Position numbers and translations under genes: made by a program. The notes under the pieces are model-generated. The model saw nothing but the letters and a program-made list of their open reading frames with translations. It was not told where the DNA came from and searched no databases. A DNA stretch of 44,606 nucleotides from Desulfocapsaceae bacterium (GTDB taxonomy: Bacteria; Desulfobacterota; Desulfobulbia; Desulfobulbales; Desulfocapsaceae), in assembly GCA_031292275.1 (NCBI GenBank), contig JARLHL010000051.1, positions 1 to 44,606 on the forward strand, in the 5' to 3' direction. Shown piece after piece: positions 1 through 44,606 of this stretch (the first letter of the stretch is position 1; each line of letters begins with the position of its first letter).

Positions 1-1
1 C

Positions 2-736
2 CTGTATCACCTCTGGTGCGTCTTCAGGCAGTTTCAGAACTTTACCACCATTCACAGTGACCGATACCGCGTCAACCGGGGGCAGCCTGCCGCGTTTGTC
101 ACGGAGGGCATGGCAAGCCTGGAGGAGGCTATCGGCAGTTCCGGGGCCATCCTGCTGATGTCGCACTTCGGAAACTGGGAGATGGCCGCCCGCGCCCTGA
201 TGCGGGAGCGCAAGGGCCTACGGCTGCTGCTCTACATGGGCGTCAAGGAAAAGGAAGGGGTGGAGAAGACCCAGAAGGAGGAGCTCCGCGCCGCCGGCGT
301 GAGGATTATCGCCGCCGACCAGAGCGGAGGCTCGCCCTTTGCCGTGGTGGACGGGATACGGCTGCTGCGGGAGGGAGGCATTGTGTCGATGACCGGAGAT
401 GTGGTCTGGCGGGCAGAGCAGCGGTGTCTGCAGGTCCGCTTTCTCGGGGGCGCCGCTTCGATACCCGAGGCCCCCTTTGTCTTTGCCCTGACATCGGGTT
501 CCCCCATCCATGTCTTTTTTGCCTTCCGCACCGGGACAAACCGCTACCGCCTGATCCTTTCAGAGGCCATCCATGTCAGGGCTGCCGGCAGGAGCGAGCG
601 GGAAAAGGCCATCGCCGATGCGGCCCAGCGCTATGCCGATCTCCTGGAGGATGCCTTACGCATGCATCCATTGGAGTGGTATCACTTCAACCGCTTCGTT
701 GATCAGCCCGGCGTCGCGGCCCCTCCCCTCCCGTGA
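2..736 (+). CDS. LpxL/HtrB-like lysophospholipid acyltransferase, 5' truncated
   Basis: The reading frame is open from base 2, so the gene begins upstream of the window; the ATG at 110 is internal. The visible 244 residues carry the acyltransferase HX4(D/E) motif as HFGNWE (about 18 residues after the internal Met at 110) and end with a WYHF-type tail like that of the LpxL/HtrB family. Members transfer an acyl chain from acyl-ACP to a lipid acceptor at the inner membrane. The N-terminal membrane anchor would lie outside the window. A gene for an acyl carrier protein follows 200 bases later and a ketosynthase after that, so the donor here may be a pathway-specific acyl-ACP and not the lipid A precursor. 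Stand-alone LPLATs of this type are also known in aryl polyene clusters. The family is certain; the substrate is inference. Confidence 0.85.
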   Translation: MYHLWCVFRQFQNFTTIHSDRYRVNRGQPAAFVTEGMASLEEAIGSSGAILLMSHFGNWEMAARALMRERKGLRLLLYMGVKEKEGVEKTQKEELRAAGVRIIAADQSGGSPFAVVDGIRLLREGGIVSMTGDVVWRAEQRCLQVRFLGGAASIPEAPFVFALTSGSPIHVFFAFRTGTNRYRLILSEAIHVRAAGRSEREKAIADAAQRYADLLEDALRMHPLEWYHFNRFVDQPGVAAPPLP

Positions 737-936
737 TCCGGCCCGGGCTGACAGGCTGGTGGCTCTGGAATTTTCAGGAATCCTGGCCTTCGCAGAGGGC
801 GTGTCAAAATCCTCTGATACGCGGCCTGGAAAAAGAGGATGGTCCGATGATTTTCTTTTCCTTTTGCCGCAAATAAGGGTAAGGTGCCATTCATTCCGCC
901 ATCTTAACCACTGAAACCTTACCGTGAAGACCTGCA

Positions 937-1194
937 ATGACCAGAGATGAGCTGCAAGAAAAAATCCTCACCATTCTTGTCCAGGATTTTGAATTCAAGG
1001 ACCCTAAACTCGATGACAATCTCAGGGATGATCATGGTTTCGACAGTATAGACGCCATTGAATTGCTGAGTAAGATTGAGATAATTTTTGGTTTTTCCCT
1101 GACCAGAGAGGAAAAGGAAAAGGCCATGGAGATTCGGACCATCACCGATATTCTCGACTATCTGGAAAAGATTCAGCAAGGCCGCGGCAAATAA
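937..1194 (+). CDS. Acyl carrier protein (first of two in the cluster)
   Basis: An 85-residue acidic helical protein with the 4'-phosphopantetheine site GFDSIDAIEL, attachment serine at residue 37. Length and motif fit a discrete ACP. It is not the usual FabD/FabG/AcpP context: it sits between an LpxL-like acyltransferase and a FabF-like ketosynthase, which begins 24 bases downstream, so it probably carries the chain of this pathway. The site differs from the housekeeping AcpP consensus (DSLD) by having DSID, as does the second ACP at 6830-7111. No strong ribosome-binding site is visible before the ATG. The 200-base gap upstream (737-936) contains only short inverted repeats around 795-825 and no convincing gene. 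Confidence 0.93.
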   Translation: MTRDELQEKILTILVQDFEFKDPKLDDNLRDDHGFDSIDAIELLSKIEIIFGFSLTREEKEKAMEIRTITDILDYLEKIQQGRGK

Positions 1195-1218
1195 ATCAAT
1201 GGCCCCGTAATCCTGACA

Positions 1219-2466
1219 ATGAAACGACGAGTTGTCATTACTGCGTGTTCCGCGATCACGCCCATCGGCTACGGCAAGCAGGCCATCACCGACAGCCTCC
1301 TGCACGGAGTATCGGGGGTCAGGCCTCTTAAGGATGACGGTCTTCTGACCGATCGCATCCATTCGCGGGTCTTCGGGACGGTGGATTATCCCATCGCCTA
1401 CGACTTCACCCGTTCACAGCGGAAGACCATGGGGCCGGTGGCCTACTATGCCTGTCAGGTCGCCAAGGACGTGCTGTCCGCCTCGGGGCTGTCCGCGGAG
1501 TATATCTCTTCCGGGCGGCTGGGAGTGGCCTTCGGCTCCACCCACGGCAGCCCCACCGTCCAGCGGGATATCTACAGGACCTTCTTCCAGAGGATGGAGG
1601 AGGGCTTCTCCTCCATCGGCGCGGTCGATTATCTGCGCTCCATGGTCCATACCACGGCGGTGAATATCACCCGCATGTTCGGCATCACCGGCAGGGTGAT
1701 TGCCTCCTCCACGGCCTGCACAACCAGCAGCCAGGCCATCGGCTTCGGTTACGAGATGATCAAGTTCGGCATGCAGGACGCCATGATCTGCGGGGGGGCC
1801 GATGAATATGACACCACGACTGTGGCGGTCTTCGACAATCTGCTCGCCTGCTCGGTGGCCTATAACGACAGGCCCGAGCTGACGCCGCGTCCCTTCGACA
1901 GGAAGCGCGACGGCCTGGTAGTGGGCGAGGGCGGCGGCGCCGTGCTGCTGGAGGAATACGAGGCGGCCAGAAAGCGGGGAGCGCCCATTCTTGCCGAGGT
2001 GATCGGGTTTTCCTGCAACAATAACGGTGGTGATCTGATCCTGCCCAATCTGGACGGCATCACAGCCACCCTCCGTCTGGCCCTGGCCGATGCCGGGATT
2101 GCCGCCGACGAGGTCGACTCCATCAGCGCCCATGCCACTGCCACCAAGATGGGGGACATCATCGAATCCCAGGCCATCGAGGCGGTCTACGGCAGCAAAC
2201 CCTTTGTCACCGGTCTGAAAAGCTATACGGGCCATTGCATGGGCACTTGCGGGGTGATCGAACTGATCATGAATCTCTACATGATGGAGGAGGGCTTTCT
2301 CGCCCCGACCCTGAATCTGGACGAGGTCGACCCCCGTTGCGGCGCCGTACGGCATACCCCGGAGGTCATACGGATACATGCCGGGATTGCCGCTGTCCAG
2401 AATTTTGCCTTCGGGGGAGTCAATACCTGCCTGCTTGTCAAAAACGGCCGTGAGGTTATTGCCTGA
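1219..2466 (+). CDS. FabF/FabB-like beta-ketoacyl-ACP synthase
   Basis: A 415-residue condensing enzyme, the normal length for KAS I/II. The catalytic Cys-His-His set is intact: Cys167 in SSTACTTSSQA, His305 in SAHATATKMGD, Lys334 and His339 in GLKSYTGHCMGT. The protein should therefore perform decarboxylative Claisen condensation on ACP-bound chains and is not a chain-length factor. The GTST usually following the first histidine is ATAT here, which points to a divergent, specialised-metabolism clade. It lies 24 bases after the ACP gene and only 3 bases before the PlsC-like gene, so the three are almost certainly cotranscribed. No ketoreductase or dehydratase is encoded nearby, so these steps must be borrowed from primary fatty-acid synthesis, lie upstream of the window, or be absent. 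Confidence 0.93.
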   Translation: MKRRVVITACSAITPIGYGKQAITDSLLHGVSGVRPLKDDGLLTDRIHSRVFGTVDYPIAYDFTRSQRKTMGPVAYYACQVAKDVLSASGLSAEYISSGRLGVAFGSTHGSPTVQRDIYRTFFQRMEEGFSSIGAVDYLRSMVHTTAVNITRMFGITGRVIASSTACTTSSQAIGFGYEMIKFGMQDAMICGGADEYDTTTVAVFDNLLACSVAYNDRPELTPRPFDRKRDGLVVGEGGGAVLLEEYEAARKRGAPILAEVIGFSCNNNGGDLILPNLDGITATLRLALADAGIAADEVDSISAHATATKMGDIIESQAIEAVYGSKPFVTGLKSYTGHCMGTCGVIELIMNLYMMEEGFLAPTLNLDEVDPRCGAVRHTPEVIRIHAGIAAVQNFAFGGVNTCLLVKNGREVIA

Positions 2467-2469
2467 ACC

Positions 2470-3219
2470 ATGGAGACTGGCAAGGCCGACAGACTGATTG
2501 ATATCGGTGTGACCCTGATCTGCTGGTGCTATTTCATCCTGGCCTTTCTGCTCTTCTTTTCCCCCTTCTATCTGGCGGCGGCACGCAATTCATCTCCTGA
2601 GCATCGTTTCCAGCGCCTGAATAGAGTATTTTACGGGGGATTTTTTGCATTGCTCAGGCGAATCACCCCCCGGCAGCAGTGGAGCATTGACCCGGAGATT
2701 GCAGGTATTCGCTCCTCGGTGGTTGTCTGCAATCATGTCTCCTATCTTGACCCGATACTGTTGATCTCCCTGCTTGGCCGGGCCAGGACCATTGTCAAGC
2801 CTCTCTTTTTCTCCGTGCCGGTCTTTGGCTGGATCCTTCGCAGATCCGGATACTTTCCTGCCACCTCCAGCGGGCCGCTGGCCGGGCTGATGCTGATGCA
2901 GATGGAGACGATGGAGCAATTCCTGCGGGAAGGAGGAAACCTCTTCATTTTTCCCCAGGGGACCCGAAGCCGCGATGGCAGCATCGGTGTTCTGGATGAG
3001 GGCGCCTTCAAGATTGCCAGGTATTGCAAGGCCCCGGTCCGGGTCCTGTGCATACGAAATACCGAAAGGCTGTTCACCCCGGGGAAGTTCTTCTTTTTTA
3101 CCAGAAGGCCCAACCGGATCAGTGTCCGTATCCTAGATACGATATTGCCCGGCCGCGGCCTGTCGGAACTCAAGGTCCGGGTCCGGCAGGTCCTGGAGGG
3201 CTGTACCCGGGAGGCATAA
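2470..3219 (+). CDS. PlsC-like 1-acylglycerol-3-phosphate acyltransferase family protein
   Basis: A 249-residue LPLAT-superfamily protein with a hydrophobic N-terminal segment (about residues 10-36), the acceptor motif NHVSYLD (an HX4D box) and the FPQGTRS motif, in which the usual Glu of FPEGTRS is Gln. The family esterifies lysophosphatidate or related lipids at the inner membrane. The start is 3 bases after the ketosynthase stop, implying translational coupling. With the LpxL-like enzyme at the window start, this is the second acyltransferase of the cluster, which suggests that the finished chain is placed on a glycerol- or sugar-type acceptor. The Glu-to-Gln change is worth checking because that residue contributes to phosphate or acceptor binding. 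Confidence 0.88.
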   Translation: METGKADRLIDIGVTLICWCYFILAFLLFFSPFYLAAARNSSPEHRFQRLNRVFYGGFFALLRRITPRQQWSIDPEIAGIRSSVVVCNHVSYLDPILLISLLGRARTIVKPLFFSVPVFGWILRRSGYFPATSSGPLAGLMLMQMETMEQFLREGGNLFIFPQGTRSRDGSIGVLDEGAFKIARYCKAPVRVLCIRNTERLFTPGKFFFFTRRPNRISVRILDTILPGRGLSELKVRVRQVLEGCTREA

Positions 3220-3324
3220 AGGGGCGGCCTTTGAGTATGGTCCCGGCAAAGCGGGGGGCGGCGAGAGGGATCTCTCATGGACGGGGCAGGGAGCCCGGAG
3301 AAGGCAAGAAGGAGCAGCGCACGG

Positions 3325-4377
3325 ATGCAGTTATACAATATGGAATTCACTGAGGCCGAGATCGGCGAGGCGGTTGCGGCCAACCGGCTGCTTTCTATGG
3401 AGATCGAGTTCAGCCGGGCCTGCAACTTTCGCTGCGCCTACTGCTACCAGGCCGAGCGGACGGCGGCGGCCGATGAGATGACTTTGGAGGAGAGCAGAGA
3501 CGTGCTTCTCCAGGCCAGGGAGCTGGGTGCCCGCAAGATCATCATCCTGGGCGGCGAGCCCAGCATCTATCCCCATCTTGTAGAGATGCTGCGCTTCCTT
3601 GGCCGTCAGGGTTTTGAAGTGGAGATTTTTACCAACGGCAGCGGTATTTCGCCAGCGCTGGCGCAGATCCTGGCTGAAGAGCGGGTGCGGGTGGTGGTGA
3701 AGATGAACTCCCGCAGCGAGGCTGTCCAGGACCGGCTGGCCGGGAAAAAGGGGGCCTTCGGGATTATTGACACCGCCTTTGCCAACCTCCGCCGGGCGGG
3801 CTATCCCTGCAATCAGCTCTTTCTTGCCGCCAGCACGGTGATCTGCCGCCAGAACATCGATGAGCTGCCGGCCCTGTGGCAGTGGCTGCGCCAAGGCGGG
3901 ATCGAGCCCTATTTCGAGGTCCTGACTCCGCAGGCCAACGCCCTGGAGAACAGGTGGCTCAATGTGGGGCCGGATGAGCTGCGCCGGCTCTTTCACCGGC
4001 TCGCCGCCATCGACCGCGAGCAGTTCGGCCGCAGCTGGGATCCGCAGCCGCCGCTCATCGGCAACAGGTGCATGCGGCATCAGGTCTCCTGCGTGGTGAC
4101 CGCCAACGGTCAGGTCATGCCCTGCGTGGGGGTCACGATCCCGCTGGGCTCCATACGCGAGCAGCCTCTCGCCGATATCCTGCGTCATCAGGTTGTGTGC
4201 GACCTGAAAAATTACCGGCAGATGATCAAAGGCCCCTGCAGGACATGTGAGAAGAGCGATGAATGTTACGGCTGCCGGGGTGCGGCCTATCAGATGACAG
4301 GAGATTATCTCGCCTCGGATCCGACCTGCTGGAGAAACAGTGCTCAACCGGTCGAGATCGGTGAGAAAACCCGATAA
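3325..4377 (+). CDS. Radical SAM protein with SPASM-type C-terminal domain
   Basis: Contains the radical SAM cluster motif CNFRCAYC (Cys33, Cys37, Cys40 from the chosen start), a GGEPSIY motif typical of SAM-binding strand 2, and a C-terminal cysteine-rich region. That region has CX5GX4C followed by CX2CX5CX2C and a final Cys, as in SPASM domains that bind auxiliary Fe-S clusters. SPASM enzymes usually modify peptides but some act on other carrier-bound substrates. No precursor peptide gene was found next to it. I chose the ATG at 3325 because AAGGAG lies at 3309-3314; an in-frame ATG at 3277 with GAGAGG at 3263 would add 16 charged residues. The gene sits between PlsC-like and B12-radical-SAM genes, so its substrate may be an ACP-bound chain or a lipid head group. 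Confidence 0.9.
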   Translation: MQLYNMEFTEAEIGEAVAANRLLSMEIEFSRACNFRCAYCYQAERTAAADEMTLEESRDVLLQARELGARKIIILGGEPSIYPHLVEMLRFLGRQGFEVEIFTNGSGISPALAQILAEERVRVVVKMNSRSEAVQDRLAGKKGAFGIIDTAFANLRRAGYPCNQLFLAASTVICRQNIDELPALWQWLRQGGIEPYFEVLTPQANALENRWLNVGPDELRRLFHRLAAIDREQFGRSWDPQPPLIGNRCMRHQVSCVVTANGQVMPCVGVTIPLGSIREQPLADILRHQVVCDLKNYRQMIKGPCRTCEKSDECYGCRGAAYQMTGDYLASDPTCWRNSAQPVEIGEKTR

Positions 4378-4413
4378 CGGGGCTGTATCTTTCAACACTG
4401 CTAAGAAATATCC

Positions 4414-5703
4414 ATGAATATCCTGCTTGTTAACCCGCCAAATTGCGGACGGAGCATCCCGGAAGAACGTTACGGCATCACCTCGATCAAGCAGATCTTC
4501 AGGGGGGAGCCTTTGGCCCTGGAAGAGCTGGCAGGCAACCTGCACGGGCATGAGATCCGGCTTATAGACCTGAAGGCCGACCCCGGCGGGCTGGCCCGTG
4601 AGCTGCAGGAGTTTCGGCCCGATGTGGCGGGGATCACCGGGGTTACCTGCGAGGCCAATACCGTTCTCCGGCTGGCCCAAGAGATCAGGGGATACGGCGC
4701 CGTAGTCGTGGTCGGCGGCATCCATGCCAGCAATGATCCGGAATTTTTCAACCGGGAAGAGATCGATTACATCGTCACGGGGCTGGGTAAGAGGACCTTT
4801 GCCCAGCTGGTCGATCTGCTGGAAGAGGGAGGTTCCGTCCTGCCGTCGGGTGTCTGCCGCACCAGCCCCGGCAGGCCCCTGGACCTTGAAAGGCGCTGCA
4901 GCAGCCCCGCGGATATGGTGCAGGAGCAGTCTCCCGACTATCAGCTGGTCAGCCGCTATCGGGAGCACTATGTGCTGGAACGGCTGGGCATACGCATGGG
5001 TTTTGTGGCCTCCGCCTTCGGTTGTCCCCATTCCTGCTCCTTCTGTGCCATCAGGGGGCAGACCGGAGGCAGTTATCTGACCCGGTCGGCCGAGGCGGTC
5101 ATCCGCGATATCAGCCTGCTGCCCCAGACCCCGGTCATCCGGCTGGTGGATGCCAATACCTTCGGCGATGTCCGTCGGGCCAGGGAGTTGGCAGACGCCC
5201 TGCTGCGGTCGGGCCTTGCGAAACAGTACCTGGCCGATATCCGCTCCGATACCGTGGTCCGCCACCCGGAACTGCTCAGGCTCTGGAAGCAGGCCGGCCT
5301 GCGGGCGGTGATCATCGGCTTTGAGGCCATTGACGATGCCAGCCTTGCCTCCATGCAGAAGGCCAGCGAGGCCCGCATGAACACCGAGGCCATCGCCATC
5401 CTGCATGATCTGGGCATTACCATCGTCGGCGACTTCATCATCAGCCCGGATGCGGAGCAGGAGGATTTCTCCCGGTTGTCGCGCTATTTTTCCGACAATC
5501 CCATCGACCTGCCGATGATCACCGTTATGACGCCGCTGCCGGGTACTCCCCTGTACAGCCGGCAGCAACACCTGATTACTAATCACGACCTTGACTACTA
5601 CACCCTGACCAATGCCGTCATCCCAACCAGACTGGACGAAGAGCGGTTTTATACAGCCTATGCGGAGCTGCTCTCACAAGGTCATAACCACGCACGTATC
5701 TAG
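4414..5703 (+). CDS. B12-binding-domain radical SAM protein
   Basis: A 429-residue protein with an N-terminal Rossmann-like cobalamin-binding domain (about residues 1-150, including VVVVGGIHAS) and a radical SAM core with CPHSCSFC (Cys204, Cys208, Cys211). The DXHXXG cobalamin-ligand motif is not visible, which is common in class B enzymes. Family members include radical methylases, BchE-type cyclases and hopanoid-modifying enzymes. It starts 36 bases after the SPASM enzyme and ends 3 bases before the FabH-like synthase, so it belongs to the same transcript. Plausible tasks are C-methylation of an unactivated carbon, ring formation or another carbon-skeleton change on the pathway intermediate. 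The domain assignment is firm; the reaction is unknown. Confidence 0.9.
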   Translation: MNILLVNPPNCGRSIPEERYGITSIKQIFRGEPLALEELAGNLHGHEIRLIDLKADPGGLARELQEFRPDVAGITGVTCEANTVLRLAQEIRGYGAVVVVGGIHASNDPEFFNREEIDYIVTGLGKRTFAQLVDLLEEGGSVLPSGVCRTSPGRPLDLERRCSSPADMVQEQSPDYQLVSRYREHYVLERLGIRMGFVASAFGCPHSCSFCAIRGQTGGSYLTRSAEAVIRDISLLPQTPVIRLVDANTFGDVRRARELADALLRSGLAKQYLADIRSDTVVRHPELLRLWKQAGLRAVIIGFEAIDDASLASMQKASEARMNTEAIAILHDLGITIVGDFIISPDAEQEDFSRLSRYFSDNPIDLPMITVMTPLPGTPLYSRQQHLITNHDLDYYTLTNAVIPTRLDEERFYTAYAELLSQGHNHARI

Positions 5704-5706
5704 CCT

Positions 5707-6843
5707 ATGGACGCATATATAACGGCGGTTTCCGCCTTCCTCCCCGGAAAGGCGGTGGACAATGAGGCGATCGACCTCTATCTGGGCAGGCCCGACCGGA
5801 TTTCCGCCAGGACCAGAAAGATGATACTGGCCAGTAACGGGATCAAGGCCCGCTATTACGCCGTCGATCCCCGGTCGGGGCTTGCCACCCACACCAATGC
5901 CCAGCTTGCCGCCAGGGCGATTCAAGGCCTGCTGAAGGGTGCATCCCCACTCCATTGCCTGTGCTGCGGGACCTCCTCCCCTGACCAGATGATGCCGGGC
6001 CATGCCTCCATGGTCCATGGTGAGCTGGGCATCGGCCCCTGTGAGGTGGTCAGCACCTCCGGAGTCTGCCTGACCGGGATCACGGCCTTGAAGTACGGGG
6101 CGATGGCCGTGGCCCTGGGGCTTGCCGAAAACGCGGTGGCTGCCGGTTCCGAGCTGGCCTCCTCTTTCATGCGCGCCGATTTTTTCGCCCAGGCAGGCGC
6201 CGGCAGGGTCGATGAGCAGGGGGCGGCCCATCCCGCCTTTTCCTTCGAAGAGAATTTCCTGCGCTGGATGCTGTCCGACGGGGCGGGGGCGGTGCTGATT
6301 GAAAACAGGCCGGGGGACGGACTCAGCCTGCATGTCGAGGGGATTGAGATCGTTTCTATGGCCCATCGCCTGCCGGCCTGCATGTTTGCCGGCTGCATCA
6401 GACGGGAGGACGGATCCCTGCAGGGCTGGCGGGATGCGGTGCGGCAGGGCCTGGCCGCGGCCGGGGGCGTATTCACGGTCAAACAGGATGCAAAGCTTCT
6501 GAACCGTGAGGTGCTGCCGGCCCTGATCGGGGGCGGCTTGCCTCCCGTTATCGAGAAATATGCCCTTGCGCCGGACGATATCGACTGGTTTCTGCCGCAC
6601 TATTCGTCGGGTTATTTCCGTGAGCCGCTCTTCCGACAGCTCTGCGATATCGGTTTTGCCATCCCCCGGGAACGCTGGTTCACCAATCTGGCCAGCAAGG
6701 GGAACACCGGCTCGGCCTCCTTTTACATCATGCTGGAGGAGCTGTTCGGCTCGGGGCGGCTGCAGAGCGGGCAGCGTATCCTGGGGATGATTCCCGAAAG
6801 CGGCAGATTTTCGGTGGGGTACGTGCTGCTCAGGGTTGTCTGA
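5707..6843 (+). CDS. FabH-like beta-ketoacyl-ACP synthase III family protein
   Basis: A 378-residue thiolase-fold enzyme, longer than housekeeping FabH (about 320). The Cys-His-Asn triad of KAS III is preserved: Cys121 in STSGVCLTG, His298 in FLPHYSSG and Asn333 in NLASKGNTGS. KAS III enzymes use CoA- or ACP-bound starters; relatives also make dialkylresorcinols, alkyl quinolones and head-to-head or ester products. It begins 3 bases after the B12 radical SAM gene and completes the plus-strand run. Its last 14 bases overlap the 3' end of the second ACP gene on the other strand. Within the pathway it could prime the chain or join two acyl chains; the sequence alone does not decide. Confidence 0.9.
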   Translation: MDAYITAVSAFLPGKAVDNEAIDLYLGRPDRISARTRKMILASNGIKARYYAVDPRSGLATHTNAQLAARAIQGLLKGASPLHCLCCGTSSPDQMMPGHASMVHGELGIGPCEVVSTSGVCLTGITALKYGAMAVALGLAENAVAAGSELASSFMRADFFAQAGAGRVDEQGAAHPAFSFEENFLRWMLSDGAGAVLIENRPGDGLSLHVEGIEIVSMAHRLPACMFAGCIRREDGSLQGWRDAVRQGLAAAGGVFTVKQDAKLLNREVLPALIGGGLPPVIEKYALAPDDIDWFLPHYSSGYFREPLFRQLCDIGFAIPRERWFTNLASKGNTGSASFYIMLEELFGSGRLQSGQRILGMIPESGRFSVGYVLLRVV

Positions 6844-7111
6844 GCCTCTCGGAAGAATGTTCCAGGATGTGGGCGGCCAGACTGGCCACAGACTGCAGGA
6901 TTATCCGGCTCGAATCCTGATATTCGATGCGCACGCCGTATTCCTTCTGCACCATCACGACGATTTCCAGGGCGTCGATGGAGTCGATGCCCAGAGGGGA
7001 GTCGGGACCGATCAGGGGATCGTCGGGTTGCACCGAGTCAATCTGCGTCTCCGGCAGGTTGCAGGTCCTGCAGATCGCCTGCAGGATTTCGCGTTCAAAT
7101 TGAGTAATCAC
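6830..7111 (-). CDS. Acyl carrier protein (second of two in the cluster)
   Basis: A 93-residue ACP with phosphopantetheine site LGIDSIDALEIV, Ser44. The start is GTG, supported by an upstream AGGAAGGA ribosome-binding sequence 6 bases away on the minus strand. The protein has a longer loop before the site (PLIGPDSPLG), so the two carriers probably have different partners. It is last in the minus-strand operon coding for the 143-aa protein, BtrH-like protein and ABC transporter, 153 bases after the permease. The BtrH family is known to take acyl groups from a dedicated ACP, so this carrier is the natural donor for the BtrH-like protein here (inference). Its 3' end overlaps the convergent FabH-like gene by 14 bases. 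Confidence 0.92.
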   Translation of the reverse strand: MITQFEREILQAICRTCNLPETQIDSVQPDDPLIGPDSPLGIDSIDALEIVVMVQKEYGVRIEYQDSSRIILQSVASLAAHILEHSSERLRQP

Positions 7112-7264
7112 TGATATTCCTTCCTCTCATCGTTGCACTCATCCTTTTGCAGGATCCGGAGTGGTTTATATGAACGTCTCGATTGAGCGGTGGCCTTGCG
7201 CTGCTGAAATGACGAGATTCCATGTTATAGTGCGATTGGCCGAATCCGGTCCAGCCGTGCTGGT

Positions 7265-8539
7265 TTATCTGGAGGAGCGTTTCCAGGAAAGAATGACCAT
7301 CACGGCGAAAAAGGTCAACAATCTGGCCAAATCATGTCCAATGGCCAAAAAATCCTTCCCGCGCACCAGAAGATCGAGGAAGGCGTTCACGCCCCAGTTG
7401 AGGGGTGAGAGGATGCTGAGCCTCTGCATCATCTGCGGCATGGCGTAGACCGGTACCATCACCCCGCCCAGGGCGGCGGCTATGACGACCATGGTCGAGC
7501 CCAGGGTAGAGGCCTGTTCATAGGAGTGACAGACCGAGCCCAGGAAGGTCCCGAAGCCGCAGGCTGCAAGGCTGCAGGCGCAGATGAGGGGCAGGAGCAC
7601 CATCGGATTTTCCGGAAGGGTGAAGGCCTGCAGGCCCAGATGCGGAAAGAGAACGATGCCGATGAGGACAATGAGCAGGAACTGGCAGAGACAGACGCAG
7701 AGATAGGCTGTTATCTTGCCTCCCAGCAGCTGCAGCGGCGAGACCGGTATGCCGGCCAGCCTGACGGCGATGCCGGATCGCCGTTCGGCCAGGATGGTCC
7801 CGGCGATGGGAATGGCGGTGAAGAACATACCAAAGAGGGCCCAGGCCGGGACGTTCTGGTTCACCGGGTTGATGATGTCGCTGATGGTGGCCGTGCCGGT
7901 TGTGGTCGGCTGCTCGGTTATCGTGGTAAAGCTGTGGCTGAAGGTCTGCTTCAGGCTGTCGTCCGCCTGCAGAGGCGAGGGCGCTCCCGGATTGAGACGG
8001 CCGAGCCTTGCCTGCAGAGAGTGTCCCAGCTCCTGTGCCAGCATCTCTATTTCCGCCGCTCTTGCCGCCATCTGCAGCCTGGAGAGGATGCCTGCCCGGA
8101 AGCCGGCCATGGCCCCGGGGTCGAACAGGATGCTCAGGCTGGCCGTATCCGGAGTCCCGTCGATGGCGTGATCGCCCGCCGCGAGGCGGGATGCCATCTC
8201 CTGCTGCAGCCGCCGGGAGACGCCCGCAGGGATGATTATTCCGGCCTGGTATCTGCCGTCGGCAATGAGCCGCTGCAGGTCCTCACCCTGTTCCGGGCTG
8301 TGGACCGAGATCTTCATCTGCCGCAGGGAGGAGAGGAGCGTGGAGGCGAAGACCCCGCCGTCCTGATCGAGCAGCAGGACCTCCGTCTGCCGCTGTCCGG
8401 AGAGGGCCAGGATGTTTTCCTGGACCAAGGTGATGACGATGACCAGGATGGCCGGCATAATGAAGAGCACCAGCAGTCCGGCCCGGTCGCGGACCAGGAG
8501 CAGGAGCTCTTTGGCGGTGGTGGAGAGAATTTTTTGCAT
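7265..8539 (-). CDS. ABC-2 type transporter permease
   Basis: A 424-residue protein beginning MQKILSTTAKEL. One N-terminal membrane segment (about residues 22-42) is followed by a large extracytoplasmic domain (to about 230) and then roughly five membrane segments near the C terminus, including a stretch ending SPLNWGVNAFLDLL, the ABC2_membrane_3 layout. The frame is open further upstream to 8662, but that region is inside the ATPase gene, so the ATG at 8539, four bases after the ATPase stop, is preferred. It forms a heteromeric exporter with the ATPase encoded just upstream. In this setting it likely exports the cluster product or its lipid-linked form; no drug-specific motif supports a narrower claim. 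Confidence 0.92.
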   Translation of the reverse strand: MQKILSTTAKELLLLVRDRAGLLVLFIMPAILVIVITLVQENILALSGQRQTEVLLLDQDGGVFASTLLSSLRQMKISVHSPEQGEDLQRLIADGRYQAGIIIPAGVSRRLQQEMASRLAAGDHAIDGTPDTASLSILFDPGAMAGFRAGILSRLQMAARAAEIEMLAQELGHSLQARLGRLNPGAPSPLQADDSLKQTFSHSFTTITEQPTTTGTATISDIINPVNQNVPAWALFGMFFTAIPIAGTILAERRSGIAVRLAGIPVSPLQLLGGKITAYLCVCLCQFLLIVLIGIVLFPHLGLQAFTLPENPMVLLPLICACSLAACGFGTFLGSVCHSYEQASTLGSTMVVIAAALGGVMVPVYAMPQMMQRLSILSPLNWGVNAFLDLLVRGKDFLAIGHDLARLLTFFAVMVILSWKRSSR

Positions 8540-8543
8540 AATT

Positions 8544-9311
8544 TCAGATGTCGCGGATCTGCTTGCCGGTAAGGCCGAGAAACAGCTCTTCCAGGCTGTG
8601 ACAGGCGCTTTCCTGCAGGAGTCGGGCGGGCGGGCCCTGCCGGAGGATCCGGCCTTCGTCAAGGATGGCGATGGTCGAGCAGAGTTCCTGGGCCTCCTCC
8701 ATATAGTGGGTGGTGTAGAGCAGGGTCGTTCCCTGGGCGTGCAGGCCTTGCAGTTGCCGGTGGATGAGATGCCGGGACTGGGTGTCGATGCCCACCGTCG
8801 GCTCGTCGAGAAAGAGGATGGAGGGGGCGTTGAGCAGGCCGATGACCAGATTGAGCCGGCGTTTCATGCCGCCGGAGAAGGAGGCGACCCTGTGGTCCGC
8901 CCGCTCATGCAGCTGAGCTATTTCAAGACAATATCCTGTCCGTTCTTTGAGCCTGCCGCCGCCAAGCCCCAGCAGTCTGCCGAAAATTATCAGATTTTCC
9001 CGGGCAGTGAGCTGGTCGTAGAGGGCGATCTCCTGCGGGACGATGCCGATTCTTTCCTGAATCCGGCGCTGCTGTCTGCGATACTCCATGCCCAGAATCC
9101 GGACTGTGCCTCCATCGGGCGCTCTGAGACCGCAGAGGATGGAGAGGATAGTGGTCTTCCCGGCGCCGTTGGGGCCCAGCAGACCGAAAAATTCACCCCT
9201 GCCGATGGTCAGATCCAGCCCTGTCAGGGCCGGCCGGTCGGCCAGTCGGTATTTTTTTATCAGCCCGGCGGTCTGGATGGCCGGGTCCTGGCCTGGATCT
9301 CTCGGGTTCAT
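8544..9311 (-). CDS. ABC transporter ATP-binding protein
   Basis: A 255-residue nucleotide-binding domain with Walker A GPNGAGKTT, signature FSGGMKRR (LSGGQ variant), Walker B ILFLDEPTVGID and an H-loop in LYTTHY. It is of the CcmA/NodI/DrrA class that pairs with ABC-2 permeases. I placed the start at 9311 because its ATG overlaps the TGA of the BtrH-like gene as ATGA, the classic coupled arrangement; longer frames up to 9371 lie inside that gene. The permease follows four bases after its stop. Together they make an exporter, and their placement between the BtrH-like gene and an ACP gene ties transport to the acyl pathway. Confidence 0.95.
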   Translation of the reverse strand: MNPRDPGQDPAIQTAGLIKKYRLADRPALTGLDLTIGRGEFFGLLGPNGAGKTTILSILCGLRAPDGGTVRILGMEYRRQQRRIQERIGIVPQEIALYDQLTARENLIIFGRLLGLGGGRLKERTGYCLEIAQLHERADHRVASFSGGMKRRLNLVIGLLNAPSILFLDEPTVGIDTQSRHLIHRQLQGLHAQGTTLLYTTHYMEEAQELCSTIAILDEGRILRQGPPARLLQESACHSLEELFLGLTGKQIRDI

Positions 9312-10330
9312 GATGCACCCCGGACCCAGTCCCGCAAGGAATTGAAGGCCTGGGTCTCCATAACGGCGCATTGCCGGATATGGTCGGCTGCGGCTGCGTA
9401 GGTGTCGTCGGCCTTAGGCCGACTCTTGCAGATTCGGGCGGCCATGGCCGCGAATTCCCGCCACCTGTCGCCTGCTGCCTGCAGGGTGGAGGCGCAGGTC
9501 CGGAGGGACTGGTCGCCAAGAAGGATGCCGCTTTCCTGCAGGAACGCAGCGTAGATGAAGCGGAAGCCGCCGCCGCCGGTGCCGATTTCTTCCTGCATGC
9601 GCACCACATGGCCCAGGTGCAGGGCCGCCTTCTCGGCGCCGAGCCTCTCCGGCCAGCGGCAAAGCCTCCCCGCCAGAAAGCGGATGCCCCTGACGCCGAT
9701 CAGCGGAAATATCCCTTTCAGCATCATGGAGCAGACGGAATCGATGCCCTCAATGATGGCCAGGCGGCGGTCGAAATCCCGGTCCGCCCGGCTGAAGTGA
9801 TACATCTTTCCCTTGGGCGCCAGTGTCCCCGAAGCGAAACGGGCCCTGGCCAGGTCCTCGGCCGGACAGAGGACCGGCTCGGGGAAGACGGGGTCGCTGA
9901 TCAGATAATTGTCCCCCTCTTTGCCGTAGACCACCAGGTTGTGGGCATTGAAGTGAAATCGCAGGGCCTTGGGAAAATAGGGCAGCCAGAACACCCCGGT
10001 CTGCAGACCCACCGGTATAGACTGCGCCAGCCTGGAGTCGAGCTCCGCCATGGCCTGGCCGGCCGAGGAGAAAGTCTGCCGGCTCAGATTGAAGCCGGGG
10101 AGGCGGGAAAAGCGCTTCAGCAGGCCGCCTGCGGCGGCGCGGTAGGTCACCAGCGGCAGATGGTTGATCCGGATAAAGGGAAAATAACCGAAGAACAGAC
10201 CGGCGCCGATGCCGAAGGCCATGGCCTCGGAGAGTTCTATGCCCTGATGGTTCAGGAGGTTGGCCGCCACCCCGCTTTCACAGTGGGCCGACTGGCGGTG
10301 CCGGAAGTCTATGCGAATCGGTTCAGCCAT
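9308..10330 (-). CDS. BtrH-like protein, putative acyl-ACP:amine/hydroxyl acyltransferase
   Basis: A 340-residue protein whose N-terminal half fits the BtrH_N family. It begins with a conserved HCESGVAANLL stretch containing Cys17, then GIELSEAMAFGIGAG, and has a later AHNLVVYGKEGDNYLISDP block. The C-terminal half is helical, like the domain often attached to BtrH_N. BtrH of butirosin synthesis moves an acyl group from the carrier BtrI to an aminoglycoside amine; Cys17 and the His of AHNLVVYG are candidate catalytic residues by analogy. The start at 10330 overlaps the preceding gene by 8 bases; a longer frame to 10369 is less likely. The gene is coupled to the ABC ATPase (ATGA) and shares an operon with an ACP, which supports an off-loading role. 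The acceptor is unknown. Confidence 0.8.
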   Translation of the reverse strand: MAEPIRIDFRHRQSAHCESGVAANLLNHQGIELSEAMAFGIGAGLFFGYFPFIRINHLPLVTYRAAAGGLLKRFSRLPGFNLSRQTFSSAGQAMAELDSRLAQSIPVGLQTGVFWLPYFPKALRFHFNAHNLVVYGKEGDNYLISDPVFPEPVLCPAEDLARARFASGTLAPKGKMYHFSRADRDFDRRLAIIEGIDSVCSMMLKGIFPLIGVRGIRFLAGRLCRWPERLGAEKAALHLGHVVRMQEEIGTGGGGFRFIYAAFLQESGILLGDQSLRTCASTLQAAGDRWREFAAMAARICKSRPKADDTYAAAADHIRQCAVMETQAFNSLRDWVRGAS

Positions 10331-10754
10331 GTTTCTGCGCAGAAGAATAGACGGCCGGAAGCAGGGCACCTTTTTTCAGGTCCTTGCTGGAGATCTGGAA
10401 GAGATCGGCATAGCGCTGCAGCTGTCCCGCAGTCAGCCGCCTGAAAAAAAAAGGGATGAGATGCAGGCGGACCCGCAAGGACGACTGCCCGGAATAGCGG
10501 GCGAGGAGCATGATGCTCATCTGATTGGCAATCATATAGTAATACAGGCAGCTTGCCCGGCCCGATACCACTCGGCCGCGGGCCTGCTCGATCTGCTTTT
10601 CTATTTCCCTCCAGGCCTGCCGGTTGACGTCGTTGACCGGCTGCCAGCCCTGGCCTTTGACCTGTTCAAGCTGCCCCAGACTGTTTTGGGCATAGCTGAC
10701 GGTCTGCAGGCCATCTGTTATGGAGTCGGCTGTGTCGGGCGGATCTGTCTGCAT
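10323..10754 (-). CDS. Conserved-looking small protein of unknown function, first gene of the BtrH/ABC operon
   Basis: A 143-residue soluble-looking protein I do not recognise. The N-terminal 40 residues are polar; the middle (about residues 65-110) is rich in aromatic and hydrophobic residues (LYYYMIANQMSIMLL, then LHLIPFFFRRL) and probably helical. The C terminus is a short helix ending KKGALLPAVY. There is no signal peptide and no clear membrane helix. It overlaps the BtrH-like gene by 8 bases and leads the minus-strand operon, so it is probably a required partner of the acyl transfer or export step. The start ATG at 10754 has no obvious ribosome-binding site, but a sigma70-like promoter sits only about 30-56 bases upstream. 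Confidence 0.75.
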   Translation of the reverse strand: MQTDPPDTADSITDGLQTVSYAQNSLGQLEQVKGQGWQPVNDVNRQAWREIEKQIEQARGRVVSGRASCLYYYMIANQMSIMLLARYSGQSSLRVRLHLIPFFFRRLTAGQLQRYADLFQISSKDLKKGALLPAVYSSAQKHG

Positions 10755-11314
10755 GACTGGGTGACCGTTTGAGCGTATTTAAATTATGACAGAAAATGTT
10801 TTTCAGGCAAGAGGGGGGGCCAAGGAAGACCTCTCTCCTCCTTGCCCGGTTCATGTTTGCCCGTAGATCTAATGGATTGGAGGGGTAAATGCAAGATATT
10901 TAATGAAAAGTGAAGGGCGGAAGGTGGAGTTTTTGGTAAGTATCTGAAATAGAATAAATAAAGATGGCAGTCTCGTTGGCCGGATTTCTCACTATCCTCC
11001 TGCCTGCGATCTGGATAAGAGAAGGAAACGCTGTGCTATTTTTCAGCTGGGGTCTGCAAAGGCAGCATTGCATCCAGGACTGCTCCTGTGGTATCCTGAC
11101 ACGTTGTTAAACTGCGTGTTTGCTGCTGGGATCTGGCTGGTTGGACTTGTCGTCGGCCGTCTGGCTGGATAATCGTCTCTTCGTCTGCCGACTCCTTTTA
11201 TTGAATAAGAAAGCATGCTGGAAGAGCGGCCTTGCCGAAGAGATGTCCGTTGACGTTTCGGTGTGGCCGGCCTACGGCATGCGCCATGCTGGTTTACCTG
11301 TTGATGATAAAGCC
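10755..11314. other. Divergent intergenic region between the BtrH operon and the CrtI-like gene
   Basis: About 560 bases without a firm gene. It holds the minus-strand promoter at 10783-10810 and a short AT-rich stretch near 10890-10965. A 48-codon open frame (10964-11110, plus strand) starts at ATG, with a hydrophobic beginning and a cysteine-rich end. A weak plus-strand promoter candidate is TTGTCG (11147-11152) with GATAAT (11168-11173), spacer 15. The reading frame of the CrtI-like gene is open back to 11120, but the residues encoded there do not look like a Rossmann-fold N terminus. Confidence 0.5.
10783..10810 (-). promoter_or_regulatory. Predicted sigma70-type promoter of the BtrH/ABC/ACP operon
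   Basis: Read on the minus strand: -35 TTGCCT (10810-10805), a 16-base spacer and -10 CATAAT (10788-10783). Transcription would start about 20 bases before the ATG at 10754, giving a very short leader. The -10 matches five of six consensus bases and the -35 four of six. Confidence 0.5.
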
Positions 11315-12796
11315 ATGAACCATACTGCTGCAAGCAAGGTCCTGGTCATCGGGTCCGGGATTGGCGGACTGAGCACTGCAATCATCTTGGCCAGGCTCGG
11401 ATACGATGTCACCGTGCTTGAAAAGAACGGACAGCCCGGCGGGATGATGCGCAGTTTTGTACGGCAGGGCGTGCACTGCAATGTCGGGCTCCACTATCTG
11501 GGCGCCCTGGAGCAGGGGCAGGTCCTGCGCCGCTGCTTCGATTATCTGGGGATTACAGCCGAGTTGCCCCTGCTGCGGATGGGGACCGATGGTCCGGTGG
11601 ACCGCTACCTCTTTGCCGATAGGGGCTTAGGGGTCGACTGTTTTGATGTCCCGAGCGGATTTGCGGTCTATGAGGACGCTCTTCTTGCCGCCTTTCCCGC
11701 ACAGAACCGGCAGATCGGCGCGCTGACGGCCATGCTGCGCCGCAGTGCCGGCCAGTTCGAGGCGCTTGACTTCCTCTATTCGGATACGCCGGCCCGGTAT
11801 TTTTTTGAGCAGGCCGAACCTCTGGGGACTCTTCTTGACAGTCTTAACTGTTCTCCCGGTCTGCGGGCGGTTTTTGGCCTGCCTTCGGTCCTGATCGGTG
11901 TCCCGCCTGCGCTCTGCCCGCAATTTTATCATACCATGGCCCTGGCCAGCTATCTGTTCTCCGCCTGGCGTCTGGCCAGCAGCGGGGCGCATATGGCCGA
12001 TGTCTGCTTCAGGCGCCTGGAGTCACTGGGGGGCCGGGTTCGGACGGGCGATAGGGTTGCCCGGATACGGACCGCGGGCGGCTGCGTTCAGGGGGTTAGC
12101 CTGGCCTCCGGAGAAGACTTGGATGCACCCTTGGTTGTTGGTGCGATCCATCCCAAAGAAGTCCTGCAATTGCTTGCAGGTGAGCACATCAAGCCATCGT
12201 ACCGGAGCCGCATCCTGTCATTGACCGATAGCGGGGGAATGTGTGCTGTCCATGCCCTGGTGCCTGCCGACCGGCATCCGGCCATGGCTCACAACCTGTT
12301 TACCGTCAAAACGGAGGCCAATGGTGATGTCAAGGATCTGCTCTATATGCAGCTTCGCCCCAGTGAGCAGTCCGGCCAGAACCTGCTCTCTCTGATCACC
12401 TCCGGACATGAGGATCTCTGGAGTCCCTGGCGGCAGACCGTAAGCGGCCGCAGAGGCGAGGACTACCTGCAGGCCAAAACCGCCTTTGCCCGGCGGCTGA
12501 TCGCTAAGGCGGGGCAGGTCGTCGGCCCTTTCAGCGAAATTCGCCTGCTGGACGTGTCCACGCCGCTTACTCTCCGGGATTGGGTAGGCAGCCCGGAGGG
12601 ATCGGCCTATGGCGTCATGCGTTCGGCCCAGCAGATGCTGCCGGCGGCCCTGCTCAATCGCAGTTCGCTGCAGGGGCTGTTCCTGGCAGGTCAGAATGTC
12701 CTGGCCCCGGGCCTGCTCGGCACCATCATGGGATCACTGGTAACGGTGCAGTTCATCATCGGCTCTGAGCGGTTCAGAAAGGAAGTCCGGATCTGA
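11315..12796 (+). CDS. CrtI/phytoene-desaturase-like FAD-dependent oxidoreductase
   Basis: A 493-residue flavoprotein. The N terminus has the dinucleotide-binding signature VLVIGSGIGGLSTA followed by an acidic strand end (VLEKN) and GGMMRSF, as in CrtI, carotenoid isomerases and retinol saturases. The C terminus has the second FAD motif, LFLAGQNVLAPGLLGTIMGS. The family desaturates, saturates or isomerises polyene or long acyl substrates. The start at 11315 is chosen because the Rossmann strand begins eight residues later. It stands alone on the plus strand, 560 bases from the divergent BtrH operon, and probably belongs to the cluster. No phytoene synthase or other carotenoid gene is in the window, so a carotenoid role is unlikely; a redox step on the cluster's acyl or polyene product is favoured. 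Confidence 0.88.
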   Translation: MNHTAASKVLVIGSGIGGLSTAIILARLGYDVTVLEKNGQPGGMMRSFVRQGVHCNVGLHYLGALEQGQVLRRCFDYLGITAELPLLRMGTDGPVDRYLFADRGLGVDCFDVPSGFAVYEDALLAAFPAQNRQIGALTAMLRRSAGQFEALDFLYSDTPARYFFEQAEPLGTLLDSLNCSPGLRAVFGLPSVLIGVPPALCPQFYHTMALASYLFSAWRLASSGAHMADVCFRRLESLGGRVRTGDRVARIRTAGGCVQGVSLASGEDLDAPLVVGAIHPKEVLQLLAGEHIKPSYRSRILSLTDSGGMCAVHALVPADRHPAMAHNLFTVKTEANGDVKDLLYMQLRPSEQSGQNLLSLITSGHEDLWSPWRQTVSGRRGEDYLQAKTAFARRLIAKAGQVVGPFSEIRLLDVSTPLTLRDWVGSPEGSAYGVMRSAQQMLPAALLNRSSLQGLFLAGQNVLAPGLLGTIMGSLVTVQFIIGSERFRKEVRI

Positions 12797-13221
12797 TGCG
12801 TCCGGTTGCAGGATCGAAAGGCGGGATCGCAATTGCACTCTTAACCAGAGCCGGTTATATATCCGATTTTATACGAAAGTCTTGTTAAAGTGGCGGCATT
12901 GCCTTGTTGCTTTCCGTTCAAATGGAGTTGGCAGATCACTGATCGCCTCGGCGTCTATCAGCAATTACAACAGTTGTCTGCCGGTACCTAGCAATGCGGC
13001 CCAACCCATCATTCCACCGGACCTGCGTAAAAGCCGCGCGCGTCTCAACATTGTATTCAGCGGAACGTCATCGTGTATCGGAGGATATTTTTCTTCATTT
13101 CCAACCCAAAGGGGGCTATAATCCGGCGCTGTTCACTCCTCTGTTTCTGATATTCCAGGCCTGGAATGCAGCGATCCTTTTTGAAACGACCCCTGAATAT
13201 ATTTTTGAAAATCAATAACAT
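12797..13221. other. Intergenic region with a degenerate attC-like sequence
   Basis: 425 bases without a convincing gene. A weak promoter-like pair lies at 12834-12862 (TTGCAC, 17 bases, TATATA). The stretch 12991-13065 contains GCCCAAC (12999-13005, which fits the RYYYAAC R'' core of integron attC sites) followed by a CCGGACCTGCG/CGCGCG imperfect stem, resembling cassette-recombination sites but with a poor R' partner. Two open frames here (ending at 13121 and 13218) encode nothing recognisable and I do not call them genes. Confidence 0.4.
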
Positions 13222-13698
13222 ATGACGCCAGCAATAGACGCAGCAAAGAAAAGGAAGATTGCCTTCACCGTCCACCAGTACTCCCATGATCCCACCAGTG
13301 ATGCCTATGGCAGGGAGGCTGCTGAAAAGCTGGGGGTTGATGAGGCGAGGGTCTTTAAGACCCTGGTGGTCCAGCTTGACGGCGGCAGCCTGGCGGTGGG
13401 CGTGATCCCTGTATCCTCAATGCTCAGCATGAAGCAGATCGCAAAGGCGGCAGGCGCAAAAAAGGCGGCCATGGCCGACAAGGCCCTGGTCGAGCGGGTC
13501 ACCGGATATGTACTGGGCGGGGTCAGCCCCCTGGGGCAGAAGAAGAGACTGGCCACGGTCATAGACACTTCGGCGGGCGATTTCCCGACCATTTTCGTCA
13601 GTGCTGGCCGCCGCGGCCTGTCCTTGGAGCTTGCAGCCGCCGATTTGGTCCTGCTCACCGGCGGCTGTCTGGCCGCAATCCGCCAGGAGGCGGATTAG
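13222..13698 (+). CDS. ybaK: YbaK-family Cys-tRNA(Pro)/aminoacyl-tRNA deacylase
   Basis: A 158-residue single-domain editing protein of the normal length. It shows the family's VFKTLVV motif with Lys46, the residue known to be essential in Haemophilus YbaK, and the GYVLGGVSPLG loop. The family hydrolyses Cys-tRNA(Pro) formed by mis-charging prolyl-tRNA synthetase, acting in trans in the cytoplasm. It appears monocistronic, with a convergent MFS gene 45 bases downstream. The ATG at 13222 has no clear ribosome-binding site. The family assignment is firm; tRNA specificity is by homology. Confidence 0.93.
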   Translation: MTPAIDAAKKRKIAFTVHQYSHDPTSDAYGREAAEKLGVDEARVFKTLVVQLDGGSLAVGVIPVSSMLSMKQIAKAAGAKKAAMADKALVERVTGYVLGGVSPLGQKKRLATVIDTSAGDFPTIFVSAGRRGLSLELAAADLVLLTGGCLAAIRQEAD

Positions 13699-13743
13699 GG
13701 CGCTGATTGTCTGATCGCTTAAGCTCTCCATTGTCCCATCCTT

Positions 13744-14958
13744 TCAGTTTCTCCACATTTTCCAGGCGATACAAAGAATTGCGGCCTGCATGCAGATGAT
13801 CAGCGCCACGCAGCCGGGCCAGCCGGTCAGGCCCCAAAAAAAGCCGGGGATGACGGAGCCCAGAAACCCGCCGAAATAATAGAGGGCCACATAAAGGCCT
13901 GCCGCCGATGAACGGGCCTTGCCTGCGGCCTTACCCACATAACTGGAGGCGGCGGCCTGGCAGATAAAAACGCCGGTAGCCGACAGTGCCAGACCGGCGA
14001 TGATCAGGGGCAGGGAGTGGATCAGGGTCAAAAGGGTCCCCGCCGCGATGGTCCCAACGGCGGCCATCAGGGTCCGTCGGTAGCCGACCCGATCCAGGAT
14101 CATTCCGGCCACCGGTGTGATGACGGCGCCGATCAGATAGACGGTAAAGATGGCTCCCAGTGCCGCCGGGCCCAGCAGAAAGGGTTTATCCGCCAGATAA
14201 AAATTGACGTAGGTGAATGAAGCGACCTGGCAGAACAGGACATTGAAGCCGATGGCATAGGTGGCCAGCAGCTGGGGGTTGTGGAGATGGCTGCGCAGGG
14301 AGTCGAGGGAGGCGGCAGTGCTGCTCTGGCGGACAAATTTCGTCGAGCGAGGGAGAAAACAGAAGGTGAGGAGGCAGCCCACAAGGCTGACGATCCCCAG
14401 AAAAACGAAGGCCATCTGCCAATTATAGTGGTGGGCGCAGATACCGGCGATGAAGCGTCCGGAAAAGCCGCCGACGACCGTGCCGGTGACGTAGGTCGCC
14501 ATGGTTGAGCCCACCATCCGGTGTGGGGTCTCCTCGCTGATGTAGGCCATGGCCACCGTTATGATTCCGGGGATGAAGAGTCCCTGCAGAAAGCGCCAGG
14601 CAATGAGCTGGGGCAGGCTTTCGGCCGTAGCCGCCAGGACGGACGGGATGGACAGGCCGAGAAGGGCGGCGATGATGACCCTCTTCCTTCCCATGCTGTC
14701 TGCCAGCGCTCCCAGCAGCGGGGCGGCCAGGGCCACGGCAATCACCGGGGCGCTCACCGTCAGGCTGACCATGAGTTCCGAGGCATGAAATATCTCCCGA
14801 AACTGGGGCAGGAGCGGCTGGGTGACATAGACGCTGACGAAGGTGGCAAAGCCGGTCACAAAAAGGGCAAGGAGGACGGCGGCGCGGCGGCCTACAGAAA
14901 CCTCTTCAAACTCGACCGACTGCCGGAGAGTATACTGTACTGCGGTACGGTTGGACAT
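13744..14958 (-). CDS. MFS transporter, YnfM-like
   Basis: A 404-residue, 12-helix major facilitator. Motif A appears between helices 2 and 3 as GALADSMGRKRV, and helix 1 carries VSVYVTQPLLPQF, typical of the YnfM/arabinose-efflux-like group. The N terminus (about 24 residues) is polar and cytoplasmic. It is divergent from a LysR regulator across a 174-base AT-rich gap, the same arrangement as E. coli ynfM/ynfL, so it is likely controlled by that regulator. The substrate is unknown; small-molecule export is the usual guess for the group. Confidence 0.9.
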   Translation of the reverse strand: MSNRTAVQYTLRQSVEFEEVSVGRRAAVLLALFVTGFATFVSVYVTQPLLPQFREIFHASELMVSLTVSAPVIAVALAAPLLGALADSMGRKRVIIAALLGLSIPSVLAATAESLPQLIAWRFLQGLFIPGIITVAMAYISEETPHRMVGSTMATYVTGTVVGGFSGRFIAGICAHHYNWQMAFVFLGIVSLVGCLLTFCFLPRSTKFVRQSSTAASLDSLRSHLHNPQLLATYAIGFNVLFCQVASFTYVNFYLADKPFLLGPAALGAIFTVYLIGAVITPVAGMILDRVGYRRTLMAAVGTIAAGTLLTLIHSLPLIIAGLALSATGVFICQAAASSYVGKAAGKARSSAAGLYVALYYFGGFLGSVIPGFFWGLTGWPGCVALIICMQAAILCIAWKMWRN

Positions 14959-15063
14959 TGCGGCTCTCTGTGGAGCATGGATCGGAGTTCAGGCACTGGG
15001 TATGCAAGAAACGGCCGATTTCCGTGGGCTCCTGCATATGCATGAAAAATTCAATCCAAAATA

Positions 15064-15090
15064 ATATTGCCTAACTAAGATGTCCAATAT
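15064..15090. promoter_or_regulatory. Candidate LysR-type operator in the MFS/LysR divergent region
   Basis: Inverted repeat ATATTG (15064-15069), 15 bases, CAATAT (15085-15090), lying 42 bases before the LysR ATG in an AT-rich stretch. Size and position fit a LysR-type dyad acting on both divergent genes. No inducer is suggested by the sequence. Confidence 0.45.
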
Positions 15091-15132
15091 ATTATTACAG
15101 CACTTTTAATATGAAAATAATATAAATTGATT

Positions 15133-16032
15133 ATGGAACTCCGACATCTTCGATATTTCATTGCTGTGGCCGAAGAGTTGCACTTCGGTCGGGCCGCCAG
15201 GCGGCTGGCCATGGCCCAGCCACCCTTAAGTCAGCAGATCAAGGCACTGGAGGAGGAAATAGGCGCGGTCCTGCTGCAGCGGACCAAGAGACAGGTGGAA
15301 CTCACCACTGCCGGCCAGGTCTTTCTGATCGAGGCCCGAAAGACCATCATTCAGGCCAAACAGGCTGTCCGGTCAGCCCAGCGCGCCGCGCGCGGTGAGC
15401 TTGGGCAATTGGCGGTGGGCTTCGTCGGATCCGCAATTTACGGAAAAGTCCCTTCCCTTTTTCGTCTGATGCGCACGCGCTTTCCCGAGGTATCGCTGCT
15501 CCTGCAGGATCTGACCAGCGAGGATCAGGTGGAGGCAATAAAAAAAAACAGGATCGATGTCGGTCTGGTCCGCCCTCCTCTCCAGGCCGTCGAGCCGCTG
15601 GCCATGCGAGTCATTTGGCGGGAGCCGCTTGTAGTAGCCCTGCCTGCCGGCAATCCGCTGAGCCTGCAGAAGGTGATAGCCGTGGAAGCGCTGGCCAGGG
15701 AATCCTTCATCCAGATTCCCCGTCAGGTTGCGCCGGGGTTTTATGATCAGGTTATGCAGGTCTGTGCCCAGGCAGGATTTTCCCCGCAGGTTGTCCAGGA
15801 GGCCCGGACGACTCCCACTATCGTCAGCCTGGTTGCCGGAGGCATGGGTGTATCCTTGCTCCCGGCCTCGCTGCAGGGCCTGCAGCATGCAGGCGTTGTC
15901 TACCGGCCTTTGCAGGAGCCTTCCCCTGTCATCGACATGGCTGTGATCTGGCGTCCGGATGATCCATCCCCTACCCTCCGGTCATTTCTGGAGATTGTCT
16001 GGGAGGTGGCTGGAATCCAGGACAGGCCTTGA
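15133..16032 (+). CDS. LysR-family transcriptional regulator, YnfL-like
   Basis: A 299-residue LTTR. The N-terminal winged helix-turn-helix begins MELRHLRYFIAVAEELHFG and continues through PPLSQQIKALEEEIG; the remainder is a two-lobed effector-binding domain containing GGMGVSLLPAS. The N-terminal sequence closely resembles YnfL/BenM-type regulators. The ATG at 15133 is preferred to a TTG six bases upstream. It is divergent from the YnfM-like transporter, which it probably regulates together with itself. The convergent hybrid kinase gene ends 32 bases after it. Confidence 0.93.
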   Translation: MELRHLRYFIAVAEELHFGRAARRLAMAQPPLSQQIKALEEEIGAVLLQRTKRQVELTTAGQVFLIEARKTIIQAKQAVRSAQRAARGELGQLAVGFVGSAIYGKVPSLFRLMRTRFPEVSLLLQDLTSEDQVEAIKKNRIDVGLVRPPLQAVEPLAMRVIWREPLVVALPAGNPLSLQKVIAVEALARESFIQIPRQVAPGFYDQVMQVCAQAGFSPQVVQEARTTPTIVSLVAGGMGVSLLPASLQGLQHAGVVYRPLQEPSPVIDMAVIWRPDDPSPTLRSFLEIVWEVAGIQDRP

Positions 16033-16063
16033 CAGAGAAGGGGTAAGAGGTCAGACTAATCCC

Positions 16064-19000
16064 TTAATCAGGTTCCCGCGCCAGGGCCTTTTGAACTTTG
16101 GCCGTGAGCTGTTCCAGGCTGAAGGGCTTTTGGATGAAGTGTACACCCTCGTCAAGCACGCCGTGATGGGCGATGACATTGGCGGTATAGCCTGACATGA
16201 ACAAAAGGCTGAGATGCGGGATGCGGGCCGTCAGGATCCGGGCCAGTTCCCGCCCGTTCATTTCAGGCATGATGACGTCGGTGATCAGAAGATGAATCGG
16301 GCCGAGGTGCTCCTCGACCAGGCGGATGGCCTCACAGGGTGTGGCGGCAGGCAGTACATGATATCCCTGAGCAATGAGCATGTTGGTGGTCAAATCCAGT
16401 ATCATGGCCTCGTCTTCCACCAACAGGATGGTCCCAAAGCCGGGTTCCACCGGTTTTACCGTATCCTCCGTAGAGGGCATGACGGCGCCGGATACATGGC
16501 GGGGAAGATAGATCCTGATGGTGGTTCCCTGGCCAGGCTCGCTGTAGACATTGATGAAGCCTGAGTTTTGTTTGACAATCCCATATACTGTGGCCAGACC
16601 GAGACCGGTGCCCTTTCCTCTCTCTTTGGTGGTGAAAAAGGGCTCGAACAGGTGGCCAAGGGTCTCCTTGTCCATGCCGCTGCCATTGTCGCTGACGATC
16701 AGCATGACATAGTCGCCGGGGATATAGCTGGCGTGAGAGGCGCAATAGGCGACATCGAGAGTGGTGGTGTCTGTCTCAATAGTGACCTTGCCCACGCCTT
16801 TTATCGCATCACGGGCGTTGACACAGAGGTTGGCAAGGAGCTGATCGACCTGGGACGGGTCGATCATGATTGGCCAGAGATTCTTACCCGGCAGCCAGGC
16901 CAGGGTGATGTCCTCGCCTATCAGCCGCCACAGCATTGTTATCATTCCGCCTACAGTCTCATTCAGATCAAGGATCTTTGGCTCAATGGTCTGTTTACGG
17001 GCAAAGGCCAGGAGCTGTCGGGTCAGGTCGGCGGAACGTCTGGCTGCCTTGCTGATCTCCTGGAGACTGGTGAAAAGGGGCTCTGCGGGATCCAGCCGTT
17101 CCAGAGCCATCTCGGAATGGCCGAGGATGACTCCCAGCATATTGTTGAAATCGTGAGCGACGCCGCCTGCCAGACGCCCCACGGATTCCATCTTCTGGGC
17201 CTGGGTCAGCTGTATCTGCAGCCTCTTGTTTTCGTCATCCGCCTTCTTCCGCTCGGTGATGTCGCAGATGATGCCTGCCACGCCGCAGGCTTCGTTGTTG
17301 ATGAAGACCGGGAATTTTTGCGTCTCAAAGACCCTGTCGCCGGCATCCTCAAGAGACATCACCGTCTGCTTTTCCTGCATGGCTCGCCGGTCGGTGGCCT
17401 CGCATTGTCTTGCCATTTCCTCGGTCCGCAGATCGTAGTCGGTCTTGCCCAGGATTTCCGTCTCCGGGCGGTTGAAATAACGACTGCTGGCTTCATTGAT
17501 CAGCAGATAGTGCAGGGATGAATCTTTGAGGTAATACATGTTGGGACTGGCGTCGAGAAAGAGCCGCAGCCTCCGCTGCGACAACTGGAGGGCCTCCTCC
17601 GTTTTTTTCCGCTCGGAGATGTCGCGGATGCTGGCGATTATGCCGTTGATGGCCGGTTCGCCGAAAAAGCTCTGGGCGATCGCCTCGGAGAAGACCCAGC
17701 CCTCGGTTTTATGAATATGCCGGTACTGAACGGTGACGGTTTTTTCCGGATGCGCGACGGCCTCGTCCCAGGCTGCCCTGACAAGCCCTCTGTCGTCAGG
17801 GTGGATGAGGGCATCCAGAGGCTTATCCTGGATTTCGGCGATGGAATAGCCGGTGATTCTCTCAGCCGCAGGGCTGGTGTATCGGGGGGTGCCGTCAGCG
17901 TTGAGTATGACCAGAATGTCAGAAGAATTCTTGACCAGAAGGTGAAGACGCTGCTCGCTCTCACTCAAGGCAATTTCCGCGTTCTTTCTGGCGTCAATAT
18001 CCTCCAATGTCCCGTACAGGCGGATGCAGATTCCGTTTTTGAATTCAGCCCGGCCTATACTCCTGACCCAGCGTCTGTTGCCTTTGGCTGTGAGGATCTG
18101 TATCTCGATGTCGAAAGGGTCACCCGTTGTAATGGCCTGGGTCAGAACTGCGTCGACCTTTTCCCTGAGGATACCCTCTTCATAAAAGTTAAAAGTTAGG
18201 CCGGCGCCCGGCTTGAAGTCGGGAGGCACCTCCAGAATCTCCCGGGTTACTTCCGACAAGCGGTCCTCGCCCGTCAGGAGGTATTTCTCCCAGCCTCCGA
18301 CCCTGGCCATTCGGCTTGTCTGAGCAAGCAGATCTCTGGTCCTGGTAAGCTCCGCTTCCGCCTGCCTGCGAGCGGTGATATTACGAATGACGCTGATAAG
18401 TATCCGGACTCCTCCGATTGTTTCACCCCGTGAGCTGACTTCTACCGGAAAGATGGTGCCGTCGCTGCGGCGATGCAGGGTCTCCAGCAGGATTCCGTCC
18501 AGGTCGGCCTGGGTCAGGTGAGCGGCAAGCGTATCCAGTTCCTCGGGAGCCCGCAGTTGAGCGATGGTCATGTTGAGAAGCTGGGGCCGGCTGTAGCCGT
18601 AGGCCCTGGTTGCCGCCTCATTGGCTTCCAGAATGTGCCCGTCTTCACGGCGCAGGAAAAAGATGATGTCTCGGCTGTGCGTGACCAGCATTTCGAAGCG
18701 ACGCAATACCTCTTCCGATTGTCTTCGGTCCGTTATGTCTTTGCACACAGAGATGAGTGCGGGCCTGCCATCAAGATCTATCAGCTCGGCAGAGCGGAGC
18801 ATGTAACGGATTTCCCCTGATTTCATGCGGAAGCGGACCTCATGATTGCTGATTCTGCCCTCCTGCAGCAGGATTGGAATCATTGCCCGGCGTTCCTCAG
18901 GATCTACCCAGATATTCAACTCCAGGGACGTATGTCCTTGGATTTCCTCCCTCCTGTATCCGGAAATCCGGCATACTGCATCGTTGATAGCAATATATTC

Positions 19001-19315
19001 GCCATCATCCAGGCTGCTGATAATGACCCAGTCGGGATTTGCCTGGAAGAGTTTGGAAAATTTTTCTTGCGAGAGACGCAGTTCATCTTCTGTTTTTTTC
19101 CTGATTGCAATCTCTTCCGAGAATTGTTTGATGACCGAATCCGTCCTGCGGGTTATGAGATATGCGGCAATCAGGGCGGCAGCCGAGCTAAACGATATAG
19201 TCAGAATATGGGACTGCCATACCGTAATATTGGGCATCAGCAGTTGTTTTATTGATTCGAAAAGCGTCATTCCGAGCAGCATTACTGCTGTAATAGTGAA
19301 CAATCTTGAGGTCAT
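16064..19315 (-). CDS. Multi-PAS hybrid sensor histidine kinase/response regulator
   Basis: A 1083-residue membrane kinase. Two N-terminal membrane helices (about 5-20 and 36-54) bracket a very short periplasmic loop, so sensing is probably cytoplasmic. Five PAS-type modules follow (about 80-200, 205-320, 330-445, 455-572, 580-692), several ending in PAC-like DITxRR/DISERKK signatures. The HisKA domain has GGVAHDFNN with His721, the HATPase domain shows an N-box (LCVNARDA), SDNGSGM and GKGTGLGLA, and a C-terminal receiver has Asp1013 in LLITDVIMPEMNG and Lys1063. All catalytic residues are present. No response regulator or output gene is adjacent, so it is an orphan hybrid kinase that needs a downstream phosphotransfer partner. 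The signal could be redox, gas or small molecules; no heme- or flavin-binding signature is recognisable. Confidence 0.94.
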   Translation of the reverse strand: MTSRLFTITAVMLLGMTLFESIKQLLMPNITVWQSHILTISFSSAAALIAAYLITRRTDSVIKQFSEEIAIRKKTEDELRLSQEKFSKLFQANPDWVIISSLDDGEYIAINDAVCRISGYRREEIQGHTSLELNIWVDPEERRAMIPILLQEGRISNHEVRFRMKSGEIRYMLRSAELIDLDGRPALISVCKDITDRRQSEEVLRRFEMLVTHSRDIIFFLRREDGHILEANEAATRAYGYSRPQLLNMTIAQLRAPEELDTLAAHLTQADLDGILLETLHRRSDGTIFPVEVSSRGETIGGVRILISVIRNITARRQAEAELTRTRDLLAQTSRMARVGGWEKYLLTGEDRLSEVTREILEVPPDFKPGAGLTFNFYEEGILREKVDAVLTQAITTGDPFDIEIQILTAKGNRRWVRSIGRAEFKNGICIRLYGTLEDIDARKNAEIALSESEQRLHLLVKNSSDILVILNADGTPRYTSPAAERITGYSIAEIQDKPLDALIHPDDRGLVRAAWDEAVAHPEKTVTVQYRHIHKTEGWVFSEAIAQSFFGEPAINGIIASIRDISERKKTEEALQLSQRRLRLFLDASPNMYYLKDSSLHYLLINEASSRYFNRPETEILGKTDYDLRTEEMARQCEATDRRAMQEKQTVMSLEDAGDRVFETQKFPVFINNEACGVAGIICDITERKKADDENKRLQIQLTQAQKMESVGRLAGGVAHDFNNMLGVILGHSEMALERLDPAEPLFTSLQEISKAARRSADLTRQLLAFARKQTIEPKILDLNETVGGMITMLWRLIGEDITLAWLPGKNLWPIMIDPSQVDQLLANLCVNARDAIKGVGKVTIETDTTTLDVAYCASHASYIPGDYVMLIVSDNGSGMDKETLGHLFEPFFTTKERGKGTGLGLATVYGIVKQNSGFINVYSEPGQGTTIRIYLPRHVSGAVMPSTEDTVKPVEPGFGTILLVEDEAMILDLTTNMLIAQGYHVLPAATPCEAIRLVEEHLGPIHLLITDVIMPEMNGRELARILTARIPHLSLLFMSGYTANVIAHHGVLDEGVHFIQKPFSLEQLTAKVQKALAREPD

Positions 19316-19765
19316 ACGCTATATTCTTCGGGAGGGTGCATCAGGGAGGGAGTTAGTTTTCGGAGATCTCAGTTCCTTCATTTCATTCAATGTTCCTCGT
19401 TGATCCGATTGCTTGTGCTTGTGAATGACACCCCTTGTATCTCTTTACTTCACTATATCATTTTTTCCGGAGAATATGGAAAGGGCTTTTTTTAAAAAAC
19501 CTTTAGTCTATCGCCATTTGAAACCGATATTTTACATCTTTTTCCTTTCCCGGCCAGAAGGGGCAGGTTGCAAAGACCTGATCCTGATCGTCTCTGGGCT
19601 CCGGCCCTCGGGAGGGAATGCCGTTTACCGCCCGGCAGAGAAAAGAGCATTCCGGATTTTTTCAATCGTGGTAGAATACATACCCCATTACCTCTGTGTA
19701 TTGACACCGTCCTTTTGATCTCTTGAACACAGCCACCACCACCCTCTACAGGCAGGAGCCAGAGC
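19316..19765. other. Intergenic region with a series of hairpins before the AEC permease gene
   Basis: 450 bases between divergent genes with no convincing protein gene. Three hairpins follow each other on the plus strand: CAGGT/ACCTG (19564-19580), GGGC-TCCG-GCCC (19596-19607) and GGAATGC/GCATTCC (19615-19653). The last is followed by six T residues (19657-19662), a terminator-like ending. An extended -10 candidate follows at 19669-19677. I recognise no known riboswitch class. Confidence 0.45.
19669..19677 (+). promoter_or_regulatory. Possible extended -10 promoter for the AEC permease gene
   Basis: TGGTAGAAT, an extended -10 with TG one base before TAGAAT (five of six matches), located about 90 bases before the GTG start. 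There is no good -35 at the correct distance. A perfect TTGACA occurs at 19701 but lacks a -10 partner. Confidence 0.3.
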
Positions 19766-20680
19766 GTGATTATCCTGAACTCGTTGTTTCCCATCGTTGC
19801 GCTTCTTCTTTTCGGCAGTATCCTGAAACGCAGAGGATTCACGGATTCGACATTTTTTCAGACCTCTGACAGGCTCATTTATTATTTCTTTTTTCCCGTC
19901 ATGCTGTTCTGGAAGATCGGCGGCGCTTCTTTGGATAAGGGCATCGACTGGAACTTCTGTCTGGCCTCGCTCTGCAGCCTGACGGCGATGTTTGCGCTCA
20001 GCATCCTGATCATCAGGCCTTGTCGCATTTCGAACTTCCAGGCCGGGTCCTTTTCCCAGAGCTGTTACCGTTTCAACACCTATATCGGTGTTGCCGTGAT
20101 CCTCAACAGCCTGGGAACCGAAGGAGTGAAGTACTTCGGTATCCTCCTGGGTTTTGCCATTCCGCTTTGCAATCTCTTTGCCGTTTCTGCCCTGATCTGG
20201 TTTTCTGGCCAGGAGGTGGACCTGCGGCGCCGTGTCCGCATGCTGAGCATGGCCCTGGTCTCCAACCCCCTGATCCTGGGCTGCCTGGCAGGTATTGTCT
20301 ACGCCAGACTCTTCAGGGGTTTTCCTGTATGTATCGACAATTTTTTCAGCTTGATCTCCATGGCGACCCTACCTATGGCCCTGCTCTCCGTTGGCGGCGT
20401 GCTGACCTTTGCCGGCGTGCAGGAGAATCTCGTCGTGTCGTTGCTCGCTTCGGCCTTGAAGCTCGTTGTCCTGCCGCTGCTGGGCTGGCTGTTCTACCAT
20501 CTCTTTCATGTCGCCGGACTTCCTTTCAAGGCGGGGATGCTCTTTCTCTGTCTGCCGACCTCAACGCTCATCTATGTCCTCTCTTCGCAGATGAACAGTG
20601 ACACCCGGCTTGCTTCTTCCGCCATCGCCTTCTCCACCATCCTCTCTTTCATTCCCCTCTCGCTGTCACTGCTGATCTAG
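19766..20680 (+). CDS. AEC (auxin efflux carrier) family transporter
   Basis: A 304-residue integral membrane protein with about ten hydrophobic helices in two halves, characteristic of the AEC/BART fold (MIILNSLFPIVALLLFG at the N terminus and a TLPMALLSVGG motif in the second half). Bacterial members carry dicarboxylates or related organic acids; the substrate here cannot be told. The start is GTG at 19766, supported by AGGAG seven bases upstream. It is monocistronic and convergent with the kinase gene at 20926. Confidence 0.9.
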   Translation: MIILNSLFPIVALLLFGSILKRRGFTDSTFFQTSDRLIYYFFFPVMLFWKIGGASLDKGIDWNFCLASLCSLTAMFALSILIIRPCRISNFQAGSFSQSCYRFNTYIGVAVILNSLGTEGVKYFGILLGFAIPLCNLFAVSALIWFSGQEVDLRRRVRMLSMALVSNPLILGCLAGIVYARLFRGFPVCIDNFFSLISMATLPMALLSVGGVLTFAGVQENLVVSLLASALKLVVLPLLGWLFYHLFHVAGLPFKAGMLFLCLPTSTLIYVLSSQMNSDTRLASSAIAFSTILSFIPLSLSLLI

Positions 20681-20702
20681 CGCCGGCTTTGCTGCCTGCG
20701 CT

Positions 20703-20765
20703 CCGGCGGGGTGATCTCCCGCCGGCCGAAATCCCGGAACGTTTCCCGAAACAGAGGCTGTTTCG
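20703..20765. terminator. Paired hairpins between convergent AEC and sugar-kinase genes
   Basis: Two perfect stems: CCGGCGGG/CCCGCCGG (20703-20725, 7-base loop) and CGAAACAG/CTGTTTCG (20747-20765, 3-base loop). They lie just after the AEC stop and about 160 bases after the kinase stop on the other strand. They lack a U-tract, so intrinsic termination is uncertain. Confidence 0.35.
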
Positions 20766-20925
20766 CAGTCAGCCTGAAGTCCACGCCCCGTTTCCTGCCC
20801 GGTCTGCCTGACGCAGCAGGTCGCGAAATTGCCAAGAATTCTGTAGTGTGGAGAAGTCCCCCTTGCCCCGAAGAATACACACTGGGGCAGGGCTCTGGCA
20901 AACAGTGAATCGCAGGGTGGATGTC

Positions 20926-21996
20926 TCAGCGAAAGACATCGCCTGCGGCGATGAGGTCGGCAAGCAGATGGAACTGACGGGATGCCCGCTGCAGATTCTC
21001 CCCGGCGTTTCCGGTCTTGAAATAGCGGTTGCCGTCCAGATGGTCGGTCAGGAAACGCAGGCCCAGCTCAAAGCTCAGCAGGCAGACGGCATCGAACACC
21101 AGGGCCCTGTCCGCAGGCCCGAAGAGTCTGCCTGCGCCTGCCGCATAACCGGCGAGGATCTCTCGCCCCTGGTCGGCGTCGAAACGGACTTCCCCGGTCC
21201 CTTCCTCTCCTGCCCGGTTGCAGCAGGATCTGAGGCAGTCGCCGATATCGTAGAGGAGCAGCCCCGGCCGCACTGTATCCAGATCGATCAGGCAGATGGC
21301 CTGACCGGTGTCGCCTCTGAAAAGGACATTCGCGGCCTTGGGGTCGCCGTGGATGATGTGCGGGACCAGCCGTCCGTCCTCTTCCGCCCGTTTGAGAAAA
21401 TGCATGTTTTTCCGGTGCCGCTCGACGGTGTCGAGGCAGTGCCGGAGTTCGGCGGACGGTTTTTCCTGCCAGCTAAACCTGACCCGGTCAAAGTGGTCAA
21501 GATAGGCGGCAAGCACGTGAAAACCCGGCAGGGTCTCCCGAAGAGAGGCGACAGGAAGGTCTGAAAGCAGACGATGAAAGGTGCCCAGGGCCCAGCCCAC
21601 CTGTCCGGCCTGGTCGGCGGTATCGATGGTCTCGACCGTCGTGGTCCTGCCGATATAGGTCTGGGCCCGCCAGACCCCGCCCCGGATATCCCTGACCAGG
21701 GGCTCTCCCGAAAGGGTCGGGATCAGCCTGATGTCCTGCCAGTGCGAGCAGAGATCCGGCCTGCGGGCGGCGATATGTTCCGTTACCCGCAGAAAATTTT
21801 CGACCACCAGCTCCGGCTGAGGAAAGACGTGGCTGTTGATCCGCTGCAGGACAAAGGCGGGCTCCCGGCCCTGGACCAGATAGGTGTCATTGATGTTGCC
21901 TTCACCCAGCTTGCAGATACGAAGGTTCGGGTCCGGGCCGGTATAACGGCGGGCTGCATCTGCCGCCAGCCTGTCGGCTGCGTCATCCGGCATCAT
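20926..21996 (-). CDS. NahK-like sugar kinase (aminoglycoside phosphotransferase fold)
   Basis: A 356-residue APH-fold kinase. The N-lobe has LGEGNINDTYLV and FVLQRINSHVFPQPELV. The catalytic loop is IIHGDPKAANVLF (Asp218, Asn223) and the metal-binding block is [17 protein letters not shown] (Asp238). These blocks are very similar to N-acetylhexosamine 1-kinase (NahK), which makes sugar 1-phosphates, although NahK itself has HNDTK where this protein has HGDPK. It is the last gene of the guaB-guaA-NYN-glk run, starting 12 bases after glk. A role in anomeric phosphorylation of a hexose or hexosamine beside a glucokinase is plausible; choline/ethanolamine or aminoglycoside kinase roles are less likely. 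Confidence 0.85.
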   Translation of the reverse strand: MMPDDAADRLAADAARRYTGPDPNLRICKLGEGNINDTYLVQGREPAFVLQRINSHVFPQPELVVENFLRVTEHIAARRPDLCSHWQDIRLIPTLSGEPLVRDIRGGVWRAQTYIGRTTTVETIDTADQAGQVGWALGTFHRLLSDLPVASLRETLPGFHVLAAYLDHFDRVRFSWQEKPSAELRHCLDTVERHRKNMHFLKRAEEDGRLVPHIIHGDPKAANVLFRGDTGQAICLIDLDTVRPGLLLYDIGDCLRSCCNRAGEEGTGEVRFDADQGREILAGYAAGAGRLFGPADRALVFDAVCLLSFELGLRFLTDHLDGNRYFKTGNAGENLQRASRQFHLLADLIAAGDVFR

Positions 21997-22008
21997 TGCT
22001 CATGACCG

Positions 22009-23010
22009 TTAGCTGCAGGGAAGGAAGATCCTGCGGCCGTAGGCGATTGCCCCGGAGAGGACCGTATCGGGTTTTATGATCAGGTGAACCGGGATTGCGG
22101 CCATCAGGTCCTCCATCTTGGCCTTGTGCCGGAAGGCCTCCAGGAAGCCGGTGAAGGGGATGTGGCCGCTTAAGCGGGGCGGGATGCCGCCGCCTATGTA
22201 GAGACCGCCGGTGGCATAGAGCTTCAAGGCCAGATTGCCTGCCTCGCTGCCAAGGATCGATAGAAACAGCTCCATGGTCTTGAGGCAGAGCGGGCAGGGA
22301 GCGGCGGCGATGGCGCCTGCGAGGATGACGGGCGTCGGGTCCGCTGCCCTGTTCAGCTCTTCTTTGATCGCCTCTGTCTCGGCGATCTGTCCGCTGGCCT
22401 TGCAGAAATCATAGAGGCTGGGAATGCCGAGTCCCGAGCAGAGCATCTCATAGCTGACCGGCCGGGCCCTGCGCCTCAGCCAGCGCAGAAGTTTTATCTG
22501 CTCATCGTCGACCGGTGCAAAATCGGCATGCCCGCCTTCTGAACCCCTGGGCAGGAAAGCGGGGCCGTCCTCGATCAGGTAGCCTTCACCCAGCCCGGTG
22601 CCCGGGGCAATCACAGCTTTGGTCCCCTTCTTCTGCATCCGCCCGGTCTGCAGCGGCAGCAGGTCGGCCCCCGTCAGGGTCGGGAGGGCGGCGCAGAGGG
22701 CGGTCATATCGTTGATCAGCCTCACCCCGCTGAGGGAAAACTCCCGAACCAGAGTCTCTTCGGTTATCAGCCAGGGGCGGTTGGTTATCCTGGCGGCGCC
22801 GTCCTTGACGACCCCGGCGACGCCCAGACAGGCGAAATCAGGATGCAGGCCGGTGCTGTCCAGGAAGGCCCGGATGATCTCCGAGATCCCCTTATGGCCG
22901 GCGCCGGGGACGATTGCCCTCTGCAGGAGTGCCCCTCCCCGCAGGTCCGAGAGGGCCAGTGCAACTTTGGTCCCGCCCACATCCACAGACAGAAGGGTCG
23001 TCACCGCCAT
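22009..23010 (-). CDS. glk: Glucokinase
   Basis: A 333-residue ROK/hexokinase-superfamily enzyme of the Glk type. It has phosphate-1 motif SVDVGGTKVALAL (residues 8-20), catalytic Asp101 in RLINDMTA, APGTGLGEG (135-143) and the glucose-binding EGGH (158-161). It phosphorylates glucose at C6 in the cytoplasm. The gene lies 7 bases after the NYN-CSD gene and 12 before the NahK-like kinase, so the two sugar kinases are cotranscribed downstream of GMP synthesis genes. The length is normal and all key residues are present. Confidence 0.94.
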   Translation of the reverse strand: MAVTTLLSVDVGGTKVALALSDLRGGALLQRAIVPGAGHKGISEIIRAFLDSTGLHPDFACLGVAGVVKDGAARITNRPWLITEETLVREFSLSGVRLINDMTALCAALPTLTGADLLPLQTGRMQKKGTKAVIAPGTGLGEGYLIEDGPAFLPRGSEGGHADFAPVDDEQIKLLRWLRRRARPVSYEMLCSGLGIPSLYDFCKASGQIAETEAIKEELNRAADPTPVILAGAIAAAPCPLCLKTMELFLSILGSEAGNLALKLYATGGLYIGGGIPPRLSGHIPFTGFLEAFRHKAKMEDLMAAIPVHLIIKPDTVLSGAIAYGRRIFLPCS

Positions 23011-23017
23011 GGCCGGA

Positions 23018-23779
23018 TTATTCCTCCACCAGCCGGATATCTGTGGCCTCGGTCCGGTTGTTTTCAGGGTTGGTCATGATGCTGAACTCAAAAATATTGG
23101 CCGAGTCGAGAAAAAGGGAATCATTTGAGACGGTGGATTTGGAAAAATGAAAGAAGACGCTCTCCGGGATCAGCCCTTCCTTTTTCAGGGAGTAGTAGCG
23201 CATGAAACCGAAGCCGCGGTCGGGATTGTAATTGACTGCGGCTCCCCGCTGCCTGTTTTCGCCGTGCGGGACATGCATGGGCAAAAGCCCCGGGATCAGG
23301 AAGCCGGACAGGTAGCTGTCGGCAACTTCCTTCAGCTCATTGCTGACGTTGTTGAAGGCGATCACCTCCACCCTGCAGCCCATATTCTGCAGGGCAAGGA
23401 CCAGACGGATGAAATCGCCGTCTCCGGTGAGCAGAATGATCCGGTCCAGGTTGCGGGCCTGGAGCAGGGCATCGATGGCCAGGTCCATGTCAGCGTTGGC
23501 TTTGGTGGTCAGGATGCCCTCGTCATCGACAAAGTGTTTGACGAATTTCTTGATGACCTTGAAGCCGCACTGGCGCAGTACGTCATGGTAGCGGTACAGC
23601 TTCTGCCGGTATTCGGCGTCTTCCTTGGTCCGGGCGCGGTCCTCGGCCAGATAGCAGTTCGCCCGCAGCAGCACGCTCTTGCCCACATTGGCCAGTTCCA
23701 CCAGGACGTCATAGCGCATGCCGTAGCCGCCGCTCAGCCTGATGTTCTCCGCATCGACATAGATTCCCGTTTTCAGCAT
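23018..23779 (-). CDS. NYN-domain (PIN-like) putative RNase fused to a cold-shock-like domain
   Basis: A 253-residue protein. Residues 1-165 are a LabA/DUF88-type NYN domain with acidic active-site candidates Asp9 (GIYVDAENIR), Asp97/Asp99 (NADMDLAID) and Asp120/Asp122 (LTGDGDF). Residues about 184-235 contain DRGFGFMRYYS and VFFHFSKS, matching the RNP1/RNP2 pattern of cold-shock nucleic-acid-binding domains. The combination suggests an RNA-cleaving or RNA-processing enzyme. The ATG at 23779 follows the guaA stop by one base, with GGGAG inside the guaA end serving as ribosome-binding site; longer frames up to 23890 lie inside guaA. Why it sits in a purine operon is unknown. Confidence 0.87.
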   Translation of the reverse strand: MLKTGIYVDAENIRLSGGYGMRYDVLVELANVGKSVLLRANCYLAEDRARTKEDAEYRQKLYRYHDVLRQCGFKVIKKFVKHFVDDEGILTTKANADMDLAIDALLQARNLDRIILLTGDGDFIRLVLALQNMGCRVEVIAFNNVSNELKEVADSYLSGFLIPGLLPMHVPHGENRQRGAAVNYNPDRGFGFMRYYSLKKEGLIPESVFFHFSKSTVSNDSLFLDSANIFEFSIMTNPENNRTEATDIRLVEE

Positions 23780-23780
23780 C

Positions 23781-25331
23781 TTACTCCCACTCGATGGTGG
23801 CGGGCGGCTTGGAGGAGATATCGTAGACCACCCGGTTGACACCGCGCACCTCATTGATGATCCTGCTTGAGATGACGCCCAGGATCTCATAGGGGAGCCG
23901 GGACCAGTCGGCGGTCATGGCGTCCCGGGAGTCCACGGCCCTGATTGCCACCACGTTTTCATAGGTGCGGCCGTCGCCCATGACGCCCACAGTCTGGATC
24001 GGGAGAAGCACTGCAAAGGACTGCCAGACCTTCCGGTACCAGCCGTTCTTCTTCATCTCCTCCAGGACGATGACATCTGCCTGGCGCAGGATGGCCAGCC
24101 TCTCGTGGGTGACCTCGCCCATGATCCGGATGCCCAGGCCCGGTCCGGGGAAAGGCTGTCGGTAGATGGCCTCTTCAGGCATGCCCAGTTCCAGGCCCAG
24201 TTCCCGGACCTCATCCTTGAAGAGCTCCCGCAGCGGCTCGATGAGGGTAAGCTTCATGATCTCCGGCAGGCCGCCGACATTATGGTGCGACTTGATCGGG
24301 GCCTCGCCCCGGAAGGATACCGACTCGATCACGTCAGGGTAGAGGGTCCCCTGGGCCAGATAGTCCACCTGCCCCAGCTTGTGGGCCTCATCCTCAAAGA
24401 TTTTGATGAATCCGAGCCCGATGCGCTTGCGTTTGATTTCCGGGTCGACTACCCCCTGCAACTCGCCCAGAAAGTAGTCGGTTGCATCGATGTCGATGAC
24501 CGTAAGCTTGCTCTTTTCCCGGAAAAACCGGAGGATGGAGCGGGATTCGCCGGTCCGCATCAGACCGTTATTGACATAGATGCAGGTCAGCTGATCGCCG
24601 ATGGCCCGGTGGACGATGGCGGCGACCACCGATGAGTCGACCCCTCCCGACAGTGCACAGATCACTCTTGCGCTGCCGACCCTGGCCCGGATGGAGGCGA
24701 CGGCCGACTCGATGAAGGACTGCATGGTCCAATTCGGGCTGCAGTTGCAGAGACCGAAGATGAAATTGCGGAGGATGTCGGTGCCGATCAGCGTATGGGC
24801 CACCTCGGGATGGAACTGGACCGCCACGAAGGGCAGGCTGGTGTGGCGGAGTGCCGCATAGGGCGAATTGTCGCTGACCGCCGTGGCCGTAAATCCTTCC
24901 GGGACCACCTCAACCCTGTCGCCATGGCTCATCCAGACCTGATAGTGGATCCCGTCGGTCTCAAATCCGGCGAAAAGACCTTCAGGCTGCCGCACTGTCA
25001 GCTCGGCCTTGCCGAACTCGCGCTTGACTGCCTTTTCGACCCGTCCGCCCATCTGCTGGATCATCAGCTGGGCGCCGTAGCAGATCCCCAGGACTGGCAG
25101 ACCGAGATCGAAGATCCCCGGATCCGATAGGGGGGCATCTTGGTCGTAGACCGAGCAGGGGCCGCCCGAGAGGACCAGGCCCGAGGGCTGCAGCTCCTTG
25201 AGCTTTGCCAGGGTGATAGAGAAGGGGTGGATCTCACAGTAGACTTTCTGCTCCCTGATCCGCCGGGCGATGAGCTGGGTGGTCTGGGAGCCAAAATCGA
25301 GGATAATGATTTTTTCGCGCTGAATATTCAT
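23781..25331 (-). CDS. guaA: GMP synthase (glutamine-hydrolysing)
   Basis: A 516-residue enzyme converting XMP, ATP and glutamine to GMP. The N-terminal class I glutamine amidotransferase domain has nucleophile Cys in LGICYGAQ and later the His/Glu pair in QFHPEVAHT. The ATP-pyrophosphatase domain has the P-loop ALSGGVDSSV, and the C-terminal dimerisation domain ends PPATIEWE, the family's universal terminus. The start is uncertain: ATG at 25331 gives MNIQREKIIILDFGSQ, and a GTG at 25340 would add three residues; neither has a good ribosome-binding site. It lies 19 bases after guaB, and the NYN-CSD gene starts one base after its stop. Confidence 0.97.
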   Translation of the reverse strand: MNIQREKIIILDFGSQTTQLIARRIREQKVYCEIHPFSITLAKLKELQPSGLVLSGGPCSVYDQDAPLSDPGIFDLGLPVLGICYGAQLMIQQMGGRVEKAVKREFGKAELTVRQPEGLFAGFETDGIHYQVWMSHGDRVEVVPEGFTATAVSDNSPYAALRHTSLPFVAVQFHPEVAHTLIGTDILRNFIFGLCNCSPNWTMQSFIESAVASIRARVGSARVICALSGGVDSSVVAAIVHRAIGDQLTCIYVNNGLMRTGESRSILRFFREKSKLTVIDIDATDYFLGELQGVVDPEIKRKRIGLGFIKIFEDEAHKLGQVDYLAQGTLYPDVIESVSFRGEAPIKSHHNVGGLPEIMKLTLIEPLRELFKDEVRELGLELGMPEEAIYRQPFPGPGLGIRIMGEVTHERLAILRQADVIVLEEMKKNGWYRKVWQSFAVLLPIQTVGVMGDGRTYENVVAIRAVDSRDAMTADWSRLPYEILGVISSRIINEVRGVNRVVYDISSKPPATIEWE

Positions 25332-25350
25332 AGTGGTCACGTGGGGGTAA

Positions 25351-26814
25351 TCATGCCATCCGGTAGTTGGGGGCCTCTTTAGTGATGATCACGTCATGGA
25401 CATGGGATTCCCTGAGACCTGCGGAGGAGATCCGGACGAATTTGGCCTTCCGGCGCAGTTCCTCAATGGTGTGGGCGCCGACATATCCCATACCCGAACG
25501 CAGTCCCCCCAGCAGCTGATACAGTACATTGACCAGAGAGCCGCGGTAGGGTACCTTGCCTTCGATACCCTCGGGGACCAGCTTGGACTGGCTGGTGATG
25601 TCGGACTGGAAGTAGCGGTCCGACGAGCCCTGGCTCATGGCGCCCAGGGAGCCCATGCCGCGATAGCCCTTGTAGGTCCGGCCCTGGTAGAGGAAGGTCT
25701 CGCCGGGGGTCTCGTCGGTACCGGCAAACAGTCCCCCGATCATGATCGAATGGGCGCCGGCGCCGATTGCCTTGGCCAGATCCCCCGAGTGTTTGATGCC
25801 GCCGTCGGAGATGATCGGGATCCCGTATTTTTCGCCGGCCTCCACGCAGTTTTTGAGGGCGGTGATTTGCGGTACGCCGACGCCTGCAACGATGCGGGTG
25901 GTGCAGATGGAACCGGGGCCGACCCCGACCTTGACACCGTTCGCCCCGGCCTTGATTAGATCCTCGGTACCTTCCCTGCTTGCCACATTGCCGGCGATGA
26001 CAGGCAGGTCTGGGAAGGCTGCCTTGACGATCTGCACCGCCCGCAGCACATTTGCCGAATGGCCGTGGGCCGAATCCACCACCACCACGTCGACGCCGGC
26101 CCGCAGCAGCCTCTCTGCGTGCTCTTCAATGTCCTTGCCGACACCCAGAGCCGCCCCCACGATCAGGCGGCCGAAGCCGTCCTTGGTGGCCAGCGGATAT
26201 TTCTTGATCTTTTCCAGATCCTTGATGGTAATCAGGCCCTTGAGATTGCCGGCATCATCTACGACTAGCAGTTTTTCAATCCGATGCTCATGCAAAAGCG
26301 CCTTAGAATGCTCCAGGGTAATGCCGACCCTGGCAGTGACCAGATCCTTGCTGGTCATGACATCGGAGACCCGCAGATCGGTGTCGGAGACAAAACGCAG
26401 ATCGCGGTTGGTGACGATCCCCACCAGCTTCCCCTCGTGGAGGACGGGGAGGCCGGAGATTTTGTAGGTGCTCATGATTTCCTGGACCTCGGCCACAGAC
26501 TGGTTCTGGGTCACGGTGATGGGATCAATGATCATCCCGGATTCGGATTTCTTTACCCTCTCCACCTCCAGAACCTGCTGGTCGATCCCCATGTTCTTAT
26601 GGATGATGCCGATGCCTCCTTCTCTGGCCATGGTGATGGCGGTCCGATGCTCGGTTACCGTATCCATGGCGGCGCTGACCAGGGGTGAATTCAGGGTGAT
26701 GGTGTCTGTCAGTCTGGTGGCCAGGGAGACCTCGTTGGGGAGGACGTCCGATGCTGAGGGTATGAGTAGTAGATCGTCAAACGTCAGTGCGAGTTCAATT
26801 TCTTCCGGTAACAT
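25351..26814 (-). CDS. guaB: IMP dehydrogenase
   Basis: A 487-residue enzyme oxidising IMP to XMP, the committed step of GMP synthesis. The TIM-barrel core is interrupted by a pair of CBS domains (about residues 95-205). The catalytic loop is [13 protein letters not shown] with Cys304, and the phosphate-binding and flap segments ([22 protein letters not shown]) are present. The start at 26814 is fixed by AGGAG at 26821-26825, six bases upstream; the frame is open to 26901 but that part is not family-like. It is the first gene of a five-gene minus-strand run. Allosteric control by ATP/GTP through the CBS pair is a family property. Confidence 0.97.
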
Positions 26815-26992
26815 GGTCAGCTCCTGTTCAGAGATTTTTTCCTCGAAAAACCGGTTTCTTGCCTTGCCTGCCTCCCGGAGAGGGCGTAAAATCGGTTTCA
26901 CCGGGATTCATCTCCCGTTTATCGGGTCCTGGCAATGAGAGAAACCCTCCGCCTCGCCCCTTATTGTATACTATCTGAACCTAAAACCCCAA

Positions 26993-27036
26993 ATCATTCA
27001 TCGCCTGGTAAATTCGTAAGAAATTCGGCGAATGAT
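26993..27036. promoter_or_regulatory. Inverted repeat in the guaB/yciO divergent promoter region
   Basis: ATCATT (26993-26998) plus CGCC (27002-27005) can pair with GGCGAATGAT (27027-27036), leaving a 3-base bulge. Inside it, ATTCGGCGAAT (27023-27033) is an 11-base palindrome and another ATTCG occurs at 27012. The position, between two divergent genes, suits an operator or leader hairpin. The minus-strand sequence TATACAAT near 26966-26973 is a possible guaB -10. Confidence 0.35.
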
Positions 27037-27096
27037 ATGTTATAAGGTTGCGTTTTTATCAGTTTTTATGCTCTACTGCGGATAGAGGAGAAACGT

Positions 27097-27705
27097 ATGC
27101 TATTCGACATTAATGCTGACAATCCCCAGATCCGGCTGATCCGGAAGGTGGTGGCCATCGTCAAGGACGGCGGTATCATCTGCTACCCGACCGATACCGG
27201 CTACGGTATCGGCTGCGACATGTTCGATCAGAAGGCGATCAAACGGCTCATGCAGATAAAAAAGCGGCCAAAAGACAAACCTTTTTCCTTCATGTGCTCA
27301 GGATTGCAGAATATCAGTGAATACGCCCATGTCTCGAATACCGCCTACCGGCTGTTGAAAAAATGCCTCCCCGGTCCTTATACCTTCGTTCTGCCGGGGA
27401 CGAAACTGGTTCCGAAGATCATGGCCACAAAACAGAAGACCGTTGGTATCAGGGTACCGGCCTCAACCATCTGCCAGCTGCTTCTGGAGACACTGGGCAA
27501 TCCCATTATCACCACCAGTATTCCCACCGACGATGCCCTTCCACCTGCCGAGGCCTACGAGATTGACCGGCTCTTGGGCGCAAGGATCGATGCCATTATC
27601 GACGGCGGGCCTCACATCTCCGATCCATCTTCACTCATCGACCTGACCCGGGACACCCCGGAAATCCTGCGTATCGGTCAAGGAGACCTTAGTCTGTTTC
27701 GCTGA
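27097..27705 (+). CDS. yciO: YciO/YrdC/Sua5-family protein
   Basis: A 202-residue YrdC-domain protein. Diagnostic blocks are YPTDTGYGIG, KKRPKDKPFSFM, PGPYTFVLPG and GIRVPAS. TsaC/Sua5 members make threonylcarbamoyl-AMP for the universal tRNA t6A modification. The YciO subgroup shares the fold but its physiological role is less clear, and this sequence looks closer to YciO by length and start. GAGGAG at 27083-27088 supports the ATG. Its last 17 bases overlap the convergent IHF/HU gene. Confidence 0.9.
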   Translation: MLFDINADNPQIRLIRKVVAIVKDGGIICYPTDTGYGIGCDMFDQKAIKRLMQIKKRPKDKPFSFMCSGLQNISEYAHVSNTAYRLLKKCLPGPYTFVLPGTKLVPKIMATKQKTVGIRVPASTICQLLLETLGNPIITTSIPTDDALPPAEAYEIDRLLGARIDAIIDGGPHISDPSSLIDLTRDTPEILRIGQGDLSLFR

Positions 27706-27973
27706 TCAGGGCTTCCTTCAGGGATTTGCTCATCGTAAAATGCAGCGTCTTTCTTTCCGGGATGTCCATGGTCATACCGGTCTTCGGGTTCTTTGTACAG
27801 CGGGATTTTCTGTTTCTTGTCGAGAAACTGCCGAAGCCGCGGATTTCCACCCTTCTGTCCTCGGTCAGGGCCGTGGTCATGGTCTCCAGCATTATATTGA
27901 CCGCCATGGTCACATCCTGCTTCTGCAGGGATAATTCCGCACTAACCTGGTCTACAAGATCTTTTTTCAACAT
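27689..27973 (-). CDS. HU/IHF-family DNA-binding protein, probably IHF beta-like
   Basis: A 94-residue nucleoid protein with two N-terminal helices, the RRVEIRGFGSFSTRNR beta-body and a DNA-intercalating arm containing NPKTG (the proline that kinks DNA), ending in a short helix. It follows rpsA on the same strand, matching the rpsA-ihfB order of enterobacteria, which favours IHF beta over HU. A strong terminator lies between rpsA and this gene, so it probably has its own promoter. It overlaps the 3' end of yciO by 17 bases. Confidence 0.92.
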   Translation of the reverse strand: MLKKDLVDQVSAELSLQKQDVTMAVNIMLETMTTALTEDRRVEIRGFGSFSTRNRKSRCTKNPKTGMTMDIPERKTLHFTMSKSLKEALISETD

Positions 27974-28034
27974 ATCAATTTCTTTGAATCTCTTTCCGGT
28001 CCGTTCCGGTCACCGGCAGAATTTCTCTGAGGAT

Positions 28035-28083
28035 AAAAAAAGGCCGTTTTGTCCGGACACTCCGGACAAAACAACCTTTTTTT
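28035..28083. terminator. Strong bidirectional intrinsic terminator between rpsA and the IHF/HU gene
   Basis: Perfect 12-bp stem GTTTTGTCCGGA (28046-28057) / TCCGGACAAAAC (28061-28072) with a 3-base loop. It is extended by AAAAAAAGG (28035-28043) pairing with CCTTTTTTT (28075-28083). The T-tract on each strand makes it functional in both directions: it ends rpsA 33 bases past the stop on the minus strand, and would stop plus-strand transcription from yciO. Confidence 0.93.
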
Positions 28084-28115
28084 GTTTATAACAAAAAAGT
28101 CTCAGCCGAAATGAA

Positions 28116-29849
28116 TTACTGCTCTTCTGACTGACCTCCGCCTGCAGCGGCCTTCAACAGGTCGCCGAAGGTTGAAGGGGAGTTGCTTGTAGTGCTGCTG
28201 TCTTCGGCCTTTTTGATTTTTTCAACGGTCTCCTCTTCTCCGTCGCCCTCAAGGGTCTTGATGGAGAGACCGATCTTCCTGTCCTTGGCGGAGACGTTGA
28301 TGACGATGGCCTTCAGGATATCGCCGACCTTATACATGCCGACTGGGGTCTTGACCTTGTCCTTGCTGATCTCGGAGACATGCACAAGTCCTTCAATGCC
28401 TTCCTCGAGTTTTACAAAGACGCCGAAGTCGGTGACATTGGTGATGACGCCTTCGATGACGGTCCCGGAGGGATAATTATTGTAGGCAGCTTGCCACGGA
28501 TCCGGGGTCAGCTGTTTGATACCCAGCGAGAATCGCTCGTTTTCTTTGTCGATCTTCAGGACAACCGCCTGAATGGTCTCGCCCTTTGCGTATTTCTCGG
28601 ACGGATGTTTGATCCGTTCGGTCCAGGAGAGATCGGAGACATGGATCAGACCGTCAATACCCTCTTCTATACCGATAAAGACACCGAAGTCAGTAATATT
28701 CTTAATCTTACCCTCGATGATGGATCCTACCGGATAAGTCTCGGTGACCAGATCCCAGGGGTTAGGCTGCAGCTGCTTCATACCCAGCGAGATACGTTTG
28801 GTCTCAGGCTCGATATTGAGGACCATGATCTCCAGCTCGTCGCCGACGGAGACCATCTTTGAGGGATGACGCGGTTTCTTGGACCAGGTCATCTCGGAGA
28901 CATGGATCAGGCCCTCGACGCCCTCCTCCAGCTCAACGAAAACGCCGTAGTCGGTGATGGAAACGACCTTGCCCTTGGTGTTCTTGCCAATGGGATAGCG
29001 CTCAATGACGGTGGCCCATGGATCTTCGCGCAGCTGTTTGACGCCCAACGAGACGCGGTCGTGTTCCTTGTCGTACTTGAGGACTTTGACCTCCAGCTCC
29101 TGGCCGACCTTATAGAGCTTGGCCGGATGAGAGACACGGCCCCAGGACAGATCGGTGATATGGCAGAGACCGTCCATGCCGCCCATGTCGATGAAGAGAC
29201 CGTAATCAGTGATATTGGTGATGGCGCCGGTGATGATCTGTCCCTCCTGCAGCAGGGACCGCATCTTCTCGCGCAGCTTGTTGCGCTCCTCTTCCAGGAT
29301 GGCGCGCCTGGAGATAACCACATTATTGCGCTTGCGGTTGAACTTCAGGATCTTGAACTCGAAGCTCTGGCCGATCAGGCCGTCCAGGTCCTTGACCGGA
29401 CGCAGGTCGATCTGGGAGTAGGGCAGGAAGGCCGGTACGCCGATATCGACGGACATGCCGCCCTTGACCCGGCTTTCGATCTTGCCTTCAATGGTCTTGT
29501 CATCTTCCTGGATCTTGGCAATATCTTCCCAAACCTTGATCGCAATCGCTTTTTCCCGTGACAGAAGGAGCCCACCTTCCTCTTTACGGCGCTCTACAAA
29601 AACTTCAAAGGTATCACCGATTTTTATCTGTGAATGCTCCTCAAGACGGAATTCGGACTTGGCGATATAACTCTCTGCCTTATCGCCTACATCGATGAGA
29701 AGGAAATCATCGACGGTGCCGATCACGGTTCCCATTGCCACATCACCGACGGCAATGACCTTGTTGTTTTCTTCCATCTCGAAAAGTTCTGCAAAGCTCA
29801 ACTCTTCGCCGCTGTTGTTCTGGGTTGATTGGTTAAATTTTTCTGTCAT
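28116..29849 (-). CDS. rpsA: 30S ribosomal protein S1
   Basis: A 577-residue protein with six S1/OB repeats at about residues 33-100, 117-185, 203-270, 290-357, 377-444 and 464-531. Repeats 3-6 are the most regular, each with an ITDYG/VTDFG-VF pattern and GLIHVSE-like ends. Domains 1-2 anchor it to the ribosome and 3-6 bind mRNA. The N and C termini are polar; the last 45 residues are acidic and serine/glycine-rich. Length and organisation are typical of proteobacterial S1. The ribosome-binding site is weak (AGAAGAG), as often seen for autoregulated rpsA, but no structured leader was identified. Confidence 0.97.
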   Translation of the reverse strand: MTEKFNQSTQNNSGEELSFAELFEMEENNKVIAVGDVAMGTVIGTVDDFLLIDVGDKAESYIAKSEFRLEEHSQIKIGDTFEVFVERRKEEGGLLLSREKAIAIKVWEDIAKIQEDDKTIEGKIESRVKGGMSVDIGVPAFLPYSQIDLRPVKDLDGLIGQSFEFKILKFNRKRNNVVISRRAILEEERNKLREKMRSLLQEGQIITGAITNITDYGLFIDMGGMDGLCHITDLSWGRVSHPAKLYKVGQELEVKVLKYDKEHDRVSLGVKQLREDPWATVIERYPIGKNTKGKVVSITDYGVFVELEEGVEGLIHVSEMTWSKKPRHPSKMVSVGDELEIMVLNIEPETKRISLGMKQLQPNPWDLVTETYPVGSIIEGKIKNITDFGVFIGIEEGIDGLIHVSDLSWTERIKHPSEKYAKGETIQAVVLKIDKENERFSLGIKQLTPDPWQAAYNNYPSGTVIEGVITNVTDFGVFVKLEEGIEGLVHVSEISKDKVKTPVGMYKVGDILKAIVINVSAKDRKIGLSIKTLEGDGEEETVEKIKKAEDSSTTSNSPSTFGDLLKAAAGGGQSEEQ

Positions 29850-30033
29850 GGATTTCGCTCTTCTTTCAGGCCAAAAGCCAAATGGTTAAGATTAGTCTTC
29901 ACCCTATTAAATCGGGTACATAAATAAAGGCCGCGTCCCCTCGGGAAGGCAACCTTTTTGTAATTCTAAAACTGATTCTTATAGCAGAGAAAAGGCAGAA
30001 TGACAAGGACTTCTTGCGGAGTATCCAAAAAAG

Positions 30034-31551
30034 TCATCGTCTCCTGTGGGCAGTTTCCCGGCCGCCTCCTCCGGGCCTTCGTCTTCTTTTCTGGCCATCC
30101 CGCTTTATCTCCGGTTGTCCTTCAGCCTTCATGCCTTTGGGGGCCGGAATCAGCAGATCCTCGTCGGGGACGATGCATTCCAGTTTTCGGCCGATGTATT
30201 CCTCGATCTGCGGGAGATAGAATGAGCCTTCCTCGCAGGCAAAGCTCACCGATGTGCCCGCGGCCCCGGCCCGGCCCGTCCGGCCGATGCGATGGACATA
30301 GTCTTCCGGCTCATAGGGAAGGGTGTAGTTGACCACGTGACTGATATCGTCGACATGGATGCCCCGGCCGGCCACGTCGGTTGCGACCAGCACCTGGATA
30401 TTACCTCCCCGGAAATTTTCCAGCCGATTTGACCGCTGCTGCTGGGGGACATCGCCGGTCAGGAGGCTGCAGTTGATCCCGCATCGCTTCAATCGGTCGT
30501 TGAGGCGGCTGGCCTCGTTTTTCTGATTGGTAAAGACCAGTATCCGCTCACCGGCCTTTTTCATGATCAAATTATAGAGGACATCGTATTTTTCGGCAGT
30601 GGTCACCAGATAGACGATCTGGTCGACGGTCGCCGCTGTCACTGTCTCCTGCTCGATCTCCACCTGCACGGGCTCAATGCACCATTGGGAGGCGAGCCGG
30701 CAAACCTCTTCAGTCAGGGTTGCCGAAAACAGCATGGTCTGTCGTTTTTCGGGAGTCCTGTTGATAATTCGCCGCACATCGGGGATGAATCCCATATCCA
30801 GCATCCGGTCCGCCTCGTCAATGACCATGATCCGGCAATCATCCAGACGCAGCACGTTCTTGCCCAGATAGTCCAAAAGGCGGCCGGGGGTTGCGACCAC
30901 CACGTCGCAGCGTTTTCCCTGCAGTTCCTGCATCTGATTCCGGTAGTCTGTCCCGCCGAAGACCGGGACTATGCGCAGGGGGGTATACTTGGCCAGATCG
31001 CGGCCGTCCTGGGCGATCTGGACCACCAGTTCCCGGGTCGGAGCGATGATCAGGGCCCTGGGCCTGCCGTTGCCGGCATCTGCGGCCTCGTCGGCCAGCA
31101 GCCTTGAAAACAGCGAGATCAAAAAGACTGCGCTCTTGCCGGTTCCGGTGTTGGCGCGGCCTATCAGATCCTTGCCTTCAAGGGCGGCGGGCAGGGCCAG
31201 GGCCTGAACCGGCGAGCAATATTCGAACTTCAGGTCGGCAATCGCGTGCATGATCACGTCCGGCAGCGCGAAGTCGTGAAATCGCAACTTCCCCTGAACG
31301 GGTTCAACCTGAAATTTGCTGATATCCCAGTCATCTTTCCGCTTCTGCCGCCTGCGGGCGGATGTGCCCTCCCGACGTCCGTCGCTACCTTTCCGTCCGG
31401 CTTTTTCCGGTCCGTCCGCTCCTGCTGCCGCCTTGTCGGCGGCAGGTGCTTCCAGGGGCTGTGCAGGGGGCAAGGGGGGGGCTGAGTGTTTTTTTCTGCC
31501 GAGGAGATTGCGAATCCTTCTTTGGGCAGACAGAAGCATTGTTTTTATCAT
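30034..31551 (-). CDS. DEAD-box RNA helicase, RhlB/RhlE-like
   Basis: A 505-residue helicase. An N-terminal basic, proline/alanine-rich extension (about residues 1-85) precedes the core. Motifs visible are Q-motif region (FEYCSPVQALALP), motif I ANTGTGKS, Ia PTRELVVQ, Ib TPGRLLD, II IDEADRMLDMGF, III FSAT, V ATDVAGRGIHVDD and VI HRIGRTGRAG. The C terminus (last 30 residues) is very basic (KRRRRPGGGGR), an RNA-binding tail. Motif I deviates from the usual QTGTGKT, having Asn and Ser at the outer positions. Such enzymes unwind RNA in ribosome assembly or mRNA decay. It lies 184 bases upstream of the rpsA start and is probably transcribed separately. Confidence 0.93.
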   Translation of the reverse strand: MIKTMLLSAQRRIRNLLGRKKHSAPPLPPAQPLEAPAADKAAAGADGPEKAGRKGSDGRREGTSARRRQKRKDDWDISKFQVEPVQGKLRFHDFALPDVIMHAIADLKFEYCSPVQALALPAALEGKDLIGRANTGTGKSAVFLISLFSRLLADEAADAGNGRPRALIIAPTRELVVQIAQDGRDLAKYTPLRIVPVFGGTDYRNQMQELQGKRCDVVVATPGRLLDYLGKNVLRLDDCRIMVIDEADRMLDMGFIPDVRRIINRTPEKRQTMLFSATLTEEVCRLASQWCIEPVQVEIEQETVTAATVDQIVYLVTTAEKYDVLYNLIMKKAGERILVFTNQKNEASRLNDRLKRCGINCSLLTGDVPQQQRSNRLENFRGGNIQVLVATDVAGRGIHVDDISHVVNYTLPYEPEDYVHRIGRTGRAGAAGTSVSFACEEGSFYLPQIEEYIGRKLECIVPDEDLLIPAPKGMKAEGQPEIKRDGQKRRRRPGGGGRETAHRRR

Positions 31552-31734
31552 GTACAGCCTAACCGGTTAAGGGGAACGTATACGCGGCAGCCGTTATTCT
31601 CCGGCTTTTCTTCCAAACTCATTGTTATGCACAACATGTTCTTTTTGGGGGAGGAACACTGCGCCGCAGTAAAATTTTTCGCACGCTTCCGCGGACGGAT
31701 AATACAATTGTTTACAGCCGTCGATACAGGAGAA

Positions 31735-32424
31735 TTATCGACCATGGTAACGTAGCTCTTCCATGATGGGGCCGAAGAGTTCTTCGTATTCAGGAATCGC
31801 CTTCCGCAGGATGGTGTCGAAGGAAGGCACCTCCTCCTCGTTCACCACCAGGTTGGCGGAATAGGCCAGCGCCTGCAGGTTGTAAAATGTCCTGAATTCC
31901 TTGCCGATTAAAATATAAAAAATGAACCGGCGTTTGGACATGTGCATTGCACACATCTTCTTGTGAAACTCATTGGTATTGATGCCGTTGGAGCTATACA
32001 GCGAGTGGAGCACGACGCATGCATAGTTTACAAATTGAATTTTTTCAATGGCCTCGGCAGCGGAATTCACAAGTTCCGCCTTATATCCCAGGCCTTCCAG
32101 CGTATGGATGACCTGGTCACGGGCGGGGCCCTCGTCAATCAAAACCAGGGCCATGGGAACATCCTCTATGGCAGGTTTTCCCTCGTACCTGCCATCCTTC
32201 AGCCAGGAGATATCCGGCGGCGGCGGCGGAGCCACGGCACGGGGCTTTGTCCGGGCCTTCTTTCCCGCAGACGGGGAGAGCATGCCTGGGTGAAGGGTTA
32301 TGGCGCCTCCGCATTTAGGACATTTGGTGGCGATGGTCTTCTCAGCAGGCAGTTCCCTGACGTTATCGGCGATCTTTTTGGGAAGTTCCAGCTGTCTTTC
32401 ACAATTAGGGCAGCTAAAAATCAT
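31735..32424 (-). CDS. Zinc-ribbon protein with a degenerate receiver-like domain
   Basis: A 229-residue protein. Residues 1-45 form a zinc ribbon (Cys5, Cys8, Cys35, Cys38; CPNC and CPKC). A proline-rich linker (about 60-72) leads to a domain (about 90-225) with the beta/alpha pattern of a response-regulator receiver: MALVLIDEG, YACVVLHSLYS, RRFIFYILIG and ANLVVNEEEV. The phosphoacceptor Asp position holds His140 and the conserved Lys is Asn, so it should not be phosphorylated conventionally. The start at 32424 is supported by AGAGGA; an ATG at 32460 lacks one. It lies 150 bases after the PilT-like gene and might be a pilus or motility accessory; the function is unknown. Confidence 0.8.
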   Translation of the reverse strand: MIFSCPNCERQLELPKKIADNVRELPAEKTIATKCPKCGGAITLHPGMLSPSAGKKARTKPRAVAPPPPPDISWLKDGRYEGKPAIEDVPMALVLIDEGPARDQVIHTLEGLGYKAELVNSAAEAIEKIQFVNYACVVLHSLYSSNGINTNEFHKKMCAMHMSKRRFIFYILIGKEFRTFYNLQALAYSANLVVNEEEVPSFDTILRKAIPEYEELFGPIMEELRYHGR

Positions 32425-32575
32425 TGTATCCTCTTGTTTTTTTGGACTCTCCTGCTGCATTTTTTCCGTCCTGCAGGCGGGTGGAAGCCGGGAAAGGCGG
32501 CCCGGGGGGGCAAACAGCCTGCCGGAGTCAAAGTCGCTGGCAGCCTTGGTCAGCGGGCGATAGGGTGCCGGAAGG

Positions 32576-33748
32576 TCACCACCTGCCGCGAGGATCTTCC
32601 TCTTCTTCCATGGCCAGCCCCGACAGGGATGAGGTCGACTCTCCTCGCTCCGCCTTCAACCGGTCAAGCCCGCGGCTGACCTCGTTTCTGTGGGAGCAGT
32701 ACTGCATTGCCGACTGCTCGGTTATCAGACCGTGACTGTACATCTCCAGGATATGCTGGTCAAAGGTCCGCATTCCTTTGGAGGAACCATTTTGGATGAC
32801 GCTGTAATAGGTGATTTCTTCAGTCTCTCCGTTGAGGATCAGGTCCTTGATGCGCAGGCTGGTGCAGAGAATTTCCATGGCCGCAATCCTGCCGCCGCCG
32901 ACCCTCGGCAGCAGGCGCTGGCCGACGATCCAGCGAATGGTGTCGGCTAGCCGGTTGCGGATCTGGGGTTGCTCTTCCTGGTCGAACATGCCGAGCATGC
33001 GGTTGATGGCCTGACCTGCGTCGATGGTATGCAGGGTGGACAGTACCAGATGCCCTGTCTCCGAAGCGGTCAGGGCTATCTCCATGGTATCCCGGTCGCG
33101 GATCTCGCCCACCAGGATCACCTTGGGGGCCTGACGCAGGGCGGCGCGCATGCCTGTTGCAAAAGAGCTGAAATCATTGCCGAGTTCGCGCTGGTTGAAG
33201 GTGGCCTTGTAATGTTTGTGGACATATTCGATGGGGTCTTCCAGAGTGACCACATGCACTGCCCGTTCATGATTTATCCGGTCCAGCAGGGCGGCCAGCG
33301 ATGTCGTTTTACCGGTACCGGTGGCACCGGTGAGCAGTATCAGTCCGTTCAATTCCTTGGCCATCCGATTGAAGGGCTCCGGAAACTGCATGGACTCTAT
33401 GCTCGGCACCTCGGTCTCGAGCTTCCTGAGAACGATGGAGAAATAACCCTTCTGCGTGAAGATGTTAACCCTGAAACGGGCCTGATCATTCAGGGAATAA
33501 GAAAGGTCGCAGGATCCGCTTTCTATAAGACTGGTCAGCAGCCGTTTATTGTTGCCTATCAGGTTCATCGCAAAGGTCTCGGTCTGAAAGGGCGTCAGCA
33601 CTGAAACCGGCGGCAGGACCTGCACCGGAACAAGCTTTCCGGCGGACTCTACCTGTAAGGGTTTCCCCACTGTAAGATTCAGATCGGAGACATTACTGTG
33701 GGACTCCAGCATGGCTGTAATCCAGTAATCAATTTCTGTCTTTTTCAT
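32576..33748 (-). CDS. pilT: PilT/PilU-type twitching-motility retraction ATPase
   Basis: A 390-residue secretion ATPase of the PilT subfamily with an N-terminal PAS-like domain. It has Walker [11 protein letters not shown] (141-150), Asp box around [10 protein letters not shown] (168-177), Walker [12 protein letters not shown] (210-220), His box STLHT (237-241) and an AIRNLIR-like RIKDLIL motif. The acidic C-terminal tail ([10 protein letters not shown]) and length are closer to PilU than to the shorter PilT. It depolymerises type IV pili at the inner-membrane base. The start at 33748 has AGGAGAGG immediately upstream; the frame extends to 33811 without family similarity. No pilin or pilB gene is in the window. 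It is divergent from ilvD. Confidence 0.93.
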
Positions 33749-33889
33749 TATCCTCTCCTGAAAAAATATGCCATGCCGTTTATTTTCATAGTATATTGTC
33801 ACGAAAGACACAAGGAATTCCAGTACAAATTTGAATTATTGCCATATTATTTTGTTATATCGGGCGCAAAGCAGCCTGAAGGAGTTGAT

Positions 33890-35728
33890 ATGACCATTCC
33901 ATTACGCAGTGCAGCAACAACTCAGGGGCGAAAAATGGCTGGAGCCCGCAGCCTCTGGCGGGCCAACGGTATGACCGAAGAGCAGTTCGGCAAACCGATT
34001 ATCGGCATAGTCAACTCCTTTACCCAGTTTGTGCCCGGCCATGTCCATCTGCATGACATCGGACAGCATCTGAAAAAACTCATTGCCGACCAGGGCTGTT
34101 TTGCGGCGGAGTTCAATACGATCGCCATCGACGATGGCATTGCCATGGGGCATTCAGGCATGCTCTACTCCCTGCCGTCGCGGGAGTTGATTGCCGACAG
34201 CGTCGAATATATGTGCAACGCCCATACGGTAGATGCCATGATCTGCATCAGCAACTGCGACAAGATCACCCCCGGCATGCTGATGGCAGCCATGCGGCTG
34301 AACATCCCGACGATCTTCGTCTCCGGCGGCCCCATGGAGGCCGGCCGCGACGGCGACCGCGGCTATGATCTTATTGATGCGATGGTCATGGCCGCTGATC
34401 AGACCGTCGATGACACCGATGTCGAGCGGGTTGAGCGCTGCGCCTGCCCGACCTGCGGCTCCTGCTCGGGGATGTTTACAGCCAATTCCATGAACTGTCT
34501 GAATGAGGCCCTGGGCCTGGCCCTGCCCGGAAATGGGACAGTGGTTGCCACCCATGTCCAGAGGACCAGGCTCTTCGAGCAGGCCGCCCGGCTCATCGTC
34601 GGCATGGCCCGGGCCTGGTATGAAAACGGGGATGCCGGGGTCCTGCCGCGCTCCATCGCCAGCAAGGCTGCCTTTATGAATGCGATGACCCTGGATATCG
34701 CCATGGGCGGTTCCACCAACACTGTCCTGCATCTGCTGGCCATCGCCCACTCAGCCGGGGTCGACTTCACCATGGATGATATCGACAAACTGTCTCGGAA
34801 GGTCCCCAACCTCTGCAAGGTTTCTCCTTCCTCTCCTTATCATATCGAGGACGTGCACCGGGCCGGAGGCATCATGGCCATTCTGGGAGAACTGGACCGG
34901 GCAGGCCTTATCGACGGCAGCGTCAAACGGGTGGATGCCCCGACTCTTGTGGAGGCCCTGGCCATCTGGGACATTGGCGGCCCCTTCTGTTCACCCGCGG
35001 GCCGGAGTCTCTATCTGAGCGCACCGGGCAACAGCGGCAGGAATCTTGTCATGGGGTCCCAGGAGACCATGTATCAGGAGGTCGATCTGGACCGGCAAAA
35101 GGGCTGCATCAGGGATCTGGCCCACTGCTATTCCAAAGACGGAGGCCTGGCCGTTCTCTACGGCAATATTGCCGAGAACGGCTGTATTGTCAAAACCGCC
35201 GGCGTCGATCCCTCCATCTTCCGCTTTACTGGTCCGGCCCGGGTCTACTCGTCCCAGGAGGCGGCCTGCGAGGCCATTCTGGATGGGACAATCAAGGCCG
35301 GAGACGTGGTTGTGATCCGCTATGAAGGCCCCAAGGGAGGACCCGGCATGCAGGAGATGCTCTATCCGACCTCCTATCTGAAATCAGTGCACCTGGGCAA
35401 GGAATGCGCCCTGATCACCGACGGGCGTTTTTCGGGCGGCACCTCCGGCCTGTCTGTCGGTCATGTCTCCCCCGAGGCCGCCGCCGGCGGCACCATCGGT
35501 CTGGTGGAGGACGGCGACTGCATTGAAATCGATATTCCGGCCCGGAAAATCCATGCCGTTGTGCCCGACGAGGTCTTCGCCAACCGCCGCCGGGCTGAGG
35601 AGGCAAAGGGGGCTCTGGCCTTCAGGCCTGCAGGGCGCGACCGGCAGATCTCTCAGGCTCTGAAGGCCTATGCGCTGCTTGCAGCCTCGGCCGACAAGGG
35701 CGCTGTCCGGATCGTCCCGGAGGATTGA
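33890..35728 (+). CDS. ilvD: Dihydroxy-acid dehydratase
   Basis: A 612-residue enzyme dehydrating 2,3-dihydroxy-isovalerate and -methylvalerate in valine and isoleucine synthesis. Cluster ligands are Cys123 (SNCDKITPG) and Cys192 (TCGSCSGMF). The position equal to the third ligand of [2Fe-2S] enzymes is Asn/Ser (IVNSFTQF), so it should carry an oxygen-sensitive [4Fe-4S] cluster as E. coli IlvD does, consistent with an anaerobe. AAGGAG six to eleven bases before ATG 33890 fixes the start; the frame is open back to 33698 but not family-like. It appears monocistronic, with a 16-base perfect palindrome right after the stop. Confidence 0.97.
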
Positions 35729-35732
35729 TGAG

Positions 35733-35748
35733 AGGAGACCGGTCTCCT
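35733..35748. repeat. Perfect 16-base palindrome downstream of ilvD
   Basis: AGGAGACC followed directly by GGTCTCCT, beginning 4 bases after the ilvD stop. There is no loop and no T-tract, so it is better seen as a protein-binding dyad or a weak hairpin than as a standard terminator. Confidence 0.6.
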
Positions 35749-35825
35749 GCGGTTAGTTATCGCTGCCTGGCAAATAGTATACTTGGTGAAAACAGGGGGG
35801 CGGTCTGCCGTTCCGAAAAAATGTT

Positions 35826-35854
35826 TTCGCAATACGGTGTACATGTGGTTTAAT
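35826..35854 (+). promoter_or_regulatory. Possible promoter of the flavin oxidoreductase-korAB operon
   Basis: TTCGCA (35826-35831), 17 bases, TTTAAT (35849-35854), with TGG directly before the -10 (extended -10 type). It would give a leader of about 150 bases containing a hairpin at 35919-35950 (CCCG-CTT-CCTGAG / CTCAGG-CGGG, 9-base loop). Confidence 0.4.
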
Positions 35855-36014
35855 AATTTTTAATCAGTCGGCACCACATTCAACTGGTATGCTCGGGCCC
35901 TGCACCCTGCGGCCGCATCCCGCTTCCTGAGCGTCCCTGCCTCAGGCGGGGCGGGAGCCGCCGGGCCGGGCCCCATGGACATGCCTCTCCATTTAACCGT
36001 GCGAGACTACGCTA

Positions 36015-37751
36015 TTGAAACCGACAGACATACGCAATCCCGAATATTTCCACAAGGTCATAGACTGTCAATACGCCTGCCCTTCCCATACCCCGGTCCC
36101 TGAATACCTGCGGCTGATCGCAGAGGGGCGGTATGCGGATGCCTATATGATCAACTGGCACTCCAATGTCTTCCCCGGCGTGCTGGGCAGGATCTGTGAC
36201 CGTCCCTGCGAACCGGCCTGCCGGAGGGGAAGGGTCGACCGGGAACCGGTGGCCATCTGCCGCCTGAAGAGGGTGGCGGCGGATTTCAAAGACGCCGTCA
36301 AGGCCCGCATGCCCCAGATTCCCAAAGAAAAAAACGGCAAGAGAGTGGCTCTCATCGGCGGCGGTCCGGCATCGCTTACCGTGGCCCGGGATCTGATGCC
36401 GTTGGGATATCAGGTCGACCTCTACGACGAGCAGTCAGCCGTCGGCGGTTTCATGCGCAGCCAGGTCCCCTCCTTCCGCCTGCCGTTGGAGGTCCTGGAC
36501 GAGGAGATCGACTATATCCTGGATATGGGAGTCAACACCTTCCTGAACTGCCGGATCACCAGCCTGAAGGAATTTCTGCAGAAGGGCTATGACGCCGTCT
36601 TTATCGGCACCGGTGCCCCCCGGGGCCGTGATCTCCCCACCCTGAAGGGCAGACAGGAGGGAGATGACCATATCCACGTCGGCATCGAGTGGCTGGCGGC
36701 GGTGGCCTACGGCCATATCGATACCATCGGTGCCACCACGCTGGTTATAGGCGGCGGCAATACCGCCATGGACTGCTGCCGGATGGCCAGGCGTCTGGGG
36801 GGGAAGGATGTCCGGGTCGTTATCCGCGGCAGCCGGGCGAAGATGAACGCCTCGCCCTGGGAGATCGAGGATGCCCTCAAGGAAGATATCCCGATCATCG
36901 AGGGGCTTTCGCCCCTGGAATTTGTCGTCAGGGACGGCCGGCTGATCGGCATGCATTTTGCCAAGGGTGGCGACCAGGAGAACCCGGTCTTCATCGCCTG
37001 CGACGAGGTTCTGCTGGCGGTAGGCCAGCAGAACGCCTTCACCTGGATAGAAAAGGAACTCGGTCTGAAACTCAAGAATCACTGGCTGCCGGTGATCGAC
37101 GAGGCGACCCTTCAGTCCACCCTGCCCCAGGTCTTTTTCGGCGGCGACGCGGCCCTGGGACCGAAGAACGTGATTACCGCCGTGGCCCTGGGACATCAGG
37201 CGGCTATCTCCATCGACCTCTACTGCCGGGGTCTGGACCTCAAGGTCAGGCCAGCCCCGGGGATCACGTTATCCAGCCAGAAGATGGGGGTCCACGACTG
37301 GATCTACGACAGCCAGGTCACCGATGATGCCCGCCAGCGGGTGCCGACGGTGGAGACGGTGAAATCCATCCAGGACAGGATGCTGGAGGTGGAGCTGGGA
37401 TTTGACAAAAAATCAGGAAGGACCGAGGCCCAGCGGTGTCTGAACTGCGATGTGCAGACGGTCTTCTCGTTTGCGGATTGCATAGAATGCGATGCCTGCG
37501 CGGATATCTGCCCGACCAGCTGCATAAATTTTATCAACAATGGAGAGGAGGAAGACCTCCGATCCCGACTTGCCATGCCCGCCAAAAACACCAGTCAGGA
37601 CCTCTATGTCTCCGATGTCCTGAAGACGGGCCGGGTCATGGTCAAGGACGAGAATGTCTGTCTGCACTGCGGGCTCTGCGCGGAGCGGTGTCCGACCGCT
37701 GCCTGGGAGATGGTGAAATGTTTCTATGATTGCGCAAAGGCAGGTCAATAA
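36015..37751 (+). CDS. FAD/Fe-S oxidoreductase (GltD/NfnB-like) with C-terminal 2x[4Fe-4S] ferredoxin domain
   Basis: A 578-residue protein. The N-terminal cysteine-rich Fe-S domain (about 15-80; CQYACP and later a CDRPCEPAC cluster) leads into a glutamate-synthase-small-subunit fold with FAD motif VALIGGGPASLTVA and NAD(P) motif TLVIGGGNTAMDCC. The C terminus has ferredoxin motifs CIECDACADICPTSC and CLHCGLCAERCPTAAW. The start must be TTG at 36015: an in-frame stop lies at 35994 and no ATG or GTG precedes the Cys-rich domain. It overlaps the korA ATG (TAATG), so it is the electron-transfer partner of the 2-oxoacid oxidoreductase. It probably exchanges electrons between ferredoxin and NAD(P)H; direction and cofactor preference are not evident. 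Confidence 0.92.
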   Translation: MKPTDIRNPEYFHKVIDCQYACPSHTPVPEYLRLIAEGRYADAYMINWHSNVFPGVLGRICDRPCEPACRRGRVDREPVAICRLKRVAADFKDAVKARMPQIPKEKNGKRVALIGGGPASLTVARDLMPLGYQVDLYDEQSAVGGFMRSQVPSFRLPLEVLDEEIDYILDMGVNTFLNCRITSLKEFLQKGYDAVFIGTGAPRGRDLPTLKGRQEGDDHIHVGIEWLAAVAYGHIDTIGATTLVIGGGNTAMDCCRMARRLGGKDVRVVIRGSRAKMNASPWEIEDALKEDIPIIEGLSPLEFVVRDGRLIGMHFAKGGDQENPVFIACDEVLLAVGQQNAFTWIEKELGLKLKNHWLPVIDEATLQSTLPQVFFGGDAALGPKNVITAVALGHQAAISIDLYCRGLDLKVRPAPGITLSSQKMGVHDWIYDSQVTDDARQRVPTVETVKSIQDRMLEVELGFDKKSGRTEAQRCLNCDVQTVFSFADCIECDACADICPTSCINFINNGEEEDLRSRLAMPAKNTSQDLYVSDVLKTGRVMVKDENVCLHCGLCAERCPTAAWEMVKCFYDCAKAGQ

Positions 37752-39571
37752 TGGAAAAGATTGCGAGCATCAACGACTGCGTTATCCGGTTTGCCAATGT
37801 GAACGGCTCAGGCTCGGCCAGCGCTAACAACCTCTTTGCCAAGGCTGTCTTCCGCCTGGGGGTGCCGGTCAGTCCCAAGAATATTTTTCCTTCCAATATC
37901 CAGGGACTGCCAACCTGGTATGAGGTCCGGGTCAGCGAAAAGGGCTATATGGGGCGGCGGGGCGGGGCCGATATGGTGGTGGCTATAAACAGCCAGACCC
38001 TGCGCCAGGATTATGATGAGCTTGTACCCGGCGGTTATTTCCTCTACGATTCCACCAGGACCCTGCCGGAAGAGTATAATCGTACGGACATAACCGTGAT
38101 CGGCATCCCGCTGACCGACCTCTGCAATACGAAAATCGAAAATCCCCGTCTCAGGCAACTGCTGAAAAACATTGTCTATGTCGGGGCGCTGGCCTCTCTG
38201 CTGGATATGGGGCTTGAGGTCTTCACAGACTCCCTGAAGCGGCAGTTCAAAAAGAAGCCCCAGTTGGCTGAGCCGAATATCCAGGCCCTGGAAATCGGCT
38301 TTGCCTATGCCCGGGAGCACCATCAAGATGCCTGCGGTCTTTCCATCCAGAGCCGTACCTGTAATGACGGGAAAATCATGATGGACGGCAACAATGCCCT
38401 GGCTCTGGGCGCCCTCTATGCCGGGGCGACCGTGGCCGGCTGGTACCCGATAACGCCGTCCACCTCGGTCATCGAGGCCTTCGATAGCTTCACCAAGAGG
38501 TTTCGCCTGGAGCCGGAATCGGGGCTGAGAAAGGCCGCCATTATCCAGGCGGAGGACGAACTGGCTGCCGTCGGCATGGTTATCGGCGCGGCCTGGAACG
38601 GTGCCCGGGCCTTCACCGCGACATCAGGGCCGGGGCTATCGCTGATGAACGAGTTTCTGGGCCTTGCCTATTTCGCCGAAATTCCGGTGCTTCTTGTTGA
38701 TGTCCAGCGCGTCGGCCCCAGCACCGGCATGCCGACCCGGACCCAGCAGTCCGATATCCTGACCGCGGCCTACGCCTCGCATGGCGATACCCGGCACGTG
38801 CTGCTCTTCCCCGCAGGCCCCAGGGAATGCTTTGAAATGATGGCAGACGGCTTCGATCTGGCCGAGCGTCTGCAGAGCCCGGTAATCATTATGAGCGATC
38901 TGGATCTTGGCATGAACGACTGGATCAGCGAGCCTTTTTCCTGGGATGATGCCCGCCGGTACGACCGCGGCAAGGTCTTGTCCGCTGCCGATCTTGAGGG
39001 CCTGAAGGAGTGGGGGCGCTATCTCGATGTCGATGGCGACGGGATCGGCTATAGGACCTATCCCGGCACCCATCCGAGCAAAGGCGCGTATTTCACCCGC
39101 GGTTCCTCCCATAATGAGTACGCTGCCTATACCGAGGTGGCCCCGGTCTACGAGCGGGGGATGAACCGGTTGCTGATAAAGTGGGAGACCGCCAGAAGGC
39201 TGGTCCCTCCGCCTGAAGAAAAAATCAGCGATCCGGCCTGCCGGATAGGGGCGATCTTTTTCGGTACCAGCAGCCCGGCCGCCTTTGAGGCCCTGGATAT
39301 CCTGAAGGCTGAGGGGATCACCGTCAACAGCCTGCGGCTCCGTTCCTTCCCCTTCCAGCCGCAGGTGATGGAGTTCATCAACCGGCATGACAGGGTCTTC
39401 ATTATCGAGCAGAACCGGGACGGTCAGGTCAGGAAGCTGCTGCTGGCCGAAAATGAGATGCCGGCCGTAAAGCTGGTGCCGGTTCTCCATTTTGATGGTC
39501 ATCCCATTACCGCGGGGTTCATCTCTCAACAGATCCGACAGGCCCTGCAGGCCCGGAACTCATCGATATAA
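37751..39571 (+). CDS. korA: 2-oxoacid:ferredoxin oxidoreductase, gamma-alpha fused subunit (KorA-type)
   Basis: A 606-residue subunit. The N-terminal gamma domain (to about 190) starts with FANVNGSGSASANNLF, and the alpha/pyrimidine-binding domain has GWYPITPSTSVIEAF and GPGLSLMNEF. This fused architecture is standard for 2-oxoglutarate and related oxidoreductases. The complex converts a 2-oxoacid and CoA to acyl-CoA, CO2 and reduced ferredoxin, reversibly in CO2-fixing anaerobes. The ATG overlaps the preceding TAA by one base and korB starts 10 bases downstream. Substrate (2-oxoglutarate versus a branched or other 2-oxoacid) is not decided by motifs I can see. Confidence 0.93.
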   Translation: MEKIASINDCVIRFANVNGSGSASANNLFAKAVFRLGVPVSPKNIFPSNIQGLPTWYEVRVSEKGYMGRRGGADMVVAINSQTLRQDYDELVPGGYFLYDSTRTLPEEYNRTDITVIGIPLTDLCNTKIENPRLRQLLKNIVYVGALASLLDMGLEVFTDSLKRQFKKKPQLAEPNIQALEIGFAYAREHHQDACGLSIQSRTCNDGKIMMDGNNALALGALYAGATVAGWYPITPSTSVIEAFDSFTKRFRLEPESGLRKAAIIQAEDELAAVGMVIGAAWNGARAFTATSGPGLSLMNEFLGLAYFAEIPVLLVDVQRVGPSTGMPTRTQQSDILTAAYASHGDTRHVLLFPAGPRECFEMMADGFDLAERLQSPVIIMSDLDLGMNDWISEPFSWDDARRYDRGKVLSAADLEGLKEWGRYLDVDGDGIGYRTYPGTHPSKGAYFTRGSSHNEYAAYTEVAPVYERGMNRLLIKWETARRLVPPPEEKISDPACRIGAIFFGTSSPAAFEALDILKAEGITVNSLRLRSFPFQPQVMEFINRHDRVFIIEQNRDGQVRKLLLAENEMPAVKLVPVLHFDGHPITAGFISQQIRQALQARNSSI

Positions 39572-39581
39572 GAGGATTACC

Positions 39582-40634
39582 ATGACATTTACTCGCCCAA
39601 AATTTCGTCATCCAGATCTCCCGCCAAATGCCCTTGGCTATACCCGGCGGGATTATGAAGGGGCTCTTTCCACACTCTGCGCCGGCTGCGGCCACGACTC
39701 CATCAGCAACGCCATCATCCAGGCCTGCTACGAGCTGCCGGTAGAGCCCCACAGGGTTGTGAAGATGTCGGGTATCGGCTGTTCGTCTAAAACCCCGGCC
39801 TATTTTTTAGGGAAGTCCCACGGTTTTAATTCGGTGCATGGCCGGATGCCTGCCATCGCCACCGGTGCCAATATGGCCAATAGGGATCTGCTCTATCTGG
39901 GTGTTTCCGGCGATGGCGATACCGCCTCCATCGGTCTCGGGCAGTTTACCCATGTGGTCAGGAGAAACCTGAACATGGTCTATATCGTCATGAACAACGG
40001 CTGCTACGGGCTGACCAAGGGGCAGGACTCGGCTACCGCCGACCGGGGCTCGACCAGCAAGAAGGGGACGCCCAATCCCTTTGAGTCCATTGACCTGTGC
40101 GAGCTGGCCCTCCAGATCGGTGCAGGATTTGTGGCCCGCGGCTTTTCGGGCGACAAGAGCCAGCTGGTGCCGCTTTTGAAGGCGGCCATGTCCTGCAGGG
40201 GCTTTTCGCTGGTCGACGTGATCTCCCCCTGCGTCACCTTTAACAATACCTCGGCCTCCACCAAGAGTTATCAGTATGTCAGGGATCATGCCGAGGCCAC
40301 AGGGACCGTGGACCTGGTGCCGCCGCGCCAGGAGATCGTCACCGACTACCAGGACGGCGCCACCCAGGAGGTGACCCTCCACGACGGCAGCGTGATCTTT
40401 CTGCACAAAGAGGAAGGTTCCCGCTCCATCACCGATCGCAGGGCCGCCATCGACGCCCTGGAAAGTCACCGGGCTGAAAACAGGATTCTGACCGGCATCC
40501 TCTATTGTATGGATGACGGAGGCGATACCCATGAAATGATAAAAACCACCCTGCAGCCGCTCAACAGCATTCTGCAGGAGGACCTCTGCCCAGGAAATGC
40601 CGCCTTGCAGCAGCTCATGGAGGGATACAGGTAG
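39582..40634 (+). CDS. korB: 2-oxoacid:ferredoxin oxidoreductase, beta subunit (KorB-type)
   Basis: A 350-residue thiamine-diphosphate subunit. The TPP motif is SGDGDTASIGLGQF (109-122) with MNNGCYGLTKGQ (137-148). Four Cys likely ligate one [4Fe-4S] cluster: Cys33 and Cys36 (CAGCGH), Cys67 (GIGCSSK) and Cys217 (SPCVTF). The start at 39582 has AGAGG seven bases upstream; a longer frame from 39492 lies inside korA. It forms the catalytic half of the complex encoded with korA. The C-terminal 60 residues extend beyond the core and are unremarkable. Confidence 0.94.
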   Translation: MTFTRPKFRHPDLPPNALGYTRRDYEGALSTLCAGCGHDSISNAIIQACYELPVEPHRVVKMSGIGCSSKTPAYFLGKSHGFNSVHGRMPAIATGANMANRDLLYLGVSGDGDTASIGLGQFTHVVRRNLNMVYIVMNNGCYGLTKGQDSATADRGSTSKKGTPNPFESIDLCELALQIGAGFVARGFSGDKSQLVPLLKAAMSCRGFSLVDVISPCVTFNNTSASTKSYQYVRDHAEATGTVDLVPPRQEIVTDYQDGATQEVTLHDGSVIFLHKEEGSRSITDRRAAIDALESHRAENRILTGILYCMDDGGDTHEMIKTTLQPLNSILQEDLCPGNAALQQLMEGYR

Positions 40635-40668
40635 GCTCTCCCGCAGTATGCCGGGCCGGCGGCCGCCT

Positions 40669-41523
40669 TTAATTTTTTCGTTTGAATATCTTATAAATTG
40701 CGGAGAAGTCCTCCTGGGCTATGCCCTGTTCGAAGGTCCTGGCGAAGAGTTCTTTGATCACAGCGCCGGTAAACAGCGTCTTTTTCTGCTCATAGGCCAG
40801 ATCCTGCAGGCAATGCAGATCCTTATAGATCAGGGCGCTTGAGAAGTGGGTGGAAAAATCCCCGGTCCGCAGCTTTTCCTTTTTGGCGTTCAGGACCAGC
40901 GAACTGCCGCCGCCTGCGGCCAGGATGTCCAGGACTTCGGCCCGGTCCATGCCGCAGTCTTCGGCCATGACCAGGGCCTCGGCCAGGGTGGCCATGAAAG
41001 TGCCCAGGGCGAGATTGTTGATGAGCTTCATCTTGGTGGCCTGGCCCGGTTCCCCCATATAAAAAAGGTGCTTGCCGATATTTTCCAGGACCGGCCTGAC
41101 GGTCTTGAATCCTGCCTCGCTGCCGCTGACCAGAACCGTCAGGGCACCCTGGGTGGCAGGGACCACGCTGCCGAGTACCGGTGACTCCAGATAGGTGCAG
41201 CCGGCCTTGGCGCAGAGTTCGTGGAAGGCAGTGACGTTTTTGAAGTGGTTCGTTGACACGTCGACAATGATTTTGCCGGCGATTCTGCCGGATAAAAGCC
41301 CGTTGTCGCCGGTCAGAACCGAGTTCACGGCCGTGCTGTCGAACATGCAGAGAAAGATAAGTTCACAGTCCGCCACTGCCGCCGGGGATTGGGCTACTGT
41401 GGCCCTCATCCCCTGAGCCTTAGCTGGGGTCCTGTTCCAGACAGTGAGTGTATGGCTGCAATCCAGCAGGCGTGTGGCTATGGCCTTTCCCAGATGCCCG
41501 AGTCCGATAAATCCAATATGCAT
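40669..41523 (-). CDS. NAD(P)-dependent beta-hydroxyacid dehydrogenase family protein
   Basis: A 284-residue HIBADH/GLYR-type oxidoreductase. It has the Rossmann motif GFIGLGHLGKA, NRTPAK after strand 2 (suggesting NADP preference), the substrate loop ESPVLGS in place of the usual DAPVSGG, and catalytic Lys166 in KMKLINN. Relatives reduce succinic, glyoxylic or methylmalonic semialdehydes or oxidise 3-hydroxyisobutyrate. AGAGGG five bases before the ATG supports the start. It is convergent with korB, 34 bases away, and stands alone. The loop change makes substrate prediction unsafe. Confidence 0.9.
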   Translation of the reverse strand: MHIGFIGLGHLGKAIATRLLDCSHTLTVWNRTPAKAQGMRATVAQSPAAVADCELIFLCMFDSTAVNSVLTGDNGLLSGRIAGKIIVDVSTNHFKNVTAFHELCAKAGCTYLESPVLGSVVPATQGALTVLVSGSEAGFKTVRPVLENIGKHLFYMGEPGQATKMKLINNLALGTFMATLAEALVMAEDCGMDRAEVLDILAAGGGSSLVLNAKKEKLRTGDFSTHFSSALIYKDLHCLQDLAYEQKKTLFTGAVIKELFARTFEQGIAQEDFSAIYKIFKRKN

Positions 41524-41901
41524 AATTCCCTCTCGTGTTGTTATTGGAGCTCAGAGTGGCCAGAGCCCATTTACTGTTGGCTGTGGTGTAAAAAACAGCC
41601 GACGACTTTGAGCCGAGGCAATGGACCCCATCTCTTCGATTCAGCTGTGGAGTATAGCCGAAATGGTCATGGAGCAAAAGACCGATTTTGAGCTTGATAT
41701 CGTGCATGGAGCGGGAAATTTGTTTTGAACAGCGCTTATTTTTTCTCTGATTTCAGCATGATGAAATATTCAAATCTCTTCTGCCCGGCCCTATTCGTAG
41801 TACAGCGACCAAATAATTTGCCGTTAAAGGTTGACTTAAACGTAAAGGTGAGATATAAGAGAGCGATGATACCCTTTTGATTACCGTCAAAGTAGTGAGG
41901 A
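41524..41901. other. Intergenic region upstream of the acyl-CoA ligase operon
   Basis: 378 bases between divergent genes with no supported gene. The right half (41700-41900) is AT-rich and holds the promoter at 41831-41859. The left half (41545-41690) contains open frames on both strands without recognisable products. Confidence 0.6.
41831..41859 (+). promoter_or_regulatory. Predicted sigma70 promoter of the acyl-CoA ligase/HAD operon
   Basis: TTGACT (41831-41836), exact 17-base spacer, TATAAG (41854-41859); each hexamer matches five of six consensus bases. Transcription would begin near 41866, about 70 bases before the chosen start codon. It is the best promoter match I found in the window. 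Confidence 0.65.
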
Positions 41902-41934
41902 ATGGGTAATTTTACTGAATGGAGACAAGGGATT

Positions 41935-43761
41935 ATGACTAACCTCTCGTATCGGTCAATTCCAGGGATGCTGCAGGAGAATGTCCGCCTCTATGGCGAG
42001 CGGACAGCCATCAGCTATAAACGGGGTGACTCCTTTCTCTCACTTACCTATGCCCAGTTCTATCAGCGGGTCCTGATGCTGGCCCGGGGTCTGCTCAAAG
42101 CCGGGGTCAAGGCAGGGGATAGAGTGGCCATCTTTTCGGAAAACCGGCTGGGCTGGGCCATCTCCGATTTCGGCATCCAGGCCGTCAGGGCTATAACCGT
42201 ACCGATCTATGCCACCAATACCGGCGATCAGGCCGCCTACGTCCTCAATCACAGCGGTGCCAAAATAGTCTTCGTTTCCACCAGGGTGCAGTATGAAAAG
42301 CTCCTTGCGGTGCGCGATCAGATCCCCGGTGTCGAGATGGTCGTTTCCTACGAACGTTTCCTGGGCGACCGGGCATTCCCTGTCTACACCCAGTATCAGC
42401 TTTCGGAGGTCTCCTATCCCCTGAAGGAAGAAGAAAAACAGCAGGTTGAATCCCTGATGAATGCCGTTGGCCCTGATGATCTGATTACCATCATCTATAC
42501 CTCGGGGACTACCGGTATGCCCAAGGGGGTCATGCTGACCCAGGAGAATGTTCTTTTCGATGCCATTGCCGGCTCCAAAAAGCTGGCGCCTTCCGACCGT
42601 ATCGAGACCTTTCTCAGCTTCCTGCCGCTCAGCCACGTCCTCGAGAGGACCGGCGGCTATTACGCAGCATTGATCAACGGCCACAACATTGCCTTTGCCG
42701 AAAACGTACAGAAGGTGATGGAAAATATGGTGGAAGTAAAGCCAACGGTCATGGTCAGTGTCCCGCGTCTTTTTGAGAAGATCTACTCCAGAATTCATGA
42801 CAACGTCAGGTTGATGAGCCCCGTCAGGAAGGCCCTGTTCCGCAAGTCGGTGGAGGTGGGGCGGAGGTATGTGAACCTGAAATACGTGCAGAAGAAGCCG
42901 GTGGGGCTGCTGGGCCTGCAATACCGCTTCTTCGACCGCCTGGTCTTCAGCAAGGTACGGGCCCGCTTCGGTGGCCGGCTGCACTACTTCATCTGCGGCG
43001 GTGCCCCTCTGGACAAGACCATCAATGAGTTCATGTGGATCATAGGCCTGCCGGTCTATGCCGGTTACGGACTGACGGAGACAAGCCCTGCCGTTTGTCT
43101 GACCAGCTATGACGAGGTCCGTTTCGATTCGGTGGGCAAGGCCTTTGAAGAGACCGAGTTGAAGCTGGCCGAGGATGGAGAGCTGATGATCAGGGGCCCC
43201 CAAGTCATGAAGGGCTATTATCACAATCAGAAGGCCACCGACGAGACCTTTGAAAACGGCTGGCTGCTGACCGGCGATATCGCCAGAATCGACGAAGAGG
43301 GATTCGTCTACATCATCGACCGGAAGAAGGAGATCATCATCACCTCCGGCGGCAAGAACATTGCTCCGCAACCGCTTGAAAATGAACTGCGGCTGGATAA
43401 ATATATCTCGCAGGCCATGGTCTTCGGCGACCGGAAGCCCTATCTGGTGGCGGTCCTGACTCCCAATGTCGAACGATTGGTCGATCTCGGCCGCGAGGAA
43501 AAGCTCAGCTATATCGACATGGACGAGCTGGTCAATAACAAGCGGATCCAGGAGATCTACGGCGAGCGGATCGAGGAACTCAACAAAACACTTCCTCCTT
43601 ACGAGACTATTAAAAAATTCGTCCTTCTGCCCCGGGATTTTTCCATCGAGGGTGGTGAATTGACCCCGACCCTGAAGCTGAAACGAAAGCGAATTTTCAA
43701 CATGTATCAGAATAAGATTGAAGAACTCTATACGCAACCCACAAATGGAGGGGAAAAATGA
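41935..43761 (+). CDS. Long-chain fatty acid-CoA ligase (AMP-forming)
   Basis: A 608-residue adenylate-forming ligase of the FadD15/FAA type. Motifs are IIYTSGTTGMPKGVML (P-loop), GYGLTETSPAV, and the hinge and acceptor block LLTGDIARIDEEGFVYIIDRKKEIIITSGGKNI. It activates fatty acids to acyl-CoA at the membrane face. ATG 41935 is chosen because GGAG and AAGG precede it at 41921-41930; an ATG at 41902 would add 11 residues but has GAGG only one base away. Its stop overlaps the next start as ATGA, so ligase and 3-hydroxyacyl-CoA dehydrogenase are translationally coupled parts of a fatty-acid degradation operon. Confidence 0.94.
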   Translation: MTNLSYRSIPGMLQENVRLYGERTAISYKRGDSFLSLTYAQFYQRVLMLARGLLKAGVKAGDRVAIFSENRLGWAISDFGIQAVRAITVPIYATNTGDQAAYVLNHSGAKIVFVSTRVQYEKLLAVRDQIPGVEMVVSYERFLGDRAFPVYTQYQLSEVSYPLKEEEKQQVESLMNAVGPDDLITIIYTSGTTGMPKGVMLTQENVLFDAIAGSKKLAPSDRIETFLSFLPLSHVLERTGGYYAALINGHNIAFAENVQKVMENMVEVKPTVMVSVPRLFEKIYSRIHDNVRLMSPVRKALFRKSVEVGRRYVNLKYVQKKPVGLLGLQYRFFDRLVFSKVRARFGGRLHYFICGGAPLDKTINEFMWIIGLPVYAGYGLTETSPAVCLTSYDEVRFDSVGKAFEETELKLAEDGELMIRGPQVMKGYYHNQKATDETFENGWLLTGDIARIDEEGFVYIIDRKKEIIITSGGKNIAPQPLENELRLDKYISQAMVFGDRKPYLVAVLTPNVERLVDLGREEKLSYIDMDELVNNKRIQEIYGERIEELNKTLPPYETIKKFVLLPRDFSIEGGELTPTLKLKRKRIFNMYQNKIEELYTQPTNGGEK

Positions 43762-44606
43762 GGCAGATTAATAAAGTAGCTGTCCTTGGCGCCGGAGTGA
43801 TGGGAGCGACTATCGCCGCCCATCTGGCCAATGCCGGTCTTGACGTCCTCCTGCTTGACATGGTTCCGCGCGAACCGGACGCGCAGGAACGGGAAAAGGG
43901 ACTGACCCTTGAGAGTCCGCTGGTCCGCAACCGCATCGCCCGCAATGGTCTGGAAGGTCTGATGAAGATGAAGCCAGCGCCTTTCTACCTGCCGGACTAT
44001 GCGGCCCAGATCCAGGTCGGCAATTTCGAGGACGATCTGGCCCGGCTGAAGGACTGCGACTGGATCATCGAGGTGGTCATCGAGCTCATGCCCATCAAGA
44101 AGGGGCTGTTCCAGAAGATCGTCCCGAATCTTGCGCCCGGCGCCATCCTCTCCACCAATACCAGCGGACTCTCGGTAAACGAGATGGCCGAGGTCCTGCC
44201 CGATGCGGTCCGGAAAAACTTCCTGGTCACCCATTTCTTCAATCCGCCGCGCTATATGCGCTTAATGGAGCTCGTCCCCTGCCGCCAGACCGATCCGGAG
44301 GTGCTGGCCGGCATGGCGGAATTCATCGGCCGCAGGCTGGGCAAGGGCATCGTCTACGCCAAGGATACCCCCAATTTTGTCGGCAACCGTATCGGCGTCT
44401 ACGCGATCTACAAGGCAATCCAGCATATGACCGAGATGGGGATGACCGTGGAGGAGGTGGACAGTGTCGCCGGTCCCGCCACCGCCCGGCCCAAGAGCGG
44501 GGCCTTCCGCACCGTCGATATCGTCGGTCTTGATACCCTGGTCCACGTCGGCACCAACTCCTACAATCTGCTGCCGGATGACGAGGAGCGGGAGGTCTTC
44601 AAGGTC
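43758..44606 (+). CDS. 3-hydroxyacyl-CoA dehydrogenase, 3' truncated by the window
   Basis: 283 codons run open to the last base. The NAD-binding motif is VAVLGAGVMGATIAAHLANAG; the catalytic His lies in THFFNPPRYM with Glu in LMELVP 12 residues later, and NFVGNRIG carries the conserved Asn. This enzyme oxidises L-3-hydroxyacyl-CoA in beta-oxidation. A long insert after the Rossmann start (about residues 38-75) resembles stand-alone HADs of deltaproteobacteria that carry a C-terminal crotonase domain; whether that is present lies outside the window. The start overlaps the ligase stop by four bases with GGAGGGG upstream. Confidence 0.92.
   Translation, partial: MRQINKVAVLGAGVMGATIAAHLANAGLDVLLLDMVPREPDAQEREKGLTLESPLVRNRIARNGLEGLMKMKPAPFYLPDYAAQIQVGNFEDDLARLKDCDWIIEVVIELMPIKKGLFQKIVPNLAPGAILSTNTSGLSVNEMAEVLPDAVRKNFLVTHFFNPPRYMRLMELVPCRQTDPEVLAGMAEFIGRRLGKGIVYAKDTPNFVGNRIGVYAIYKAIQHMTEMGMTVEEVDSVAGPATARPKSGAFRTVDIVGLDTLVHVGTNSYNLLPDDEEREVFKV

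Follow-up and report, generated by a model that had tools for sequence, protein, structure and literature searches.

A putative dialkylresorcinol-type (dar) gene cluster in Desulfocapsaceae with a B12-radical SAM gene at the position of darA

We analyzed a 44,606-nucleotide stretch of a Desulfocapsaceae bacterium (the window) and consider it reasonably probable that it carries a dialkylresorcinol/flexirubin-type (dar) cluster, in a form with a B12-radical SAM enzyme and with a dialkylresorcinol as possible product. At the level of sequence, this assignment is supported by matches above cut-off to the DarG, DarH and StlD/DarB models and by a gene string like that of Azoarcus. The gene set itself is not new: it is of a pigment-making and export type known in other bacteria. 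A ring-finishing gene is missing, and the B12 radical enzyme in its place suggests an unassigned route to such molecules.

Gene organization and family assignment

Direct reading of gene starts, stops and overlaps on the minus strand confirmed an operon reported in an earlier note on this DNA. It runs from a darG-like gene of 143 aa (10323..10754) through a darH-like gene of 340 aa (9308..10330), a DrrA-like ABC transporter ATPase gene (8544..9311; ABC_tran, 105 bits) and an ABC-2 type permease gene (7265..8539; ABC2_membrane_3, 116 bits) to an acyl carrier protein (ACP) gene with a GTG start and a GIDSID attachment motif (6830..7111; PP-binding, 32 bits). The 8-base overlap between the first two genes (10323-10330) and the ATGA coupling to the ATPase gene (9308-9311), both claimed before, are found as described: darH has its ATG at 10330 and its stop at 9308, and the ATPase gene runs from an ATG at 9311 to 8544. 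The permease ATG (8539) lies four bases past the ATPase stop, and the gene ends at 7265. The ACP gene had also been assigned to the operon; it does follow on the same strand, 153 bases downstream of the permease gene, and falls outside the interval of 7265-10754 that the note had given. The gene order recurs in relatives, so the arrangement is more than chance.

On the plus strand, a darB-like ketosynthase/cyclase gene of the StlD/DarB subfamily (5707..6843) converges on the ACP gene and shares 14 bases with its 3' end. A gene for a B12-binding radical SAM enzyme (4414..5703; B12-binding, 57 bits; Radical_SAM, 45 bits) lies directly upstream of darB, where darA is expected. The earlier note was silent on the absence of darA and on the gene in its place. 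Further upstream are a satellite set encoding a radical SAM/SPASM protein (3277..4377) and a FabF-type beta-ketoacyl-ACP synthase (1219..2466), both with family-model matches, and a PlsC-type acyltransferase (2470..3219); then come a second ACP gene with a GFDSID motif (937..1194) and an LpxL-type acyltransferase gene (110..736) that covers model positions 121-290 of 295, its absent N-terminal part probably lying beyond the contig edge. All of these are on the plus strand, as is a CrtI/CrtD-like flavoprotein gene (11120..12796), divergent from darG; its homologue immediately precedes the B12-radical SAM gene in three relatives (L047, L051 and L122). The radical SAM/SPASM satellite set adjoins DarA-containing and B12-containing loci alike.

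Every operon gene except the first exceeds a Pfam cut-off, and for DarH this holds for both BtrH_N (160 bits) and DUF4872 (174 bits). The 143-aa protein, formerly described as unrecognised, is recovered by NCBIfam NF053536, 'DarG family dialkylresorcinol biosynthesis protein' (106 bits; cut-off 70), and can no longer be called unknown. It does not reach the flexirubin DarG model NF053545 (102 bits; cut-off 170), and a Tachystatin_B match below cut-off was treated as chance. The DarH-like protein matches NF053550 (448 bits; cut-off 300) and the DarB-like protein NF005293 (StlD/DarB; 503 bits, cut-off 450). The latter misses the DarB model NF053539 (406 bits; cut-off 550); this model is a narrow one, since of three DarA-linked relatives scored against it, two fall below its cut-off as well (488 and 478 bits).

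Comparison with known clusters

The closest published arrangement is the dar cluster (darA-K) of Azoarcus sp. BH72, which makes arcuflavin, a dialkylresorcinol hybrid; its operon of this type has been in print since 2014 (PMC3949708, Table 1). There too, a conserved hypothetical gene, a BtrH-like gene, an ABC ATPase, a permease, an ACP and a ketosynthase follow each other next to darB, and the darD and darE of that paper correspond to NCBIfam DarG and DarH by position and annotation. Azoarcus differs in that darA adjoins darB, where the window has the B12-radical SAM gene, and in that two genes annotated as antitoxin- and PilT-type separate the ATPase and permease genes, between which the window has none. 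The window's darB is also convergent to the operon, unlike that of Azoarcus. In Chitinophaga pinensis and Flavobacterium johnsoniae, the flexirubin cluster likewise combines DarB with aryl-polyene genes, and it yields a dialkylresorcinol esterified with a polyene (PMC3992019). It uses DarA, for which the window's genome has no match, and the enzyme suggested there for joining polyene and ring is the ligase-like FlxW rather than a BtrH-like protein, an assignment which that 2014 paper makes only tentatively.

A B12-radical SAM gene at the darA position

DarA is the annotated aromatase and the usual neighbour of DarB. The window's own assembly, which is 99.98% complete, contains no DarA match at E <= 1e-10. 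Among 54 genomes with DarB, 30 have the B12-radical SAM enzyme, 24 have DarA and none has both. This pattern appears both in the family sample (60 genomes, 25 of them with DarB; DarA in 12, the B12 enzyme in 13, both in 0) and in 29 further DarB genomes of the phylum sample (DarA in 12, one of which, G105, has only the last 46 residues at a contig end; the B12 enzyme in 17; both in 0). The B12 gene lies at most 170 bases upstream of darB in all 30 genomes. Among 80 B12-radical SAM loci from named genomes, darB follows in 79 and the 80th ends at a contig edge; no DarA match occurs in these 80 loci.

DarA in relatives was named from where it lies, upstream of darB, and from a flavodoxin match that stays below cut-off; the two genes share a contig in 23 of the 24 genomes and are split over two contigs in G058. 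A like neighbourhood on a Streptomyces plasmid (ACP, KS III, DarA-like) was used in the naming, and two DarA-like proteins compared with the curated models matched none for DarA. DarA matches of about 42-61 bits were counted as other flavodoxin-like proteins, and B12-radical SAM matches of 196-222 bits (G040, G027, G038, G045 and G279) as other branches. On plasmids of Bacteroidota and Pseudoalteromonas, DarB-like genes show neither partner among their annotated neighbours.

We do not take this mutual exclusion as decisive evidence of many independent replacements: it is one old split, faithfully kept, because a DarB tree of 53 rows, built by a quick method, shows a single change of the DarA/B12 label (a partial DarB, L087, and a distant ketosynthase of 78 bits, L054, left out). 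The label changes once on the DarH tree (support 35) and twice on the DarG tree. Fragments under 110 aa were left out of both the DarH and the DarG tree; six DarH and four DarG rows with no linked darB were kept in the trees and excluded from the label count. The B12 enzyme might also be thought an oxygen-free substitute for DarA. We rejected this reading because DarA genomes look no more oxygen-using: COX1 is found in 6 of 24 of them (one, in G149, a weak broken match) versus 21 of 30 B12 genomes.

Possible chemistry of the B12-radical SAM enzyme

By its B12-binding domain and its CxxxCxxC motif (Cys204, Cys208 and Cys211, invariant in an alignment of 30), the enzyme is, from sequence, a member of the B12-dependent radical SAM superfamily. 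We tentatively propose that it is a non-homologous replacement of DarA, which would use radical chemistry to oxidize the DarB cyclohexanedione into a resorcinol and give sulfate- and metal-reducing bacteria a second, so far unrecognised flexirubin-type route. Just as tentatively, it may be a C-methyltransferase, with a methylated cyclohexanedione or a methylated resorcinol as product; aromatization would then be unwanted or take place elsewhere, hence the lack of DarA. Methylation is favored in that the nearest named family, HpnR (hopanoid C-3 methylase), is a C-methylase and, at 181 bits, scores ahead of the oxidative cyclase BchE (114 bits); however, both are far under their cut-offs (650 and 481). 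HpnR and BchE share with the window's enzyme a B12-binding domain followed by a radical SAM domain, but not its tie to DarB. Solved relatives include the tryptophan C2-methyltransferase 6wte (48 bits) and TokK 7kdx (45 bits), yet similar scores go to OxsB, at 38 bits, and to an apramycin oxidoreductase, at 46 bits, neither of which is known as a plain methylase. Membership in the 'ladder' lipid family TIGR04072 was considered; the score is 59 bits against a cut-off of 360.

The deep split of DarB into a DarA form and a B12 form would fit methylation, and the B12 form could yield a different product. Against this, both forms share the DarG-DarH-ABC-ACP set and the DarB active site: Cys121, His298 and Asn327 are conserved (over 98%) in both classes, and no class-specific residue was detected at the 90% level among 53 rows. 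The literature searched, which covers few subscription journals, yielded no earlier report of a B12/radical SAM link to flexirubin or to dialkylresorcinol; in the accessible texts, co-mentions with the latter concern O-alkylating and cyclophane enzymes.

DarG and its pairing with DarH

The earlier note proposed that the 143-aa protein may be an obligate partner of the BtrH-like protein, and the pairing is borne out. Of 60 family genomes, an identical set of 27 has DarG and DarH, and the two genes are adjacent by coordinates in every one of these. They also adjoin in 43 of 43 loci among the best-scoring DarG matches (the best 15 of 27 places in the family sample and the best 30 of 39 in a second DarG search, two being shared); weaker matches, among them G192 with 23 bits, lie outside this set. 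Eight of the 43 have no automatic DarG call but were retrieved by the DarG HMM itself. In three genomes the darG-darH unit is repeated two, two and three times. As the two genes co-occur, adjoin and duplicate as pairs, the DarG family does not live mostly apart from BtrH_N. In the 80 B12-radical SAM loci, many on short contigs, darG is found in at least 36 and darH in at least 44.

The AF2 model of DarG (pLDDT 83) comprises an N-terminal hairpin and a long helix, followed by a helix-turn-helix domain at about residues 64-131. This domain gives VIA-align Z scores of 8-9 with many Cro/C1 proteins, a range that can also reflect a common arrangement of helical proteins; the best is 9k3w_A (Z 9.3 over 61 residues), with numerous Cro/C1 proteins ranking below. 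Foldseek gave a best E of 0.02. An HTH_26 match (E up to 1, best 4e-4) occurs in 13 of 33 family members, the window's own protein having none, and a DarG profile run against sequences of solved structures reached at best E 0.49 (YbiI, weakly similar in the N-terminal helix). Judged from the model, DarG has a Cro/C1-type helix-turn-helix fold and may bind DNA.

This fold, the leading position of darG in the window's operon and a promoter-like match at 10810-10783 would suit a DNA-binding autoregulator that does not work with DarH, in which case the two genes would overlap for translational coupling only. We find this rather unlikely: the region has three promoter-like matches versus 1.3 expected, darG is internal in the DarA form, flanked by darB and darH, and multiplication of darG-darH as pairs would be odd for a regulator. 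Furthermore, structure comparison places the same domain in HppE and HEPD, which are enzymes. DarG is thus either DarH's partner or a local regulator, its pairing with DarH being observed and its role predicted.

DarH as a candidate acyltransferase

Cys17, His130 and Asp146 of DarH are invariant in 36 of 36 aligned sequences and form a candidate triad. The AF2 model (pLDDT 94) is matched by Foldseek to AziU3/U2, CtaG and CcbD at E values of 4e-11 to 3e-7; a DarH profile searched against sequences of solved structures returned only a designed coiled coil. The solved structures of CcbD/LmbD, CtaG and AziU3/U2 share the overall fold of DarH (TM about 0.6-0.7) at 12-18% identity. AziU makes an aziridine, and a peptide chain is the predicted substrate of CtaG. 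CcbD is a carrier-protein-dependent condensing enzyme with a Cys triad (PMC12945683), whose catalytic Cys and His and carrier-protein acyl donor match our reading of DarH, whereas its product is an amide and that of DarH most likely an ester. On the strength of the model, DarH resembles the CcbD/CtaG acyltransferases, with the Cys-His-acid residues of the fold conserved and catalysis predicted.

Transfer to an amine, as the earlier note implied, is unlikely because the products described for the pathway have a resorcinol esterified with a polyene (PMC3949708 and PMC3992019); a ring hydroxyl is the more likely acceptor. The acceptor need not be a resorcinol, since in family f33 darG-darH and darB are on different contigs, and four f33 genomes that carry DarG gave no DarB at E 1e-50 among at most four scored candidates per genome. 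The note's transfer-then-export module holds up as the best reading, in the form of carrier-protein acyl transfer plus export with a putative donor ACP. In relatives, an MMPL-methyltransferase exporter adjoins darG-darH; its homologue in the window's genome lies on another contig (1024 bits). A separate module for acyl-amine transfer and export, with no relation to resorcinol pigments, is a very improbable reading of the operon: CcbD, CtaG and BtrH (which moves an acyl group to an amine), the f33 loci and G018, which has a divergent DarH and no close DarB, speak for it, but all 25 family genomes with DarB carry DarH, both DarG and DarH are recognised by models of the resorcinol pathway, and a similar gene string is published for Azoarcus.

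A model for the pathway

In the dar pathway as we picture it, DarB would condense two acyl-carrier thioesters, as described for its family, to a dialkyl-1,3-cyclohexanedione; such compounds are intermediates of the dialkylresorcinol pathway (PMC4414361). The B12-binding radical SAM enzyme would act on that ring in place of DarA, oxidation to the resorcinol and C-methylation being about equally likely. Through Cys17-His130-Asp146, DarH may then move an acyl chain, probably an aryl polyene, from a carrier protein to a ring hydroxyl, with the Cro/C1-like DarG as its partner or as local regulator, and the ABC-2 transporter would export the ester.

The tight pairing of DarG and DarH offers a handle on the step that joins polyene and ring. 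Should the B12-radical SAM enzyme indeed stand in for DarA, it would perform ring chemistry assigned nowhere in the literature searched, in a dar clade that spans Desulfobulbales, Desulfuromonadales and a few further lineages; a testable substrate would then be at hand for an orphan branch of B12-radical SAM enzymes.

Gene organization in the window

The minus strand carries an operon led by a 143-aa gene (10323-10754), which overlaps by 8 bases a BtrH-like gene (9308-10330). The latter is coupled by ATGA to an ABC ATPase gene (8544-9311), followed by an ABC-2 permease gene (7265-8539) and, 153 bases further on, by an ACP gene (6830-7111). This layout is the one drawn in the earlier note, whose interval leaves out the ACP. 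The 143-aa protein matches no Pfam family above cut-off, all other operon calls being Pfam-supported. It was previously described as unrecognised but in fact exceeds the NCBIfam cut-off for DarG (106 bits versus 70); the BtrH-like protein corresponds to DarH (448 bits, cut-off 300). Upstream of darG (about 10805-10850, minus strand), inspection by eye shows an imperfect inverted repeat, GGCAAG...CTTGCC.

Convergent to this operon, a B12-binding radical SAM gene (4414-5703, plus strand) directly precedes a StlD/DarB-family ketosynthase gene (5707-6843, plus strand; 503 bits, cut-off 450). The ketosynthase scores 406 bits against the narrower NCBIfam DarB model, under its cut-off of 550. Further 5' lie an LpxL fragment and genes for an ACP, a FabF-type KS, PlsC and a radical SAM/SPASM protein. 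The window is one entire contig of a 4.1 Mb assembly in 114 contigs.

Exchange of DarA for a B12-binding radical SAM enzyme

The strongest new point is a strict exchange between DarA, a dialkylresorcinol-pathway protein like DarB, and the B12-binding radical SAM enzyme (hereafter B12 enzyme) found in its position. As DarA query we used the DarA-like protein of a relative (locus L058), identified from its position immediately ahead of darB and from a below-cut-off flavodoxin match; the window's own genome has no match to it at E <= 1e-10. DarB is present in 25 of 60 genomes of the same family, 12 with DarA (at least 329 bits) and 13 with a B12 enzyme of the window's clade (at least 490 bits), and none with both; weaker DarA matches, at about 42-61 bits, were put down to other flavodoxin-like proteins. 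In four other family genomes, all lacking DarB, B12-radical SAM matches score 216-222 bits, and one assembly, 87% complete, contains DarA (267 bits) but yields no match for DarB.

Across the phylum, DarB was detected in 33 of 395 genomes, four of them already in the family count. The 29 new genomes comprise 17 with the B12 enzyme (at least 471 bits) and 12 with DarA (11 scoring at least 184 bits, and one in which a contig end leaves 46 residues). Again none holds both, a remote B12-radical SAM match (196 bits) in one DarA genome lying on a different contig. In the pooled set of 54 DarB genomes (30 B12, 24 DarA), the B12 gene always precedes darB on the same strand, by no more than 170 bases (30/30), and DarA adjoins darB on a single contig in 23 of 24.

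Genomes with organism names were surveyed through the best 80 of 177 B12-enzyme relatives: darB lies directly downstream in 79, once as a partial gene at a contig end, the contig of the 80th stops at the B12 gene, and DarA has no match in any of these 80 loci. Among the carriers are Desulfobulbus rhabdoformis, Desulfofustis glycolicus, Desulfogranum, Desulfurivibrio, Desulfuromusa kysingii and Geothermobacter hydrogeniphilus, as well as metagenome bins labelled in the records as Holophagaceae (two bins), Verrucomicrobia and Neptunomonas. The open-access literature searched contained no relevant report linking dialkylresorcinol or flexirubin genes to B12 or radical SAM.

The two-way rule is limited to the genomes sampled, since DarB-like genes on plasmids of Bacteroidota and Pseudoalteromonas have neither DarA nor the B12 enzyme in their annotated neighborhoods. 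On Prevotella and Bacteroides plasmids (L214, 5355-7125; L215, 5412-7137), a TetR or helix-turn-helix regulator immediately precedes such a gene, and the annotation of the 6 kb on either side shows no further pathway gene.

Judged from sequence trees, the exchange is one ancient fork and not repeated replacement, because the DarA/B12 label changes once on the DarB tree (53 proteins, SH-aLRT 97), once on the DarH tree (support 35) and twice on the DarG tree. The two forms are interleaved among species, and one genus (g5) has both. Oxygen does not account for the fork, COX1 being commoner in B12 genomes (21/30) than in DarA genomes (6/24). That DarB catalytic residues are alike in both forms suggests that the same ring is made first in each. 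DarA is labelled "aromatase" in an Azoarcus table (PMC3949708). The nearest NCBIfam models for the B12 enzyme, HpnR (181 bits, cut-off 650) and BchE (114 bits, cut-off 481), both score below cut-off; its relatives of solved structure comprise a Trp methyltransferase, TokK, OxsB, an apramycin oxidoreductase, CysS and one radical SAM protein for which no function is stated. Its reaction may be a methylation or an oxidation.

DarG and DarH as a pair

DarG and DarH each occur in 27 of the 60 family genomes, the same 27 (26 of each over cut-off), and adjoin by coordinates in all 27, including one in which DarH is split across two contigs. DarG was found in 35 of 395 phylum genomes, and DarH is present in all 43 loci that represent the best-scoring DarG places of the family and phylum scans. 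Three genomes, all of family f33, carry darG-darH in tandem ahead of a single ABC transporter, ACP and KS: three times in L217 (2924-7431), with an LpxL-type gene adjoining, and twice in L218 (5158-8219) and L219 (5206-8276), with LpxL- and MMPL-type genes adjoining. As the two genes co-occur, adjoin and duplicate together, the proposal that the 143-aa protein is a partner of the BtrH-like protein gains support at the level of gene content.

Four f33 genomes have the pair with no DarB match. The sole exception to pairing in the family sample is a second DarH copy (L059, 9498-10526), with ABC genes and no DarG match in its locus. A divergent DarH (39% identity; L054, 8815-9819) occurs in the window's own genus, where its neighbours are an ACP, an ABC pair and B12-radical SAM-like genes, in a genome with no close DarB; it is possibly the same module in a different pathway.

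The AlphaFold2 model of DarH (mean pLDDT 94) best matches the solved structures of AziU3/U2, CtaG and CcbD (E 4e-11 to 3e-7). All 36 sequences compared share Cys17, His130 and Asp146, which parallel the residues altered in CtaG variants C11A, H128A and D144N, as given in structure entry titles. CcbD is described as loading a carrier-protein acyl group onto its own cysteine (PMC12945683), and for CtaG the predicted reaction is acyl transfer between two carrier proteins, from the first to a chain borne by the second (PMC6772006).

In the DarG model (mean pLDDT 83), the stretch from residue 64 to 131 matches helix-turn-helix domains of the Cro/C1 type (top VIA-align Z 9.3 over 61 residues, rmsd 1.9), although a Z of this size can come from a helix arrangement that many helical proteins share; Foldseek gives weak E-values, 0.02 at best. 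Of 33 members of the family, 13 match Pfam HTH_26 at E up to 1 (4e-4 at best), and the DarG of the window is not one of these. Since the enzymes HppE and HEPD also carry this domain, the fold fits a regulator as well as a partner. The N-terminal helix of the family weakly resembles uncharacterised YbiI (E 0.49).

Relation to known clusters and product

A set of satellite genes (ACP, FabF-type KS, PlsC, a second B12-radical SAM gene, radical SAM/SPASM and a CrtI-like flavoprotein) adjoins, whole or in part, dar clusters of both forms: five relatives (L057, L071, L098, L101, L102) and the window (937-4377 and 11120-12796), which lacks the second B12-radical SAM gene. These gene types resemble the fatty-acid clusters described for Desulfotalea psychrophila and Kuenenia; the same source reports polyunsaturated hydrocarbons, not ladderanes, from Desulfotalea (PMC2649909).

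An exporter-type gene with MMPL and methyltransferase domains adjoins darG-darH in relatives, among what look, from gene types, like aryl-polyene genes. The window's genome has a homologue on another contig (1024 bits), and matches at E <= 1e-30 occur in 48 of the 54 genomes with DarB.

The first gene of the window's operon belongs to a known family. The operon as a whole is a module of a known kind, a like string being already printed for Azoarcus sp. BH72: darD-E-F-I-C, encoding a conserved hypothetical protein, a BtrH-like protein, ABC ATPase, ABC permease and ACP, with darB-darA adjoining (PMC3949708, Table 1). In that 2014 naming, unlike NCBIfam's, darG and darH are two genes annotated as antitoxin- and PilT-type, between ATPase and permease (PMC3949708). 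For arcuflavin, the pigment of that Azoarcus strain, the predicted structure is a dialkylresorcinol esterified with an aryl polyene (PMC3949708). By this analogy, the expected product is an ester formed at a ring hydroxyl, and not an amide from the acyl transfer to an amine implied in the earlier note.
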